Positions 1 through 64,000 of a stretch of DNA of 64,000 nt are shown piece by piece. The position numbers and the translations under genes are program-made. Numbering within the stretch: the stretch's first letter is position 1; each line of letters opens with the position of its first letter. Source of the DNA: Solirubrobacterales bacterium (GTDB taxonomy: Bacteria; Actinomycetota; Thermoleophilia; Solirubrobacterales; JACPNS01); contig JACPNS010000005.1 in assembly GCA_016185345.1 (NCBI GenBank), positions 98,117-162,116 of the forward strand. Direction: 5' to 3'. Under the pieces are notes generated by a model. It ran no database searches and was not told where the DNA came from. It saw only the letters and a list, made by a program, of their open reading frames with translations.

Positions 1-120
1 GCAGATCCCGATTAAACGCCCTTCTCGTTCCCCTTGCGTTTGGCGCGATGCGCGCGTAAACTGAGCACTCCGGCCGGACGGCACTCGGTTACGTCCCTGG
101 CAGACAACTCAAGAGAAAAC

Positions 121-3100
121 ATGACACTCGGTCGCGCTCCGCGGCGCATTATGCGCACGGCAATTCGCAAATCAAATTCACGCTGTTCGCTTCTGCCCGC
201 GCTGACGCTTGCCGCGCTTGCGCTGATTGGCAGCGGCTCGGCGTCGGCCGCGCCAGGGGGGCTCGACTCTTCGGTATGGACGGGTGGCCTTTTGACGCAG
301 CAGTTGAGCGCGACTGACGACGCTGCGCACGCTGTGCTCACGCAGCCCGACGGCAAGTTCATTGTCGTCGGGTCGGGTGACCCCGCGCCGGGCTACGGCG
401 GGTACTCGGTGGCGCGCTACAACGCCAGCGGCACGCTGGACAGCAGCTTCGGCGGCGGCGACGGTCTGGTCCTGCAAGCGACGGGCCAGGATGGCGAAGC
501 GACGGCCGCTGCGCTCCAACCGGACGGCAAGATCGTCGTTGGCGGAACCTTCTGGAACGGCCCGGCGGCGATGGAGCAGTTCTCGTTCATGCGCTTCAAC
601 TCCGACGGCACGCTCGACGCCTCGTTCGGTTCGGGCGGCGTGGTCCAGGTCGGGTTCGGGTCGTTCGGCGACTACCTGCAGGGAATAGCGATTGACTCGC
701 TCGGGCGCATCGTCGGAACGGGCATCATGACCACGAACATTGACGCTGACCCAGACTACGACCGCGCCGTGATGGCGACCGCGCGCCTGACGAGCACCGG
801 CGCCCTCGACACCACATTTGACGCCGACGGCAAGGTCACCACAGTCCTCGGCGGTACCTCGATCTTCGACAAGTCGCGAGCAATCGCGATCGACTCATCC
901 GACCGCCCCGTGATCGCGGGAGACACCTATGCGGCCGATGACAACTTCGATGATTTCGTGGTCGTCCGCTACACCACGAGTGGCGCGTTGGACACCAGCT
1001 TCAATGGAACCGGCAAGCAGATCGTGAAAATCGGCTCCGGAACGCACGACGATGGCCGTTCGATCGCGATCCAGCCAGACGGCAAGATTCTCGCGGCTGG
1101 CCTCAGCAACAACGAAAACCGCTTTGCGGTCATCCGGCTGACGACCGGCGGGGCATTGGACACGTCGTTCGCCTCGACCGGCAAGTTCGAAACAGCCCTC
1201 GCGGGCTTCTCGACGGCCGGCGCCAATGCGATCCGTGTCCAGCAGAACGGCAGGATCGTCGTCGGCGGGTTCGCGGACGACGCCAGCGCCTCGCCGCGCT
1301 TTGCTCTCGTGCGGGTGACCTCTGCCGGCGTGCTCGACTCCACTTTCGGCACTGGCGGGATCGTCACCACGAACGTCGGCGGCCCGGCCGAGGACTCGGA
1401 TTGGTTCTGCGACCAGACCGCCCCGCAGTGTCCAGGGATTCACGGCTTGGGAATCCTGAACGATGGCGACCTCATCGGAGTGGGTGCCAAGCGCATCGAG
1501 ACCAACACCGACTTCCAGCTCGCTCGCTACGACGGCGACGTGCCGACCTTGCCGACGGTCTCGATCGCAAGCCCGGCGAACGCCTCTACGACCGGCTCAA
1601 GCGCGATAGCAAACTTCACAACGACCACGCCCGGCGGCGTCGCTCTGAAGCAGGTCACTTGCCAACTCGACTCGAACGCGCCTGCTATCTGCGCAACCGG
1701 CCAGAGCTACAGCGGCCTCGCCGTCGGCGCGCACACGATCACCGTGCGCGCGACGGATTTCACCGGCATCACAGGCAGCAGCAGCGTGAGTTTCACCACC
1801 GGTCCGGCTCCGGTCGTGGCGATCACCGCGCCGGTCGAGGGCGCGACGCTCGCCGGCACGAGCACTTCGGTCACGTTTTCAACGACTGGATCTCCGACCA
1901 GTGTGACCTGCGCACTCGATGCCGGCGCGGCCACGGCCTGCAGCAGCGGTCAGAGCTACAGCGGACTCGCCCCGGGACTGCACTATGTGACCGTCACCGC
2001 AACCAACGCAACGGGTTCCGACGCCAAGGTCGTCAACTTCAGCGTTGTTGACAATACGGCGCCGACGGCGCCGACTGGCGTCGCGGCGACTGGCATAACC
2101 ACCGGCAGCGCGACGATCAACTGGAGCGCCTCCACCGACAACGTCGGCGTCACGGGCTACGAAGTCTTCCGCGGCGCCACTTCGCTGGGCACCACGGCCG
2201 GGACGAACCTCGCGATCACGGGTCTTGCTTGCTCGACGACCTACAGCATTACGGTCAGGGCACGCGACGCGTCTGGCAACTGGAGCGCCGCCAGCACGGC
2301 GTACTCGCTGACCACGACGACCTGCCCCGCGCCGGTCGTCACGATCACCTCGCCGACCGCAGCGCAGGCATTTGCCGAAACCACCACCAGTGTCACCCTG
2401 AATTTCACCGCGACTGGCTCGCCTACAAGCACCACTTGCAAGCTCGACGCCGGCGCGCCGGGCCCCTGCACCACCGGGCAGACATTCGGCGGGCTGGCGC
2501 AGGGCCCGCACTCAATTCTCGTCAGTGCGACCAACGTGGGCGGCGCCGCCACAGCCACGGTCAACTTCCGCATCGTAGACAACCAGGCTCCGACCGCGCC
2601 GAGTGCGTTGACCACTTCCAACATCACCCAGACCGGCGTGCGCCTGACCTGGACGGCCTCTGCCGACAACGTGGGCGTCGAGCAGTACAACGTGACGCTG
2701 CTCGACGCGCTCGGCGGCGTCAAGTGGATCGGGTACACAAACACCGCGTCGGTTCCGATGACGCAGTTCGACCTCCCGACCAATGTGGATCCGAGCGTTA
2801 CCGACGCCGGCCTCACCTGCGGAACTCAGTACTGGTTACGACTCGATGCCGAAGACAACGCCACCAATATTGCCGGCGCCCCGGCGCGCAACAACAGCGC
2901 CAACAGTATTGACAAGGAGTTCTTCACGCTCCCCTGCGACGCCGCGCCGACCGTGACGATCAGCAGTCCGGTCAACGCCTCGACCCTCACCGGTTACAAC
3001 ACGGCGATCAACTTCAGCGCGACCGGCTATCCAGCGACCTTCACATACACGTGCAAGCTCGATGCGGCGGCCGCCGCGGCCTGCGCGACCGGCCAGGCCT

Positions 3101-6100
3101 ACGTCGCACTTGCTCCCGGCTCCCACACCGTGGTAGTCACCGCCACCAACACGACTGGCAGCGGTAGCGCGACCGTCAGTTTCACTGTGCCCGACATCAC
3201 TGTGCCCAGTGCGCCGACTGGCCTCGTGACGTCCGCGCCCTCCCCAACCGGCGGCACACTCAGCTGGGCAGCCGCGAGTGACAACGTCGCGGTTACGGGG
3301 TACGACGTCTTCGTCAACGGCACGCTCAAGGGCTCGACGACCGGCGCGACGTCGCTGGCGATCACCGGACTTGCCTGTGAGACGACCTTCAGCCTGACGG
3401 TCAGAGCGAAGGACCAGGCCGGCAACAGCAGCGCGGCGAGCTCGGTCTCCTCGCTCACCACCGCCACATGCCCTGCGCCGGTCGTGACGATCACAGCGCC
3501 GACGGCCGCGCAAGTGTTTGCTGGCACCACGGCCAGCGTGAACATCGCGTTCACGCTGCTGGGTGCGCCCACGAGCATCACCTGCAAGCTCGACGCCGGC
3601 GCCGCGGTCCCGTGTGCGACTGGCAGTTCGATCTCCGTGCCGACGCAGGGTCCGCACACGATCATCGTGGCCGCCACCAACTCCGGCGGTACCGGTACTG
3701 CCACCGCGAACTTCCGCATCATCGACACCGTCAAGCCGACGATGCCCACCAACCTTCAGGCCACCAACATTACGCAGACGAGCGCGCAGTTCAACTGGAC
3801 CGCCTCGACCGACAATGTCGGAGTGGAGCAGTACAACGTCGAGCTGGTCACCGCTGGCGGAGTCAGCTTCTGGGCCGGATTCACCAACTCCACGTCGCCA
3901 AACATCACCCGGTTCAACTACCCGGCCGACCGTGACCCAATTTCGACCGCGCCGAACTTGAGTTGCGGCACCGAGTACTGGTTCCGGCTCAGCGCCGAGG
4001 ATGGCGCCACGGATGCCGAAGGCAACGGCTCTCACAACGTCAGCACCACGACGGCTGACACGTCGTTCATCACCGGCGCCTGCCCCGCGGGCCCGACGGT
4101 CACGATCAGCAGTCCGGCCAACAACGCCTCGCTCGCCGGCGACAGCACGACGATCAACTTCACCGGCGCAGGCGTGCCGGATGCGATCACGTTCACCTGC
4201 AAGCTGGATGCGGGAACGGCTGCGCCGTGCGTGACGGGTCAGTCGTATACATCGCTCGCCGCCGGAGCTCACACTGTGGCGATAACCGCCACGAACTCGG
4301 TCGGAAGCGGCAGCGCGACGGTCAACTTCACTGTGCCCGACCTCTTGAACCCAACAGCACCGACCAATATTTCCAACTCCGCCGTGACCACCGGCAGCGC
4401 GACGATCAACTGGACGGCCGCAACTGACAACGTCGCCGTGACCGGCTACGAGATCTACCTCGGTGCCGCGGTAAATCCAGTCGTCGCCGTAAACGGTGCC
4501 GCGACTTCTGCCGTCATCCCGACGCTGACCTGCTCGACCGCTTACTCGGTCACCGTGAAGGCGAAGGATGCGGCTGGCCACAAAAGCCCGGCCAGTGCGG
4601 CGACGAACTTCACGACCCTCGCCTGTCCAGCCCCGACCGTGACGATCACCGCGCCGACCGCAGACCAGGTTCTGGCTGGCACCGCAACAACCGTCAAACC
4701 GCTCTTCACCACGACGGGCAGTCCCACAAGCGTGACGTGCACGCTCGACAACCTCGCCGCGGCCGCCTGCATCAGCGGCCAGACGATCAGCGGCCTTGCG
4801 CAGGGGCCCCACACGCTCACGGTGTCGGCAACCAGCGTCTGGGGCACGGGATCCACGACCGTGCAGTTCTCCGTCGCAGACACAATTGCTCCCGCCAGGC
4901 CCGGCGCCCCGACATTCAGCAACGTCACGCGCACGGCCGCGCAAATTGACTGGACGGCGGCGAGCGACAATGTCGGCGTGGCCGGCTACGAGGTCTTCTT
5001 CGACGGTCTGTCCAAGGGCACGATCACCGGCGCCCTCACGTTCAACGCGAGCGATCTTACCTGCGGCACGTTATACAGCGTGACCGTCAAGGCCACCGAC
5101 ACCGCTGGCCTTGTCAGCCTCGCCAGCACGGCTGGATCGCTGACCACCTTGCCGTGCCCCGCGCCCGCAACCGTCGTGATCAACTCACCGGCCGACAACG
5201 CGACGATCGCGACCAGCGACGCGACGGTCGTTTTCACCACGGGTAGCGATCCGACCACGGTCACCTGCAAGCTCGACGCTTCGGCTGCGGTGCCCTGCTC
5301 GTCGCCCGCGACGTTCAGCTCACTCGCGCCCGGCCCCCATGCGGTCACGGTCACCGCCAGCAATGCACTCGGTGGCAACTCAGACTCGGTCGTGTTCAGC
5401 GTGGCGGATGTCACCGACCCGTCGCCGCCGGGCGACGTTGTGGTTTCCAACATCGATGAAGACGCCGCAAAGATCGACTGGACCACTGCGACCGACGACG
5501 TCGAAGTAACTGGATACGAGATATTCAAGGGTGCAGTGAAGATCGCGACGCTGGGCGCGAATATCCGTAGCTATACGATCAACAACCTGGTGTGCGACAC
5601 GCCTTACTCGATCACAGTCAAAGCAGTGGATGCCGCGGGGAATGCAGGGGCGGCGGCCGCACCCCAGTTCTCGACGCTCGGCTGCCCGGCGCCCCCGTTG
5701 GTTGCGATCACCAACCAACCTGTTGTCACGAACGGCAACGCGATCCACGTTGAGTTCGCGCTCAGCGGTGGCGCGGCGAAATCTGTGACTTGCCAACTCG
5801 ACCAGGCTGCCGCCACTGCGTGCACGACACTCAACTCAACTGGCGGCAGCATCGACTACTCGAGTCTCGCCCCGGGACCCCATTTGATCACGATCGCCGC
5901 TCGCAACAGCAATAGCGACCCGGGCACCGCGACCGTAAACTTCACAGTCTCATCGCCGACTGCGCCGCCTATTGCGCTGCCGGCCGCATCCCCAGCGATC
6001 AAATCGGCCCCGAAATCCGTCAAGGCCGGCAAATCGATCGCGCTGAGGCTCGCATGCCCGACGGGTTGCACCGTGAGCGCAGTCCTAAAACTAGGCAAGA

Positions 6101-6273
6101 AGTCAGTCAAGCTCAAGTCGATCGCGGCTAAGGCGAATCAGGGCACGCTGACAATCAAGCTCAGCTCGGCCGTGACCAAGAAAATCACGCTCGCGCTCAA
6201 AAAACGCATCAGGGTAAGCATCGTCTTCACGCCATCAGGCGGCGGCGCACCCAAGAGCGTCGCGATCAAATAG
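121..6273 (+). CDS. Giant exported delta-60 / Ig-like / FN3 repeat protein
   Basis: About 2050 residues. A Sec signal peptide (basic n-region, hydrophobic stretch ending in SASA) is followed by about six delta-60 repeats with recurrent LDxxFG and QPDGKI(V/L) signatures, expected to form a beta-propeller. The rest alternates about nine Ig-like modules (opening 'xVTITSP', two conserved Cys around a 'KLDA' core) with about seven FN3 modules ('DNVGVTGYE' type). The C-terminus is Lys-rich with a Cys pair and has no LPXTG anchor. It is probably a surface adhesin or matrix protein; the ligand cannot be read from sequence. I chose the ATG at 121 because a weak purine-rich SD (AAGAGA) precedes it. In-frame ATGs at 34 and 151 are alternatives; 151 gives the most compact signal peptide. 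Confidence 0.85.
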   Translation: MTLGRAPRRIMRTAIRKSNSRCSLLPALTLAALALIGSGSASAAPGGLDSSVWTGGLLTQQLSATDDAAHAVLTQPDGKFIVVGSGDPAPGYGGYSVARYNASGTLDSSFGGGDGLVLQATGQDGEATAAALQPDGKIVVGGTFWNGPAAMEQFSFMRFNSDGTLDASFGSGGVVQVGFGSFGDYLQGIAIDSLGRIVGTGIMTTNIDADPDYDRAVMATARLTSTGALDTTFDADGKVTTVLGGTSIFDKSRAIAIDSSDRPVIAGDTYAADDNFDDFVVVRYTTSGALDTSFNGTGKQIVKIGSGTHDDGRSIAIQPDGKILAAGLSNNENRFAVIRLTTGGALDTSFASTGKFETALAGFSTAGANAIRVQQNGRIVVGGFADDASASPRFALVRVTSAGVLDSTFGTGGIVTTNVGGPAEDSDWFCDQTAPQCPGIHGLGILNDGDLIGVGAKRIETNTDFQLARYDGDVPTLPTVSIASPANASTTGSSAIANFTTTTPGGVALKQVTCQLDSNAPAICATGQSYSGLAVGAHTITVRATDFTGITGSSSVSFTTGPAPVVAITAPVEGATLAGTSTSVTFSTTGSPTSVTCALDAGAATACSSGQSYSGLAPGLHYVTVTATNATGSDAKVVNFSVVDNTAPTAPTGVAATGITTGSATINWSASTDNVGVTGYEVFRGATSLGTTAGTNLAITGLACSTTYSITVRARDASGNWSAASTAYSLTTTTCPAPVVTITSPTAAQAFAETTTSVTLNFTATGSPTSTTCKLDAGAPGPCTTGQTFGGLAQGPHSILVSATNVGGAATATVNFRIVDNQAPTAPSALTTSNITQTGVRLTWTASADNVGVEQYNVTLLDALGGVKWIGYTNTASVPMTQFDLPTNVDPSVTDAGLTCGTQYWLRLDAEDNATNIAGAPARNNSANSIDKEFFTLPCDAAPTVTISSPVNASTLTGYNTAINFSATGYPATFTYTCKLDAAAAAACATGQAYVALAPGSHTVVVTATNTTGSGSATVSFTVPDITVPSAPTGLVTSAPSPTGGTLSWAAASDNVAVTGYDVFVNGTLKGSTTGATSLAITGLACETTFSLTVRAKDQAGNSSAASSVSSLTTATCPAPVVTITAPTAAQVFAGTTASVNIAFTLLGAPTSITCKLDAGAAVPCATGSSISVPTQGPHTIIVAATNSGGTGTATANFRIIDTVKPTMPTNLQATNITQTSAQFNWTASTDNVGVEQYNVELVTAGGVSFWAGFTNSTSPNITRFNYPADRDPISTAPNLSCGTEYWFRLSAEDGATDAEGNGSHNVSTTTADTSFITGACPAGPTVTISSPANNASLAGDSTTINFTGAGVPDAITFTCKLDAGTAAPCVTGQSYTSLAAGAHTVAITATNSVGSGSATVNFTVPDLLNPTAPTNISNSAVTTGSATINWTAATDNVAVTGYEIYLGAAVNPVVAVNGAATSAVIPTLTCSTAYSVTVKAKDAAGHKSPASAATNFTTLACPAPTVTITAPTADQVLAGTATTVKPLFTTTGSPTSVTCTLDNLAAAACISGQTISGLAQGPHTLTVSATSVWGTGSTTVQFSVADTIAPARPGAPTFSNVTRTAAQIDWTAASDNVGVAGYEVFFDGLSKGTITGALTFNASDLTCGTLYSVTVKATDTAGLVSLASTAGSLTTLPCPAPATVVINSPADNATIATSDATVVFTTGSDPTTVTCKLDASAAVPCSSPATFSSLAPGPHAVTVTASNALGGNSDSVVFSVADVTDPSPPGDVVVSNIDEDAAKIDWTTATDDVEVTGYEIFKGAVKIATLGANIRSYTINNLVCDTPYSITVKAVDAAGNAGAAAAPQFSTLGCPAPPLVAITNQPVVTNGNAIHVEFALSGGAAKSVTCQLDQAAATACTTLNSTGGSIDYSSLAPGPHLITIAARNSNSDPGTATVNFTVSSPTAPPIALPAASPAIKSAPKSVKAGKSIALRLACPTGCTVSAVLKLGKKSVKLKSIAAKANQGTLTIKLSSAVTKKITLALKKRIRVSIVFTPSGGGAPKSVAIK

Positions 6274-6287
6274 CCCCGCACAAAGCA

Positions 6288-6319
6288 GAAAGGGCCGCCC
6301 CATATGGGACGACCCTTTC
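6288..6319. terminator. Hairpin after the giant repeat gene, probably bidirectional
   Basis: An inverted repeat with arms GAAAGGG...CCCTTTC extended by CCCA/TGGG lies 14 nt after the stop codon. Two positions mismatch when read on +, but become G-U pairs on -. No long T-tract follows, so termination efficiency is uncertain. Confidence 0.55.
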
Positions 6320-6537
6320 GATTTCCTATGCGACGGGCGGACAGTGAGAGTCAGCGTCCTGGTCGGTGGGACGTGCTGCTAAGCACAGCTAGTCGACCAC
6401 TGGCACTCACCGGTGCAAGGTTTGGATTCCTTTGAGCGGCTCGCACCACCGGTCAGAGTTCCCGCACCTCCAGCGTCCCGCAAAACAATTGATTCAGTCG
6501 GACCACCTCCTCTCTCTGGTGGAACTATTGAAGCAAG
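6320..6537. other. Non-coding gap between convergent genes
   Basis: No convincing ORF. A short hairpin (CCACC at 6503-6507 with GGTGG at 6518-6522) lies just downstream of the peroxiredoxin stop, followed on the minus strand by an A/T-rich stretch; it could terminate that gene. A second imperfect inverted repeat (ACCGGTGC...GCACC-ACCGGT) lies around 6409-6454. Confidence 0.35.
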
Positions 6538-7206
6538 CTAGACGGCGGAGGGATCCGGCACGATCCGGATGTACGGCTTCGGAGACTCCCAGCCGTCGGG
6601 GTACTTCTCCTTGGCTGCCTCGTCGGTAACTGAGCCGGCGATGATCACGTCATCGCCCTTGTTCCACTGCGCCGGTGTGGCAACGGCCTCCTTGGCTGTC
6701 AGCTGAAGCGAGTCGATCACGCGAAGGATCTCGTCGAAGTTGCGGCCGGTCGTCATCGGGTAGACGAGGATCAGCTTGATCTTCTTGTCCGGTCCGATCA
6801 CGAAGACGTTGCGCAGCGTCTGATTCTGTGCCGGGGTGCGATCGGTCGAGTTGACGTCCTCACCGATCAGCTCGAGCATGTCGTACGCGTTGGCGACGGC
6901 GTGGTCGGTGTCGGCGATGATCGGGTAGTTCGGGCGGGTGCCCTGGGTCTCTTCGATGTCGTCGATCCACTTCTCGTGGTTCTCGAGCGGGTCGGTCGAA
7001 ATACCGATGACTTTCACGCCGCGCGCGGCGAATTCCGGCTCGATGCTCGCGAGGTAGCCGAGTTCGGTCGTGCAGACCGGAGTGAAATTGCGCGGGTGCG
7101 AGAAAAGCACTGCCCAACCGTCACCGAGCCAGTCGTAGAAATTGATCTTGCCTTGGGTGGTCTCGGCGTCGAAGTTCGGCGCGTCTGATCCGATTGTCAG
7201 TGACAT
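6538..7206 (-). CDS. 1-Cys peroxiredoxin (Prx6 family)
   Basis: 222 residues, the usual size for the Prx6/1-Cys class. The peroxidatic motif is 'FTPVCTTE' with Cys45, which is the only Cys in the chain, so no resolving Cys exists and an external thiol must regenerate the enzyme. The C-terminal dimerisation extension ('TPAQWNKGDDVIIAGSV') is typical of Prx6. Role: reduction of peroxides or alkyl hydroperoxides in the cytoplasm. A good SD (AGGAGA) sits upstream of the ATG. It is transcribed divergently from the GH88-like gene, and a TATTAT -10-like box is present in the shared 130-bp gap. Confidence 0.93.
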   Translation of the reverse strand: MSLTIGSDAPNFDAETTQGKINFYDWLGDGWAVLFSHPRNFTPVCTTELGYLASIEPEFAARGVKVIGISTDPLENHEKWIDDIEETQGTRPNYPIIADTDHAVANAYDMLELIGEDVNSTDRTPAQNQTLRNVFVIGPDKKIKLILVYPMTTGRNFDEILRVIDSLQLTAKEAVATPAQWNKGDDVIIAGSVTDEAAKEKYPDGWESPKPYIRIVPDPSAV

Positions 7207-7337
7207 TTTTGAGTCTCCTGGGGTAAGTAGAGTCTTGAACTCATAATACCCCTAAACCCGATCGGAATGGTCGGCTCTCGCAACTTCGCACCCGCCGCCG
7301 TTTTCTAGGTGGCAGGCAGCCAGACTGCAGGACGCAG

Positions 7338-8594
7338 ATGTCAGCAACTCTCCCTCCACCCACTCTCCGAGCCTTGGCCACGGCGGCGGTTCTGTTGGCC
7401 GTTCTCATGAGCGGTTTGTTGCTGCATGCCGCGTCGGCCACGGCTGCGACCTCGGGACCGAGCGCTTTTCAGGCCGAGGCGTCGCTGCTGAAGCAACGCG
7501 TCGCGCAGATCGGTTCGCAGACGCCTGCCGGCATGTACCCGCTCGGCACGGGCCTTGATGGCGAGCTGCGATTTTCTGAAGGCTGGACCTCGGGCTTCTG
7601 GGCGGGCACGCTCTGGCGCGTCGCAGATCTCAACCGCAGCGAAGCGTCAACGGCCAACGCGCTCGCGGCAACGATCGACCACTTCGGATTTGAACGGACC
7701 CAGCTCCACGACCTTGGCTTCATGTACGGCGAGAGCTCGGTTGCTGCCTACACCCGGCTCTGCAGAACCGCGGACGCGATCCCCGAATGCAAGAAGCTCC
7801 GCGCAAGCGGAATGCTCGCCACGTACACCCTTACCAAGCTCGCCCGCACGACCGGCCTGGGAATCATCCCGCTCGGTGCCAAGACCTGTTCAGACTGCAA
7901 GGTCGGCGGCGCAGAGACGATCGTCGACAGCATGATGAACCTGCCCCTGCTCTATTGGGCGGCCAGGACCAGCGGCAACATCAAGTACCGAAACCTCGCC
8001 AGAAAGCACGCCGACTGGGTCGCCAAGAACCTCGTTCGCAAGGACGGCTCGACCTTTCAATCCGCGAGCTACCCGCGCAGGTCCAAGGCGCCAAAGCTTG
8101 TAAAGCACACCCACCAGGGCCTGCGCGGAAGTTCCACCTGGTCGCGCGGACAGGCCTGGAGCATCTACGGATTTGCCGACGCGGGCAAGGAGTTCCGCAG
8201 CAAGGCTTACCTGTCGGTCGCCGAGCGCAATGCCAACTTTGTTGCCACGCACCTTCCCGCCAGCGGACTACCGCTGTGGGATTACGACGCAGAGCCAGGC
8301 GCACCAGTGGACGTTTCGGCCGGCGTGATCACGGCGGCCGGGCTGTTCCACCTTGCCAATGCATGCAAGGCGGTCAAGAACGGCTGCACGGAAGCAAAGC
8401 GCTGGCCGACGCTCGCGCGCAAGATCCTGAAGGGATCACTCGCGAAGATCCGCAAAGATGCGCCGATCGGCTACCTCGGAAATCAGGCTTACAGGATCGG
8501 CGGCAAGGACACCTGGGATGACGACGCCGAGCTGATCCTGGGGCTCGACTACGCGCTCGAAGCGATCAAGCTTTCACGCGCCGAATACAAGTAG
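7338..8594 (+). CDS. Exported GH88-like unsaturated glucuronyl hydrolase
   Basis: 418 residues with a signal peptide (hydrophobic core about residues 11-35). The (alpha/alpha)6 GH88 signatures are present: 'EGWTSGFWAGTLW', 'HDLGFMYGESS' (Asp125), 'IVDSMMNLPLLYWA' (Asp197), 'STWSRGQAWSIYG' and a C-terminal 'DTWDDDAELI'. Asp125 and Asp197 match the two essential aspartates of characterised unsaturated glucuronyl hydrolases, which hydrate the 4,5-double bond of uronic acids produced by polysaccharide lyases. No lyase, transporter or other GH gene lies next to it, so the substrate is open. The start is the first ATG before the signal peptide; the SD is weak. Confidence 0.85.
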   Translation: MSATLPPPTLRALATAAVLLAVLMSGLLLHAASATAATSGPSAFQAEASLLKQRVAQIGSQTPAGMYPLGTGLDGELRFSEGWTSGFWAGTLWRVADLNRSEASTANALAATIDHFGFERTQLHDLGFMYGESSVAAYTRLCRTADAIPECKKLRASGMLATYTLTKLARTTGLGIIPLGAKTCSDCKVGGAETIVDSMMNLPLLYWAARTSGNIKYRNLARKHADWVAKNLVRKDGSTFQSASYPRRSKAPKLVKHTHQGLRGSSTWSRGQAWSIYGFADAGKEFRSKAYLSVAERNANFVATHLPASGLPLWDYDAEPGAPVDVSAGVITAAGLFHLANACKAVKNGCTEAKRWPTLARKILKGSLAKIRKDAPIGYLGNQAYRIGGKDTWDDDAELILGLDYALEAIKLSRAEYK

Positions 8595-8644
8595 CGGCTC
8601 GCCATGGCTGCGGGATACCCACAGGGTTTCGGGTCTACTGAGGC

Positions 8645-11600
8645 TCAGGCGGTCATCAAGATCGGTTCGCGGCTGGAGCGCGAACGCTGCTTCTCGTCGT
8701 GCAGATCCTCATCCACGCGGGCCAGGAATGCATCGACCGGCTCGTCTGGTTGGCGAATCGTGACTGCGACGCTTGCAGTGGCGAGCAGATCCGGGCACAG
8801 GTCTGATCGTGCCCGCGTGATTGTCTCGCGAATGCGGCCTGCGATCACCTCGGCGTCACGTCTTTCGGACACCGCACAAACAGCCGCGAACTCGTCGCCT
8901 CCGCGTCGCGCGACCAGTTCGTCGACGCGGACGCACTTGCGCGTCGCTTCGACGGTCGCTCGCAGGACGCTGTCGCCCAACGCGTGACTGTACGTGTCAT
9001 TTACGGACTTGAAGTCGTCGATGTCGATCCCGAGCACGGCAACGTATTTGCCCGTCAGCTCGGATCGGTCGAGTTCGTCCGCAACGCGCTGACGCAATCC
9101 ACGCAGGTTGGCCGCTCCGGTCAGCGGGTCGACCACCGACGTCTCGACGGCGCGTGATGCAAATGCCAGCGTCGATACTCGCGCCTTCGCAAGCATGACT
9201 CCGATCAAGGCGGTCACGAGATAGCCCATCAGGACCTTCGCGGTCGTGAACGGATAGGCGCTCGAGTAGAGCGCAGCCGCGTACAGAACGGCGGCGAGGC
9301 CCAGATATACAGCCGCGCGTTTCGCGCTCAGGAAGTAGCAGGCGAACAGAGTCGGATAAACGTAGAAATCGACGAAGTCAGGGCTAGCGCTCCCGGACGC
9401 CGCGATCACTGCGGTCAACAGCGCGAAGATGAGGACTACGAAGCCGTGAAGCCACGGGGTCGCGAGTTCGCGGCGCGAGGCCCAGTATGTGAGCGGCGCA
9501 ATCGCCGCGATCGCTGCGATCAGGACGATGGCGACGGGACTTCTCAGTTGCGTCGCAAGGCCTGACATCGCGGCTATCGCAAAGGTCGTCGCCATGACCA
9601 CCGCCGTCCACGTCGCAACCACCCACGCTGTGTGCGTCCCGAGGGCGCGATTGACCCAGCGCGCGATTCGCACTTCTTCAGCCTCGTCGGCGATCGCTGA
9701 TTCACTCCGCTCGTTCGGGCGGACAGCTATCGAGCGGCGGTAGGCGGCGAGGTTACGAACCGTCTCGTCGCCGGAACGGCGGTCGGGGTGGGCGTCCAGC
9801 TTGGCCATGTGCAGCGCCTCGTCGGCTCGCAGGAGCATTTCGTCGGCGGATTCGCCATCACGGTGGATCACGTAGCCAACGCTCGCATTCGGGTTGACCT
9901 GCGGGCACACTTCTTCGCGGGCACGTCTGACCGCGCCAGTCAGTCGCGTTCGCAGGTCGCCGAGATTGCGCCCGGCAGAGATGGCCACGACCACGACAAA
10001 CTCGTCTCCGCCACGTCGGACCAACAAGTCGCTGGACTCGAGTTCTCCCGCCAACTCATTGGCAACGGCCTTGAGTAGCTCATCGCCCCTGGTGTGACTG
10101 AAGCGGTCGTTGACCTGCTTGAAGTCATCGAGGTCTATCGCGTAAAGCGCGATGCGGTATTGACCAGCGGCGCCGATCAGGTCTTGCTTCAAGCGTGACC
10201 TGAGCCTTCTCACGTTCGCGCATCCGGTCAGCGCGTCGGTGGTTGAGAGTCGGTGATTCATCTCGGCCATCGTTCGCAGTTGGTACTGCGCGTAGATGGC
10301 TGCCAGAGCGATCGAGCTGAACGCGATGAATGTCACGAGGACGTAGGTCCCGGTTGAGGGTGCCGGCGCCGCCAGCACTGCCGCCGCCGCGACCAGCGCG
10401 CCCGCCATGCAGTACGGGACTGCGACACGCGGAGTGTGCAGAAAGGCCGACGCGAGAACCGGGAACATCATCAGCGGAGTGATCATGCCGACGGGTGCGC
10501 CGATCTCGAACGCAACTCCCCCGATGAGAAGTATTCCGAACGAGATCCTCACGTGGGGGCCCCATTTCGCATTGGTGGCGACGCGCGCGCCGATCAGCCA
10601 AACAATGCTGGAGAGCGCAGCGATCGTCGCGAGCACGCCAATACTCCTGGACATCGGCACGTCTGTTCCGAATGCGATCAACAAATAGGAGAGCCCGCCC
10701 GCGCCATAGAGCAGGGCCGACGCATACCAACCAGCCTTGGGTGACATTCCGATGCCCTCGAAGCCATCGTGATCGATCTCGTACTCGGAGTCGTCAGCGC
10801 TGGACTCGATCGGCGGAAGCCCGACGACGACCTCGCCGGTGCGGTTGTCGATCGCCGAAAGCAGTGCATTCACGACGCGAGGGTCAAATTGCGATCCCGC
10901 GTGCTTGAGCAGTTCGTCACGCGCGACCTCGAGCCCGAGCGCCTTGCGATAAGGCCGGTCACTCATCATCGCGTGGTAGGCATCGCAGACGAGCACGATG
11001 CGGCTCGCCAGCGGAATATCGTCGCCCGCGATCTTGTCGGGATATCCGGTTCCATCCCAGCGCTCATGTTCGTGACGTATCGCTTTGGCGACGTCTTCGA
11101 ACCCGGGGACCTTCGAGACGATCTCCTCGCCGATCTGCGGGTGCTGTTTCATGACCCGCCACTCCTGCTTGTCGAGCTTGCCGGGTTTGTTCAAGATCGA
11201 GTCGGGGATGCCGATTTTGCCGACGTCGTGGAGCAGCGCGACGTCGGCCAGTTCGTTGCGCTCGTGCTCGTCCAGGCCCAACTGGTCGGCCACGCCCATC
11301 ACCATCTTCAAGGTCTCTTCAGAATGGTCTCCGGTGTAACCGTCGCGAGCTTGCAACGCGGCCAGCAGCGAGCGAACCGTCGAGACAAAGCGACCGCGCT
11401 CAAAGCGAACTTTCCAGAGGCGTTCGGTCAGGAAGCCGACGAGAATGATCGTGGCCGGGAAGGCGCGAAGACCGACGATCGCCATCGGAAACTCGGCCAT
11501 GCCGAAGATCAAGATCGGCATCAGGCCGAACGTGACTACCAGGGCGGCGATCTGCGCGAACCTGATCGCTCGCCGGTCCCAGAAATGCCGCATCCCCGCT

Positions 11601-13216
11601 GTGGCGGGCAGCAGGACAAACAACAGCATCGCGGGCTGATCAAAGTGGCTGGCCGTCAGCGGCGCGATCACAAAAGTCCCAAACGTGAGCAGGAAGTACC
11701 ACGGCTCGGCGAACCTGGTCCTGTCCAGTGCGAACGAGAACACGATCGATGTCAAGAACCAGCCCACGAACAGCGCGCTGCCCATGTCGATATGGTCAAA
11801 CACCGCGAAGTACGTCGCCGCCACGGCCGCGCTCAGCAGTCCGATGCGCATGGAGATTGATCGCATCAGTCCGTCGTCGATCGTCGCGTTGTGTCGAGAG
11901 AGCCGCTCGGAGTCGTCCTGGTCCGGATCGTCGCCATACAGCGCGTCCACTGGAATGATGCTTCGGGTTTCAACGTCGTCCTGAGAAGTGCGCTTAGGGC
12001 TTTCGCCGGCCAGGCTCTTGGCGACCAGCGAGGTCATCGACGAGCGATGGCCAATCAAGCGTTGTGAATGTTCGTCGATTCCGTGATCGAGTGCCGCGAG
12101 GAACTCCGGGACGATTGCGGGGTCAAATTGAGTTCCGGCGTTGCGCGCAAGCTCTTCACGAGCGAGCTCGGGAGACATCGCAGAGCGATACGGCCGGTCA
12201 CTGGTCATCGCCAGATACGCATCGCACACCAGCACAATGCGACTCGTGATTGGGATGTCGTCGCCTGCGAGGGAGGCGGGGTAGCCCGCGCCATCCCAGC
12301 GCTCGTGCGAGTGACCGATTGCGCGAGCGATCTTCTCGAAGCCCGGCACGTCTCCAACGATTCGCGCACCGATCGCGGGGTGCTCGCGCATTGTCACCCA
12401 TTCGTCTTCGTCGAGCGAGTCGGGCTTCTGCAGGATTGCGTTGGGGATGCCGATCTTCCCGATGTCGTGCATCAACGCGACGTCGGCGAGCTCGTTGAGT
12501 TGCTCTTCGGAGAGGTCGAGCCGATCGCCCACTGCCAGGGCCATCGCCAGCGCGTCGGCGGAATGCCCTGCGGCGTACCCATCACGAGCGTGGAGCGCGT
12601 GCATCAGCGACATGACAGTTCCGCCCAGGTGCTGACGATGTAGAAGAGTTGCGACGAAGTTGTTGCTGATCGAGGCCAGCAAGACGATGCTGGCGATCAT
12701 CAACGGCGCCTCGATCATTGCGTCACCGAGGGCGGCCCCTCCGGCGATTGCAAAAGAGACAGCGGTGAAAATGCCAAACCCGATCGCGAGGCTCAAGACT
12801 CTCACTGAACGGCGAAACCACCAGGCGTCGGTAAGCACAAGCAGCGACGGGTAGATCCCAAGTAGGACTGCGGGCGAGCTGAAGTCGACCGCGATCGCGA
12901 CGAACATCAGAATGTTGCCCCAGTAGACCCACGTCAGTCGGACCAGTGAGACCCGATCCCAGCGGGCGCGGCGCAGGATTGCGAAGCCGGTGACCGACGC
13001 GAGAAGCAGTCCCGCGGTGAGAATCGAGAAGTGACCCGATTCGATCGCGAGGGCGACGATGATCACGACGGTCGCGGCCATGTAACCCATCGACATTTTC
13101 GCGGCAGCCATCCGTGACTGCGGCGAGTGGAGCATGTAGCCGCCCTTCAAAATCGGACCAGCGTCGCGGTCCTCGGTGGCGTCCGGCGAACCGGCCTGGC
13201 TTGGGGCAGCGGTCAT
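8645..13216 (-). CDS. Four-module c-di-GMP membrane protein: 2x HD-GYP + 2x GGDEF
   Basis: 1523 residues in one uninterrupted frame. Order: about six TM helices (45-190); HD-GYP 1 (197-385, HD dyad H250/D251, 'HERWDGAGYP'); TM segments (about 455-600); HD-GYP 2 (611-795, H663/D664, 'HERWDGTGYP'); TM segments (about 830-985); GGDEF 1 (992-1147, motif at 1069-1073); TM segments (about 1195-1345); GGDEF 2 (1359-1510, motif at 1439-1443). All four catalytic signatures look intact, so the protein could both make and degrade c-di-GMP. Neither GGDEF has the canonical RxxD I-site: the positions read ExxD and RxxE. Residues from about 810 onward are paralogous to the whole 733-residue protein encoded at 19302-21503. 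It is divergent from the YihY-like gene and preceded by direct repeats at 13254-13277. Confidence 0.92.
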   Translation of the reverse strand: MTAAPSQAGSPDATEDRDAGPILKGGYMLHSPQSRMAAAKMSMGYMAATVVIIVALAIESGHFSILTAGLLLASVTGFAILRRARWDRVSLVRLTWVYWGNILMFVAIAVDFSSPAVLLGIYPSLLVLTDAWWFRRSVRVLSLAIGFGIFTAVSFAIAGGAALGDAMIEAPLMIASIVLLASISNNFVATLLHRQHLGGTVMSLMHALHARDGYAAGHSADALAMALAVGDRLDLSEEQLNELADVALMHDIGKIGIPNAILQKPDSLDEDEWVTMREHPAIGARIVGDVPGFEKIARAIGHSHERWDGAGYPASLAGDDIPITSRIVLVCDAYLAMTSDRPYRSAMSPELAREELARNAGTQFDPAIVPEFLAALDHGIDEHSQRLIGHRSSMTSLVAKSLAGESPKRTSQDDVETRSIIPVDALYGDDPDQDDSERLSRHNATIDDGLMRSISMRIGLLSAAVAATYFAVFDHIDMGSALFVGWFLTSIVFSFALDRTRFAEPWYFLLTFGTFVIAPLTASHFDQPAMLLFVLLPATAGMRHFWDRRAIRFAQIAALVVTFGLMPILIFGMAEFPMAIVGLRAFPATIILVGFLTERLWKVRFERGRFVSTVRSLLAALQARDGYTGDHSEETLKMVMGVADQLGLDEHERNELADVALLHDVGKIGIPDSILNKPGKLDKQEWRVMKQHPQIGEEIVSKVPGFEDVAKAIRHEHERWDGTGYPDKIAGDDIPLASRIVLVCDAYHAMMSDRPYRKALGLEVARDELLKHAGSQFDPRVVNALLSAIDNRTGEVVVGLPPIESSADDSEYEIDHDGFEGIGMSPKAGWYASALLYGAGGLSYLLIAFGTDVPMSRSIGVLATIAALSSIVWLIGARVATNAKWGPHVRISFGILLIGGVAFEIGAPVGMITPLMMFPVLASAFLHTPRVAVPYCMAGALVAAAAVLAAPAPSTGTYVLVTFIAFSSIALAAIYAQYQLRTMAEMNHRLSTTDALTGCANVRRLRSRLKQDLIGAAGQYRIALYAIDLDDFKQVNDRFSHTRGDELLKAVANELAGELESSDLLVRRGGDEFVVVVAISAGRNLGDLRTRLTGAVRRAREEVCPQVNPNASVGYVIHRDGESADEMLLRADEALHMAKLDAHPDRRSGDETVRNLAAYRRSIAVRPNERSESAIADEAEEVRIARWVNRALGTHTAWVVATWTAVVMATTFAIAAMSGLATQLRSPVAIVLIAAIAAIAPLTYWASRRELATPWLHGFVVLIFALLTAVIAASGSASPDFVDFYVYPTLFACYFLSAKRAAVYLGLAAVLYAAALYSSAYPFTTAKVLMGYLVTALIGVMLAKARVSTLAFASRAVETSVVDPLTGAANLRGLRQRVADELDRSELTGKYVAVLGIDIDDFKSVNDTYSHALGDSVLRATVEATRKCVRVDELVARRGGDEFAAVCAVSERRDAEVIAGRIRETITRARSDLCPDLLATASVAVTIRQPDEPVDAFLARVDEDLHDEKQRSRSSREPILMTA

Positions 13217-13253
13217 GGCTATTTATCGACATTCCTTACTCGTCAGCAACCTA

Positions 13254-13277
13254 CGATCGGACCACCGATCGGACACA
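13254..13277 (-). promoter_or_regulatory. 24-bp direct-repeat element upstream of the HD-GYP/GGDEF gene
   Basis: On the minus strand it reads TGTGTCCGATCG-N4-TCCGATCG, two 8-bp direct repeats 12 bp apart, ending 37 nt before the ATG at 13216. A third degenerate copy (TCCGATTG) precedes it. The same element, identical at 20 of 24 positions, occurs at 21553-21576 beside the paralogous cyclase gene. The 12-bp direct-repeat geometry resembles a response-regulator site; the regulator is unknown. Confidence 0.6.
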
Positions 13278-13345
13278 ATCGGAGTACGCCCGGTGCCGTC
13301 GATGGGTTGGCGACGGCGTATTTCGGGCACAAATTGGAGGACCAC

Positions 13346-14215
13346 ATGCCCTTCGACGCTCTGAAATCCGCCGGAAAGACCTTCAAGGACCGCGACCTCA
13401 GCTCGTCGGCCGCAGCGCTGACCTATTTCTCGATTCTCTCGATCTTCCCGGCGATGATTGCCGTGATTTCTCTACTCGGGGTGATCGGTGAGAGCGCGAT
13501 CCAACCGATCATCGATCAGGTCGAGTCGGCGGCGCCGGGACCGGGCCGGGAACTCCTCGTGGAGTCGCTCACTTCGATCGCTGCCAACCGCGAGGCGTCG
13601 GTCACCGGCCTGGTGATCGGTGTCCTGCTCGCCGTCTGGTCTGCGTCTGGCTACGTCGGCGGATTCATGGACGTCGAGAACGCCATCTACGCGACCGAAG
13701 AAGAGCGTCCGTACTGGAAGAAGTACGCGACGAGGTACCTGCTGACCGCGACGCTGCTGTTCCTTCTCGCGATCTGCGGCATCGGCCTCGTGTTCACCGG
13801 GAACCTGGCCGGCGAGGTGGGCGACATCATCGGCATGGGCTCACAAGCGGTTGGCGTATGGACCGTGCTGAAGTATCCAATTCTGCTCGTCGCGATGAGC
13901 TTGATGCTCGCGCTCCTATATTGGTTTGCGCCGGACGTCAGGCATCCATCGTTTTTGGCGATCGTCCCGGGGAGTGGCCTTGCCATTCTGTTCTGGATCG
14001 CCGCGTCGCTGCTGTTCGGCGTGTACGTGAGCGAGTTCGCCTCATACAACAAGACCTACGGCGCACTCGGCGGCATCGTCATGTTCTTGGTCTGGCTCTG
14101 GATCACCAATATCGCAGTGCTCTTCGGTGCCACGCTGAATGCCCAGGTTGAGGCGCGGCGCGGCGGCGAAGTCGTACCGGAAGAAACGGTGATCGCGCGG
14201 TCCCGATCTGCCTAG
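13346..14215 (+). CDS. YihY/BrkB-family inner membrane protein
   Basis: 289 residues. The ATG at 13346 has a strong SD (GGAGG, 5-nt spacer); the longer open frame upstream is not needed. Family signatures: 'AAALTYFSILSIFPAMI' near the N-terminus, 'GLVIGVLLAVWSASGYV', and C-terminal 'GGIVMFLVWLWITNIAVLFGA'. About six TM helices. Family members were once called ribonuclease BN, which is not supported; the function is unknown and proposed to be envelope transport. Its TAG stop shares the tetranucleotide CTAG with the stop of the convergent kinase gene. Confidence 0.9.
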   Translation: MPFDALKSAGKTFKDRDLSSSAAALTYFSILSIFPAMIAVISLLGVIGESAIQPIIDQVESAAPGPGRELLVESLTSIAANREASVTGLVIGVLLAVWSASGYVGGFMDVENAIYATEEERPYWKKYATRYLLTATLLFLLAICGIGLVFTGNLAGEVGDIIGMGSQAVGVWTVLKYPILLVAMSLMLALLYWFAPDVRHPSFLAIVPGSGLAILFWIAASLLFGVYVSEFASYNKTYGALGGIVMFLVWLWITNIAVLFGATLNAQVEARRGGEVVPEETVIARSRSA

Positions 14216-16695
14216 CGGCGTACGCCGCTGGGCGCGTCGTCGAGAATCGATCGCACCAGCGGCAACAGATCCTTGGACAGAAATGGCTTCTCTATGAAGT
14301 TGAGTTCGGCGTCGGAGATTCCGTCGCGGATGACCATGTCCGACGGATACCCGGACGTGAAAAGCACGCGCAGACGCGGGTACTGCGCAAGCAGAAGATC
14401 GGCGAGCTCGCGGCCATTCAAGCCGGGCATCATCACGTCCGTGATCACGAGGTCGAGCTTTCCTTCCATCGACTTTGCGATCGCGAGCGCCTCCTCGGCA
14501 TTTGCCGCGCTGAGCACTGTGTAGCCGTGGCGTCCCAAAGAGCGCCGGACGAGTGGCCGCAGCATCTCAGAGTCCTCCACGTGCAGGATCGTCTCGGTTC
14601 CATCGAGCGTTCCGGCGCCGCCGGTGGGATCCCCGCGGTCGGGCGCCACCTCGAGCGAGGTCGTGGGCAGGTAGATCCTGAAAGTTGTGCCGATGTTCAG
14701 CTCGCTCTCGACGGAGATGTGGCCGCCGGTCTGATTCACGATTCCGTACACCGTCGCGAGGCCAAGACCGGTGCCCTCAGACTTGGTCGTGTAGAACGGG
14801 TCGAAGATCTTCAACTGCGTGGCCTCGTCCATCCCGTGCCCTCTGTCGCTCAGTTCGACCATCGCGTAACGGCCGGCGCTGGGCACGAATCCGTTGTCCA
14901 CGAAACTCTGGCCGAGGTCGCAGTTGGCGGTCGTGACGAAAATCGAGCCACCAGCTGGCATAGCGTCGCGCGCGTTGATCGCGAGGTTGATGATCACTTG
15001 TTGCAGCTGCGCCCGGTCGACCAGAACAGCATCGATCCCTGAGCCGAGATCGGCATGCAGATCGATGTTGTCGCCGATGATGCGCCCGATCAGTTCAGTG
15101 GTCTCCGTGACGACGCGATTCAGGTCGGTTGACTGCGGTTGCAACACCTGCTGGCGGCTGAATGCGAGGAGTTGGCGCGTCAGCTGCGTGGCGTGCTCGG
15201 CCGCCCTGTCGGCCTGCTTCAGATCCTCACGCGCTTCGACGGCATCGACCCCGGAGAGCGCCAGGTCCACTGAACCGCGGATCGCGGTGAGCGCGTTGTT
15301 GAAGTCGTGCGCGACCCCGCCCGCGAGCTGGCCGATTGCTTCCATTTTCTGAGCCTGTCGGACCTGGCTCTCGAGTTTGTGTTGCTCGGTGACGTCGGTA
15401 TGAACTGACACGGCGTGAGATATCTGTCCGTCGTCGTCGAAGATTGGCGACACCATCACGCGGCACCAGAAGCTCTCGCCGTTCTTGCGATAGCAGAGCA
15501 CCTCCTCCTCGCTGGCGCGGCCGTTTGCCGTGGCACTTCGAAGGCGCTCGATGGCGTCGCGATCGCTCCTCTCACCGATGAAGACGGAGGAATGCAGACC
15601 GATCAACTCGTCGGCGTCGTAGCCGAACAGTGCTTCGAGCGCAGGAGACGCGTAGATGAGGGGGTGGCCTTCGGCGCGCAGGTCCGCAATCAAGACGCCT
15701 TGAGTGGCGGCAGTCAACGCTCGGTTGCGCAGGTCCAGCGCTTCATCGCTGATCCGACGCCGTCGCTCGAGTTCAAAGCGGTCGAGCGCCAGCGAAAGAC
15801 TCGGCGTGATCTCTCTAAGCGTTTCGATCATGTCCTCCGTGAAGAAGTTCTCTTCTTGGGCGTAGACCGTGAGCACCGCCACGACCTCGCCCTGCTGGTA
15901 GATCGGAACGCCTGCACTCGCGTAGAAGCCGACCGCCGTCGCAGCGTCGCGCCAAAGCTTGGTCTCGGGCGTCTCGAAGTAGTTGTTGACGTAAGAGATC
16001 TCGCCTCGCAGATAGGCCTGGCCCGTCGGGCACTTCGAGCGCGCGTCATCGGGATCTGTGCTGATCAACAGGCCGTGTTCGGCCAGCATGACCATTTGGC
16101 CCTTGTCGTCTCCGGCGTTGGCAACCATGGCGATCGTGCCGTCTTCTGGCACGCCCACCCACGCAAAACGGAAGTTTCCGGTGCGGAAGGCGATCTCGCA
16201 GATCTCCTCGAACAGCTCTTGCTTTGAGCCGCTGCGGCTCACGGCGGCATTCACGCGGGCGAGCATTGCGAAGAGGTCATTGCGAATGCTCAGCGCTCGT
16301 TCCACGTCGCGCAGTTTCGTGACGTCAGTACTCATACCGACGACAGCGATGACCTCACCGTCGTCGCGGACCGGATAAAGATTTGTCAGCCAGTGACGCT
16401 GCGGGTCGCCCGACGCGCCGAGGTTCAGTTCAAGATTGAACGCCGGCCTGCCGCCAAGGACCGAGTCGACTACCTCCTTCAGCGCCGGCCAGGCTTCGGG
16501 AACAACTTGCTCGAGCGTGCTGCCCTCCAACTCCGCTCTGCTTGTGCCCAGCTGGAACGCCGCGGCGTCGTTGGCAAAGGCGACCCTGTAGTCGCGGTCC
16601 ACGAACGCGATCGGCATCGGCACGACCGACACGAGTTTTGCCAGGGGGACGTCAGGCGTGATTGGTAGATCGATCGAATGTAGGTTGACTTCCAT
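14212..16695 (-). CDS. Hybrid histidine kinase (PAS-GAF-LOV-like PAS-HK-REC), copy 2
   Basis: 827 residues, no TM segment. Order: PAS (20-130), GAF (140-310), a second PAS (320-440), HisKA with '[11 protein letters not shown]' (phospho-acceptor His463), HATPase with N-box 'NLAINARDAM', 'SDRGHGMDE' and '[11 protein letters not shown]', then a REC domain (702-820) with phospho-acceptor Asp753 in '[11 protein letters not shown]'. The second PAS closely resembles LOV ('YRKNGESFW', 'GxxxxxxxG' loop) but the photoactive Cys position of GRNCRFLQG is Ser369. It is the second of two tandem paralogues and 65 bp downstream of the first. The terminal REC suggests phosphotransfer to a separate Hpt protein or autoregulation. 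It ends on a CTAG shared with the YihY-like gene. Confidence 0.92.
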   Translation of the reverse strand: MEVNLHSIDLPITPDVPLAKLVSVVPMPIAFVDRDYRVAFANDAAAFQLGTSRAELEGSTLEQVVPEAWPALKEVVDSVLGGRPAFNLELNLGASGDPQRHWLTNLYPVRDDGEVIAVVGMSTDVTKLRDVERALSIRNDLFAMLARVNAAVSRSGSKQELFEEICEIAFRTGNFRFAWVGVPEDGTIAMVANAGDDKGQMVMLAEHGLLISTDPDDARSKCPTGQAYLRGEISYVNNYFETPETKLWRDAATAVGFYASAGVPIYQQGEVVAVLTVYAQEENFFTEDMIETLREITPSLSLALDRFELERRRRISDEALDLRNRALTAATQGVLIADLRAEGHPLIYASPALEALFGYDADELIGLHSSVFIGERSDRDAIERLRSATANGRASEEEVLCYRKNGESFWCRVMVSPIFDDDGQISHAVSVHTDVTEQHKLESQVRQAQKMEAIGQLAGGVAHDFNNALTAIRGSVDLALSGVDAVEAREDLKQADRAAEHATQLTRQLLAFSRQQVLQPQSTDLNRVVTETTELIGRIIGDNIDLHADLGSGIDAVLVDRAQLQQVIINLAINARDAMPAGGSIFVTTANCDLGQSFVDNGFVPSAGRYAMVELSDRGHGMDEATQLKIFDPFYTTKSEGTGLGLATVYGIVNQTGGHISVESELNIGTTFRIYLPTTSLEVAPDRGDPTGGAGTLDGTETILHVEDSEMLRPLVRRSLGRHGYTVLSAANAEEALAIAKSMEGKLDLVITDVMMPGLNGRELADLLLAQYPRLRVLFTSGYPSDMVIRDGISDAELNFIEKPFLSKDLLPLVRSILDDAPSGVRR

Positions 16696-16760
16696 TGCAG
16701 TATCCCGCGAGGTGCCTACCCAGTATTGCCGTTTTTGACTCGGCCGGGGCCGAGCGTCGA

Positions 16761-19265
16761 TCAGGCGTTTACGCGTGGTTCGTCAAGGATCGATCGCACG
16801 AGTGCGACGAGGTCCTTCGCCACGAATGGCTTCGCAAGGAATCGGACCTCGGCCTCGGCAATTCCCTCACGGATCACGATGTCCGATGGATAGCCAGAAG
16901 TGAAGAGCACCCTCAGGTTTGGGTACTGCGCGAGCAGGAGATCTGCCAGCTCGCGGCCGTTCAGGCCGGGCATCATCACGTCAGTGACGACGAGGTCTAG
17001 CTTGCCGTCGAGCGTCTTTGCGATCGCGAGCGCTTCTTCGGCATTTGCGGCGCTGAGCACGTTGTAGCCGTGGCGACCCAACGACCGCCGTACCAACGGC
17101 CTCAGCATGTCCGAATCCTCGACGTGCAGGATCGTCTCGGTCCCGTCGATCGTGTCCCCGGCGGAAATCAGCTCGGCCCGCTCGGGCGCTACCTCGAGTG
17201 AGGTCGTCGGCAGGCAGATCGTGAACGTACTGCCAATGTTTGGCTCGCTCTCGACGGATATGCAGCCGCCGGTCTGATTGACGATTCCGTAGACGGTCGC
17301 GAGTCCAAGGCCAGTGCCGTTGGATTTCGTCGTGTAGAACGGCTCGAAGATCTTTGCCTGTGTCGCCTCATCCATCCCGGCGCCGTTGTCGCTGATTTCG
17401 ATCATCACGTACTTCCCCGCCGTCGGGACGAATCCGTTCTCGACGAAGATCTGGTCGAGCTCACAGTTTGAGGTCGCGATTGTGATCTGGCCGCCATCGG
17501 GCATTGCGTCGCGCGCGTTGATCGAGAGATTGAGAATCACCTGTTGCAACTGAGCGCGGTCAACCAGGGCGGCCTCGAGATCGGGGGCAAGCTCCGTCCG
17601 CAGGGCGATGTGGTCGCCGATGACCCGCGTGACCAACCCAGTCGTCTCGGCTACGACGCGATTGAGGTCGGTTGACTGCGGCTGAAGTACCTGCTGGCGA
17701 CTCAGCGCGAGCAGCTGATGCGTCAGCTGCGTCGCGTGCTCGGCCGCCTCGTCGATCTGCCGCAGATCCTCGCGCGCGGACTGCATGTCGTCCTCGGCGA
17801 GGGCAAGGTCCACCGACCCCCGAATCGCAGTCAGCGCGTTGTTGAAGTCGTGGGCGACCCCGCCGGCCAGCTGGCCGATTGCTTCCATCTTTTGTGCCTG
17901 GCGAACTTGATTCTCGAGCTTTCGTTGCTCGGTGATATCGGTGTGCACCGCCACGGCGTGGGTGATCTTCCCGTCCTGATCGTTTATCGGCGAGATCGAC
18001 AGGCGGTTCCAAAAGGTCTCGCCGTTCTTGCGGTAGCTGAGGATCTCCCCCTCGCAGGAGCGACCCTCCGCGATCTCGCTGCGCAGGCGTTCCACCACGT
18101 TACCGTCGGTGTCCTGCCCGACAAAGATCTCTCCGGACTGTCCAAGCAGTTCGTCGACGGAGTAGCCGAACAATTCCCCAAGCGCCGGTGACGCGTAGAT
18201 GATCGGGTGGCCGTCGACCTGCATGTCGGCAATCGATATCCCCTGGGTTGCGGCCGTTAGCGCCCGGTCTCGTAGGTCCAGCTGGGCCTCGCTGATCCGG
18301 CGCCGACGCTCAAGGTCCAGGCGATCCAGTGCCAGCGAGAGACTCGGCGTGATCTCCTCAAGTATCTCGACCATGTCGTGCGAGAAAAATCCTTTGTGCT
18401 GGGCATACAGCGAGAGCACCGCCACGACCTCACCCTGCTGACGAATTGGAACGGCCGCGCTCGAGCAGAAACCAACCTCTTTGGCAGCATCGCGCCAGAT
18501 CTCCGTCTCGGGCGCTTCGAAGTAGTCGTTCACGATCGAGACCTCGCCCGTCAGGTAAGCCTGGCCTGTGGGTCCTTGCGCTCGCGGATCGTTGGGGTCG
18601 GTGATGACCATGAGGCCCTCAGCCTCGATGGCGCGCATCCGACCCTCTTCATCGCCAGCTTTGGCAACGCCTATCAGGGCCCCGTCCTTTGGCATCCCGA
18701 CCCAGGCGTAACGAAAGTTGCCGGTGCGATAGGCGATCTCGCAGATTTCACTGAACAGTTCTCGCCTCGAACTGCTGCTGCTCACAGCGGCATTGACCCG
18801 CGCGAGCATCGCGAACAAATCGTTGCGGACTCCCAGCGCCCGCTCGACTTCGCGCAGCTTCGTGACGTCCACGCTCATGCCGACGACTGCGGTGACCTCG
18901 TCACCCTCGCGAACCGGATAGAGATTCGTGAGCCACTGAAGCTCGTTGTCACCCGTATCACCCAGGTCCAGCTCGATGTTGAAGACTGGTTTGCCTGTGA
19001 GGACGGTGTCGATGAGGTCCTTCAGTCCGGGCCAGGCGTCGGGGAGGACTTCCTCAAGAGTGCGGCCCTCCAATGCGTTCTTGGCCGTGTTGAGTTGACG
19101 CGCCGCAGCCTCGTTGGCGAAAACGAAGCGGTACTCACGGTCCAAAAACGCGATCGGCATCGGGACAACTTCGACGAGCTTCGCGAGAGGCACGTCAGGC
19201 GAAGCGGGTGGGGTCGTCGGCGGGAGCTCTATGTCCATGGAAGTGTTCATACGACGGTTACCCAT
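16761..19265 (-). CDS. Hybrid histidine kinase (PAS-GAF-LOV-like PAS-HK-REC), copy 1
   Basis: About 834 residues and colinear with the downstream kinase across its whole length, so the pair arose by tandem duplication. Same order: PAS, GAF, LOV-like PAS, HisKA (His472 in 'AHDFNN'), HATPase, REC ('[11 protein letters not shown]'). The LOV-like loop reads 'GQSGEIFVG', with Gly at the photoactive Cys position. The ATG at 19265 has an AGG 7 nt upstream; an in-frame ATG at 19250 is equally plausible. It follows the 733-residue cyclase by 36 nt on the same strand, so cyclase and both kinases probably share a transcript. The input signal is unknown; GAF and PAS suggest a cytoplasmic small-molecule or redox ligand. 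Confidence 0.92.
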
Positions 19266-19301
19266 TCTGCCTGGATTCGATCGCGTCAACCCCGGGTGCA
19301 A

Positions 19302-21503
19302 TCACGCACTGATGCGAACGACGTCGCGGCGAGCGCGCGAGCGCACCTTCTCGTCGTGCAGCCGGTCGTCGACGCGCGCCATGAAATCGTCGACCGTCTC
19401 GCCGCTCTCGCGGATGGTGACCGCAACGCTCGCGGTTGGCAGCAGATCTGGACACAGCGCGGAGCGCGCGCGGGCAATTTCTGTGCGCACGCGATCGCCA
19501 ATCGCTTCCGCATCGCTGGCGCTGTCCACAACACAGACGGCGGCGAATTCGTCGCCACCGCGGCGTGCGACGAGCTCGTCCGCACGCAGGCAAAAACGCG
19601 TTGCCTCGGCGGTGGCCTTGAGGACGCTGTCCCCACGAGCATGGCTGTACCGATCGTTGACCGATTTGAAATCGTCGACGTCGATGCCGAGCACGGCGAC
19701 CCGCTTGCCCGTCAGTTCTGATCGAACAACCTCATCCAACACGCGTTGGCGCAGTCCGCGCAGGTTGGCGACACCAGTGAGCGGGTCCACGACGGACATT
19801 TCTACAGCACGCGACGCGAAAGCGAGTGTCGCCGCGCGAGCCTTCGTGAGCATGCCGACCATCATGAGGGTGACCAAGAAACTCATGAGCAGCCTCGCGG
19901 TCGGGTACGGGTAGTCGCTCGAATAGAGGACAACTGCAAACAGCCCTGCCCCGGCGGTGAGGTAGCCGAGGTCCTGTTTCGCGGGCAGGAAATAGAACGC
20001 GAACAGGACGGGGAACGCGTACAGATCCACGAAGTCCGCGCGGAAGCTGCCGGCCTCGAGGATCACGGCAGTCATCAACGCGAAGAGTGCGACGACGAAC
20101 GCGTGGAGCCAGGGCGCGGCCAGTTTATGGCGCGCCGCCCAGAAGCAGAGCAACGCAAGCCCGACCAGCGCGCTGATCAGGCCGCCGGCCGCCGGACTTC
20201 TGAGGTCTGGGACGAGGCCTGTGATGGAAGCAAGGACAAAGATCGTGGCGATCATCAAGCTCGTCCACGTCGCCACGATCCATGCCGAGTACGTGCCGAG
20301 TGAGCGGTTGATCCAGCGCGCAATCCTGACTTCTTCTGCGTCGTCTGAGATCGACGGACTCCGTTGGTCCGGATGGGCCGCGATGGCGCGGCGGTAGTCG
20401 GCGATGTTCCTGACGGTGGCGTTGTACTCACCGCGGTCAGGATGCGCCGCAAGCTTTGCCTCGTGCAAGGCTTCATCGGCGCGCAGGAGCAGTGCGTCGA
20501 CAGACTCGCCGTCCTGATGGATCGCATAGCCGACGCTGGCCCCGGGGTTCAACTGCGGACACACTTCCTCGCGTGCACGCCGGACGGCGCGGGCAAGTCG
20601 CCAACGCAGGTTTTGCAGATCACGCCCGCCCGAGACAGGGACGACAATCGCGAACTCATCCCCTCCGCGCCGCACCAGAAGATCACTTGGCTCCAATTCT
20701 TCAGCGAGTCCGGCTGCGACGGCCTTCAAGAGCTGGTCGCCCGTTGTGTGGCTGAATCGGTCATTGACCTGCTTGAAGTCATCGAGGTCGATCGCGTAGA
20801 CCGCGATCCGATACTCGCCGCTGGTGCCGATCAGATCCTGTTTCAACCGTGAATGCAGGCGGCGTACATTTGCGCACCCGGTCAGCGCATCGGTCGTCGC
20901 GAGGCGATGATGCATCTTCACCATTGACCGCAACTGGTGCTGCGCCCAGACGGCGACCAGTGCGATCGAACTGAATGCGATCAACGCGTTGATCGCGCTG
21001 ATCGTCGTGGCCGGCGGAGGCGCCGTCAGAATCGCCGCGGTCAGGACAATGGCCGCGATCACGCAGTAGGGAATCACCACGCGTGGCGCATGCAGGTACG
21101 CCGATCCCAAGACCGGGAAAAGCATCAGCGGCAGGATGACTGCGACTGGCGCTCCGATCGCGAAGGCATCAAATCCGATCAACGCGATTCCACCCGAAAT
21201 CCTCAGGTGCGGCCCCCATTCGGCGTAGGTGAAGCGGCGCGCGCAGTAGAGCCAGAAGACGCTGGCCAGGGCCGCGATGATGCCACCGATCCCGATGCTC
21301 CGCGGTATTGGGAGGTCCGTCGCAACTTCGACCAGGATGTATGCAAATCCGCCGGCGCCGTAGAGCAACGCGGATGCGTACCAACCGGCCTTCGGCGACA
21401 TCCCGACTCCTTCGAGAGCGGAGTGGTCGGGCTCTTGGTCGAGCTCCTGATCGCGCTCTGTCTTCTCGGACTTTCCGAGCGCCAGTGGGTTGGGTCCGTC
21501 CAT
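19302..21503 (-). CDS. Membrane diguanylate cyclase with two TM-GGDEF units
   Basis: 733 residues. TM block (about 40-190), GGDEF 1 (200-355, motif 280-284), TM block (about 400-555), GGDEF 2 (570-725, motif 649-653). Both active-site loops read RRGGDEF and the 'DxDDFKxVND' metal/substrate motifs are present, so both domains look catalytic. The I-site positions are ExxD and RxxE, so classical product inhibition is unlikely. The protein aligns end to end with residues from about 810 to 1523 of the protein at 8645-13216 and lacks the HD-GYP half. First gene of a likely operon with the two hybrid kinases. No clear SD precedes the ATG. Confidence 0.92.
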   Translation of the reverse strand: MDGPNPLALGKSEKTERDQELDQEPDHSALEGVGMSPKAGWYASALLYGAGGFAYILVEVATDLPIPRSIGIGGIIAALASVFWLYCARRFTYAEWGPHLRISGGIALIGFDAFAIGAPVAVILPLMLFPVLGSAYLHAPRVVIPYCVIAAIVLTAAILTAPPPATTISAINALIAFSSIALVAVWAQHQLRSMVKMHHRLATTDALTGCANVRRLHSRLKQDLIGTSGEYRIAVYAIDLDDFKQVNDRFSHTTGDQLLKAVAAGLAEELEPSDLLVRRGGDEFAIVVPVSGGRDLQNLRWRLARAVRRAREEVCPQLNPGASVGYAIHQDGESVDALLLRADEALHEAKLAAHPDRGEYNATVRNIADYRRAIAAHPDQRSPSISDDAEEVRIARWINRSLGTYSAWIVATWTSLMIATIFVLASITGLVPDLRSPAAGGLISALVGLALLCFWAARHKLAAPWLHAFVVALFALMTAVILEAGSFRADFVDLYAFPVLFAFYFLPAKQDLGYLTAGAGLFAVVLYSSDYPYPTARLLMSFLVTLMMVGMLTKARAATLAFASRAVEMSVVDPLTGVANLRGLRQRVLDEVVRSELTGKRVAVLGIDVDDFKSVNDRYSHARGDSVLKATAEATRFCLRADELVARRGGDEFAAVCVVDSASDAEAIGDRVRTEIARARSALCPDLLPTASVAVTIRESGETVDDFMARVDDRLHDEKVRSRARRDVVRISA

Positions 21504-21552
21504 TGAAATCGAATCGACGGTGCGGCGCGCAGTGAAAAGGGCCTAACGAAGT

Positions 21553-21576
21553 TGTGTCCGATCGCGGATCCGATCG
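21553..21576 (+). promoter_or_regulatory. 24-bp direct-repeat element between cyclase and helicase genes
   Basis: TGTGTCCGATCG-N4-TCCGATCG on the plus strand, with 8-bp repeats 12 bp apart. It lies 50 bp upstream of the minus-strand GGDEF gene and about 90 bp upstream of the plus-strand helicase. It matches the element at 13254-13277 at 20 of 24 positions. The divergent gap also holds an A/T-rich stretch around 21590-21610 (CAATATTCAGTATTAG) that could contain the promoters. Confidence 0.6.
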
Positions 21577-21666
21577 ATGGAAGGAAATCGCCCCAATATT
21601 CAGTATTAGTCGGACAGATGTCGAGATTTGGCCGGTCGCCATGGGGCTCGCCACAATACTCCCGCG

Positions 21667-22947
21667 ATGGATCCCTCCCCAACCGCTGCCCAGGCCCAGA
21701 TCCTCGAAACCCTCGAGACCACCGACGACAACTATTTCTTGAGCGGCCAGGCCGGCACCGGCAAGTCATTGGTCCTGCGCGAGTTCGTGAAGAACACAAA
21801 GAAGAACGTCGTCGTATGCGCGCCGACTGGCCTGGCGGCGGCCCACGTTGACGGCGTCACGATCCACTCGCTCTTTCACCTGCCAGTTCAGGAACACTTC
21901 ATCGGCTACAGCCCGACGCCCCACCCCGAGACCGACAGGGTGCTGGCGCGAGTGGATGCGATCGTGATCGACGAGGCGTCAATGGTGCGGGCCGACATGC
22001 TCGACGCGATCGATCAAAGGCTGCAGCTTGCTCGCGAAGAATCGCGCGCGTTCGGCGACACGCAGATCATCATAATCGGCGATCTGCTGCAGCTGCCGCC
22101 GGTGGTCACGCCTGATTCACGCCAGCCGATCAATGAGCACTATGCCAGCGAGTTCTTCTTTGACGCGGATGTCTGCCAGCGCGCCGACTTCGCGACGATC
22201 GCGCTGACTGAGGTTCTCAGGCAGTGCGACGCCGAGTTCATTTCGGCCTTGAAGCGCGCGCGGATCGGGAAGATTCATCCGCAGGATCTGGCGCTGCTGA
22301 ACCAGCGGGTTGCACGGGGTCTTGTGGTTGAGGACGCACCGACGCCGGTACTCGCAACCAAAAATGTGACGGTCAAGAAGCACAACGATCGCGGTCTCGC
22401 GTCGCTGCCAGGGAAGGCACAATCGTTTGTGCGCGAGTGGCGCGGGAAGGACGGCGCGGATGCTCCGCAGGATGCGCCGTGCGAGCGCCGCATCGATTTG
22501 AAGGTCGGCTGCCCTGTGCTGTTCGTGCGGAATGATCAAGAACTCGGGGTCAGCAATGGGACGACCGGGACCGTGATCGAGATGGACGAGGACCAGGTGG
22601 TCGTTGACACAAAGCACGGCGAGCTTGAGGTTGAGCCGGTCAAATGGCAGGTGCATGAGTACGTGGTGGTAGGTGGCGGGATCGAACTGCATGACCTCGG
22701 TGAGTTCCTGCAGTTGCCGCTGCGGCTGGGCTTTGCGTTGACGGTGCATCGCGCACAGGGGCAGACCTATGACCAGGCGACGGTGGACTTTGTGGAGGGG
22801 CGGCCGTTTGCGAGTGGGCAGGGGTATGTGGCGGTCAGCCGGGTGCGGGGGCTTGAGGGGCTGACGCTGACCAAGCCACTTGTTGAGTCAGACTTTCGGG
22901 CTTCGGGGCGGGCGCTGGCGTTTCTGCATGCGAGTGTGCGCGGTTGA
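21667..22947 (+). CDS. Pif1/RecD-like SF1B helicase
   Basis: 426 residues. Walker A 'SGQAGTGKS' (about 26-34), Walker B 'VIDEASMV', motif III-like 'IIIGDLLQLPPV', and C-terminal 'LTVHRAQGQT' and 'YVAVSRVRGLEGL' give the classic Pif1/RecD-type order. It is a 5'-3' DNA helicase-like ATPase, shorter than RecD2 and without its N-terminal domains. The TTG at 21628 in the same frame is possible, but the ATG at 21667 puts the start directly before the conserved Q-motif-like region. No clear SD. Confidence 0.88.
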   Translation: MDPSPTAAQAQILETLETTDDNYFLSGQAGTGKSLVLREFVKNTKKNVVVCAPTGLAAAHVDGVTIHSLFHLPVQEHFIGYSPTPHPETDRVLARVDAIVIDEASMVRADMLDAIDQRLQLAREESRAFGDTQIIIIGDLLQLPPVVTPDSRQPINEHYASEFFFDADVCQRADFATIALTEVLRQCDAEFISALKRARIGKIHPQDLALLNQRVARGLVVEDAPTPVLATKNVTVKKHNDRGLASLPGKAQSFVREWRGKDGADAPQDAPCERRIDLKVGCPVLFVRNDQELGVSNGTTGTVIEMDEDQVVVDTKHGELEVEPVKWQVHEYVVVGGGIELHDLGEFLQLPLRLGFALTVHRAQGQTYDQATVDFVEGRPFASGQGYVAVSRVRGLEGLTLTKPLVESDFRASGRALAFLHASVRG

Positions 22948-22966
22948 TCGTCGATCCCGAGGCGAA

Positions 22967-23194
22967 TCAACGCGTCAAACTCGTCGGCACGACCGAGACT
23001 GCAACGTGCGGCCACACCCGCGTGATCTCCCGGAGTTGGAGTTTCTCGCCCATCACTAGTCCGGCGTGCTCGCCGTGCCTGGGGATCGCGTGGCGGGAGA
23101 TCACGACGCTCAGGTCGGTCGAGGCGACTTCCCGCATGCTACACAACCTCAGGGCATGCATCGCGTCGCGGAAGAGTGAGGCAGCGGCACCCAT
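22967..23194 (-). CDS. Small hypothetical protein
   Basis: 75 residues, with third codon positions mostly G/C on this strand, which favours coding. I do not recognise it. It has no TM segment and several His/Arg residues. It is the only plausible gene in the 300-bp gap between the helicase and the toxin gene, and may be a remnant. The start ATG has no clear SD. Confidence 0.35.
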   Translation of the reverse strand: MGAAASLFRDAMHALRLCSMREVASTDLSVVISRHAIPRHGEHAGLVMGEKLQLREITRVWPHVAVSVVPTSLTR

Positions 23195-23251
23195 CTTGCG
23201 CCCGAACCGAGCGTTGGTTGATCACATGACTTGAGGCGTGGAATCAGTCGT

Positions 23252-23647
23252 CTAGCGAATGAGTTCAACCTCAACGCCAGCGGCGACGTCCGCCCAGGCG
23301 CGATCGGCGGTAATCGCAGGTAGCTCCATCGTCGTGGCGAGCGCCAAGCATGCGCGATCGGCGAGCGAAAGGCCAGCGCTGCGAGTTCTGCCGTAAAGCT
23401 CGCCCGAGACCTCAGCGTGTCGCGCGGTGAAGTCGGCGCGGGCGATCACGCTGTCGGCCGTGCCGATCAACGACGCGGGCATATTCGGTCCGAACTTCTG
23501 ATGCAGCTCGGCGAGATTCACCGTCGAGATGAACGCTGCATTCGCAAACGAGGAATCCACCGATTCCAACAACGCCGCGACTCGATCCGCGCCGGGCTCA
23601 TCGCGAAGGAATGCCATCACGGCGCTGGAATCGATGACGAACTGCAC
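23252..23647 (-). CDS. PIN-domain toxin (VapC-type)
   Basis: 131 residues with the PIN acidic set: Asp6 ('VIDSSAV'), Glu47 ('NLAELHQ'), Asp97 ('LSLADRACLA') and Asp115 ('TADRAW'). Family role: Mg-dependent ribonuclease that cleaves tRNA or rRNA to slow growth. It starts with GTG two nucleotides after the antitoxin stop, so the pair is translationally coupled. The RNA target cannot be inferred. Confidence 0.9.
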   Translation of the reverse strand: MQFVIDSSAVMAFLRDEPGADRVAALLESVDSSFANAAFISTVNLAELHQKFGPNMPASLIGTADSVIARADFTARHAEVSGELYGRTRSAGLSLADRACLALATTMELPAITADRAWADVAAGVEVELIR

Positions 23648-23649
23648 GG

Positions 23650-23916
23650 TCAGTGGTCTGATTCGCGCTTGGCCTCGGTGCGACGTTCGGCGATCAGTTC
23701 GTCGACGGAACCGCCTTGATCACGAAGGCTGCCCCGGGCGTTTTCGAGAACGCGGCGTCGCTGCGCTCGCGGATCCCGCAGGATCACCGCGCCATCGGAC
23801 CGCGCCTCAACGCTGACAGTGCCCTTTGGCTCAACGCCCAGGTGCGCGCGCAGCTCCTTCGGTAGTAACAAGCGGCCGCGGGCGTCAGTTTGTACTGAGA
23901 TGTGCGTGTGAGGCAT
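23650..23916 (-). CDS. AbrB/MazE-type antitoxin
   Basis: 88 residues. The N-terminal half ('VQTDARGRLLLPKELRAHLGV', roughly residues 8-28) is a swapped-hairpin AbrB DNA-binding domain. The C-terminal half is charged and probably wraps around the PIN toxin. It precedes the toxin in the usual antitoxin-first order. Operator-like repeats lie immediately upstream (23925-23967), consistent with autorepression. Confidence 0.88.
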   Translation of the reverse strand: MPHTHISVQTDARGRLLLPKELRAHLGVEPKGTVSVEARSDGAVILRDPRAQRRRVLENARGSLRDQGGSVDELIAERRTEAKRESDH

Positions 23917-23924
23917 GCGTCCAT

Positions 23925-23967
23925 TGTAACGTTTACGGTCAGCGTTACATCGCTAGTTATTGTTACG
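23925..23967. promoter_or_regulatory. Repeated GTAAC/GTTAC operator of the toxin-antitoxin pair
   Basis: TGTAACG (23925-23931) and CGTTACA (23943-23949) form a 7-bp inverted repeat, and a third GTTACG follows at 23962-23967. The GTAAC/GTTAC cores start at 23926, 23944 and 23962, exactly 18 bp apart. The array begins 9 bp upstream of the antitoxin ATG, the expected place for AbrB-type autoregulation. Confidence 0.6.
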
Positions 23968-24257
23968 AGCTTCTTCTTGGCTGGCCAGCGCTGGCGGTGG
24001 ATCAGGTCCTTCTTCGGCGTCGCGAGGAATGAATCGGCACCCGAGTGGGTCTGCGCCAAGTTCAGTTGACACTTTGGGTTTAGTGTGAGCAAAAGGACGG
24101 AGTGTCCGACGATGTTGTGCCAGCCCACCCGTGGGCGAGTGTTCCAACGCCACAGAAGTTGGCGAAACCTGGATCACAAAAGCGCGGCACGGTACCCAAT
24201 CAGCACCCATCGCGGAGGCAGAATCAGCGGCGAAGCATCCACGGCTCAGGAAAGCAA
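23968..24257. other. Non-coding stretch between the TA operator and tRNA-Thr
   Basis: No supported gene. It has several short inverted repeats, for example GCCCAC-CC-GTGGGC (about 24124-24137) and CCAAC...GTTGG (about 24147-24165), which may end tRNA transcription on the minus strand. Open frames here are short, and those crossing the tRNA are artefacts. Confidence 0.4.
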
Positions 24258-24330
24258 AGCCGACGCCCAGATTCGAACTGGGGACCCCTTCATTACGAGT
24301 GAAGTGCTCTACCAACTGAGCTACGTCGGC
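24258..24330 (-). tRNA. tRNA-Thr (anticodon CGU)
   Basis: Seventy-three nucleotides on the minus strand. The acceptor stem GCCGACG pairs with CGTCGGC; the D-arm is AGCTCAGTTGGTAGAGC. The anticodon stem CTTCA/TGAAG encloses loop CTCGTAA, giving anticodon CGT. The T-arm contains GTTCGAATC. CCA is not encoded. Confidence 0.96.
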
Positions 24331-24394
24331 GCGTGTCATCGGGTATCGGCAGACGCCACCAATCCCCATGCGCTCGGCAAATAGTAATCGCCCG

Positions 24395-24514
24395 TCAGCG
24401 CCCGCGAAACTTTTCCATCGCGCGGCGGTCCGGCTTGGTTGGTCGGCCTGCTCCGGGCGCGCGCTTCAACGGACTCGGAGTGATCAACATCTTGGAGTCG
24501 TTCCGCGACGGCAA
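24395..24514 (-). CDS. Possible 39-residue basic protein downstream of topoisomerase IB
   Basis: A short frame opening with TTG 17 nt after the topoisomerase stop (ATG alternative at 24490). It is rich in Arg, Lys and Pro, with a tail reading 'GRPTKPDRRAMEKFRGR'. That tail resembles the C-terminal tail of small S4-type RNA-binding proteins, but no S4 domain precedes it. It could be a genuine small basic protein co-transcribed with the operon or the remnant of a larger gene. Codon use is G/C-rich at third positions. Confidence 0.35.
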   Translation of the reverse strand: MPSRNDSKMLITPSPLKRAPGAGRPTKPDRRAMEKFRGR

Positions 24515-24530
24515 CCGCCCGAGCCGACGC

Positions 24531-25595
24531 TCACGCTCGCTTCACCGGCGACTTCTCAAGCGCCGGCGACGCGGTCTTTCGATCCTCGATCAAGTCCCGC
24601 ACTGCGTCTTCAATTGCCACGCGCCGCTCTGGATCGACGAACGCTTCCGGCCCGCCCAGTTCCTCTACACGCGCGGCGATCGTCCAGCCGCTGTCGTAGC
24701 GGTCGAACACGCGCGGGTCTATGTACGACGAGCGCGCAACGCTCGGGGTGTTTCCGAGGAAATACGCAACTTCTCTACATGCGGCGCTCTTGGCGCGCTT
24801 GCGCTTTGACTCGGTCGGGACGAGCTCGCGCTTGGCGGCCAACGAGACTGCAGCGAGCACCGTTCCGTTCCAGGTGCGGAAGTCCTTGGCCGAGTAGTCC
24901 GCGCCGGTGAGTTCCTTTATGCGGTCATTAATGTCGATCGAGACGACGTCGCGCCATCGGCGTCCATCTTTGTAGGCGAGCAACTCCTCACTACCGCCGC
25001 GCCGCTTTAGCATCGCGTCGATCACGCGGACGACGCCGGGCTCGGAGATCGCCTGAACGCGTTGCTTGCCCGACTTCGCCCGGTAGTCGAAGATCGCGTG
25101 GCCATCCTCGATCTGCACGTGGTCGCGACGGATCGTCGCCAGGCCGAAGGTCTCGTTCTGTTCGGCGTAGCCCTCCGTGCCGATCCGAAAGAAGCCGAGA
25201 TCGAGCAGACGCAGCGCGCATCCGAGTACTCGCTCGCGCGTCAACTCTCGCTGGCGCAAGTCCTTGCTGACACGCGCGCGCAACCTGGGCAGAGCAGCCG
25301 CGAAGTCAAGCATCTCGTCGAACTTCTCGCGGTCCTTGGCGGCGCGCCAAGCTTCGTGGTAGAGGTACTGCTTGCGGCCGGCGGCATCCACACCGGTCGC
25401 TTGAAGGTGGCCGTTCTCACGCGGGCAGATCCAGACCTCGGTCCAGGCTGGTGGGATCGCGAGCGCGTCGATGCGCTCGCGCGTTTCCGAGTCGCTGAGT
25501 TTGCCTCCCGTCTCGGTTGCGTAGCAAAAGCCGCGACCGCTGCGCACGCGGGTGATCCCTGGTTTGGCGCAATCCGAGCGCGCGAGCCTCGGCAT
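24531..25595 (-). CDS. DNA topoisomerase IB (poxvirus/bacterial type)
   Basis: 354 residues. The catalytic domain is intact: 'YRAKSGKQ' (Lys174/177 region), 'KDFRTWNGT' (Arg240), and the nucleophile Tyr291 in 'SVARSSYIDPRV'. The N-terminal beta-rich domain is also present ('AIPPAWTEVWICP', 'GRKQYLYHEAWR'). It relaxes supercoils through a 3'-phosphotyrosyl intermediate. It starts 4 nt after the methyltransferase stop and is the last large gene of the four-gene operon. Confidence 0.93.
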   Translation of the reverse strand: MPRLARSDCAKPGITRVRSGRGFCYATETGGKLSDSETRERIDALAIPPAWTEVWICPRENGHLQATGVDAAGRKQYLYHEAWRAAKDREKFDEMLDFAAALPRLRARVSKDLRQRELTRERVLGCALRLLDLGFFRIGTEGYAEQNETFGLATIRRDHVQIEDGHAIFDYRAKSGKQRVQAISEPGVVRVIDAMLKRRGGSEELLAYKDGRRWRDVVSIDINDRIKELTGADYSAKDFRTWNGTVLAAVSLAAKRELVPTESKRKRAKSAACREVAYFLGNTPSVARSSYIDPRVFDRYDSGWTIAARVEELGGPEAFVDPERRVAIEDAVRDLIEDRKTASPALEKSPVKRA

Positions 25596-25599
25596 CGGA

Positions 25600-26274
25600 T
25601 CAGCCTTGAATGCGCGCCTCGATCACGACAAGCTGCTCGACCGCGGCGTCTTCTGCAAGGAACCCGCCACCGATCAAGTAGTCCTGGCGCGAGCGACTCA
25701 CTGGACCGAGCTCAAGTTCTTCACTGGCAACGATCTCAACGTCGAATCTCGCCGCTTCGAGCATGCGCATGGATCGCGGGATGTCGGCGAGGGACGAATG
25801 GACCATCCAAAGTCCTCCGCCGGTCGCGAGGACGCGGCGAGCCTGAGTGCAGATCCGGTCGATCACCATGCGGCCGTCTGGGCCGCCGTCACACCACGCG
25901 GCCTGCGCGCCATCAGGCGGGGTGGGTACGTACGGCGGATTGGCGAGCACGGCATCAAAGCGCCAGTTCCCGACCGGCTCGAAGAGATTCCCGCGCAGGG
26001 CGTCGAGCTCGACTTCGTTGAGCAAAGCGTTCAAGCGGGTCGCCTGGACAGCTTCTTCCTGGCTGTCAACCGAAACCACGCGATGGCCGGCGCGCGCTGC
26101 CGAGATCCCCTGGATGCCGCTACCGCAGCAGACGTCGAGCACGAATGATCCTGCCTGGGGCCCGCGCTGGGCGAAGGTCTCCATCAACATGTGCGAATCG
26201 ACTGATGGGATGTACACCTCGGAGGCCCCCTGGATCATTGGCGATTCACTGCGAGCGGGAATTGCGCCTTTCAC
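25600..26274 (-). CDS. HemK2/MTQ2-like class I methyltransferase
   Basis: 224 residues from a GTG whose last two bases begin the Rieske TGA (GTGA overlap). The SAM-binding loop is 'VLDVCCGSGIQGI' (about 46-58) and the catalytic 'NPPY' is at 112-115, which marks N-methylation of an amide or a nucleobase amino group. The N-terminal 'VYIPSVDSHML' matches the HemK2/MTQ2 branch rather than PrmC with its extra helical domain. A related branch methylates Gln in release factors; the substrate here is unknown and may be a partner in this operon. Confidence 0.85.
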   Translation of the reverse strand: MKGAIPARSESPMIQGASEVYIPSVDSHMLMETFAQRGPQAGSFVLDVCCGSGIQGISAARAGHRVVSVDSQEEAVQATRLNALLNEVELDALRGNLFEPVGNWRFDAVLANPPYVPTPPDGAQAAWCDGGPDGRMVIDRICTQARRVLATGGGLWMVHSSLADIPRSMRMLEAARFDVEIVASEELELGPVSRSRQDYLIGGGFLAEDAAVEQLVVIEARIQG

Positions 26275-26603
26275 AGACTCACCTCGATTACGTCGTTGAC
26301 AATGCGGACTTCGTGCAACTCCAATTCGAATGGCGCGCGCGGCGAGATCGCCTGGCCCTCCGGGAGAGAGAATTCCCAGCCATGCAGGGCGCAGCGCAGA
26401 ATCCCCGGCTCGCAACTGGCAGCAGAAAGTGGATGACCGCGGTGCGGACAGCGATCGTCGAATGCGATCACCTCGTCGTCGGTTCGCAGCACGCAGATCG
26501 GCCGGTCTTCGATCACCACTCCGTGCGGGTGGCCGACCGTCAGATCCTCCAGATGCGCCACGGCAGTGAACACCGAGTGCGCCGTGCCGACAACGGCGCT
26601 CAC
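26271..26603 (-). CDS. Small soluble Rieske [2Fe-2S] ferredoxin
   Basis: 110 residues. The cluster ligands are Cys52 and His54 ('CPHRGH') and Cys71 and His74 ('CALHGWEF'), the CxH-x16-CxxH spacing of a Rieske ferredoxin. There is no signal or TM segment, so it is cytoplasmic. It resembles the ferredoxin component of dioxygenases (BphF/NirD type). It starts with a GTG overlapping the upstream stop by 4 nt, so it is probably made in fixed ratio with the di-iron protein and may supply it with electrons. Confidence 0.92.
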   Translation of the reverse strand: MSAVVGTAHSVFTAVAHLEDLTVGHPHGVVIEDRPICVLRTDDEVIAFDDRCPHRGHPLSAASCEPGILRCALHGWEFSLPEGQAISPRAPFELELHEVRIVNDVIEVSL

Positions 26604-27568
26604 GTGACCGCGGCCTCGGCCGCGAAGACTGCCGAGCGCTCGCTTCGGGCAAACTCTGCTTCAAGCGCGCGGCCGTCAAAGATCCCGATCGCGATCTCGC
26701 GGGCGGCGTCGGCGCCCTCCTCCGCGGCGACGGGCATCGCTACTTCGTGAAGCGCCACGTCGCGGTGATTTTCATCGGCCAGCACGTGCAGCTCATAGAA
26801 ATCAAGTACGCGCGGGTCGTTGATCCCAAGGCGCGCCCAGGCGGCGAGGTAGTTGCCCATCGCCTGTGGCGATTCGGCTTCGGTCAGATAGATCGTCCCG
26901 ATCAGTCGCCTGCTGAACGATGGATCGAGCGCGCACATCCACTGGTGGTTGAGCGTCGCCAGGTACTGCCAAGAGGTTGAGTACTCGTAGTGGTCGATAT
27001 CGGTTTCGAGACCCAGCGCCTCCATCAGGTTCGCGTAGATCGTCGAATGCATGCGGTCGAGCTTGCCCCAGCCGTACTCGTCGAGCAGGAGATCGATCAG
27101 GCCAGCCTTTGCGCCACCGGAGAGAGTTGGGACTGCGTAGATCCATGGGTCGGGCTCACGCAGGAAGAACAACGAGCGTTGCGCGACTACGCGCTTCATT
27201 GCGTCGAGCGTGGCGGTCTCATGCAGGTAGAGCCCCCATGAGGCGTCGTCCATCGGGTGCGGGCCGAGCGCGAGCGACTCGAACCACGCGCCATGCTCGG
27301 ATGCCGGCGGAGTCAGGTCGGCGGAGACGGCCGCGCGATTGCGATCGAGTTGATCGCGGAATGCGGCCTCGAGTATTTGGCGGAACTGCAGGAGCTGGGT
27401 CGCCTGGGCAGATCCCTTGGCCCGCCAGACGCGTTCGCCGTAGATCGCGTATAGCGCGCGGTGGGCTTCCTCGAGTGCGCCTGGCTCACCGTCGTCGAAG
27501 GCGCTTCGCGCAAGTCGCTGGGCGGCGTCTATGCCGAGGTCTTCTGGGATCTGGAAATGTGCGTTCAC
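26600..27568 (-). CDS. Haem-oxygenase-like di-iron protein (iron-containing redox enzyme family)
   Basis: 322 residues, all-helical. Candidate iron ligands follow the pattern of haem-oxygenase-like di-iron oxidases: Glu164 and His174 ('LLDEYGWGKLDRMHS'), Glu230 ('YLTEAES'), then Glu259, His261, Asp265 and His268 in 'FYELHVLADENHRD'. Such proteins use O2 to oxidise or desaturate small molecules or fatty acids; the substrate here is not known. First gene of the operon, preceded by an inverted repeat at 27578-27613 shared with the divergent enoyl-CoA hydratase gene. Confidence 0.82.
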   Translation of the reverse strand: MNAHFQIPEDLGIDAAQRLARSAFDDGEPGALEEAHRALYAIYGERVWRAKGSAQATQLLQFRQILEAAFRDQLDRNRAAVSADLTPPASEHGAWFESLALGPHPMDDASWGLYLHETATLDAMKRVVAQRSLFFLREPDPWIYAVPTLSGGAKAGLIDLLLDEYGWGKLDRMHSTIYANLMEALGLETDIDHYEYSTSWQYLATLNHQWMCALDPSFSRRLIGTIYLTEAESPQAMGNYLAAWARLGINDPRVLDFYELHVLADENHRDVALHEVAMPVAAEEGADAAREIAIGIFDGRALEAEFARSERSAVFAAEAAVT

Positions 27569-27577
27569 CTAGCTCCA

Positions 27578-27613
27578 CATACCCGGATCGGGAGATTTCT
27601 CACCTCGGGTATG
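27578..27613. promoter_or_regulatory. Inverted repeat in a divergent promoter
   Basis: CATACCCG (27578-27585) and CGGGTATG (27606-27613) form a perfect 8-bp inverted repeat with a 20-bp spacer. It fills the short gap between the divergent starts at 27568 and 27637 and may be an operator controlling both directions. Confidence 0.45.
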
Positions 27614-27636
27614 GGAAGTTGCCGTAAGCTCGCGCG

Positions 27637-28395
27637 ATGAGCGAAGTGATCTATGAGCGCGTGGGCGCGGCGGCAGTCGTCACGATCAATCGGCCCGAGC
27701 GGCGCAACGCAGTGGACGGCGCGACGGCCGATCAATTGCAGGCGGCGTACGAATCGTTTGTGGCCGACGAGGAGGCGCTCTGCATGGTCCTCACCGGCGC
27801 GGGCGGGCAGGCCTTCTGTGCAGGCGCGGATCTGAAGGCGGTCGAGAGCCTCGCGCCGCGACTGATGCACGAGTCCGGCCCGATGGGCTTCTCACGCGAG
27901 ATCAGTCCGAAGCCCACGATCGCTGCAATTGACGGCTGGGCGCTCGCCGGTGGATTTGAACTTGCGCTCTGGTGTGACCTGCGGATCGTCGCCGAAGGCA
28001 GCACTTTTGGTTTCGCCGAACGGCGTTGGGGGGTGCCCTTGATCGACGGTGGGACGCAACGAATTGCACGGGTCGTCGGACTTGGGCGCGCGCTTGATCT
28101 TCTGATCACGGGGCGGATGGTTGAACTTGACGAGGCCGAGCAGATTGGCCTGGTCACGCGGCGCGTGCCCAAAGGCGAGGCGCTCCCCGCAGCGCTCGAA
28201 CTCGTCGAGCAGGTCGCCGCGTTTCCACGCGAAACGATGCTCGCCGATCGCGCGGCGCTCCTTTCGGGCCATGGCCGCTCGCTTGAGGACGGATTGAGGA
28301 TCGAGGCCGCGAACGGACCGGCGACCATGTCGATCGCTGCAACGGGCGCCGGTCGATTTGCAGATGGCGCCGGTCGCGGCGGCGCCGGGATCTAG
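27637..28395 (+). CDS. Enoyl-CoA hydratase/isomerase (crotonase) family protein
   Basis: 252 residues. Crotonase signatures: 'INRPERRNAV', the oxyanion-hole segments 'FCAGADLKA' and 'GWALAGGFELAL', and 'FAERRWGVPLIDGG'. One catalytic acid (Glu in 'FAERRWG') is present; the first Glu site is within 'GGFELAL'. Role: hydration or isomerisation of acyl-CoA thioesters, probably in fatty-acid breakdown. No other beta-oxidation gene is nearby. The C-terminus is Gly-rich. It ends on a CTAG shared with the convergent bicupin gene. Confidence 0.88.
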   Translation: MSEVIYERVGAAAVVTINRPERRNAVDGATADQLQAAYESFVADEEALCMVLTGAGGQAFCAGADLKAVESLAPRLMHESGPMGFSREISPKPTIAAIDGWALAGGFELALWCDLRIVAEGSTFGFAERRWGVPLIDGGTQRIARVVGLGRALDLLITGRMVELDEAEQIGLVTRRVPKGEALPAALELVEQVAAFPRETMLADRAALLSGHGRSLEDGLRIEAANGPATMSIAATGAGRFADGAGRGGAGI

Positions 28396-29222
28396 ACGAT
28401 CGTCGGCCTGTTCGAGTCGTAGGCCTTGCCGGTCGGCGCGCCGATCGCAATCACCCGTACGCCGTCTTTACCTGCGTGCCACTTGCGCGCAACATCGGGC
28501 GCGATCCTGATCATCGCGCCCTCGTTCAGCTCAATCCGCTGATCGCCCGCCTCGACGAACCCCGAGCCTTTGGCGACCACGTAAACCTCGTCCTGCTGGT
28601 CCTCGACATGGGTGTGGCGCGGATAGTTGCTCTCGCTCTCGCCGTGCGGGTCGATCGTGAACTCGCCGAGTCCGAAGGCGCTCGTTCCGAGCGCGCGTCC
28701 GAGCGGATAGAACGTAACGCCCTCAATGACCCCAGTTAGCGCGCCGCAGCCTTCGATCGGGATCGCCACGTAGTCCTCGGAGGAGTCATACCCCTCGGTC
28801 GCCTTGACGCCCGGAAGCTCTGCGGGGCTCGGCTCGGGCACGCCGAGCTCCAGCGGAGCGAAGGGTTCATACGCCTGCCCCGGGGTGCCTCCAGCGATCA
28901 GCACGCGCAGTCCGTCGGGGCCAGAAATCAGCGTGCGGCTTGCTGTCGGGCCAACTCGCACCGCGACCCCCCGGTCGATGTGCACGCGCTCGCCGCCGAC
29001 GTCGATCCAGCCAGAGCCAGAGAGCGGGATGTAGACCTCTTCTTGATCGTCGAAGGTGTGAACGTGGCGCGGCAGTCGATCAAAGTCCGGCGGCAGGTCC
29101 ATCACTCCAAGACCGAAGGCCGTTAGACCCAGCTCGCCGCGGGCGCGCCTGTAGCTGCCTCGCCAGATCGCTTCCATTTGATCGATTGGCATGTGCGTGA
29201 CGCCTTCTGTTGCTTGGCTCAT
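28392..29222 (-). CDS. Bicupin protein
   Basis: 276 residues with two cupin barrels. The first carries 'PRHVHTFDDQEEVYIPLSG' and the second 'YPRHTHVEDQQDEVYVV'; each HxH...E set could bind a metal. The halves are similar to each other, indicating internal duplication. It may be a dioxygenase, isomerase or small-molecule sensor; nothing in context decides. The chosen ATG has a GGGA SD. The divergent NUDIX gene begins only 14 bp away. Confidence 0.8.
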   Translation of the reverse strand: MSQATEGVTHMPIDQMEAIWRGSYRRARGELGLTAFGLGVMDLPPDFDRLPRHVHTFDDQEEVYIPLSGSGWIDVGGERVHIDRGVAVRVGPTASRTLISGPDGLRVLIAGGTPGQAYEPFAPLELGVPEPSPAELPGVKATEGYDSSEDYVAIPIEGCGALTGVIEGVTFYPLGRALGTSAFGLGEFTIDPHGESESNYPRHTHVEDQQDEVYVVAKGSGFVEAGDQRIELNEGAMIRIAPDVARKWHAGKDGVRVIAIGAPTGKAYDSNRPTIV

Positions 29223-29236
29223 ACTGTTCCCGGCTC

Positions 29237-29812
29237 GTGGTGGTCTCTCCTCAACATATCCGTGATTCGTTGCTCTCTGACGCGCGTCGCCATCGGCCGC
29301 ACGATGCCCGCGAGCGGCAGCATCAGCTCGCGATGATCGACTGGCTCGCCGTGCCGAGCGAAGACAGCCCATTTGATCGGAATGTGTTTGCGCCGGGGCA
29401 CGCGACTGGAAGTTGTTTTGTTGTCGGGAGCGACGGTCGCGCCGCGCTGATCTTTCACAAGAACCTGAAGTTATGGGTGCAACCCGGCGGACACGCGGAG
29501 CCCGGCGAGACCGATCCATCCGCGATTTCCACGCGTGAGGCCGAGGAGGAGTTGGGCATTTCTCTGGCCGGCGTCGTGCCCGAGCTGTTTGACCTTGATC
29601 TGCATCGGATCGCCGCGCGCGGCGAGACGCCGACACATCTTCACTTCGATTTCCGCACGCTTGCCGTGATCGAACCGACCGAGCTTGCGCCCGCGACCGA
29701 TGCCGCCGAAGCCCGCTGGCTCACCCGCTCGGAGATCTCGGCTATCGGCGTGGACGTGGGCGTGCGACGGATGGCAGACAAGGCAGTCTTATTGGGACTG
29801 CTGGCCGCTTGA
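29237..29812 (+). CDS. NUDIX hydrolase
   Basis: About 191 residues. The NUDIX box runs from 'GGHAEPGE' to 'REAEEELGI'; the spacer before RE is one residue longer than the canonical Gx5Ex7REUxEExGU, a variant I recall from actinobacterial members of this group. It hydrolyses a nucleoside-diphosphate-linked substrate, not identifiable here. Conserved-looking sequence begins at 'PQHIRDSLL', so the start is one of two adjacent GTG codons (29237 or 29240), which leaves almost no space for a leader. An ATG at 29333 would remove part of the domain. Confidence 0.85.
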   Translation: MVVSPQHIRDSLLSDARRHRPHDARERQHQLAMIDWLAVPSEDSPFDRNVFAPGHATGSCFVVGSDGRAALIFHKNLKLWVQPGGHAEPGETDPSAISTREAEEELGISLAGVVPELFDLDLHRIAARGETPTHLHFDFRTLAVIEPTELAPATDAAEARWLTRSEISAIGVDVGVRRMADKAVLLGLLAA

Positions 29813-29839
29813 TTACGCGCCCACTCCATAATCGGATGC

Positions 29840-30775
29840 TTGCTCGGATGTAAGAACTCGTTTCGGCGCAACCTCTTGGCGCTGCTGATTGCCTCGCCTT
29901 GGCTGGTGATGACGTTCGTGCGGATCTTTTCGCTCGACTACTTCTGGCCGCTCATTCCGGTGGTCGCGTTCACGCCGCAGATTCTTGTTTTGATGGCGAT
30001 TCCGTTCGTGCTCGCTTTGCTTTTGCGTGCGCGGTACATGCTGATCGTTCTGGTGGTGACGGCGGCAATCATCGCGGCGCTGCTTCTGCCACGCGCGATC
30101 GGGAACGATCAGCCCGAGGCGCGCGGACGGTCGATCACGATCTTCAGCGCGAACCTACTGGCGGGCGCCGCGGAACCCGAGCCGTTGGTAGCGGCAATCG
30201 AGCGAACTGATCCAGACATAATCGCGCTGCAAGAAGCTACGCCGGACAACTTCAAAACGCTGAAGGCCGCAGGCGTACTTGCAGAGCGCCCGTATTTCTC
30301 GGGGATACCGCAGTTTGGAACTCGCGGCTACTTCACGGTCTCGCGGTGGCCGCTGAAGGTGATTCCGGGCAGCGGTCTACTTGGCGACAACTGGCCGGAG
30401 ATGCAGGTGGGAGACAGCGGGATGATCTTCCGCAACATCCACCCGAGCCCGCCGCTGAGCTACGGGAATACCCCCGAGTGGAAGGCTGCGCTTGCCGAGA
30501 TTCCGAGCTCGCGCGGCAACCGCTTCATCGCTGGCGACTTCAACTCGACGCTCGACCATCGGGCCTTCCGCTCGGTGCTCAACCGTGGCTATCGCGATGC
30601 GGCCGATCAGACCGGTAACGGCTTCAAGTGGACCTGGGTGGTGACGCGCACCGGGCGGCTCGTAATTGACCACGTGCTGGTGCCGACGGGCGTGAATATT
30701 CAGGGCTTTGAGGTGATCGATCTTCCGGGGAGCGATCACGATGCAATCGTCGCGCGGGTGCAGCTGCCGCGTTAG
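29840..30775 (+). CDS. Membrane-anchored endonuclease/exonuclease/phosphatase family protein
   Basis: 311 residues. Two to three N-terminal TM helices (about 10-85) are followed by an EEP domain with 'SANLLAG', 'IIALQEAT' (metal Glu), 'AGDFNSTLDH', 'IDHVLVP' and 'GSDHDAIVA' (catalytic His). The catalytic domain would face outside the cytoplasm; the anchored form suggests a phosphodiesterase or lipid phosphatase rather than a DNase. The start is uncertain (TTG at 29840; no SD). It follows the NUDIX gene by 27 bp. The TAG stop overlaps the stop of the convergent gene (TTAG). Confidence 0.85.
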   Translation: MLGCKNSFRRNLLALLIASPWLVMTFVRIFSLDYFWPLIPVVAFTPQILVLMAIPFVLALLLRARYMLIVLVVTAAIIAALLLPRAIGNDQPEARGRSITIFSANLLAGAAEPEPLVAAIERTDPDIIALQEATPDNFKTLKAAGVLAERPYFSGIPQFGTRGYFTVSRWPLKVIPGSGLLGDNWPEMQVGDSGMIFRNIHPSPPLSYGNTPEWKAALAEIPSSRGNRFIAGDFNSTLDHRAFRSVLNRGYRDAADQTGNGFKWTWVVTRTGRLVIDHVLVPTGVNIQGFEVIDLPGSDHDAIVARVQLPR

Positions 30776-31305
30776 AGGATCGCGATGATCTTCTTGAGCG
30801 TGCGTACGTTGCGCACCGTCATGTAATCCACGGCCTTTGATTTGCCAAAGGCCTCAAGCGACTTGCTCCCGGACACTCCGTTCGGCGTCCAAACGTAGAA
30901 CTCACGACCCTTGAGCGCGCACAGCTCGCCGTTCGGATACTCGGCAGCGAGCACCGGCTTGACGGCTGCTGCGCGCGGAGGCGTGGACATGAATGCGATC
31001 ACATACTTGGAATCGTCGCTCGCGACTTTGCCGAATGGATCGTGAGCAAGCACGGACTCGAGCTGCTGCTTCGTGCAGCAGACCACATCCACCTGAAAGC
31101 CGAAGCGTTCGCTGATCGCCCTGCCGATCTCGCCGTCCACGGTCTTCGGCGACATGTCAATCTGGAAGACGACGTTGCCGCTGTTGAGCAGCGTCGCCAC
31201 ATCGGTGCCGCCGAGTTCCCCGATCAGCTCGCGCAGTTCGGCCATCGGGACGCGCGTGGTCGGTCCAACGTTCACCCCACGCAACAGCGCTGCGAAACGC
31301 GCCAC
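30772..31305 (-). CDS. DUF1697 family protein
   Basis: 177 residues with the DUF1697 opening 'FAALLRGVNVGPTTRVPMAELR' (about residues 4-25) and 'LLNSGNVVF'. It is a small soluble protein of unknown function. It lies 4 nt after holB on the same strand and is the last gene of the tmk operon. Confidence 0.88.
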   Translation of the reverse strand: MARFAALLRGVNVGPTTRVPMAELRELIGELGGTDVATLLNSGNVVFQIDMSPKTVDGEIGRAISERFGFQVDVVCCTKQQLESVLAHDPFGKVASDDSKYVIAFMSTPPRAAAVKPVLAAEYPNGELCALKGREFYVWTPNGVSGSKSLEAFGKSKAVDYMTVRNVRTLKKIIAIL

Positions 31306-31309
31306 GGGT

Positions 31310-32461
31310 TCAGACCCCCGCGAGCAATCGGTCGAGCCGAAAGCTCAGAGCCTGGAGGGTGAGTTCTTCGGCGACGTTGCGGCCGAGCTGGCGGCGGGTC
31401 GCCTCGACTGCGTGAGCGGCGTCGATCAGCGGAGCGAGCGCGCGGCCGTCAGCGGACTTGACGATCGAGGTTGCGCGGTCCTGCGCGAGCACGAGGTCCG
31501 GGGCGCCACCTGCGGCCGCGGCGATGTCACGTAGAAGCAGCGCGCAAATCCTGAGTGATCGATCGAGCGAGTCTGAACGCACACGGCGGGCGATGCGGTG
31601 CGCGGCCTGCTCACCTACTTTATGCGCGGCGGTCTTCTCGCGGCCGCTCGGGAAGGCCTCGAGATCTGCTTCGAGCCGGGCGAGGGTGCGTTGCTCTTCG
31701 AGTTCGCCGGCCTCCTGGGCGCGCGAGAGCACTCCCTCCCACGGGCGCTCCCGGCCACTCACTCCGCGCAGCGCGCAGCCGACGATCCGGCCGGCCTCGC
31801 TGCGCATCGCGTCGCCGTCCTCGCCGGCGAGTTCGCGTGCGAGTGCGACGTCTCCGGAAGAGAGTGCGGCGCAGCTTGCGGCGCGGTCGGCTTCGATGCC
31901 CTCCGATTCCAGGATTGCAGCGATCGCGCTCGCCGGGATGGCGTCAAAGCGAACGGTCTGGCAGCGGGACGAAATGGTCGGCAGCACGCGCTCGGGCTGC
32001 GCGGTCATCAGCACGAAGTGCACGTACTGGGCAGGCTCCTCCAACGTCTTGAGCATGCTGTTGGCGACGGCATCAGACATCGTCTCTATCCGGTCGATCA
32101 CGAAGACTCGCCTGGCGCCCTCCATTGGTGTGCGGGTCGCACCGCGTACGACGGGCGTTTCGATGTCGGCGAGCAGCATCTCGTGCGCGCCGCTGGGCGT
32201 GACCCAAGTGAGGTCCGGGTGCGATCCACGCATCGCGCGACCGAACGAAGATTCCTGATCGCGCGCGCCCTCGGCGAGCAGCGCTGCGGCGAACGCGCGG
32301 GCCGCATCTGCCTTGCCGACTCCGCGCGGACCATGGAAAAGGTAGGCGTGCGAGGCATCGCCGGATTTAAGTGCCGAGGTCAGCAGCGCGCGGGCGTGGG
32401 CGTGCCGTTCGGTTGCCTGGAGCAGGGCGTCGTCGCCCAAGCCTCGGAGTTCTGCGCTCAC
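31310..32461 (-). CDS. holB: DNA polymerase III subunit delta' (clamp loader)
   Basis: 383 residues from a GTG overlapping the upstream stop (GTGA). AAA+ features: P-loop 'GPRGVGKADA', 'RVFVIDRIETMS' (Walker B-like region), 'NSMLKTLEEP' and the SRC motif in 'ISSRCQTVRF'. It loads the beta clamp with tau/gamma and delta. The segment between the P-loop and 'HPDLTWV' has no Cys, so the Cys4 zinc module usual in delta' and gamma is missing. The position after tmk is the common bacterial order. Confidence 0.92.
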   Translation of the reverse strand: MSAELRGLGDDALLQATERHAHARALLTSALKSGDASHAYLFHGPRGVGKADAARAFAAALLAEGARDQESSFGRAMRGSHPDLTWVTPSGAHEMLLADIETPVVRGATRTPMEGARRVFVIDRIETMSDAVANSMLKTLEEPAQYVHFVLMTAQPERVLPTISSRCQTVRFDAIPASAIAAILESEGIEADRAASCAALSSGDVALARELAGEDGDAMRSEAGRIVGCALRGVSGRERPWEGVLSRAQEAGELEEQRTLARLEADLEAFPSGREKTAAHKVGEQAAHRIARRVRSDSLDRSLRICALLLRDIAAAAGGAPDLVLAQDRATSIVKSADGRALAPLIDAAHAVEATRRQLGRNVAEELTLQALSFRLDRLLAGV

Positions 32462-32760
32462 GGGGCGATCGTACCGACCGGCGCGCGCCACGCCGGGCGC
32501 TCCCAATTGGTCAACGCGCGGAGCAGCCATTCGAGCGGTCCGTAGATGTGGCGCTGCATCCAGAGATGACCGAAAACCAGAAGCAGCGCGTGGATCGCGA
32601 TCGCGGTCAGCATGACCTCAGACGACGAGAGCCTGCCGAACTGACCGAGTCCATACCCGTAGAAGACAAGCCCCATCAGTACCGACTGCAAGATGTAGAA
32701 GCCAGCAATGATCCAGGGGCGCGCTCGATCCCGGGCGTCAACCAACTCGATGCGCCTCAC
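32458..32760 (-). CDS. Short DUF418-like membrane protein
   Basis: 100 residues with about two TM helices after a charged N-terminus. The C-terminal 'HIYGPLEWLLRALTNW' matches the end of DUF418 proteins, which are normally around 350-400 residues with about ten TM helices, so only the last part of that family is present. It starts with a GTG overlapping the tmk stop and its own stop overlaps the holB start, so the short form is embedded in the operon rather than being an obvious decayed fragment. Confidence 0.7.
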   Translation of the reverse strand: MRRIELVDARDRARPWIIAGFYILQSVLMGLVFYGYGLGQFGRLSSSEVMLTAIAIHALLLVFGHLWMQRHIYGPLEWLLRALTNWERPAWRAPVGTIAP

Positions 32761-33377
32761 GCGAGTGTCAGGCCGAGTCGGTCAAAGACGATTTTGCGGA
32801 TGTCCATCGCGACTTCATCTGGTCCGCGGTCGCCGTCCACTCGGATGATTCGGCCGGGGTTTTCTCTTGCGAGCCTGTCGTAAGCCTCGGCGACCTTGCG
32901 TTGGAAGGTTGCTCCCTCATCTTCAAAGCGGTCGTGCTCCTCAGCGCCGCGCGAGATTGCGACCAGCGGGTCGATCTCGACGAGGATCGTGATGTTGGGC
33001 ATCACCGCGTCGCCGGCCCAGTGGTTGAGCGTCTTGATCGCCTCGACCCCGAGTCCGCGCGCGACGCCCTGGTAGGCCAGCGAGGAGTCGATGAAGCGAT
33101 CAGCGATCACGATCTTGCCTTCGTTGAGCGCGGGGCGGATCACGGTTGCGACGAGGTCAGCGCGAGCTGCGGCGAAGAGCAGGGCCTCTGCGCGGGAGGC
33201 CAGCGGAACCTCGGGGTCTTTGAGGATGCCGCGCACGCGCTCGCTGAAGATCGTCCCGCCGGGCTCTCTGACCAGCATCGCGCGATCGCCGAGTTCAGCG
33301 GCAAGCACCGACGCCTGGGTGCTCTTGCCAGAGCGGTCGATGCCCTCGAAGGAGATGAAATAGCCGCCATCTGTCAT
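32757..33377 (-). CDS. tmk: Thymidylate kinase
   Basis: 206 residues. P-loop 'FEGIDRSGKST', 'REPGGT' (DR-type lid partner), 'ADRFIDSSLAYQG' and 'EEHDRFEDEG' identify dTMP kinase. It phosphorylates dTMP to dTDP. The ATG at 33377 puts the P-loop at the expected distance; the longer upstream frame is not supported. First gene of the tmk - DUF418-like - holB - DUF1697 operon. Confidence 0.95.
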   Translation of the reverse strand: MTDGGYFISFEGIDRSGKSTQASVLAAELGDRAMLVREPGGTIFSERVRGILKDPEVPLASRAEALLFAAARADLVATVIRPALNEGKIVIADRFIDSSLAYQGVARGLGVEAIKTLNHWAGDAVMPNITILVEIDPLVAISRGAEEHDRFEDEGATFQRKVAEAYDRLARENPGRIIRVDGDRGPDEVAMDIRKIVFDRLGLTLA

Positions 33378-33508
33378 TGCATCCAGCCTATCTTCCTTGT
33401 GGCAATGGCGCTGGCCCAATCCGGTGAGAGTTTCACCGCGACTTTCTCCCTCACGGTCGCAGCGACCTGACGCCCCTCCCAAGCGCCGACCGTTCACTGC
33501 GCGATGGC

Positions 33509-35344
33509 CTACGAGGTCGGGGTCCAGATCGGGTCGGGTGGGGGATTGGTGGTGGCGGGGGGTTCGGCTGGATCCAGCGCTGAAGCGTCGTCGTCTTCGA
33601 CGAGACCCCAGACGCGCAGGCTTGCCTCACGGCCGCGTACTGCCATCTCCTCGACGAACTCGAAGTCGTTCGGCACCTCGCTCAGCGCGTCGCGCGTCTC
33701 GGCCGAGATGTACAGCTGGTACGGCGTACCTTTGGTCATGCCCTCGAGTCGCGCGGCGGTATTGGTGGTGTCGCCGATCGCCGTGTATTCCAGGCGCCGC
33801 TCGCTACCAACATTGCCGCTCATCACCGGCCCGGTGTTCAGCCCAATGCCCATTTTGAATCCAGCGCCGAGTCCGGCCGCGGCCATCCGATCATTGAAGA
33901 AGTGCATTCGCGCGAGCATCTCACGGGCCGCGCCCAGCGCCTTGTCGGCGTGGTCGTTCGTTTCGACGGGCGCGCCGAAGACGGCCATGATGCCGTCGCC
34001 CATAAACGACACCAGCGTCCCGCGGTGGTCCAGGATCGCCTCGCTCATCTCGGTCAGGTAGTCATTCAGCGTCGCGATCACCACCTCGGGCTCGAGCTTC
34101 TCCGAAAACGTCGTGAAGCCGCGCAGATCAGAGAACAGCAAGGTCGCGACGACGCGCTTACCGCCGAGCTTGTTGCCGTCGCCGGCCTCATCGAGCACCT
34201 GTTCGACGACGCTGTCGGGCGCGAACCGAGCGAACTCATTGCGCACGCGCTCCTTCTCGAACGCGGCTGACAGGAAGTTCACGCCGAGCGTCGCAACCAT
34301 CGAGAGCGCGAGCGCGAACAACGGAAACACGATCGGCAGGATGTAGCCGACGTTGAAAGCAAAGAAGGCCGCGAGCGTGTAGAACGCCGCTGCGGCGACG
34401 CACATTGCGAACGACCCCCAGGGGTCAATCTTCAGGTTCAACAATGGCGCCATGAATCCGAAGAGCAGGATCAGCAGGAGCACCACGATCCATGGCGCCT
34501 TATCGAGCGGGAAAGAGTTGAGGATCGTTGCGATGCTGTTGGCGTGGATCTCGGGGCCAGCCATCGACAGCGAGGTCGAGGTGCGGTGGACGTCCTGCAG
34601 GGCGTCGTTGGTTGCACCGACAACCACGATCCTTCCCTTGACCGCGCGCCTGTTGAAGCGCCCGGTGTAGACGTTCGAGAAGGAGATCTGCGGCAGCTTG
34701 TTCTCGCTGCTGAAGAAGTTGATCCACGCCGACCCATGAGGGAAGTTCTTGGCTGAAGGGGCCCTTCCGGTTGCGCGGGCCACCGCTGCGACCGGCAGCG
34801 TTGGGATCCCTCCGCGCACGCGATTGAACCTGCGAATCACGCCGTCATCGTCATACGGGAAGCGCGCGTTGCCGACCGTCGCGCCCATCTTCTTGACGTT
34901 CTCGTCTCCGCCCATGACGTTGGTCGATCCATTTCGCGGATCAGTCATGGTCGTCGCCAGGACTACGTTGCCGGCCCGGCTGATCGCATCCGCAAGCACG
35001 TAGTCGTCGTTCTCATACGGCGGCTCGCTGGGTTCGGTGTACTGGATGTCCTCGACGATCACCTTCGCGCCGGCCTCTGCAAGCTGATCGATCACCTTCG
35101 CCTGAACCGTGCGGCGAAAGGGGAAGCGCTTCTGGAGATCGTTGAAGGTTTTGTCGTCGATCGCTACGAGCACGATGTCGTCGACGGCCTTTTCGGGCAA
35201 CGGTCCGCGAAACGCGAAGCGCTGATCCACGGTCGAGAATTCAAGCGACCTCATCCCACCGAGCGCCCAGACGATGATCACGAGCAAAGTCGTGGCAGCG
35301 CTGAGGCCGAAGAGCCAGTAGTACTTGCGCTTACCGCTGAGCAC
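33509..35344 (-). CDS. CHASE2-domain class III nucleotide cyclase
   Basis: 611 residues. One N-terminal TM, an extracytoplasmic CHASE2 domain (about 35-275), a cluster of three TM helices (about 283-360) and a class III cyclase domain (395-580). Metal-binding Asp406 ('FSDLRGF') and Asp450 ('FMGDGIM') and the transition-state Asn528/Arg532 ('NTAARLE') are present. The adenine-selecting Lys position appears to be Ser446 and its partner Thr521, so the base specificity is not clear. It starts with GTG 3 nt after the stop of the exported FecR-like protein, so CHASE2 probably senses that protein or an envelope signal. Confidence 0.9.
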   Translation of the reverse strand: MLSGKRKYYWLFGLSAATTLLVIIVWALGGMRSLEFSTVDQRFAFRGPLPEKAVDDIVLVAIDDKTFNDLQKRFPFRRTVQAKVIDQLAEAGAKVIVEDIQYTEPSEPPYENDDYVLADAISRAGNVVLATTMTDPRNGSTNVMGGDENVKKMGATVGNARFPYDDDGVIRRFNRVRGGIPTLPVAAVARATGRAPSAKNFPHGSAWINFFSSENKLPQISFSNVYTGRFNRRAVKGRIVVVGATNDALQDVHRTSTSLSMAGPEIHANSIATILNSFPLDKAPWIVVLLLILLFGFMAPLLNLKIDPWGSFAMCVAAAAFYTLAAFFAFNVGYILPIVFPLFALALSMVATLGVNFLSAAFEKERVRNEFARFAPDSVVEQVLDEAGDGNKLGGKRVVATLLFSDLRGFTTFSEKLEPEVVIATLNDYLTEMSEAILDHRGTLVSFMGDGIMAVFGAPVETNDHADKALGAAREMLARMHFFNDRMAAAGLGAGFKMGIGLNTGPVMSGNVGSERRLEYTAIGDTTNTAARLEGMTKGTPYQLYISAETRDALSEVPNDFEFVEEMAVRGREASLRVWGLVEDDDASALDPAEPPATTNPPPDPIWTPTS

Positions 35345-35347
35345 GGC

Positions 35348-37198
35348 TCACCGCTTGTAGAAAATGAAGAACGATTTCCCGGCCTTCAAAGTGAAGTTCT
35401 CCCCGCGGATCGGATCGATCGTCACCGAACCGCGTGAGACCTTGAAAAGCGTGCCATTCGCGTAGTTGGCGACGTACCACCGAGTGCCACGAACCGCTGC
35501 CGATCCGCCCTTGCCAGAAGTCTTGAACTTGCCCTTGCCGTCGCCCCACAGTCCGTTCTTCTTCCTGCCGCGCTTCTTGGCGGTGTAGGCGAAGAGGCTG
35601 CGCTCGAGTTCGGCAGTGCTGGCAGCCGTTGCAAAGCCCGAGGCCTTCGCCACGAGATCGTCGCGGAGTTTCATGGTCGTGACCGGCTTGTCACCCGAGC
35701 CCTGGATGACCTGGAAGATTCCGTCCCAGAAGATCCCGTCATAAAGCGACCCGTCCTTGTTGGCGAGCGTCAGGCGCGCCTTGCCCTCACGCGCGTCGAT
35801 CACGGTGCCGATCGGAACGAGCATGTCCTTGGTCAACTTGACGAACTCGTTCGAGCCCGGGAGCTTCACGTAAACGTCGCCGGAGTCGAGTTGGAGATTG
35901 GTGGTCTCGCGGATGACTGGCTGACCGTCCGGCGACGGCGAAGGCGCAGCGGCTGCCGGAACATTGATCAGCTGGTGCTTCTGAACGCTCCACCCATCCT
36001 GCGTCGTAACTCGATAAGCGATGTCGTCCTGGCCACCGGCCGGTCCCGCCGTGTACGTGAGCTGGGACAGATCCACGGTGGGCGCGGCCGTTCCGAGCGT
36101 CTGCGAGTTTGTGACCTCGAACTCACGAACTGTCGAGTCGTCAAAGTCTGTGCACTCAGGTGTGAACGTGACGCTCTCGCCGCGCCGCACGGTGATCGGC
36201 GGCGACGGCGTGCAAATCGGGTTCGGGTAGGCGAACAGGTCCGCCAGCTGCGGTGTTTCGGTGGTCGCAAGAAACATGTTCTGCCAGTTCTCGACAGCGG
36301 CGAATCCGAGGTTGCCGCCATTGAAAGCAAAGCCTTGAACGCTTCCGAGCAGCGTGCCCGTAGCAAGGCTGAAGACATCAACCTCGTTGCTCTTGGTGCC
36401 GTAGAGACGATTCGTGTTGGGATCCACCGACAGTGAGTTGTAGTCGTTGCCGGTCGGCCCGCTGAGCGATCGCACGGTATTGGCGATGTCGTCGCCGGAA
36501 ACCATCTCGATCGTTCCAGTGCCCTCGACCGCGATGTAGAGGTTGTTCCTCGTCCTGTCGAACGCAAGCGCGCCCGGCTCGGGGCCTGCCGGCCATGTCG
36601 CCATGTTGATGAAGTCGAAGGCGCCGCCGTCGGGGTATCCATCAAACCGGATCACGCCGCGAAAGCCGCCATTGTCGAGCGTCATGTAGCCGCCGCCGGT
36701 CAGGGTGTTGAAGGCGATCCCGCCGGGATTGTCGATCGGAATCCCGCCGATGTCAGAAACCTCGATCGCGTCGGCGTAGGCGACGGGGTCGTTCGGCGAC
36801 CCGTCGGTGTAGCGCGGGTAGGCGAGCAGGCGGTCGTTCGCGGTGTCGGTGATGAACAGCAGGCCGGGGCCGGGGTTCAGTGCAACTCCGCCGATTGATC
36901 CGATCTCGCCTGGACCGGTTCCCGGCGTGCCATCGACAGCGTCCGTCGGAGCTACCACGCCGGTGTCGAGCAGGTCGTATCCGCGCAGCACCGCCTCACC
37001 CGGCAACTGGTCGGCAAACCAGGCGTTTCTACCGATCGAGTCTGCGGGTTCGGCCCAGAGTCCGGTGAGCGTCGTGAAGGGCGTGTAGTCGCGGTTGCCT
37101 ACGGTCTGGAAGACCGAGGCATTGGCAACGCCGCCGAGAGCGCACGAAAAGAAGACCGTTGCGAGCAGCGCGAGTATCCAACGCCGTCTCAGGCGCAT
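35348..37198 (-). CDS. Exported propeller protein with FecR-like C-terminal domain, short form
   Basis: 616 residues. Signal peptide (1-28, ending 'ANAS'). An NHL/SMP30-like region (about 30-330) contains repeated 'GGVALNPG', 'LFITDTAND' and 'GALAFD' strands. A short linker region follows, then a FecR-like domain (about 430-616) with 'SGDVYVKLPG', 'PIGTVIDAREGKARLTL', 'KKNGLWGDGKGKF' and 'AVRGTRWYV'. The same N- and C-terminal modules flank the five Ig-like domains of the upstream 1023-residue gene, whose reading frame overlaps this one by 10 nt. Probably an envelope signal or scaffold protein for the downstream CHASE2 cyclase. Confidence 0.8.
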   Translation of the reverse strand: MRLRRRWILALLATVFFSCALGGVANASVFQTVGNRDYTPFTTLTGLWAEPADSIGRNAWFADQLPGEAVLRGYDLLDTGVVAPTDAVDGTPGTGPGEIGSIGGVALNPGPGLLFITDTANDRLLAYPRYTDGSPNDPVAYADAIEVSDIGGIPIDNPGGIAFNTLTGGGYMTLDNGGFRGVIRFDGYPDGGAFDFINMATWPAGPEPGALAFDRTRNNLYIAVEGTGTIEMVSGDDIANTVRSLSGPTGNDYNSLSVDPNTNRLYGTKSNEVDVFSLATGTLLGSVQGFAFNGGNLGFAAVENWQNMFLATTETPQLADLFAYPNPICTPSPPITVRRGESVTFTPECTDFDDSTVREFEVTNSQTLGTAAPTVDLSQLTYTAGPAGGQDDIAYRVTTQDGWSVQKHQLINVPAAAAPSPSPDGQPVIRETTNLQLDSGDVYVKLPGSNEFVKLTKDMLVPIGTVIDAREGKARLTLANKDGSLYDGIFWDGIFQVIQGSGDKPVTTMKLRDDLVAKASGFATAASTAELERSLFAYTAKKRGRKKNGLWGDGKGKFKTSGKGGSAAVRGTRWYVANYANGTLFKVSRGSVTIDPIRGENFTLKAGKSFFIFYKR

Positions 37199-40100
37199 CC
37201 CTTCTTCGGCTTCGCCTTCTTGCGGGTCTTCTTCCTCTTCTGGCTCTCGGTCAGCGGCTTGTACTCAATGAAGCGTGACTCGCCCGCCTTCAGATCAAAA
37301 CAGTCGCCGTGAGTGGGCCGCACATTGACGATTCCGCGATCGACCCTGAAGAGTGTGCCGCCCTCGTAGTTGGCGACATACCACTTGGTTCCGCGCACGG
37401 TCGCCGAGCCGCCTGCGCCTGATGTCTTGAACTTGCCTTTGCCGTTGCCCCATAGACCGTTCTTCTTCTTGCCGCGTTTGGCGATCTGCACTTCGCGAAA
37501 AGGGTTCGCGTCGATGCGCGGTAGGGCGTCCGAGCTATTCGCCTCCTCGACAAGGTCGTCGCGCAGCTTCATGATCGCGATCGGCGCGTCGCCGGTCCCC
37601 TGATAGACCTGGAAGATACCGCCCCAGAACTCGGCCTCGTAGGTCGAGCCGTCCTGGTTGGCGAGCGTCAGTTTTGCGGTGCCCTTGCGGGCGTCCACGA
37701 TCGTGCCGACGGGGACAAGCAGGGCTTCGCTCAGCGGGATGTATTTGTCGCTGCCCGGCAGCTTGACCAAGACCTCCCCGGCGGTCGGCTCGAGGTTCGC
37801 GGTCTTGCGGATGAAGGGCTCCGCGCCGGCTGCGGCGGCTTGCACCGGCTGCTCGAAGATCACCGCGACGGATTTCGCCGCGGTGCGTTCGGCGTCGTCG
37901 GTGCAGCTCACCGTGATCGTGTTGCTCCCGGGGACGAGCTGAATCGTCGCGCCGTCGGTACGCGTGCAGTCCGGGCTTTCGTCGGTGTCGTCGGTCACCG
38001 AGTAGCGCAGGACAGTCTGGTTTGACGAAGTCCTCGCGCCGTCGGTGGGCGCGGTGATCTCGATCTGCGGGGGGGCAGCATCGAAAGTCACGGTCGCCGA
38101 GTCGGATCCGATCCGGCCGGCCTGGTCGGTGCAGCTGACGACGATCGTGTTCGGACCTGCCGTGAGCGGCAACGAGGCGCCACTCGAAGTGTCGCAGCTG
38201 GGCTCATTGTCGGCGTCGTCGCTGACCGAGAAGTTCACCGTGGCGGTCGGCGAAGTGACCAGAGCGCGGTCGACTGGCTCTGTGATCTCAACCCGCGGCG
38301 GAGCGGCGTCGAATGTGACGGCCGTCACGGCGGAACCCTTGTTGCCGACGGAGTCCTGACACTCGACCGAGATCAGATTGTCACCGACATCGAGGCCCAC
38401 CTCAGCACCGTTGGCGATGTCGCAGGTCGGCGCGGACGCATAGTTGTCCGAAACCGTGTACTCGAGCGTGGCGGTCGAGTTCGTCGTGACCGTCCCGCTG
38501 ATCGGCGAAGTGATCTCGACCACCGGCGCTTTCTCGTCGTAGTTCACGGTCACCTCGTCGCTGCCTGCGTTCTCGGCACCGTCGTAGCAATCCACGCTGA
38601 TCACGTTCGCACCCGGCACGAGCGAGATCTCGTCGCCGTTCGCCCGGCTGCAGCTCGGCGATTCATCGCGATCATCCGTGACGGTGAAGCCCAGGTTGAC
38701 CGACGGAGCGCCAACCACGGCGCCGTCGACCGGCGCGGTTATCGCAACCTCTGGCGCAGTCGTGTCCGGCGGCAGATACGTAAAAGAGACCGAATTCTGC
38801 CCGATGTTGCCCGAGTCGTCTACGCAGCTAACGGTGATCGCGTTGCGTCCCTCGTCCAATGGAATCTGCTGCTCGTCTGCGTAGTCGCACTCGGGCGAGC
38901 TGTCGCGGTTGTCGCTGACCGTGAAGCGCAGCGTGGTCGGCGAGACGTCGAGCGTCGCCTCGGCCGATGGCGCCGTGATGTTGACGACCGGAGCGGTTTC
39001 GTCCGGTGAGATCACGCTGATCGGCTGTTGGTAGGTGATGCTGCGCCCGTTCTGAGTGGTCACGCGGTAGGAGAGCTCGTCGGATCCGAGCGCATCGGGG
39101 TAGGCGCTGTAGTCGATCGCGCCGTAGGTGTTGCTCACCTGCGCGCTGCCGATTTCGGGCGCGCTCGTGACCTCGAACTCAAGCGTCGTCGAGCCGTCGG
39201 AATCCGTGCAGTTCGGAATGAACGTGAGTACTTCGCCGGAGACGACCTCGAGCGCGTCGCTCGGGGTGCAGGTCGGAATCGGGTTGACAACGAGGTCGCG
39301 CAGGTAGGGCGCGCCAAGACTTGCGAGGAAGAACTTTCCGCTGCTCGGCAGCGTCGCAAGCGAAGCATTCTGGCTGAACGGCGGATCATTCACAACCCCC
39401 AAAAGCTGCGAGGTCTTGAGGCTGAAGACCTCGGTCGAGTCCGATTTCGCACCAAACAGGCGATTGGATTCGTTGTCAACCGCGAGCGACTTGAAATCTC
39501 CCGAGCTGCTTGAGAAGAACTCACCGGCGCGGTTCTCGATGAAGGGTGTGTAGCCCTTGATCTTTGACAGTCCATCGATCGCGACGTAGAGGTCTCCGGT
39601 GACTGGATCCAACGTCATCTGTCCCGGCCCGTTCGTACTGTTCCAACTGCTCGGATCCCACACGAACTTGAGCCACGAGAGCGAAGGGCCCGAAGGGGTC
39701 GGATTGAAGACGAGCAGCCCGCGCTGGCCGTTGCCGTTCTTGACCGAGGCGTAACCGTAGTTGTTGCCGGTGGTGTCGATCGCAATGCCCTTGGGCTCGG
39801 AAATGGAAAAGCCGGGGTTGAAGTTGTTGACCGAGAACGCGTTCATGTAGCTCACGGGATCATTGGGGCTCTCGTCGTTTGCGCGCGGGTAGACGGTGAT
39901 CTGGTTGTTCCCCAAGTCGGTGATGTAGAGATTGTTCAGCGTCGGGCTGAATGCGAGCGCGCTGACGCGGCCGATCTTTCCGGGGCCGACGTCGTCGCTG
40001 CCGTCGATCGTGGCGAGCTGGACAGGCGACAGCGGATCAGACTGATCAAACCCGCGAAGGATGTCCTCGTCGGCGAGGCGGTCCACGAACCAGACGTACT

Positions 40101-40260
40101 TGCCAGCTCCGCCGGTGCCTTCAGCCTGGACCGGTCCAAAGCCGGTGAAGGGCGTCGCATCGCGCGATCCGTTGTTCTGGAACACCGTCGCCGAGGCCGG
40201 GGCCGGGAGCGCAAACAGCGCAAAGCAGATCAGCCCGGTGAGAATCGTCTGACGATTCAT
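37189..40260 (-). CDS. Exported propeller / Ig-like / FecR-like protein, long form
   Basis: 1023 residues. Signal peptide (1-24, 'ASA'). NHL-like propeller (about 25-330), linker, then five Ig/HYR-like repeats of about 80 residues, each with two Cys in 'SPxC...ISVxC' spacing, suggesting disulphides outside the cell. The C-terminal FecR-like domain (about 815-1000) matches that of the downstream paralogue and ends in a Lys-rich tail. First certain gene of a three-gene operon with the paralogue and the CHASE2 cyclase. An upstream 78-residue frame would overlap its ATG by ATGA, but I am not confident it is a gene. Confidence 0.82.
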   Translation of the reverse strand: MNRQTILTGLICFALFALPAPASATVFQNNGSRDATPFTGFGPVQAEGTGGAGKYVWFVDRLADEDILRGFDQSDPLSPVQLATIDGSDDVGPGKIGRVSALAFSPTLNNLYITDLGNNQITVYPRANDESPNDPVSYMNAFSVNNFNPGFSISEPKGIAIDTTGNNYGYASVKNGNGQRGLLVFNPTPSGPSLSWLKFVWDPSSWNSTNGPGQMTLDPVTGDLYVAIDGLSKIKGYTPFIENRAGEFFSSSSGDFKSLAVDNESNRLFGAKSDSTEVFSLKTSQLLGVVNDPPFSQNASLATLPSSGKFFLASLGAPYLRDLVVNPIPTCTPSDALEVVSGEVLTFIPNCTDSDGSTTLEFEVTSAPEIGSAQVSNTYGAIDYSAYPDALGSDELSYRVTTQNGRSITYQQPISVISPDETAPVVNITAPSAEATLDVSPTTLRFTVSDNRDSSPECDYADEQQIPLDEGRNAITVSCVDDSGNIGQNSVSFTYLPPDTTAPEVAITAPVDGAVVGAPSVNLGFTVTDDRDESPSCSRANGDEISLVPGANVISVDCYDGAENAGSDEVTVNYDEKAPVVEITSPISGTVTTNSTATLEYTVSDNYASAPTCDIANGAEVGLDVGDNLISVECQDSVGNKGSAVTAVTFDAAPPRVEITEPVDRALVTSPTATVNFSVSDDADNEPSCDTSSGASLPLTAGPNTIVVSCTDQAGRIGSDSATVTFDAAPPQIEITAPTDGARTSSNQTVLRYSVTDDTDESPDCTRTDGATIQLVPGSNTITVSCTDDAERTAAKSVAVIFEQPVQAAAAGAEPFIRKTANLEPTAGEVLVKLPGSDKYIPLSEALLVPVGTIVDARKGTAKLTLANQDGSTYEAEFWGGIFQVYQGTGDAPIAIMKLRDDLVEEANSSDALPRIDANPFREVQIAKRGKKKNGLWGNGKGKFKTSGAGGSATVRGTKWYVANYEGGTLFRVDRGIVNVRPTHGDCFDLKAGESRFIEYKPLTESQKRKKTRKKAKPKKGCA

Positions 40261-40638
40261 TTACTGGTGCCGCCTGTAGAAAAGTCCAGAGGGTTGCCGC
40301 AGTAGACGACGTTCTGAGTCGGCTCGGCGAGAGCCGGCGTCGCTCCCGCGGGCATGGCGATCTCAGCGCAGGAGAGCGCGAGCGATCTTTCGAGGCAATC
40401 TTTTTTCAAGGTGCTTTCCGAGTGAAGAGTTGAAGGCGGACCGCGAGCTTGCACGCGCTCGCGAAACAGAGCAAGGCGCGACCGAGCACGCATTGCGTTG
40501 CGACGAATCTACCGGCAACCGGACAGAAAGTTGTTTTCGCTCGGACAGAATTGTGAAGTCCCCTTTGGCCCTGTGTACAAGGCTGTACACACGTTTCACA
40601 CAGGCTTTTCCAAGCCTTCTGAACTACGATCACGCAGC
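40261..40638. other. Divergent regulatory gap before the epimerase and the envelope operon
   Basis: No confident gene. A minus-strand 78-residue frame (40257-40493) would overlap the ATG of the 1023-residue gene as ATGA, but its first half has Arg-rich, shadow-like composition and no recognised domain. The gap contains the palindrome at 40572-40591 and a short stem-loop AGGCTT-TTCC-AAGCCT (40602-40617) just upstream of the epimerase. Confidence 0.4.
40572..40591. promoter_or_regulatory. Perfect palindromic operator candidate upstream of the epimerase
   Basis: TGTGTACA-AGGC-TGTACACA: 8-bp arms with a 4-bp spacer, perfect dyad symmetry except the centre. It ends 47 nt before the epimerase ATG. 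The shape suits a dimeric repressor (TetR- or GntR-like); none is encoded nearby. Confidence 0.6.
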
Positions 40639-41583
40639 ATGAGAGCTCTTGTCACCGGCGGCTGCGGATTTATCGGCTCAAACCTCGTCGATGCGTTGGT
40701 TGCGCGCGGCGATGAAGTCCGTGTGCTCGACAACCTCGCCACCGGTCGCCGCGCCAACCTCGATGGTGCGATCGCCGCCGGCGCCGTGCTGGTTGAGCAG
40801 TCGATCACCGACCGAGCCGCCGTGGACTCGTTGCTCGCGGATTTTACTCCCGACACGATCTTCCACCTCGGCGCCCAGATCGATGTTCGCCGCTCGGTCT
40901 CGGATCCGCGCTTTGACAGCGAGGTGAATATCGGCGGCACGATCAATCTGATCGAGTCCGCCCGCGAGCACGGTCGTCCGCGGATCGTCTTCAGCTCGAC
41001 GGGCGGTGCGATCTACGGCGAGGCTCCGGCCGATCAGATCCCAACGCCGGAGAGTTTCGTGCCTAAGCCCGAGGCGCCGTACGGCCAGGCGAAGTACGCC
41101 GCCGAGGGTTACATGTGGCTGGCCGAGCGGCTTTACGAGCAATCGGTCGTCGCGCTTAGATACGGCAATGTCTACGGGCCGCGACAGGATCCGCTCGGCG
41201 AGGCCGGTGTGATTGCGATTTTCTGCGGCAAGCTTCTGGGTGGCGAACGGCCGACGGTCTTTGGCGACGGCACCCAGACGCGCGACTACGTGTACGTCGA
41301 CGACGTCGTGGCCGCGAACATCGCGGCCGCAGAGTCCGACGTCACCGGGCCGATCAACATCGGCACCGGTCGCGAGACCTCAGTGCTCGATCTGATCGCG
41401 GCGCTCACCCCGTATTCGGGCGCGGATTTTACGCCGATGTTTGAAGACGCTCGACTCGGCGAGCTGCCGCGCAGCGCGCTCGATGTCTCACGCGCGCTTG
41501 AGCTGATCGGTTGGAGCGCGAAGGTTGAACTCTCGGAAGGACTCGGCACGACGCTCGAGTCCGCGCGCAGCGAACTCTCCTGA
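40639..41583 (+). CDS. NAD-dependent sugar-nucleotide epimerase (UDP-glucose 4-epimerase-like)
   Basis: 314 residues, extended SDR. NAD-binding 'TGGCGFIGSN' at residues 6-15, 'IFHLGAQIDVRRS', catalytic Tyr/Lys in 'PYGQAKYAAE', and 'GDGTQTRDYVYVDDV'. Family role: epimerisation of UDP-glucose/UDP-galactose or a related nucleotide sugar for surface glycan synthesis. The start is fixed by the nucleotide-binding motif. A strong palindrome and a small stem-loop lie in its leader. Confidence 0.88.
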   Translation: MRALVTGGCGFIGSNLVDALVARGDEVRVLDNLATGRRANLDGAIAAGAVLVEQSITDRAAVDSLLADFTPDTIFHLGAQIDVRRSVSDPRFDSEVNIGGTINLIESAREHGRPRIVFSSTGGAIYGEAPADQIPTPESFVPKPEAPYGQAKYAAEGYMWLAERLYEQSVVALRYGNVYGPRQDPLGEAGVIAIFCGKLLGGERPTVFGDGTQTRDYVYVDDVVAANIAAAESDVTGPINIGTGRETSVLDLIAALTPYSGADFTPMFEDARLGELPRSALDVSRALELIGWSAKVELSEGLGTTLESARSELS

Positions 41584-41592
41584 CCGCCTCGG

Positions 41593-41660
41593 AACCGATC
41601 CGTACCTGATTCGGTTTTTAAAGCGAATCGGCGACCGCGAGGACGCGCGATCGCCGATTC
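41593..41660. terminator. Two hairpins after the epimerase gene
   Basis: AACCGA/TCGGTT (41593-41616) is followed by a T-run, a short Rho-independent-type terminator. GAATCGGCGA/TCGCCGATTC (41625-41660) is a perfect 10-bp inverted repeat with a 16-nt loop. They lie in the 260-bp gap between convergent genes and could stop transcription from either side. Confidence 0.55.
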
Positions 41661-41843
41661 TGAAGGGTGCTGCGACGATCGGGGACATACGAGTCTCAGC
41701 TTGGTACCCATGTTCGCGGTAGGTCTTGATTCGGTGATGGGGGCAGACTCCCAAGCCGAACGATTAGCTACCACTTAGCTCGATTTTCGACTTTTGTCAC
41801 CAAAGCTTTAGCGGTTACTGGACGGTTAGCCAAGAAATCAAAC

Positions 41844-43094
41844 TTATGTCCATTCGACGGGTTTAGGCGCTCTGCGCTCCTGAACGTAGGGCCTCAAATT
41901 CTCTGAAAGCCAGACCCAGCCGAGAGTCAAAGCGATCATCAGGAACGGCAATGCGGGGATACGCAGGGTGTTTCCATCTGCCGACAAGAACGTTGCAAAT
42001 GGAAGGGTTATCGCTGGCAGCGCCAGTAGCCGCGCGGCAGATCCCGCCCCCTCGGCAAAGAGCGCGAGGATGCCGAGCATGATCAGCGCGACGAACAGGA
42101 CCATGAAGAACGCGATCAGGCCGCGCGTCACGGCCTGGTAGTTCGAGTCGGAGCGCACCGAGATCGGCAGGATCCATTCGTAGTTCCAGTTCGTGCTCGA
42201 GTAGGTCCCTCGCGCAAAGCGGGCGTTCCACGGAGTGCCGACCATGTAGGCGCGGTTGCCGACGGTCTTGACTGAATTGGGAAGCTTGCCGGCGTCCTGC
42301 TGGATCCAGGCGCGTACCTGCTCGCTCGGGATACCGTCCGCGGTCTGCGTCTGAATGACGGCGAGCCAGCTCGCCGGAAGCAGGACCACGGCCACAAGGA
42401 GCAACACCGCGTGATCGGTTCCGAGGCCGCGGAATGCCCACCAGATGACCAGCGGCGCGAGTAGAAGCGCAGCGGGGTTGAAAAGGATTGCGGCGCCCAG
42501 CGTGAAGCCCGCGCTGATCGTCAGCAGGACGAGCTTCGGATTGCTGCCATTTGGTGGACGTTCGCGGAGGATCGTGATCTGCCAGATGGCGAGAATGACA
42601 AGGAACATCAACGGGATTTGCGGCGCGAGTCCGCCGGGGAGTTCGATCAGAGCGATCGACATCGTGATCAGGATTGACGGGACGAGCGCGGCGTAGCCGA
42701 ACAGGACTCGGCGGGAGAGGGCGAAGGTGATGAGTGTTGCCAGGGCGACGAGGCCGGCTTGGACGACAAGGAGGTTGATCGCGAGCTTGTGCGGCGTGGC
42801 CGTCGATCCTCCTGCGAGTTCGGCCAGGCCACGGGTGAGCCCGCCGTATCCGGGCGCGAACGCGCGGGTGAGGTCATTTGAGTTGGGCGCGACGTCGCCG
42901 AAGAAGGCGTCCTGCGCGCCTGCCCAGCCGTGGCCGGTCTGCGTCAGAGCCGCCTGGAACGGCAATTCATATTCGAACTGCACAAACCAGATCACCCGAG
43001 CGACAATCCCGATGAGCACGATGAACGCGCACCAGCCCCAAAGGCGTGCAGGAGTGGCGCGGTCGATAGCCGCGGGTGCGCGAACGGTTTTCAC
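41844..43094 (-). CDS. Polytopic membrane protein, GT-C/GT39-like
   Basis: About 416 residues with roughly nine to ten TM helices. The first extracytoplasmic loop contains acidic residues and 'RAFAPGYGGL'-type sequence, as in GT-C glycosyltransferases that use polyprenyl-phosphate sugars. The exact family is not certain. The GTG at 43094 sits just before the first TM helix; sequence further upstream in this frame is basic and unlike a membrane protein, so I exclude it. No SD is evident. Confidence 0.65.
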   Translation of the reverse strand: MKTVRAPAAIDRATPARLWGWCAFIVLIGIVARVIWFVQFEYELPFQAALTQTGHGWAGAQDAFFGDVAPNSNDLTRAFAPGYGGLTRGLAELAGGSTATPHKLAINLLVVQAGLVALATLITFALSRRVLFGYAALVPSILITMSIALIELPGGLAPQIPLMFLVILAIWQITILRERPPNGSNPKLVLLTISAGFTLGAAILFNPAALLLAPLVIWWAFRGLGTDHAVLLLVAVVLLPASWLAVIQTQTADGIPSEQVRAWIQQDAGKLPNSVKTVGNRAYMVGTPWNARFARGTYSSTNWNYEWILPISVRSDSNYQAVTRGLIAFFMVLFVALIMLGILALFAEGAGSAARLLALPAITLPFATFLSADGNTLRIPALPFLMIALTLGWVWLSENLRPYVQERRAPKPVEWT

Positions 43095-43563
43095 AAGAGG
43101 AGTATTCGCCGCGCGCGCGCGATCGCTTGCCTGCGGAGAGCGCGGTGCTCGCGGGTGCGGAAATTGCGAGTTTCGGGGCGCCGTGAGTACGCAAATGGGG
43201 TGAAAACTACTTCTGCGCCGCGCCTCCGGCGAACCCGGAAAGTGGGTGTTTTGCAGCCCGAAACCGGCTCCTGGAGCGGGAATGCACGGTAAAATACGAA
43301 GAGAACCAAGTTGGTTTCTCGGTCCACCATCAAAGCCCTCTAAAACCCCCGTTTTTTGACGTCTGATGGAAGTGATTGATTGTCGAGTTACCCGCTGATA
43401 GCGGTTTTCGAGTCCGCAAACTGGTGAAAAACACGCGGTTTTTGGCCATTTGCGGCGATCCACAGAATCGTTCCAGGATCGACTTCGAAGTTTCTGAAAT
43501 TGAATTTGCACGACGCTCGGCCCGGTCATAAGACACGTCAGGCGCTCTGGAGGAGGAAGACAG
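43095..43563. promoter_or_regulatory. Long structured leader region upstream of nrdJ
   Basis: 469 bp with no supported gene. It contains a near-palindrome GAGAACCAAGTTGGTTTCTC (43301-43320) just after a TAAAAT box. An AAAAC-CCCC-GTTTT hairpin (about 43346-43359) follows, then a strong stem at 43414-43455 whose arms CCGCAAA...TTTGCGG are extended inward by TGGT and GAAAAAC pairing. The nrdJ SD (GGAGGAGG) follows at about 43550. I see no B12-box, so this is not an obvious cobalamin riboswitch. Confidence 0.5.
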
Positions 43564-46479
43564 ATGATGAACCCAACCGAAATGGCCACACGTGGTCAGA
43601 TCAGTGCCGATCAACTGCGTGCCGCAAGCGGCGCATCCAACACTGACGGGCACGGCAAAGGTCTGAAGATCACGCGCCGCTACACGGAGGCCGGTGTACA
43701 CCCCTTTGATGCAATCGAGTGGGAGATCCGTGACGCAATCATCGGAAATCCCGAGAACCCTGCCTTCGAACAGCGTGGTGTCGAGTTCCCCAAGTCCTGG
43801 TCGCAGAACTCCACCAACATCGTCGCGCAGAAGTACTTCCGTGGACAGATCAACACGCCCGCGCGTGAAACATCCGTAAAGCAGATGATCGGCCGCGTCT
43901 CCGGCACGATCGCGGGCTGGGGCCGCGAGTTCGGCTACTTCGCCTCCGAAGAAGACGGCAACGCCTTCGAAGACGAACTGACCTACATCCTCCTCCACCA
44001 GATCGCGGCATTCAACTCGCCGGTCTGGTTCAACGTCGGCTTTGAAGAGCACCCACAGTGCTCTGCGTGCTTCATTCTCTCCGTCGAGGACACGATGGAG
44101 TCGATCCTCGACTGGAACACCAAGGAAGGCCAGATCTTCCGCGGCGGCTCCGGCTCGGGCATCAACCTCTCGAACATCCGTGGCTCCAACGAGCCACTCG
44201 GCAAGGGCGGAACGGCCAGCGGCCCCGTCTCCTTCATGCGCGGCACCGACGCGTGGGCTGGCACGATCAAGTCCGGCGGCAAGACCCGCCGCGCAGCCAA
44301 GATGGTTGTGCTGGACATCGATCATCCAGACATCAAGGACTTCATCTGGTGCAAGGCCAACGAAGAGGACAAGGCCCGCGCACTGCGTGACGCCGGCTTT
44401 GACATGTCGATCGACGGCGAAGGCTTCAAGTCGATCCAGTACCAGAACGCCAACAACTCGGTCCGCGTCTCAGACGAGTTCATGCAGGCAGTCGCCGATG
44501 GCACCGAGTGGCACACCCGCTCACGCAAGACCGGCGAGATCGTCGACACCTACGACGCCCGCGAACTGATGGCCGAACTGGCCGACGCCGCCTGGCGCTG
44601 CGCCGACCCTGGCATCCAGTACGACACGATCATCAACAAGTGGCACACCAGCCCCAACAGCGGCCGGATCAATGCCTCCAACCCGTGCTCTGAGTACATG
44701 CACGTCGATGACTCGGCATGCAACCTCGCCTCACTGAACCTGATGAAGTTCCGTCGCAAGGACGGCACCTTCGACACCGACCAGTTCGAGCACGCGATCG
44801 ACATCGTCTTGCTCGCTCAGGAGATCGTCGTCGGACCGTCGAGCTACCCGACCGAGGACATCGGCAAGAACGCTCGCGCGTTCCGCCAGCTCGGTCTTGG
44901 CTACGCGAACCTCGGCGCACTTCTGATGAGCAACGGCCACGCCTACGACTCGGACCGCGGCCGCGCAGACGCTGGCGCGATCACCGCTCTCATGACCGGC
45001 CGCGCCTACCGCCAGTCGGCGCTCATTGCTGAGGCGATGGGTGTCCACGAGGCGTACCCGATCAACGCAGAGCCGCAGCTGAACGTGATGCAGATGCACC
45101 GCGACGCTGCCTACAAGATCGCCGAAGACTCACTTGAAGACGCTCCGCTGCTCGAAGCTGCGCGTCGCTCGTGGGACGAAGCAGTGCAGCTCGGCGCCGA
45201 GCACGGTTTCCGCAACGCCCAGGCCACGGTGCTCGCACCGACGGGCACGATCTCCTTCCTGATGGACTGCGACACGACCGGCATCGAGCCGGACTTCTCG
45301 CTGGTCAAGTTCAAGGAGCTCGTCGGCGGCGGCAACATGACGATCGTCAACCAGACGGTGCCGCTGGCACTCGAAACCCTCGGCTACGACTCAGCGGTGA
45401 TCGACCAGATCGTCGCCTACATCGCCGAGGAGAACACGATCGTCGATGCGCCTGGCCTCAAGCACGAGCACCTCGACGTGTTCGACGTGGCCGTTGGTGA
45501 GCGCGCGATCAGTCACATGGGCCACATCAAGATGATGGCCGCGGCTCAGCCGTTCCTCTCGGGCGCGATCAGCAAGACCGTCAACATGCCCAACACGGCA
45601 ACGATCGAGGACATCGCCGAGGCCTACATCGAGGGCTGGAACTACGGCCTAAAGGCTCTGGCCATTTACCGCGACGGCTCCAAGACCGCGCAGGCATTGC
45701 GTACCGACGCCCAGGAAGGCGCGGACACCGAAGGCAACGTCGTGATGAGCGAGGAAGAGTTCGACAAGGCGCTTGAGGGCGCGCGTGCAGAAGGCGCGCT
45801 CGAGGCCGGCAAGGTCCCGCACCGTCGCCGCATGCCCGTTGAGAGTCAGTCGCTCACGCACAAGTTCTCGATCGCAGGTCACGAGGGCTACATCACCGCC
45901 GGTCAGTACGACGACGGAACGCCGGGCGAGATCTTCCTCACCGACATCGGTAAGGAAGGCAGCACCCTGCGCGGAATGATGAACGCCTTCGCGACCTCGA
46001 TCTCGGTTGGCCTCCAGTACGGCGTACCGCTCGAGACCTTCGTCGACAAGTTCTCCTACATGCGCTTCGAGCCCGAAGGCATGACCAAGAACAAGGAGAT
46101 TCCGTTCGCCAAGTCGATGCCCGACTACATCATGCGTTGGCTCGCATCGCGTTACTGCGACGCGGACCTCCAGGAAGAGCTCGGCATCATGACCGACTCG
46201 GTGCGCGCGAAGAAGACGGCTGAAGAGGCTGGGATTGATCTTCGTGGCGACACTGCCGGTCCGGCTGCACCGACCACTGGCGCAACCAACGGGAATGGCA
46301 ACGGGAAGAGCAGCGCGCCGGCCGCGAAAGCCATTGTGGTCGATCAGCCCGTAGCCGCCCCCGCCCGCATGAAGGGCCTGGACCTCGGCCCCGCCTGCGG
46401 TCAATGCGGCGGAATGATGCAGCGCACCGGGTCTTGTTACACGTGCAGCAGCTGCGGCAACAACACCGGCTGCGGCTGA
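43564..46479 (+). CDS. nrdJ: Adenosylcobalamin-dependent ribonucleotide reductase (class II)
   Basis: 971 residues. Signatures: 'FNSPVWFNVG', 'CSACFILSVEDTM', 'GGSGSGINLSNIRG', 'NPCSEYMHVDDSACNLASLNL' (split catalytic motif at about 378-398), 'APTGTISFLMDCDTTGIEP', and a C-terminal Cys-rich tail 'CGQCGG...CYTCSSCG'. It converts ribonucleotides to deoxyribonucleotides with AdoCbl as radical source. The SD GGAGGAGG is strong; ATG codons at 43564 and 43567 are both possible. Near the C-terminus a low-complexity Asn/Gly/Ala linker precedes the redox tail. A terminator follows at 46512-46547. Confidence 0.97.
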   Translation: MMNPTEMATRGQISADQLRAASGASNTDGHGKGLKITRRYTEAGVHPFDAIEWEIRDAIIGNPENPAFEQRGVEFPKSWSQNSTNIVAQKYFRGQINTPARETSVKQMIGRVSGTIAGWGREFGYFASEEDGNAFEDELTYILLHQIAAFNSPVWFNVGFEEHPQCSACFILSVEDTMESILDWNTKEGQIFRGGSGSGINLSNIRGSNEPLGKGGTASGPVSFMRGTDAWAGTIKSGGKTRRAAKMVVLDIDHPDIKDFIWCKANEEDKARALRDAGFDMSIDGEGFKSIQYQNANNSVRVSDEFMQAVADGTEWHTRSRKTGEIVDTYDARELMAELADAAWRCADPGIQYDTIINKWHTSPNSGRINASNPCSEYMHVDDSACNLASLNLMKFRRKDGTFDTDQFEHAIDIVLLAQEIVVGPSSYPTEDIGKNARAFRQLGLGYANLGALLMSNGHAYDSDRGRADAGAITALMTGRAYRQSALIAEAMGVHEAYPINAEPQLNVMQMHRDAAYKIAEDSLEDAPLLEAARRSWDEAVQLGAEHGFRNAQATVLAPTGTISFLMDCDTTGIEPDFSLVKFKELVGGGNMTIVNQTVPLALETLGYDSAVIDQIVAYIAEENTIVDAPGLKHEHLDVFDVAVGERAISHMGHIKMMAAAQPFLSGAISKTVNMPNTATIEDIAEAYIEGWNYGLKALAIYRDGSKTAQALRTDAQEGADTEGNVVMSEEEFDKALEGARAEGALEAGKVPHRRRMPVESQSLTHKFSIAGHEGYITAGQYDDGTPGEIFLTDIGKEGSTLRGMMNAFATSISVGLQYGVPLETFVDKFSYMRFEPEGMTKNKEIPFAKSMPDYIMRWLASRYCDADLQEELGIMTDSVRAKKTAEEAGIDLRGDTAGPAAPTTGATNGNGNGKSSAPAAKAIVVDQPVAAPARMKGLDLGPACGQCGGMMQRTGSCYTCSSCGNNTGCG

Positions 46480-46511
46480 TCCCGAGCTAGCCAAAAGCCA
46501 AGACTGAACAA

Positions 46512-46547
46512 GGCGCCCTCTGTCCATCGCGACGGGGGCGCCTTTTT
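46512..46547 (+). terminator. Rho-independent terminator of nrdJ
   Basis: GGCGCCC / GGGCGCC stem with a 17-nt loop, followed by TTTTT, 33 nt after the stop codon. Confidence 0.85.
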
Positions 46548-46658
46548 CATTGGGTGACGCGTTGCGGCTTTAGGGGTCGGCAGACAAGCGGCGAAATTCA
46601 TCTCACAGGCGCTCACGCGCATGCCCGGCCCTGCCGATCCACACACTGAACCCCCCGA

Positions 46659-48833
46659 ATGAATTCCTCCGCATCCTCGCAGTCCCAGCGCAGAGTCGAT
46701 CCATGGCTCGTGGCGATTGTTCTGGGTACTGCAATCTCTGGCGCGCTGATCGTGGCGCGGGCTCGAAACTGGGCCGTGATGACCGACGAACTGCTCTACA
46801 CGGGCATGGCGCGGTCGATCGCCCAAAGCGTTTTTCCGTTCGCTGCGTTGCGCGGCGAACACCTCCCGGTGAACCAGGTGCTTTTCCCGACGATGATCGC
46901 GCCGCTCGTCGGGGCGCTGTCGATGCCGGTCGCCTACTCGTTCATCGCTGCGCTCAACGCGATCGTCTTCGCGACGGCTGCGATCCCCGCCTATCTCCTG
47001 ACCAATCTCGTCACCGCCAACCGCAGCGCGGCGCGCTGGGTCGCGCTCTGCACGGTCGTCACGCCGTGGCTCGCCTTTGCCTCGAAGGCGCTTCCCGACC
47101 CGCTCGCCTACGTCGCCGTGCTCTGGGCTGCCTACGCGATGGTCCGCACGGCCGGGGCCAACGAACGCCCGCTCAGAGGCGACCTCCTGATGCTGCTTGC
47201 GATCGCCCTCGCCTACCTCGTGCGAAACCAGTTTCTGCTGCTCGTCGGGGTCTGGGTCGCCGCGGTCGTGCTCTGCCGGATCGGTGAAACGCTCGGAGAC
47301 AAAACATGGCGCGAGCTGCCGCGCGAATTGGTCGCTCTCCTGAAGGACCGCCCGCTCCCCTTCATCACGTTCGTGCTCGTGATTCTGCTCGTGAAGTTCC
47401 AACCGGTCTGGATCCTCGGGCTCTACACGGTCACCACATCCGACATCCGCGGCGGCGCGCTGCCAGGCGGCCTGATCCACGCGTTCTTCAACCATGCGAG
47501 CGTCGTCGCGCTCGGTGTGGCGGGGCTTCCATTCGTGCTCGGCCTGCCGTGGTTGGTCGTCGCGCTCACCCGCGTCAAGGAGCGCGTCCAGAACGACGCG
47601 GCGATCGTGATCGTCCTGCTCTCGTGCGCCGTGCTGGTGGTCGCCGCGAGCTTCGACGTTCGTTTCGCCGAATCCGACCGCGTGATCGAGCGATACATCT
47701 TCTACTTCGCGCCACTGATGTTTGTTGCGATGGCCGCGTTCTTCATCCGGCCACCCAAGAGCCTCGCCGCCTTCGCGTTGCCAGCGATCGCCGGGCTGCT
47801 GCTGCTCAACGCCAGCGAACCGTTCGGGCTCGACCAGAAGCTCAACTTCCAGATCAACCACGCCTTCTCGCCGATGCAGATCGGCCTGGTCGTCTACCAA
47901 AAGTCCGCTGACGCGATCGGGACTTCGATCTTCGGATTGATGACCGTCGCGATGATCGCACTGGCTGGCGGGGCATGGTGGCTGCTCCAATCGGGCAAGG
48001 CCACAGTTGCGCTGAACACATCATTCGCGCTCGTCTTTGCGGTGGTTCTGACGACGACGATCTACACAGTCCCCAAAGTCGTCAACCTTCAGAACGAACT
48101 GGTGGACAAGGGCTTCGGCTATCGCACCAATACAGAAAAGGCCTGGCTCGATCAGGCCACCAATGATGAGCCGGTCTCGCTCGTTTACAGCCCGCGCCTC
48201 GATATCACCGACAAGCGGGAGATCAAGCGTGCCGAGCGAACCAGCAACTGGTGGGACCTCGCCTTCTGGAACGAGTCGATCAGCGCTGTGTACGTCTCGC
48301 TTTCTGGCAACCCCACCCAATACAATCCGCTCCTGGGCGTGGCGTTCACGATGAAGCCCAATTGGGAGACCGGCGAGCTCAAGCGCGCCAGCGGCGACAA
48401 GGCCGAGTATCTCGCGCAGTCGGCCACGAGTCCGAACTTCGCGCCGCATTACGCAGGCACGCCGATCACGCGGGCGGGCTTCACCATCTACGACACCGGC
48501 ACCGATGCCACTGCGTCCTGGGCCACCCAGGGACTCACCGCTCGCGGCTGGGTGCCTCCGGCCGGGGCCACGCTCCGAGTCTGGGGATCACTCGACGAGA
48601 CGCGTCGGATCCAGATCGTCCGCCTCACGGTCGCGACCCGGCGGGCCGCGAGAAGGCTCGCCGGCTTCAAGGTCGTCGGCGCCGATCAGGTGAAGGTCGA
48701 ACGCATCGGGCCGCGCATCCGGTACAGCTGGCCCGTGGAAATCATCCCGGGCGAACACCAGGACTTCAGGCTCGTCCGCGGCGGCGGCAACGTGCATGTG
48801 GAGAAGATCGACGTCAGCGCGCCTCAGGGTTAG
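46659..48833 (+). CDS. Large polytopic membrane protein, GT-C glycosyltransferase-like
   Basis: 724 residues with about eleven TM helices in residues 18-480 and a soluble C-terminal domain of about 240 residues. The first periplasmic loop carries 'MTDELLYTGMARS', an acidic pair after TM1 as in GT39/GT83-type GT-C enzymes. The C-terminal domain reads as beta-rich and probably sits outside the membrane. Likely transfers a sugar from a polyprenyl carrier, but donor and acceptor are unknown. Its stop shares TTAG with the convergent deacetylase. Confidence 0.72.
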   Translation: MNSSASSQSQRRVDPWLVAIVLGTAISGALIVARARNWAVMTDELLYTGMARSIAQSVFPFAALRGEHLPVNQVLFPTMIAPLVGALSMPVAYSFIAALNAIVFATAAIPAYLLTNLVTANRSAARWVALCTVVTPWLAFASKALPDPLAYVAVLWAAYAMVRTAGANERPLRGDLLMLLAIALAYLVRNQFLLLVGVWVAAVVLCRIGETLGDKTWRELPRELVALLKDRPLPFITFVLVILLVKFQPVWILGLYTVTTSDIRGGALPGGLIHAFFNHASVVALGVAGLPFVLGLPWLVVALTRVKERVQNDAAIVIVLLSCAVLVVAASFDVRFAESDRVIERYIFYFAPLMFVAMAAFFIRPPKSLAAFALPAIAGLLLLNASEPFGLDQKLNFQINHAFSPMQIGLVVYQKSADAIGTSIFGLMTVAMIALAGGAWWLLQSGKATVALNTSFALVFAVVLTTTIYTVPKVVNLQNELVDKGFGYRTNTEKAWLDQATNDEPVSLVYSPRLDITDKREIKRAERTSNWWDLAFWNESISAVYVSLSGNPTQYNPLLGVAFTMKPNWETGELKRASGDKAEYLAQSATSPNFAPHYAGTPITRAGFTIYDTGTDATASWATQGLTARGWVPPAGATLRVWGSLDETRRIQIVRLTVATRRAARRLAGFKVVGADQVKVERIGPRIRYSWPVEIIPGEHQDFRLVRGGGNVHVEKIDVSAPQG

Positions 48834-49498
48834 TCCTGAAGACGCGCGGCTGGGCCATCACGGAAGAGAATGTTTGCGCCGGGGCCGAGCCCGTTGATGG
48901 CGTTCTTGGCGATTGTCCGCCAGGGCTTTGCGAGACCGTCCTGCGAGTCGGCACTCCAAAGCATCTCGGCATACCCCAACTTGTCGGTCAGCCTCTGGTC
49001 GAGTTCGGTCTTGATGTCGGCCCTGCTGAGCGTCGTGAGATCGGAGTGATCCCAGGTGTGATTGCCGATCGGTCCGTACCGGGCGTGCAGCTTCAGGCCG
49101 GGAATATCGCTGGCGGAGTTTTTGCCGACGTCAAACCAGGTGGCGGGGATGCCCTCTTCCTTCAAGAGCTTCAACAATTCGGGCGTGGTGGCCGACGGGC
49201 CGTCGTCAAAGGAGATCGCGGCGTAGTTTTTCGTGCCGGCGCAGAAGAGCGGTTCCCTCAGCTTCGCCAGGTGCTTCAGAGCCGCTGCCTGCTGCTTGGG
49301 CGAGATGTAAATCGCTCCAGATGAAGCTATGTCGAGCCCTATCTCCGCTGGAAACGTCGAAACTTCGATCACTGGCCGGACGACGTCGTTGTTCTCCGGA
49401 GACCGCGACATTGAAAACAGCATCGAAAACAGCACCGAAACTACGCAAACCAGCACCGCTAAGCGGAGTCTGCGGTTCGACGTACGACGAATGTCCAT
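48830..49498 (-). CDS. Polysaccharide deacetylase-like protein with incomplete NodB core
   Basis: 222 residues from the ATG at 49498 (a GTG at 49513 adds five). One N-terminal TM helix (11-30) anchors an extracytoplasmic NodB domain. Motif 1 'SFDDGPS' (Asp98/Asp99) and motif 2 'GNHTWDHS' (His147/His151) are intact. About 25 residues that normally follow, including the RPPYG-type arginine motif, are missing between 'ELDQ' and 'KLGYAEMLWS', and the usual motif-5 His reads Arg ('LFRDGP'). The frame is open, so this is an in-frame deletion; catalysis is doubtful. Confidence 0.75.
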   Translation of the reverse strand: MDIRRTSNRRLRLAVLVCVVSVLFSMLFSMSRSPENNDVVRPVIEVSTFPAEIGLDIASSGAIYISPKQQAAALKHLAKLREPLFCAGTKNYAAISFDDGPSATTPELLKLLKEEGIPATWFDVGKNSASDIPGLKLHARYGPIGNHTWDHSDLTTLSRADIKTELDQRLTDKLGYAEMLWSADSQDGLAKPWRTIAKNAINGLGPGANILFRDGPAARLQD

Positions 49499-49583
49499 CT
49501 TTCTTGCAGCCACGCGGCATCGATCCTACGTTGATCTTGACCACGATTTGGGCAACGATCCCCGGCATTTGCCGACAGGGAGT

Positions 49584-49624
49584 ATGCATCCGGATCAATG
49601 GTCATACATCCATAACGGATGCAT
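49584..49624. promoter_or_regulatory. Inverted repeat upstream of the deacetylase gene
   Basis: ATGCATCCG (49584-49592) and CGGATGCAT (49616-49624) form a perfect 9-bp inverted repeat around a 23-bp spacer that has its own GGAT...ATCC pairing. It lies 86 bp upstream of the deacetylase ATG on the minus strand. Confidence 0.4.
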
Positions 49625-49655
49625 CGCGAACTTCTGGCCCCCGTTCTCTGAGCTG

Positions 49656-49826
49656 CTCGGGAGCTGGAACGCCAGTCCCGACTGCGGAGGCCGGGACAGG
49701 CGGGAAGAGCCCACCCAGGTGGGCTCTTTCTCGTTAAGGACTCGGGAGCTGGGCTGCGCCGGATCCCCGACTGCGGAGGCCGGGACAGGCGGGAAGAGCC
49801 CACCCAGGTGGGCTCTTTCTCGTTAA
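49656..49826. repeat. Tandem duplication of a terminator-bearing unit
   Basis: Two adjacent units begin with CTCGGGAGCTGG (49656 and 49741). Each contains an identical 61-bp block (49677-49737 and 49766-49826). Each block holds the palindrome AAGAGCCCACC-CA-GGTGGGCTCTT followed on the plus strand by TCTCGTT. The stretch between the 12-mer and the 61-mer has diverged (9 vs 13 nt). The hairpins act as terminators in the plus direction; on the minus strand they follow the cupin stop. Confidence 0.8.
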
Positions 49827-49829
49827 AGG

Positions 49830-50252
49830 CTAGGTCTCGACCTGCACAACCCGAGGCTGACCCTCGCGATGATTGCCATCGCGGCCAACGTATCCGCCTT
49901 CGGCCCCGAACACGATGTATGTCGCCTCGTCATCGCCAACGTTCGCCACGCTGCGCTGAGTCGCGGCCGCGATGCGAATCACGCCGCCCGGTCCGAGCGT
50001 CACCGACTCATCGTCCTGCTCGCCCATCGTGAATCGCAGCGTGCCCGCGTGCACGAAGTACACCTCTTCCTGGCGGTCGTGCCAGTGCGCGCCGGTGCCG
50101 ACTCCAGCCGGCAAAACGATTCCGTTCACGCCCATCTCGGTCACGCCAAGCTCGCCGCGGACCTTGCGGAAACCCTGACCCTCGCCCATGCCGTCGAGAT
50201 TTCCGGCCTTCCAGCCATTGCCTTCGACCACTTCAACCTGCAGATCGCTCAT
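49830..50252 (-). CDS. Single-domain cupin protein
   Basis: 140 residues with one cupin barrel: 'GTGAHWHDRQEEVYFVHAGTL' type motif around residues 53-72, giving a His/His/Glu metal site. The SD AGGGGA is good. It may be a sugar-nucleotide or small-molecule binding protein; it has no clear link to the divergent glycosyltransferase beside it. The tandem terminators follow its stop. Confidence 0.85.
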   Translation of the reverse strand: MSDLQVEVVEGNGWKAGNLDGMGEGQGFRKVRGELGVTEMGVNGIVLPAGVGTGAHWHDRQEEVYFVHAGTLRFTMGEQDDESVTLGPGGVIRIAAATQRSVANVGDDEATYIVFGAEGGYVGRDGNHREGQPRVVQVET

Positions 50253-50296
50253 TTCGTCCCCTGATCGGATGGCCGCTGGCTACAGTCGCCAGCGCT

Positions 50297-51292
50297 ATGC
50301 AGGTCAAGTCTGTCACGGTCGCAGTACCAGTGCTCAACGGGGGCGAGAGATTTCTCATGCTGCTGGGCGCGGTCGCGCGGCAGCGGAATCATTCCGGCGT
50401 CGAGTTGGAGCTGCTGATCGTGGATTCGGGCTCCACCGACGGCTCAGTCGAGGCGGCGAAGGCAGCGGGCGCGCGAGTCATTGAGATCGACAAATCAACC
50501 TTTCAGCACGGCCGCACGCGCAACCTCGCCGTGCGCGAGGCGAAGGGCGAAGTCGTCGCGCTGCTGACCGACGACTCGGTGCCGGCAACTGACATCTGGC
50601 TCGACTCGATCGTCGAGGGCTTTGCAGCGGCCGAGGATGTCGCGCTCGTCTGGGGTCCGCAACACACGCTTCCAGAACACCCACACTTCGTTCGCCGCGA
50701 GCAGGACGAACACTTCAACCGCTGGGGCAAAGAAGGCCAGATCGAGCTTCAGCGCATCGGCGCTGGCGCCAAGGGGCTCGCCGAGTACGAGGCCAACCAG
50801 GGCTTCTTCGCATACTTCTCTGATGCCAACGGCGCCGTCGCGAAGTGGGCCTGGGAGGATCACCCCTACCGCGAAGTGCCCTACGCCGAGGATCAGCTGA
50901 TCGCGCGCGAGATGCTCGAAGCCGGCTACGCAAAGGTCTTTCACGCCGGCGCGGCGGTCGAACACTCGCATCACTTCAGCGTGATCGAGTCGATGAAGCG
51001 CTCGTTCGATGACTACCGCGCGCTGCTCGAGGTACTCGGGTTTCGCTCGACGATCGACCTTCGCACCGGGGCGCGAGCGGTTGCTGACCTCACGCGCCGA
51101 GACCGCGCGCTGCTGCGCTCCGAGGGTGCAGCTGGCGCCGATCTTGCTGTCGGCACGCTTAGGAGCCTGCGTTACCACACGCTACGCGTCACTGCCGAAT
51201 GGCTGGCCGCCCGGGCCGATCGCATGCCCGATTGGCTTACGCGCAGGCTCTCCAAGGAAGGGCGCCCGGGCGTCAGTCCAGTATCGATCTAG
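50297..51292 (+). CDS. Family 2 glycosyltransferase, rhamnosyltransferase-like
   Basis: 331 residues, GT-A fold. 'VAVPVLNGGERF', 'LLIVDSGSTDGS' (nucleotide-sugar site) and 'HGRTRNLAVREAKGEVVALLTDDSVP' (about 72-97) with the DxD-like Asp pair. The HGRTRN segment is shared with the N-terminal domain of the protein at 52230-54323 and is typical of rhamnosyltransferases. The later 'EDQLIAREML' holds the catalytic-base region. First gene of a three-gene plus-strand glycan operon. Confidence 0.88.
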   Translation: MQVKSVTVAVPVLNGGERFLMLLGAVARQRNHSGVELELLIVDSGSTDGSVEAAKAAGARVIEIDKSTFQHGRTRNLAVREAKGEVVALLTDDSVPATDIWLDSIVEGFAAAEDVALVWGPQHTLPEHPHFVRREQDEHFNRWGKEGQIELQRIGAGAKGLAEYEANQGFFAYFSDANGAVAKWAWEDHPYREVPYAEDQLIAREMLEAGYAKVFHAGAAVEHSHHFSVIESMKRSFDDYRALLEVLGFRSTIDLRTGARAVADLTRRDRALLRSEGAAGADLAVGTLRSLRYHTLRVTAEWLAARADRMPDWLTRRLSKEGRPGVSPVSI

Positions 51293-51320
51293 CCGCGCGG
51301 ACCACTGGTAGGGTTTTTTC

Positions 51321-52220
51321 GTGGCCAAAGCAAGCGCAGGAGCGACTTCCGCCGCCCCCGAGCAGGGTGCGATTTTGAATGGGTCAAGCGCCCCAACACC
51401 AGCTGCGCCCGCGATCGCCGACGAGGCAGTCGCAGCCGCCGAGCGCATTGCCTTCCTCGCGTTGGCCAGCGAACTCGCCCGTGGGCGCAACGTTCTTGTC
51501 GTCGATGACGGGGCAAGCGCCCTGGCCGGCATCGCCGCGCATCTCGACTCGACCGCGATCGGCGAGCTGCCCGGCGCCGATTCCGGCGCCTACGAGCTCG
51601 TCGTCGCAGACCTGATCGCGGCCGATGAATTCACGATCGCTGGAGTGCCGCAACTCGCAGGGCTCGTGAACGCAGAGGCCGGCATCGCCCTGCTGCGCGT
51701 ACCCAACCGACCAGAGTTCGCGCCGCTGCTTGAGTCCTTCACGGCAAGCTTCGCCCGCAGCCTCACGTTGCGCCAGCACAACTGGGTCGCCTCGGCGCTG
51801 CTGGACGACGCGATGTTCGCCAACGACGATCCTTCCCGCGCCGTCGCGGCATCGGTGCGCAAGATGGCTGCGGCGCAGCCGGGCGACGAGCTCTACAACG
51901 TCGTGATCGGTGCGCACGGGGCATTCCCGGACTTCCGCCCGCAACTGGCGATGACGCGCAGCGTTGTGATGCGCGAGATGATCGCCGAGCTCCAGCTCAC
52001 GCGCGAGCGCGCAGAAAGTCAGCTAGCTGACGCCCAGGCCGTGAATGCCGAACAAGACGTCCGCATCCGCCAGCTCGAAGAAGAGCTCGCCTGGTACGAC
52101 GAGAACAAGCTGGCCATCCGCGCGACCGTCGAGCAGAAGCCTTGGGCGATGACGCTGCTGTCGATCTACAGCAGCGTCATGTCACTCGCCGCCCGCGTGC
52201 GCAACGTCCTCAACAATTAG
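51321..52220 (+). CDS. Glycan-locus protein of unknown function (Rossmann-like plus coiled coil)
   Basis: 299 residues, not recognised. Residues about 35-190 read like a degenerate nucleotide- or SAM-binding fold ('NVLVVDDGASALAGI', 'YELVVADLI') without a clear GxGxG loop. Residues about 215-265 form a coiled coil, and the last 25 residues are amphipathic ('LLSIYSSVMSLAARVRNVL'), possibly a membrane association helix. Start GTG at 51321 with TAGGG upstream. It sits between two GT genes with 28- and 9-nt gaps, so it probably acts with them, for example as a length or scaffold factor. Confidence 0.6.
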   Translation: MAKASAGATSAAPEQGAILNGSSAPTPAAPAIADEAVAAAERIAFLALASELARGRNVLVVDDGASALAGIAAHLDSTAIGELPGADSGAYELVVADLIAADEFTIAGVPQLAGLVNAEAGIALLRVPNRPEFAPLLESFTASFARSLTLRQHNWVASALLDDAMFANDDPSRAVAASVRKMAAAQPGDELYNVVIGAHGAFPDFRPQLAMTRSVVMREMIAELQLTRERAESQLADAQAVNAEQDVRIRQLEEELAWYDENKLAIRATVEQKPWAMTLLSIYSSVMSLAARVRNVLNN

Positions 52221-52229
52221 GTCGCGCAG

Positions 52230-54323
52230 ATGATCTCCGTCGTCATCCCCGTGCTCAACGGAGCGCAATTCCTCGACGAGGTTCTGAACGCCGTCACCGG
52301 CCAGGTGATCGACGAACCGTTCGAGGTTCTCGTGATCGACTCTGGATCGACCGACGGCTCGCTCGAGATCGTGGCGGCGCACCCGGGCGTGCGCTTGATC
52401 GAGATCCCCAAGTCTGAGTTCGGTCACGGGCGCACGCGCAACTTCGGCGTGCAGAACACGACCGGCGAGCTGATCGCGTTTCTCACGCAGGATGCAACGC
52501 CAGCGAGCGAGCACTGGCTTGCCGCCTACCGCGACGCCTTCCGACTCGCCCCGAACGTTGGCGCCGCGTTTGGCCCGCACCTTCCGCGCCCCGGCGTCAG
52601 CCCGATCATGGCGCGCCTGCTGCGCGATCACTTCGCGCAGTTCGGCGGCGAGGACGGCCAGCCCGTTCTGACCGGCGCCGACGGTCCGATCTTCCTCTCC
52701 AACTCCAACTCCTGCATCTCTCGAGCGGCGTGGGAGCAGACGCCGTTCCGCGACATCTCTTACGCGGAGGATCAGGCCTTCGGTGTTGACATCCTGCGCA
52801 GCGGCTGGCTGAAGGCATTCGTTCCCGGCGCCGCCGCAAAGCACTCGCACAACTACGGAATGGCCGAGTCGTTCAAGCGCTACTTCGACGAGTACCGCGG
52901 CCTGAACGACAGCGTCGGCGAGCGCACCGAAGCCTCCGCCAGCAAAGCCTTGGAAATCATCTCGAGCTCGATCGCCGAGGATCAGAAGTTCCTCGAGGAG
53001 ATCGGCCAGCCGGCCTGGCGCCGCGCCGCGTGGCGCCCACGGAGCGCGATTTACCACACAGGTCGCGTGGGATTTGGTGGCCTTGGCGCCCGGGCGAACC
53101 AGCTGCCTGGCCGCGTTCGCGAGGCGCTCTCATTCGAGCGCCGCGGAGACGGCGTGAGTTTCGAGATCCCGCCGTCGGGCCACCTGCCGCATGAGGACGT
53201 TCTTGAGGTCGAGCGCGAGGGCGTCGTGCCGCTGGTCCAGGGCAACGGGCTCGGCGGACCAATGCACGTTGCGTGGATCGTTCCGCCCTTTGGCGTCGGC
53301 GGCGGTGGGCACACCACGATCTTCCGAATGGTCCGCGCGCTCGAGAAGGCCGGCCACCGCTGCTCGATCTGGGTGCACGACCCGCTCGGGATCGACGGAA
53401 GCGCAGCTGGCACGATGCGCAAGCGCATCTCTGATCACTACTTCAGGCTCGACGCCTCAGTTCACGCCGGCTTTGCTGAATGGCGCGGCGCCGATGTGGT
53501 GATGGCAACGGGCTGGGACACGGTCTACAAGTCGCTGCGGCTCGATGGCTGCGTCGCCCGCGCCTATTTCGTGCAGGACCACGAACCCGAGTTTTACGCC
53601 AACTCATCGCGCGCGATCTTTGCCGAGCGCAGCTACGGCTTCGGTCTGCCGTGCATCTGTGCGAGCCCTTGGCTCGCCGATCTCGTGCGCGAGCGTTATG
53701 GCGCCGAGGCAGTGCCGTTCAGGCTCGGCGTCGACGCCGAGGAGTACGCGCCACTGGGCAGCCCGCGCCGCAACGACACCGTCGTTTTCTATGCGCGCAC
53801 GTTCACCGAGCGCCGCGCGGTCGAGCTCGGCCTGCTCGCGCTGGAAGAGGTCAGGCATCGCAGCCCCAACACCCGCTTTGCTCTGTACGGCTCGCACGCG
53901 ATGGTGCACATGCCGTTCTCGTACGAGCACCTCGGCGTCGTCAGCCCGGCGCGCCTCAGGCGGCTCTACAACGAAGCGACGGTGGGCTTGAGCCTGTCGC
54001 TGACCAACTACTCGTTGATCCCGCAAGAGATGATGGCTTGCGGACTCCCGGTCGTGGAACTTGCCGGTCGCGCCTGCGAGGGCGTCTTCGGCGACGACGG
54101 CAGAGTGATCTCGCTGGCCCAGGCCGATCCCGTGGATATCGCCGATCACATTCTTCAGTTGCTCGACGATCCCGCGCGGGCCGCAGCGCAGTCCGAGGCA
54201 GGGCTCGCATTCGCGCGCGAACACACCTGGGACGTCTCTGAATCAGAGGTGGTCGAAGCGATCACCAAGCTGAACCAGGACGCCGCTCCTGCGCGCGAGT
54301 GGCAGGCCGGCTCGCTGATCTGA
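52230..54323 (+). CDS. Bifunctional glycosyltransferase: GT2 domain fused to WsaF-like GT4 domain
   Basis: 697 residues. The N-terminal GT2 (1-300) has 'VVIPVLNGAQF', 'VIDSGSTDGS' and 'HGRTRNFGVQNTTGE', very like the neighbouring GT2. The C-terminal domain (about 345-690) is GT-B: 'WIVPPFGVGGGGHTTIFRM', 'YFVQDHEPEFY', 'FYARTFTERRAVELGL' and 'SLTNYSLIPQEMMACGLPVVE', resembling the rhamnosyltransferase WsaF. Two sugar additions in one chain probably build a rhamnan-type repeat. The sequence between the domains contains no frameshift. Confidence 0.88.
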   Translation: MISVVIPVLNGAQFLDEVLNAVTGQVIDEPFEVLVIDSGSTDGSLEIVAAHPGVRLIEIPKSEFGHGRTRNFGVQNTTGELIAFLTQDATPASEHWLAAYRDAFRLAPNVGAAFGPHLPRPGVSPIMARLLRDHFAQFGGEDGQPVLTGADGPIFLSNSNSCISRAAWEQTPFRDISYAEDQAFGVDILRSGWLKAFVPGAAAKHSHNYGMAESFKRYFDEYRGLNDSVGERTEASASKALEIISSSIAEDQKFLEEIGQPAWRRAAWRPRSAIYHTGRVGFGGLGARANQLPGRVREALSFERRGDGVSFEIPPSGHLPHEDVLEVEREGVVPLVQGNGLGGPMHVAWIVPPFGVGGGGHTTIFRMVRALEKAGHRCSIWVHDPLGIDGSAAGTMRKRISDHYFRLDASVHAGFAEWRGADVVMATGWDTVYKSLRLDGCVARAYFVQDHEPEFYANSSRAIFAERSYGFGLPCICASPWLADLVRERYGAEAVPFRLGVDAEEYAPLGSPRRNDTVVFYARTFTERRAVELGLLALEEVRHRSPNTRFALYGSHAMVHMPFSYEHLGVVSPARLRRLYNEATVGLSLSLTNYSLIPQEMMACGLPVVELAGRACEGVFGDDGRVISLAQADPVDIADHILQLLDDPARAAAQSEAGLAFAREHTWDVSESEVVEAITKLNQDAAPAREWQAGSLI

Positions 54324-54331
54324 GCAGGGGC

Positions 54332-56452
54332 TCAGAGGTAAAAGCGCCCGAACGTGATCGCCATGCCGGCGAGGTTCGTCATCGCCAACGTCATCACGAC
54401 AGCGCTGGCCAGAGGCAGCCCGTACCGCCGCCCTGCACCGATTGCCGCTGCCGCGATGTACAACCCGAAGACCGCGAGCGCCGGAAATAGGTACCGCCCT
54501 TGCGCAAACAGCTGACCGTCCTTGATGAACATCAGGTAGCCGCTGACGTTGACCACGAACATCGTGCCGAGGATCGCGATTGCCGGATAGGCGACGATCG
54601 GCCAGGCGTCCTTCAGGCGATCGCGGCGCAGCCACACCGCGCGTAGAACGAGCACGAACAGCGCAAAAGCAAAGAACGCAGCGACCTTGTAGAAGTCGTT
54701 GTCAAAGCGCGTGTCGAGCGCATTGAAGTCGGCGATGAATCCGCCGAAGAAGATTGCGAATGCTGGGGGGGCGCCGACGAAGTATTCATCCATCGAGCCG
54801 ATCGACGGCAGATACCACTGCCAGAGGTAACTGAGAAAGCCGGTCGCGCTGAGAGCCCGCTGGTTGGTGCCAGTACCCACCGTCGCAGTACCCGCGTCGT
54901 TGCCGAACACCGCCCACATCACAACGAGCAGAGCCAAAGGAATCGCGGCGCCGAGCACGCTCGTGCGCAGTGCGACGAGACGCTTTTCTGAACGCATCAC
55001 GGCGACCAGAACGGCGAAGGCCAGGGCCGGGATGAGCCCGAACGACGTCGGCTTGGCCGTCGCTGCGATCAACAGTGCGCCGGTGGCGCCGAAGACGCTC
55101 CAGAACGTCGGCCCCCGGCGCAGCACAATCGCTCCAGCCCACAGCGTCGCCGCGCAGGCCGCGAGCATCATGCTGTCGTTGGAGGCGCCACCGCTGAGAT
55201 GCACGACCATCGGTTCGAAGGCGATCGCAAGACCGGCAACGATCGGCGCCCACGGCTGACGTGGCAGCAGCTCGCGCACGAAAAGCATCGCGAAGATCAC
55301 GCCGAACGCGAGGAACAGCGCCGAGTAGAGGCGGACGAAGAACAGCTTGTCCCAGATGTTTCCGAGCGAGCCAATTGCGTACGGAACCACGGCTGGCGCG
55401 TAGTAGAGCGGCGTGTAGGTGTTTGCGGGCGTCAGACCATACGGCTCGTCGGGACCGTCGCGCGCAGCGTCGTAGTTCATCTCAAAGGTTCGCTCGCTGG
55501 AGCGCTCCCACGACGGTTTCACGAAGGGGTGCCCGATGATGTTCTGCGCCGTCTGCAGGCCGGCGTAGACGGTGCTTGGCAAGTATGAATTTCCGGGGTC
55601 GTTCTCGCCGAGCGATCGCTGGGGCAGTTCACCGTTGGCGACCGTCTCTACATATGTGAAGTGCGCGAGCTCGTCGGGCGTGTTGAATGCCGGCGTCACC
55701 AGCGCCCAGATCGCCGCATTGGCAAAGGCGATCGCCGCGATCGCGATCATCATCCGACGACTGGCAGGAACCTTCAGCCGCCCAGCTCGAAGAAGCAGAA
55801 CCCACGCAGCCGCGATCAGCCCGAACGCGAGGAGCGCAGCGAGCCAATAGGTCCACGCTCCGACCCAGCTCGGCCGGAACAGCGCGGCGCGCGAGAAAAT
55901 GGTTGGGATCATCGACCACGTCGAGTTCGAACCCGCACGCATGTACTCGATCGAAAGATCACCCTTGACCGGCTTCTTGCCGATCGTTGAGATCTGCTCG
56001 GGGCTGGAATTGCCGTTCGGGTTGCCGGCGACGGCCGCGTTCGATCCGTCGGTGCGAAAACACAACGTCGCCCCGGCGCTCAGGCCACTCGGCACCTTGA
56101 AGGTCGGATACGCGCCGTCGTTGAACGCGGGCGGTGTGCTCGTACCGAGTTGCTTACCGGCTGCGTTACGAGCCGTCATCGTCATCTTCACGCCAATCCG
56201 GCGATAGGTCCCGACCCACAGCCGCACGGCGTCTGTACCTGCGGGCAGCGTCACTCCCTTCGTGCAGAGCGGGGTGCCGTCGCGGGCGATCGTGACCACG
56301 AACGCATCCGGTGAGACGCCGTTGTTGCCGCTCAGCCGTGGCTTGCTTGGTGTAAAGGCCAGGAGCGCGAGCAGCGCGGCGATCGCCAGCACGGCCGCCA
56401 TGGCCAATTTCTGCCATTTTGCGGGCGCGAGCATCGCGGTAAGACTAGTCAC
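54332..56452 (-). CDS. DUF2142 polytopic membrane protein
   Basis: 706 residues. An N-terminal TM, an extracytoplasmic beta-rich domain (about 40-180) and about ten further TM helices. The DUF2142 hallmark 'TPAFNTPDELAHFTYVE' (about 257-273) follows the second TM block. The family belongs to the GT-C clan and is common in cell-wall glycan loci. Start GTG at 56452 (internal ATG at 56434). Convergent with the bifunctional GT, with an 8-bp gap. Confidence 0.85.
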   Translation of the reverse strand: MTSLTAMLAPAKWQKLAMAAVLAIAALLALLAFTPSKPRLSGNNGVSPDAFVVTIARDGTPLCTKGVTLPAGTDAVRLWVGTYRRIGVKMTMTARNAAGKQLGTSTPPAFNDGAYPTFKVPSGLSAGATLCFRTDGSNAAVAGNPNGNSSPEQISTIGKKPVKGDLSIEYMRAGSNSTWSMIPTIFSRAALFRPSWVGAWTYWLAALLAFGLIAAAWVLLLRAGRLKVPASRRMMIAIAAIAFANAAIWALVTPAFNTPDELAHFTYVETVANGELPQRSLGENDPGNSYLPSTVYAGLQTAQNIIGHPFVKPSWERSSERTFEMNYDAARDGPDEPYGLTPANTYTPLYYAPAVVPYAIGSLGNIWDKLFFVRLYSALFLAFGVIFAMLFVRELLPRQPWAPIVAGLAIAFEPMVVHLSGGASNDSMMLAACAATLWAGAIVLRRGPTFWSVFGATGALLIAATAKPTSFGLIPALAFAVLVAVMRSEKRLVALRTSVLGAAIPLALLVVMWAVFGNDAGTATVGTGTNQRALSATGFLSYLWQWYLPSIGSMDEYFVGAPPAFAIFFGGFIADFNALDTRFDNDFYKVAAFFAFALFVLVLRAVWLRRDRLKDAWPIVAYPAIAILGTMFVVNVSGYLMFIKDGQLFAQGRYLFPALAVFGLYIAAAAIGAGRRYGLPLASAVVMTLAMTNLAGMAITFGRFYL

Positions 56453-56828
56453 GCCCCAGTGGATTCACACAGGCGCCAGTTGCCGTTGTGTGCGAGGCGA
56501 CCATCCAGCGATATGTACTGCTCGCGCCGTTGTCGATCCGTCCGTAGATGAAGTTCACAGACCCGTTGGCCGCCGCGTTGCCGGCGCCTTCGGTGGCCAG
56601 GTCATAGGTTCCGACCGCAGGGTCATGGGCGACCGCGTACGTGTTCACGGTGACCGGATCGCTGGCGGCGTAGAAGGTCTCGTTCGCAGAAACGGCTGCC
56701 CGCGCGATACCGCCGCCGAATGCGGAGTCGGCGCTGTCCACGAATCCCTGCTCGCCGCCTCCGAAGCTCGGCCACTGGTAGTACAGGGTCTGGCCCGCCG
56801 CGGTCCCTAACCCCTCGATCGCCTGCAC
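56445..56828 (-). CDS. Fragmentary exported-type domain of unknown function
   Basis: 127 residues if the GTG at 56828 is the start, but the open frame runs up to 56897 and continues upstream in protein-like style ('GGNCPSGGKICVRV'). It has no signal peptide, although the Gly/Ser/Thr/Tyr-rich composition looks secreted. I read it as the C-terminal remnant of a longer exported protein whose 5' part is lost; a complete small gene is less likely. It overlaps the start of the DUF2142 gene by 8 nt. Confidence 0.4.
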   Translation of the reverse strand: MQAIEGLGTAAGQTLYYQWPSFGGGEQGFVDSADSAFGGGIARAAVSANETFYAASDPVTVNTYAVAHDPAVGTYDLATEGAGNAAANGSVNFIYGRIDNGASSTYRWMVASHTTATGACVNPLGRD

Positions 56829-56970
56829 GCGGACGCAGATCTTGCCGCCGGACGGGCAGTTGCCGCCGCGAGCCCCTGCCTCGAGTACCCCGCTGGCTCA
56901 ACCCCGGGGTCGGCCCCCAGTTGCGCGGGTTGTCGATTCAATGGGCGGGGATGCCGCCCAAGCAGCGCTT

Positions 56971-58014
56971 TCAGCCGCGCGCGGCCGCGCGCTGCTCAGC
57001 TACAGCGCGGTTCTCGACGTCCTGGTCGATCCACTCGCGGTGTCCGCGAAACCATTCGACCGTCTGTGCGATGCCCTCTTCGAACTGCACGGATGCCTCA
57101 AAGCCGAACTCTTCCTTTGCGCGCTCGGTGTCGAGTTTGCGTCGCGGCTGGCCTCCGGGCATCGACGTGTCCCACTCGATGCTCCCCGAGAATCCCGTTT
57201 GCTTGGCAATCAACTCAGCGAGGTCCTTGATCGTGATCTCGAATCCGGCGCCGATGTTCACAGGGTCGGACTTGTCGTAACGCTCGGTCGCGAGCAGCAG
57301 CCCGCGGGCGCAGTCATCAACAAACAAGAACTCGCGTGACGGAGTGCCATCGCCCCAGAGCACGACGTTTTCGCCGCGCTCGTCGGCCTCGACCATTTTG
57401 CGGATCAACGCCGGGATCACGTGCGAGCTCTGCAAGTCAAAGTTGTCGCGCGGCCCGTAGAGGTTCACGGGCATCAGGAACAGCGCGTCCATGTCGTACT
57501 GCTCGTGGTAGCTCTGCACGCCTGCGAGCAGGGCCTTCTTGGCGATTCCGTACGGCGCGTTCGTCTCTTCGGGGTAGCCGTCCCAGAGCGTCTCTTCGCG
57601 AAAGGGAATCTCGGCGAACTTCGGATATGAACAGATCGTTCCGAGCTGGACGAATTTGTCGACCTCGCTGCGCCGGGCGTGCTCGAGCAGCAACGCGCCC
57701 ATCATCAGGTTGTCGTACCAGTAGGCGCCGGGGTTCTTGCGGTTGGCGCCGATCCCGCCGACGCGCGCGGCGAGGTGGATCACGATGTCCGGGTTGGCGT
57801 CCTCGTACATGCGCACGACGTCGTCCTCGCGCGTGAGGTCGTACTCAACTGAGCGGGGCAAGAACGGAGTGACGCCGAGTTGCTCGAGGCGCTCGGTCAC
57901 ATGTGAGCCGAGAAAGCCCGCTCCGCCGGTCACGGCGACGCGCTTTCCGGTGAAAAACTCAGCGGTTGGTTGTTCGTAAGTCATCGCGCGATCATATTTG
58001 TCCGTCGCGTTCAT
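56971..58014 (-). CDS. fcl: GDP-L-fucose synthase
   Basis: 347 residues, extended SDR. '[12 protein letters not shown]' NADP site, '[18 protein letters not shown]' with the conserved Ser/Cys loop, catalytic Tyr/Lys in 'APYGIAKKA', and '[13 protein letters not shown]'. It performs the 3,5-epimerase/4-reductase step making GDP-L-fucose from GDP-4-keto-6-deoxymannose; the dehydratase for the preceding step starts at the right edge of the window. It begins with an ATGA overlap of the methyltransferase stop. Confidence 0.92.
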
Positions 58015-58763
58015 CTCGGGGGGTTGGAAACGGCGGTCGGTCTTTTGCGAGCGACAACAAGGGCGTTCTTGCCAATCGGCATGCGTACGAGCGATTCAAC
58101 GCGGCGCATGATCGGCACGACGAAGCGGTCGTAGATACCGACCGCACCGGGGTCGAGTTTGGTCGAGCCAAGCAGCTTGAACTTGATCAGCCACGGCAGG
58201 ATTCCGACAACGTCGAAGTACCGGCGTTCAACGATTTCGAACCCCGCGCTGGTGCATTTGTCGGAGATGTCATCGAGCGTGTACCTGCGGAAGTGGTCGA
58301 TGCTCTTGTCGAACTTGCTGTACAGAAATGGCAACGCCGGCACGAACGCGCAGAGTGTGCCTCCGGGAGGCAGAAGGTCAAATACGCGCTGGATCTCTTC
58401 TGCGTCGTGCTCAACATGTTCGAGCACGTTGACGTAGACGAACGTGTCTGGCTCGAATGCCGTGATCTCGGCGGTGAAGCCATCGAGGAAGCCGACTGCG
58501 GTCGTCGTGTCGACGTCGGTGATCTGATCGGCCGCTTCAGTGAGCTGCGCCGCCATCGCGTCGGATGGCTCCAGCAAGAACAATCGCTTCGGCGCGGCGC
58601 GGCGCGCGATCAGCCGCGAGAAGGACCCGGTGCCCGCGCCGACCTCGACCACGTTGGTGCCCAGCGACGGCTCGAACCGGTCGAGGATCCAGTCGTGATA
58701 GTTGTCGGCGAGATCCATCGCGTCGAGGTCTTCGCCCTCGTACTTGAACGATTCAGACGTCAT
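58011..58763 (-). CDS. Class I SAM-dependent methyltransferase
   Basis: 250 residues. SAM loop '[13 protein letters not shown]' (about 38-50), acidic 'LLEPSDAM', and '[15 protein letters not shown]'. The later 'HFRRYT' is typical of glycan-associated methyltransferases. It probably methylates a sugar or a lipid-linked intermediate. It starts one base after the flippase stop and overlaps the GDP-fucose synthase start. Confidence 0.85.
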
Positions 58764-58764
58764 C

Positions 58765-60108
58765 TCATGTCTTTCTCTTGGTCAATGCACCGCTGGCGAG
58801 GACCATCGCGACGGCTACTACAGATTGGATCCCGAGCATGGCCACAGCGGTGTCGTACGGCGACTCCGCGACGCTCTGCACCAGTACCAACTGGACTACG
58901 ACAGCGACGGCCAAGATCGCCAGGAACAAGAATCGCCTGATCGCCAGAAAGTACTGGCAGGCAAGGTAAGTGATCGCAAGCATCAACATTGCAAGGCCGA
59001 GCAACGGCAGTGCAGCGGACTCGATCCCGTACTCAACGCCGAACGCCAGCTCCAGTACCTGTTTGCCAGCGACGAAATAGACCGCGACCATCGCGCTGCC
59101 GACTGCGGCGATCAGCGTAATCGACCGTCTGAGCAAGCGCCTGGCATCTGGACCGGCGCCACGACGGGCCGCTTCGGGCACGACATAGAAGCCGAGGCCG
59201 ATCGCTATCCACACGATCACCTTGGCCGCGACGGCATCAGCGGCATAGGCACCCGCGAGCGTCTCGTCGGCGGCGCGCTTGACCATGATCACGTCGGAGT
59301 TCTGGAGGATCGCGATCAAGGTCAATGCCACGAGCGCCGGCCATGTGCTGCGCACCAGCGCCAAGAACCCGAAGTTCGACTTCGCGACGTCGACCGGCGC
59401 GAGCGGCTCGAGATCAAGATCGGGATCCAACTCAAGTTCGACCGGCCCACTCAGCGCCCGCAACAGCGGGATCAGAAGAATCCCCGCAGTCAGCAGAATC
59501 GACAGCGCGCTGCCGAGGAAACCGCCGGTGACGCCGAATCCAAATGCCACCAACGCGGCGGCAAAGACCAACCGCAGCGCGGCCTCGCCGACGATGCTCA
59601 GCGCGACGGCTTGAAATCGCTGGAGGCCCTGAAGCGCGCCGCGAAGCACCGAGAGGAACAACCACACGCCACCGGTCGCGGGGATCGCCGCCGCCGCCCA
59701 GGGAGCATCGTCGACTCCCGTTAGCGCCGCGAGCTGCTCGCGAAACACAATTCCGAGGACGACGCAGACCGCTGTGATCGAAAGCGTTGCCGTCGTCCAA
59801 CGCAGCACGTGCGATCGCAGGGCCCTGTCGTGCCGACTGGCTTCGACGCTGACTTCGCGCGCAACGGTGATCTGAAGCGCGGACCCGGCGATCGAGACAA
59901 TCAGAAACGCGGAGACCAGCGCCGCGAGCGAGCCGTAGTCGATCGGCCCGAGCGCGCGAGCGAGCACGACCGTGAAGGCGAGTCCAAGAACGTTCGCGCC
60001 GAGCGCGGCGACACTCAGGCCGACGGCCGACTTGGTGCCGGTGCTCTCCTTGGATCGGAGTGCAGCCAGGTGCTGCCGCGCGAAGGTGCCAGCGCGCGAG
60101 CCGAGCAC
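58765..60108 (-). CDS. Polysaccharide flippase (Wzx/MATE-like)
   Basis: 447 residues with about twelve to fourteen TM helices and the Wzx N-terminal pattern 'FTVVLARALGPIDYGSLAALVSAFLIV'. It moves lipid-linked repeat units across the membrane. Start GTG at 60108, 3 nt after the frameshifted GT2 stop. Its position between the GT2 and a methyltransferase supports a lipid-linked assembly route. Confidence 0.85.
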   Translation of the reverse strand: MLGSRAGTFARQHLAALRSKESTGTKSAVGLSVAALGANVLGLAFTVVLARALGPIDYGSLAALVSAFLIVSIAGSALQITVAREVSVEASRHDRALRSHVLRWTTATLSITAVCVVLGIVFREQLAALTGVDDAPWAAAAIPATGGVWLFLSVLRGALQGLQRFQAVALSIVGEAALRLVFAAALVAFGFGVTGGFLGSALSILLTAGILLIPLLRALSGPVELELDPDLDLEPLAPVDVAKSNFGFLALVRSTWPALVALTLIAILQNSDVIMVKRAADETLAGAYAADAVAAKVIVWIAIGLGFYVVPEAARRGAGPDARRLLRRSITLIAAVGSAMVAVYFVAGKQVLELAFGVEYGIESAALPLLGLAMLMLAITYLACQYFLAIRRFLFLAILAVAVVVQLVLVQSVAESPYDTAVAMLGIQSVVAVAMVLASGALTKRKT

Positions 60109-60111
60109 GGT

Positions 60112-60866
60112 CTAGTCGGAGAAGCGAAAGCGGAAGAGGGCGCCGATTGCGCCGAATCCGTCTCGCCATGTGATCTTTTTGCCCTCTTCGAAGGTGCGGC
60201 CGTAGTACGCGATCGGCAACTCGTAGATCCTCAGGTCGCCGCGCTTGCAGATCTTGGCGGTGATCTCGGGCTCGATGCGGAAGTCGTTTGAGCACAACGG
60301 GATCGACCGGATCAACTCGCCGCGGAAGGCCTTGTATCCGGTCTCCATGTCGCTGATCGTTGTGTTGAAAAGGATTCCGGCAGCATCGAGAGGAAGCGGT
60401 TTCCGATCATGTGCCAGAAGAGGTGCACGCGCTGCGGTTCGCCGCCGCTGAGGCGCGAGCCGTAGACGACGTCGGCGTGCCCGTCGATGATCGGGCGGAT
60501 CAGTTGCGGAACGTTTGCGGGGTCGTACTCGAGGTCGGCGTCTTGGATTGCGACGATGTCGCCGGTGCTGGCAGCGATACCGGTGCGCACTGCCGCACCC
60601 TTGCCCTGGTTGACCTTGTGCTGAATCAGCTGCACACCATCGGTGTCATCAGCCCAGCGCTGCGCGATCGCTGCCGAGTCGTCCTTTGATCCGTCGTCGA
60701 TGAGCAGGATCTCCAACCTGACCTCGAGCGCGAGAAGTCGCTGCATCAGCTCGTCGATGTACTTCTCTTCGTCGTACATCGGGACGATCAGCGTCAGGAG
60801 TGGATCGGGAATTGGGGTGTAGAGGTTTCGGTTCATTTGGGGTGTGGCCGTCGGGGGCGTCAGCAT
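60112..60866 (-). pseudogene. Polyprenyl-phosphate sugar transferase (GT2, DPM1-like), frameshifted
   Basis: Two frames together make one family-length protein of about 251 residues. The 5' frame (60866 to about 60384) gives 'LTLIVPMYDEEKYI', 'ILLIDDGSKDDS', 'QDADLEYDP' and 'FWHMIGNRFLSML'; the 3' frame (to 60112) continues with 'ILFNTTISDMETGYKAFRGEL' and 'YYGRTFEEGKKITWRDG'. The total of 755 nt is one base short of a multiple of three, so a single-base deletion around 60381-60383 explains the break. It may be a real null allele or a sequencing error. Start ATG at 60866 or 60836. Confidence 0.85.
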
Positions 60867-60899
60867 AGCCCCGCTTTGCGGCTAGTAGGCTCCGGCGCC

Positions 60900-61496
60900 G
60901 TGAAGACCACGGTTGTCACCGCTCTGGAGCAGGTATTTGGGTTTGCGATCGCCGGCGTCACAGTCGGGGCGCTGATCCAGGCTGGTATCGGGGCCGGGGC
61001 GACCGTGCCGGTCGAGCGAACGCGCGGGTTCTTCCGGCGCACCGCCGCGTGGCTGAAGCCGTACGCCGGCGGCCTGGCAATCACAATCGCCGTGGTCGCC
61101 GCTTTCTCGTTCTGGCCGCAAACGTGGTCCTTCTGGGTCACCAGGAGTACCGAGCGCGGGTCCTGGAGTCACCTTTCGGTACAGGAGGCCGGCTACGCAG
61201 ACGCCAAGCTCACGAAGGCGAACATGCCGTACCTCGAGTTCGTCCGCTCGCGGCTCAAACCCGGTGACACGTACTCGATCGCCCCCAAAAAGCAGCTCGA
61301 GGACGTGAACATCAAGCAGTGGACCTCTTACGTCCTCATCCCCAACCTTCTGACCGACGAAGCGGACGCCGACGCGCTCCTGATCTTCGGCCCCTCGCCG
61401 AAGTCGGTTGACTATGACCGCGAGCGGTTCCCGGTGCTCGAAGAGTTCGCACCCGGATACGCGCTCGCATTGCGCAAGAAAAGCGGGGCGTCGTGA
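60900..61496 (+). CDS. Small membrane protein coupled to a GT-C-like gene
   Basis: 198 residues from a GTG. One or two N-terminal TM helices (a weaker stretch at about 8-35 and a clear one at about 56-75), then a soluble domain of about 120 residues. I do not recognise it. Its GTGA overlap with the next gene means the two are translated together, and the next protein is a GT-C-like membrane enzyme, so it may be an accessory subunit. It is divergent from the frameshifted GT2, with only 33 bp between the starts. Confidence 0.65.
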   Translation: MKTTVVTALEQVFGFAIAGVTVGALIQAGIGAGATVPVERTRGFFRRTAAWLKPYAGGLAITIAVVAAFSFWPQTWSFWVTRSTERGSWSHLSVQEAGYADAKLTKANMPYLEFVRSRLKPGDTYSIAPKKQLEDVNIKQWTSYVLIPNLLTDEADADALLIFGPSPKSVDYDRERFPVLEEFAPGYALALRKKSGAS

Positions 61497-63010
61497 GGGT
61501 CGATATCGCCCAGTTCGCGGTGACGGCCCTGTTCGTGGTGCCGGGTCTCGCATTGCTCGTTGCGACGCGGGTGATCGCCTTCCGGGCGACCGAGATCGCG
61601 GCGGCCATCGGACTCGCCTACCTGACGGGCATGGCCGCTGTCATCACGCTGTCGATCCTGCTGCTGACCCTCGGTGTACCGATGAGCGCGCCGCTTTACT
61701 TGTTGGTGGCTGCGCTGATCACGGGTGCGCTCGCTGCGCGGCCGCTGGCTGCGGCGCGGCGAACGAGCCCCTCCACCAAGTCGGCTCGCGGCCGGCCGGA
61801 GATTGCCGACCTGCGCGCATGGCTCGGCGCACGCTCGACTGCATGGTGGCTCGCGGCGTTGACGGTGTTCGCGATCGCAGTCGTCGCGGTTCTCGGCTAC
61901 ATGTCAGCTGTGATGACGCCGGTCACCGGCTGGGACGGTTGGTCGATCTGGGCGCGCAAGGGGCTGATGCTTTTTTACAACGACTCGCTCCCGACGGAGT
62001 TCTTCCAGTCGGACTACTACTTCTTCATGCAGCCCGACTACCCGCTGTTGATCCCGGTGTGGGAATCGATCTTCTTCCGCTTCGCCGGCGCGCCGAACAC
62101 GCAGGCGTTGCACGCGCAGTTCTGGATCCTGCTGATCGCCGCGCTCTGGGCTGCGGGATTTCTGGCCCACCGCGCAGCGCCTGCGATTCGCGGCTCGAAG
62201 GAGTGGGCGGCTGCGATCTGGGCTCCGCTCCTTGCGATGGTGGCGATCTCGCCACACATTTACCAACAGACCTTGCAGATCTACGCCGACATTCCGATGG
62301 CGATATTCGCCCTGAGCGCGGCGTTCTGTTGCGCGACCTGGATCGAGACACGGCGAAACGGCTACCTCGTGCTGGCCGCCGTCTTGCTCGGCGGGCTCGC
62401 CAACATTAAGAACGAGGGTTTGATCACCGCGGTGGCGATTCTCGGGGGACTGCTGCTTGTCCAGCTTTTCAGAGTTCACGGGTCGCGCATGCGCTCGATC
62501 AAACCGGTCGTGCTTGCCGCCGGCTACACGGTGGTCGCTCTCCTTCCATGGAGAATCTGGATCACCGTGAACGATGTGGATGGACTCGTCTCGGTAACTG
62601 ACGGTCTGTCGCCGGCCTTCCTCTGGGAAAACAGGGACCGCATCAGCCCCTCCCTTGCGCAGTTCGCCAATCAGTTGATCACGCCCGGGCTGTGGAACTT
62701 CATCCCGACGATCGCGATCGCGCTGGCGATTGCCTGCCTGATCGTGAATGTCAGGCGACGTGTGGCTGCCTTCTACGCAGTCGTCACCGCGCTGACCGTG
62801 GCTGGGATCCTCTGGGGCTACGTGGTCGCGCCAACCGAGCTCGGCTCGCACCTGAATTCGTCGATCACCCGTCTGGTTGACGGCTTCGTGCTGATCTGCT
62901 TGGCAGCAGTGCTGCACCTGACGGTCTTGCTTGCAGCAGCCGGCGCTGGCGTATTCGCGGACGCCGAAGAATCGTCAGGCTCCGCGGCTGCGCCGCCAAC
63001 GCATGATTGA
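61493..63010 (+). CDS. Polytopic membrane protein, GT-C/GT39-like
   Basis: 505 residues with about eleven TM helices. The first long outer loop contains 'TGWDGWSIWARKGLMLFYN' and 'QPDYPLLIPVWES', the acidic and aromatic pattern of GT-C enzymes. Start GTG overlaps the upstream stop. The 3' end overlaps the convergent GT2 gene by 36 bp, with both reading frames apparently real there. Confidence 0.72.
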   Translation: MRVDIAQFAVTALFVVPGLALLVATRVIAFRATEIAAAIGLAYLTGMAAVITLSILLLTLGVPMSAPLYLLVAALITGALAARPLAAARRTSPSTKSARGRPEIADLRAWLGARSTAWWLAALTVFAIAVVAVLGYMSAVMTPVTGWDGWSIWARKGLMLFYNDSLPTEFFQSDYYFFMQPDYPLLIPVWESIFFRFAGAPNTQALHAQFWILLIAALWAAGFLAHRAAPAIRGSKEWAAAIWAPLLAMVAISPHIYQQTLQIYADIPMAIFALSAAFCCATWIETRRNGYLVLAAVLLGGLANIKNEGLITAVAILGGLLLVQLFRVHGSRMRSIKPVVLAAGYTVVALLPWRIWITVNDVDGLVSVTDGLSPAFLWENRDRISPSLAQFANQLITPGLWNFIPTIAIALAIACLIVNVRRRVAAFYAVVTALTVAGILWGYVVAPTELGSHLNSSITRLVDGFVLICLAAVLHLTVLLAAAGAGVFADAEESSGSAAAPPTHD

Positions 63011-63778
63011 GCGGTAGACGAGCACGATCGCACGGCTCATGAGCTGGTTGATCGCCACGGCGACGCGGTGGCCCTCGCCGTTGTCGACCGCGTTCTGCGC
63101 ATGCTCGACGAACTGCTCCTCAAAGCCGGTGATGCTGAGTGAATCGTCGGCCATGCGGAAGCGCGCGACGTCGGCATCGATGTACACGGGATTGCTGCGC
63201 CGGGCAAGGCGCAGCCAGAGGTCGTAATCGGCGCTGTACTTGAAGCGCTCGTCGAGCGCGCCGATCTCATCGAGCACGGTGCGCCGCACGAAGGTCGCGG
63301 GCGATGAGACGAAGTTGTTGGTCAGGTACAAGCGGAGCGAGAAGCGCTTGAGTAGAAAGTTCTTGTATGCCGTGACGGCCTTACGCGACTCCTCCCCGCT
63401 CCCGCCCATGATCTTGCAGCGTCCGACCGCCCACTCGGCGCCGTTTTCGCCGGCGAGCGCCGCGCCTACCACGGCCAGCGCGCCGGGCTCGTAGGTGTCA
63501 TCGGCGTTGAGCCAGGCGATCCAGTCCCCGGTGGCCATCGCGACACCCTTGTTGAAGGCATCCGAGAGACCGCGATCGGGCTCGCTGATGTACCGCAGGC
63601 GACCGGCTTCGGCCTCTTCGGCGAGCAGTTCAACTGTGCCGTCGGTCGAGCCGCCGTCAACGACGATGTGTTCGAGCGCCGGGTAGCCCTGCGACTGAAT
63701 GCTCGAAAGCGTCTCTCGAATCGTCGCATCTGCGTTATAGGTGGGCGTGACGACCGTAAGTGATGGAGCAGTGCTCAA
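62975..63778 (-). CDS. Family 2 glycosyltransferase
   Basis: 267 residues, GT-A fold. 'TVVTPTYNADATI', 'HIVVDGGSTDGT', 'ISEPDRGLSDAFNKG' and the DxD-like 'WLNADDTY'. The later 'YSADYDLWLRLARR' is typical of GT2 enzymes acting on polysaccharides. The start is a TTG sharing bases with the gmd stop (TTGA), so it is coupled to GDP-fucose synthesis; fucosyl or mannosyl transfer is plausible. Confidence 0.88.
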   Translation of the reverse strand: MSTAPSLTVVTPTYNADATIRETLSSIQSQGYPALEHIVVDGGSTDGTVELLAEEAEAGRLRYISEPDRGLSDAFNKGVAMATGDWIAWLNADDTYEPGALAVVGAALAGENGAEWAVGRCKIMGGSGEESRKAVTAYKNFLLKRFSLRLYLTNNFVSSPATFVRRTVLDEIGALDERFKYSADYDLWLRLARRSNPVYIDADVARFRMADDSLSITGFEEQFVEHAQNAVDNGEGHRVAVAINQLMSRAIVLVYRSIMRWRRSRGA

Positions 63779-64000
63779 GAAGCTGGGCGGCGTCCGGTCA
63801 GGTCTTCCATGTCGGCATCAACCATCCCTGTGACCAGCTCGTCAAAGCTGACCTTCGGCTCCCAGCCAAGCTTTTCTTTGGCCTTGGTCGCGTCCCCGAT
63901 CAGCAGGTCTACTTCCGTCGGTCGGTAGTAGCGCGGATCGATCTCCACGTAGTCCTCGTAGTTGAGGCCGACATGGCCGAATGCCTTCTCGCAGAATTCG
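63775..64000 (-). CDS. gmd: GDP-mannose 4,6-dehydratase, C-terminal part
   Basis: Only the last 74 codons are inside the window; the gene continues beyond 64000. 'DPRYYRPTEVDLLIGDATKAKEKLGWEP' (the family's C-terminal block) followed by 'FDELVTGMVDAD' identifies Gmd. It converts GDP-mannose to GDP-4-keto-6-deoxymannose, the substrate of the synthase at 56971-58014. Confidence 0.92.
   Translation of the reverse strand, partial: EFCEKAFGHVGLNYEDYVEIDPRYYRPTEVDLLIGDATKAKEKLGWEPKVSFDELVTGMVDADMEDLTGRRPAS

Follow-up and report, generated by a model that had tools for sequence, protein, structure and literature searches.

A Rieske ferredoxin in the place of a CDGSH protein in an actinobacterial operon encoding a haem-oxygenase-like di-iron protein and a HemK2-like methyltransferase

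More and more unusual chemistry is being traced to the haem-oxygenase-like di-iron oxygenases (HDOs). The literature that we surveyed reconstitutes or discusses them without a dedicated protein donor of electrons. The members of solved structure closest to the protein described here are the N-oxygenases SznF (streptozotocin), HrmI (L-lysine) and RohS (azomycin). Stand-alone Rieske ferredoxins are known from other oxygenase systems: T4moC, of toluene-4-monooxygenase, is the electron donor to a di-iron hydroxylase, and BphF belongs to biphenyl dioxygenase. By its published description, DtpC of Acinetobacter baumannii is an HDO-type protein tied to stress survival; its operon partner is the catalase KatE, and no CDGSH protein, Rieske protein or methyltransferase was reported for it (PMC13232832).

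We analysed a 64,000-nucleotide stretch of a Solirubrobacterales genome (contig JACPNS010000005.1), hereafter the window, in which an HDO is encoded together with its own Rieske ferredoxin and a HemK2-like methyltransferase (MTase). No description of a module joining an HDO to a CDGSH, Rieske or HemK2 protein was found in the open-licence literature searched. The families of the parts were already known; in that literature we found neither the HDO-MTase operon with a Rieske partner, nor an equivalence between it and an actinobacterial HDO-CDGSH-MTase trio, nor the link to a YbdK-family ligase.

The four-gene block and the conserved three-gene unit

The open reading frames of the window confirmed, on the minus strand, the layout proposed by a sequence-only reading of the same DNA, which had placed four genes with two GTGA overlaps at 24531-27568. 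The gene of the HDO (PF14518; 26600..27568, minus strand, 322 aa, GTG start) is followed by those of the Rieske [2Fe-2S] ferredoxin (26271..26603, minus strand, 110 aa, GTG start), the HemK2/MTQ2-like SAM methyltransferase with its NPPY motif (25600..26274, minus strand, 224 aa, GTG start) and a bacterial topoisomerase IB (TopoIB; 24531..25595, minus strand, 354 aa, ATG start). The 4-nt GTGA stop/start overlaps are located on the minus strand at 26600..26603 (HDO-Rieske) and 26271..26274 (Rieske-MTase), and a gap of 4 nt separates the MTase stop, which ends at 25600, from the TopoIB start at 25595. A tRNA-Thr(CGT) gene (24258..24330, minus strand) borders the block, and the operon contains no ferredoxin reductase.

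When a two-member HDO alignment was searched against 84,980 species genomes, five further loci (L026 to L030) were found in MAGs of the Solirubrobacterales and Nitriliruptorales. The adjacency is therefore not limited to one genome; such a limitation was an outcome that the sequence-only reading had named as fatal to its proposal. All five carry the HDO, then the Rieske, then the MTase gene on the same strand, the contig of L029 breaking off within the MTase gene. Stop and start codons overlapped by 1-4 nt (ATGA, GTGA or TGATG) at 12/12 junctions of these loci and the window, which is more than chance would give. With gene order and coupled junctions kept in 6/6 Rieske loci, window included, HDO, Rieske and MTase probably form a translationally coupled three-gene unit.

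The fourth protein of the block matched the Topoisom_I (104 bits, cut-off 23.7) and Top1B_N_bact (85 bits, cut-off 27) profiles, and a TopoIB gene was present near the HDO gene in 3 of about 90 loci (the window, L026 and L137) and absent from the other Rieske operons. In L026 it follows the MTase gene at a distance of about 3 kb, past an SRPBCC gene and genes for STAS, anti-sigma and SigB proteins. TopoIB was therefore rejected as a conserved functional member of the module, and the four-gene set of the sequence-only reading is reduced to HDO, Rieske and MTase. Four other genomes of the window's genus are without HDO and without TopoIB. Comparison with a genus-mate (G127), in which a helicase gene, tRNA-Thr and an enoyl-CoA hydratase gene are syntenic with the window, showed that the interval between tRNA-Thr and the hydratase gene measures about 0.7 kb, vs 3.3 kb in the window, and holds none of the four genes; they are thus missing there as one block, which fits a gain and a loss alike. 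A unit of all four genes directed at the modification or repair of DNA or RNA would agree with their single run in the window, with the empty G127 interval and with the TopoIB genes of L026 and L137, but the rarity of TopoIB among the HDO loci and the SigB stress operon standing between it and the MTase in L026 make such a unit highly improbable.

Iron ligands and fold of the HDO

The HDO scored 110 bits against PF14518, the curated cut-off being 28.9, and its predicted iron ligands are E138, E164, H174, E230, H261, D265 and H268. The 3-His/3-carboxylate set E164, H174, E230, H261, D265 and H268, aligned with SznF and HrmI, was invariant in alignments of 15 and 31 members; a lack of conservation in orthologues had been the other result that the sequence-only reading named as fatal to its proposal. 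The profile alignment paired the HDO and SznF ligands as E138/E189, E164/E215, H174/H225, E230/E281, H261/H311, D265/D315 and H268/H318. Position E138 is a glutamate in every member of this HDO family and in SznF and a phenylalanine in HrmI, and from this contrast and the SznF structure, E189 of SznF is presumably the extra ligand. The di-iron site is of the 3H/3C type in HrmI and of the 3H/4C type in SznF (PMC13108848). The phenylalanine of HrmI at the E138 position, together with the alignment of all seven SznF ligands, assigns a SznF-type 3H/4C set to this HDO family.

An AlphaFold2 model of the HDO (pTM 0.78, six sequences) was compared with solved structures by Foldseek, which gave HrmI as the best match (TM 0.82) and also SznF (0.68) and RohS, all of them N-oxygenases; HrmI, SznF and RohS also came out on top of the sequence matches. 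HrmI and RohS are similar to the HDO in their single-domain length, and HrmI differs from it in its ligand set. SznF shares the HDO fold and the full ligand set, but is about 20% identical in sequence, and the window HDO is encoded in an operon with its own Rieske and MTase genes. The C-terminal cupin domain of SznF was not found in the 322-aa HDO, in which PF14518 is the only domain; in this the HDO differs from what a SznF orthologue would have. From these nearest relatives, oxygenation of nitrogen by the HDO may be proposed, although a likeness of fold leaves the reaction unfixed.

CDGSH and Rieske proteins as alternative carriers

The Rieske protein scored 59.5 bits against the Rieske profile (cut-off 20.3), and its motif CPH-X16-CALH (C52, P, H54 ... 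C71, ALH74) was invariant in 6/6 of these stand-alone proteins of about 100 aa. Its closest solved relatives are the ferredoxins BphF and T4moC, a weak match of about 30 bits, while the scores for the known Rieske equivalogs AndAb, HcaC and NirD (48.6, 46.4 and 40.4 bits) were below the NCBIfam cut-offs of 150, 113 and 74.65 bits, respectively. The window protein resembles T4moC and BphF as a stand-alone Rieske ferredoxin and differs in its partner: an HDO takes the place of the ferritin-like di-iron hydroxylase or Rieske oxygenase.

The sequence-only reading had stated that actinobacteria pair this MTase and di-iron family with a CDGSH protein, for which a Rieske protein would stand in here, and had suggested counting the two kinds of partner. 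We sampled 396 genomes of the phylum, 64 of which were HDO-positive, and pooled their HDO loci with those of a class sample, the named loci and that of the window, 85 loci in all. Within 5 kb of the HDO gene, 56 loci had a CDGSH gene, 6 a Rieske gene and none both, numbers that describe the sample and not a count of events, as the loci are phylogenetically non-independent. Both the pairing and the replacement were thus borne out. The MTase gene was near the HDO gene in 42/85 loci, among them 6/6 Rieske loci. The only CDGSH matches in the genome of the window were a tandem pair on another contig, and none adjoins the HDO gene. In RefSeq plasmids, the CDGSH version is annotated as 'iron-containing redox enzyme family protein', 'CDGSH iron-sulfur domain-containing protein' and 'HemK2/MTQ2 family protein methyltransferase'; the probe of this search was an approximate consensus and no natural sequence, and only the records found are used.

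In the unrooted HDO tree, the HDOs of the Rieske loci formed one clade (support 100/99) on a long branch, and the 19 HDOs having neither CDGSH nor Rieske neighbour grouped as a clade of their own. An outgroup tree with fragments of HrmI and SznF, built to find the direction of the swap, suffered from long-branch artefacts and yielded no root, and apparent second gains of a Rieske protein at L111 and L113, which had the motif only and were below the Rieske profile, were dropped. The two versions share homologous HDOs and the same MTase subfamily, while the Rieske loci have a separate HDO clade and a Rieske gene in the place of that of the CDGSH protein. In the Rieske operon the genes always run in one direction and overlap; a CDGSH gene frequently lies on the opposite strand. 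In the branch of the window genome a Rieske protein stands where its relatives have a CDGSH protein, which hints at the role of the carrier in the set. The linkage, the swap of carriers and the precedent of T4moC support the idea, put forward by the sequence-only reading, that the di-iron oxidase has a [2Fe-2S] donor of its own, and point to the carrier as that donor. Since CDGSH and Rieske proteins both carry a histidine-ligated [2Fe-2S] cluster, a proton-coupled donor may be what the system needs, and a histidine-ligated [2Fe-2S] electron donor is the best reading of the common requirement.

Rieske ferredoxins are stable electron carriers and not cluster donors. This bears on the alternative that the CDGSH or Rieske protein supplies iron or a cluster to a labile HDO site and donates no electrons. 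The cofactors of HDOs are labile (PMC13108848), and NEET (CDGSH) proteins can transfer their cluster (PMC8463382). Nevertheless, a stable carrier takes the place of CDGSH in the Rieske loci, the trait shared by the two being a redox-active histidine-ligated [2Fe-2S] cluster, and because of this swap we judge a mere supply of iron most unlikely.

Methyltransferase, ligase and a proposed pathway

The MTase scored 108 bits against TIGR00537 (HemK2/MTQ2; NCBIfam cut-off 87) and its NPPY motif was invariant in the MTase alignment, in agreement with its earlier description as a HemK2-like NPPY enzyme; its score against the PrmC release-factor methyltransferase family (TIGR03534) was 81.7 bits, below the cut-off of 199.1. 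The MTase model matched HemK2/N6AMT1 and PrmC, and KMT9 was also among the nearest solved relatives. A search of the same 396 genomes for the MTase subfamily (hits of 155 bits or more, all of them complete but for a split copy in genome G429) revealed a clear gap in score from PrmC-like proteins, which reached at most 123 bits. The subfamily was present in 32 genomes, 31/64 of the HDO-positive vs 1/332 of the HDO-negative ones (Fisher p ~4e-27, relatedness ignored). The sole HDO-negative genome with the subfamily, G429, is 81% complete and its genus-mates have the HDO. In several genomes (G220, G375, G351, G312 and G452), the MTase gene co-occurs with the HDO gene at a distance from it, and in L120 the MTase and CDGSH proteins are naturally fused in a single ORF.

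A YbdK-family carboxylate-amine ligase (GCS2) gene adjoins the HDO gene in many loci, including the Rieske loci L026 and L030. The HDO-linked YbdK proteins formed one clade (100/99), in which CDGSH and Rieske loci are mixed and which stands apart from the remaining GCS2 proteins that these genomes encode; three further YbdK genes near the HDO gene in L072, L140 and L176 fell outside it. The clade was found (at least 430 bits, class sample) in 16/23 HDO-positive vs 2/176 HDO-negative genomes. The window genome has no member of it, its two GCS2 proteins falling outside, and many CDGSH loci are also without it, so that the ligase is not strictly required. The sharing of this clade by both carrier types argues that the Rieske and CDGSH versions belong to one pathway. 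The third partner varies: a GT2 glycosyltransferase gene adjoins the HDO gene in 12 loci, 0/12 of which have the MTase. A dimethylargininase gene by the HDO gene (L176, Kitasatospora plasmid) was not recurrent and was set aside. SigB-type sigma genes were near 12 HDO loci, and stress genes (SigB, STAS, CsbD) surround several, such as L026, L171 and L176. The YbdK clade, the SigB stress-island context, the SznF-type ligands and the MTase-CDGSH fusion are all additions to the sequence-only reading.

The MTase could also be read as a protein-modifying enzyme that methylates Gln, Asn or Lys, while the HDO, drawing electrons from the [2Fe-2S] protein, oxidises that residue or one beside it. This would suit the invariant NPPY motif and the protein substrates of the nearest solved relatives, HemK2/N6AMT1/KMT9 and PrmC. 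However, the characterised HDOs work on small molecules (PMC13108848, PMC13232832), the self-modifying CADD type excepted, no conserved substrate protein was found in the HDO neighbourhood, and the dedicated YbdK ligase speaks for a small-molecule substrate, so that we regard protein modification as unlikely. Protection from oxidative stress, in which the HDO would remove peroxide or other reactive species with electrons from the Rieske or CDGSH protein and the MTase would have a repair or accessory function, is in keeping with the SigB, STAS and CsbD genes and with the HDO-like DtpC, for which such a function has been suggested and which, by way of its predicted ligands, reduces the damage that peroxide does to dried cells (PMC13232832). 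A peroxide scavenger would nevertheless not account for a dedicated MTase subfamily and a dedicated YbdK clade, and the fold and ligand set of the HDO are closest to those of N-oxygenases; we consider this explanation doubtful as well.

The module, composed of an HDO, a CDGSH or Rieske protein and a HemK2-like MTase, often with a dedicated YbdK, is best explained in our opinion by an O2-dependent small-molecule pathway of the N-oxygenase type, of which HDO-Rieske-MTase would be the Rieske variant; we give this reading a probability of about 50%. Counting against it are the YbdK clade missing from the window genome, the 19 HDOs with neither carrier as a neighbour, the varying third partner and the lack of a ferredoxin reductase gene in the operon. 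The [2Fe-2S] protein would hand single electrons to the diferric HDO, and the diferrous 3H/4C site predicted from the ligands would take up O2 as a peroxo intermediate. The peroxo form would then oxygenate a small substrate derived from an amino acid or an amide, most likely at nitrogen, and the MTase, judging from its motif and family, would methylate a planar nitrogen on the same molecule, the amide bond of which may be provided by YbdK in the genomes that have it. Cells probably make the product in response to general stress, as the SigB and stress neighbours and the precedent of DtpC suggest. In ergothioneine biosynthesis, EgtA, EgtB and EgtD likewise bring together a GCS2-type ligase, a SAM methyltransferase and an O2-using iron enzyme; this is an analogy of layout alone, the iron enzyme and methyltransferase families being unrelated.

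An operon with a Rieske gene, and relatives with a CDGSH gene in the same place, name the likely donor of an HDO, and the swap of carriers offers a direct way to test the function of bacterial CDGSH proteins. The near-exclusive association of an MTase subfamily and a YbdK clade with the HDO marks an uncharacterised pathway, often within general-stress (SigB) islands, in the Solirubrobacterales and many other actinobacteria. Tentatively, and at somewhat less than even odds, this may be an unrecognised stress metabolite pathway that extends through the phylum, with a SznF-type HDO N-oxygenase served by its own donor and with CDGSH (NEET) and Rieske proteins alike filling that role. If so, CDGSH proteins would gain a defined role in bacteria, as donors to a di-iron oxygenase, and the property under selection would be the histidine-ligated cluster, that is, a proton-coupled donor.

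Partners of the di-iron protein at other loci

The gene for the haem-oxygenase-like di-iron protein (HDO) was located next to that of a GT2 glycosyltransferase at 12 loci (L062, L063, L064, L066, L068, L069, L072, L074, L075, L078, L118 and L132), none of which (0/12) carried the HemK2-like methyltransferase (MTase). The GT2 glycosyltransferase is thus an alternative third partner of HDO, in loci that lack the MTase. Nineteen HDOs (including L071, L080-L084, L087, L090, L100 and L106) formed a clade with neither a CDGSH nor a Rieske neighbour.

Stress and plasmid neighbourhoods

At the Rieske locus L026, the operon was followed (at 6227-10326) by genes for an SRPBCC protein, a STAS anti-anti-sigma factor, an anti-sigma ATPase, a SigB-type sigma factor and topoisomerase IB, and this gene run is a general-stress island. 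On a Kitasatospora plasmid (L176:3887-7945), YbdK and dimethylargininase genes preceded HDO, CDGSH and MTase. The dimethylargininase is intriguing because methylarginine is the substrate of SznF, an HDO relative from streptozotocin biosynthesis; its position beside HDO was not recurrent beyond this plasmid.

Other genes in the window

The minus strand carried ORFs for a PIN-domain-like toxin and an AbrB-like antitoxin (23252-23916), between the helicase and tRNA-Thr, which had no match within the syntenic interval of the genus-mate G127, and a gene for a 733-aa protein (19302-21503) in which a membrane region lies ahead of each of two GGDEF-like halves.

CDGSH in fused and tandem form

A single 380-aa ORF on the minus strand of another HDO locus (L120:7788-8927) encoded a natural fusion of a HemK2-like MTase with a CDGSH domain. 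Elsewhere in the genome of the window, a protein with two CDGSH domains in tandem was encoded at G000:C8:62862-63494; this genome can therefore use CDGSH proteins, though its HDO uses Rieske.
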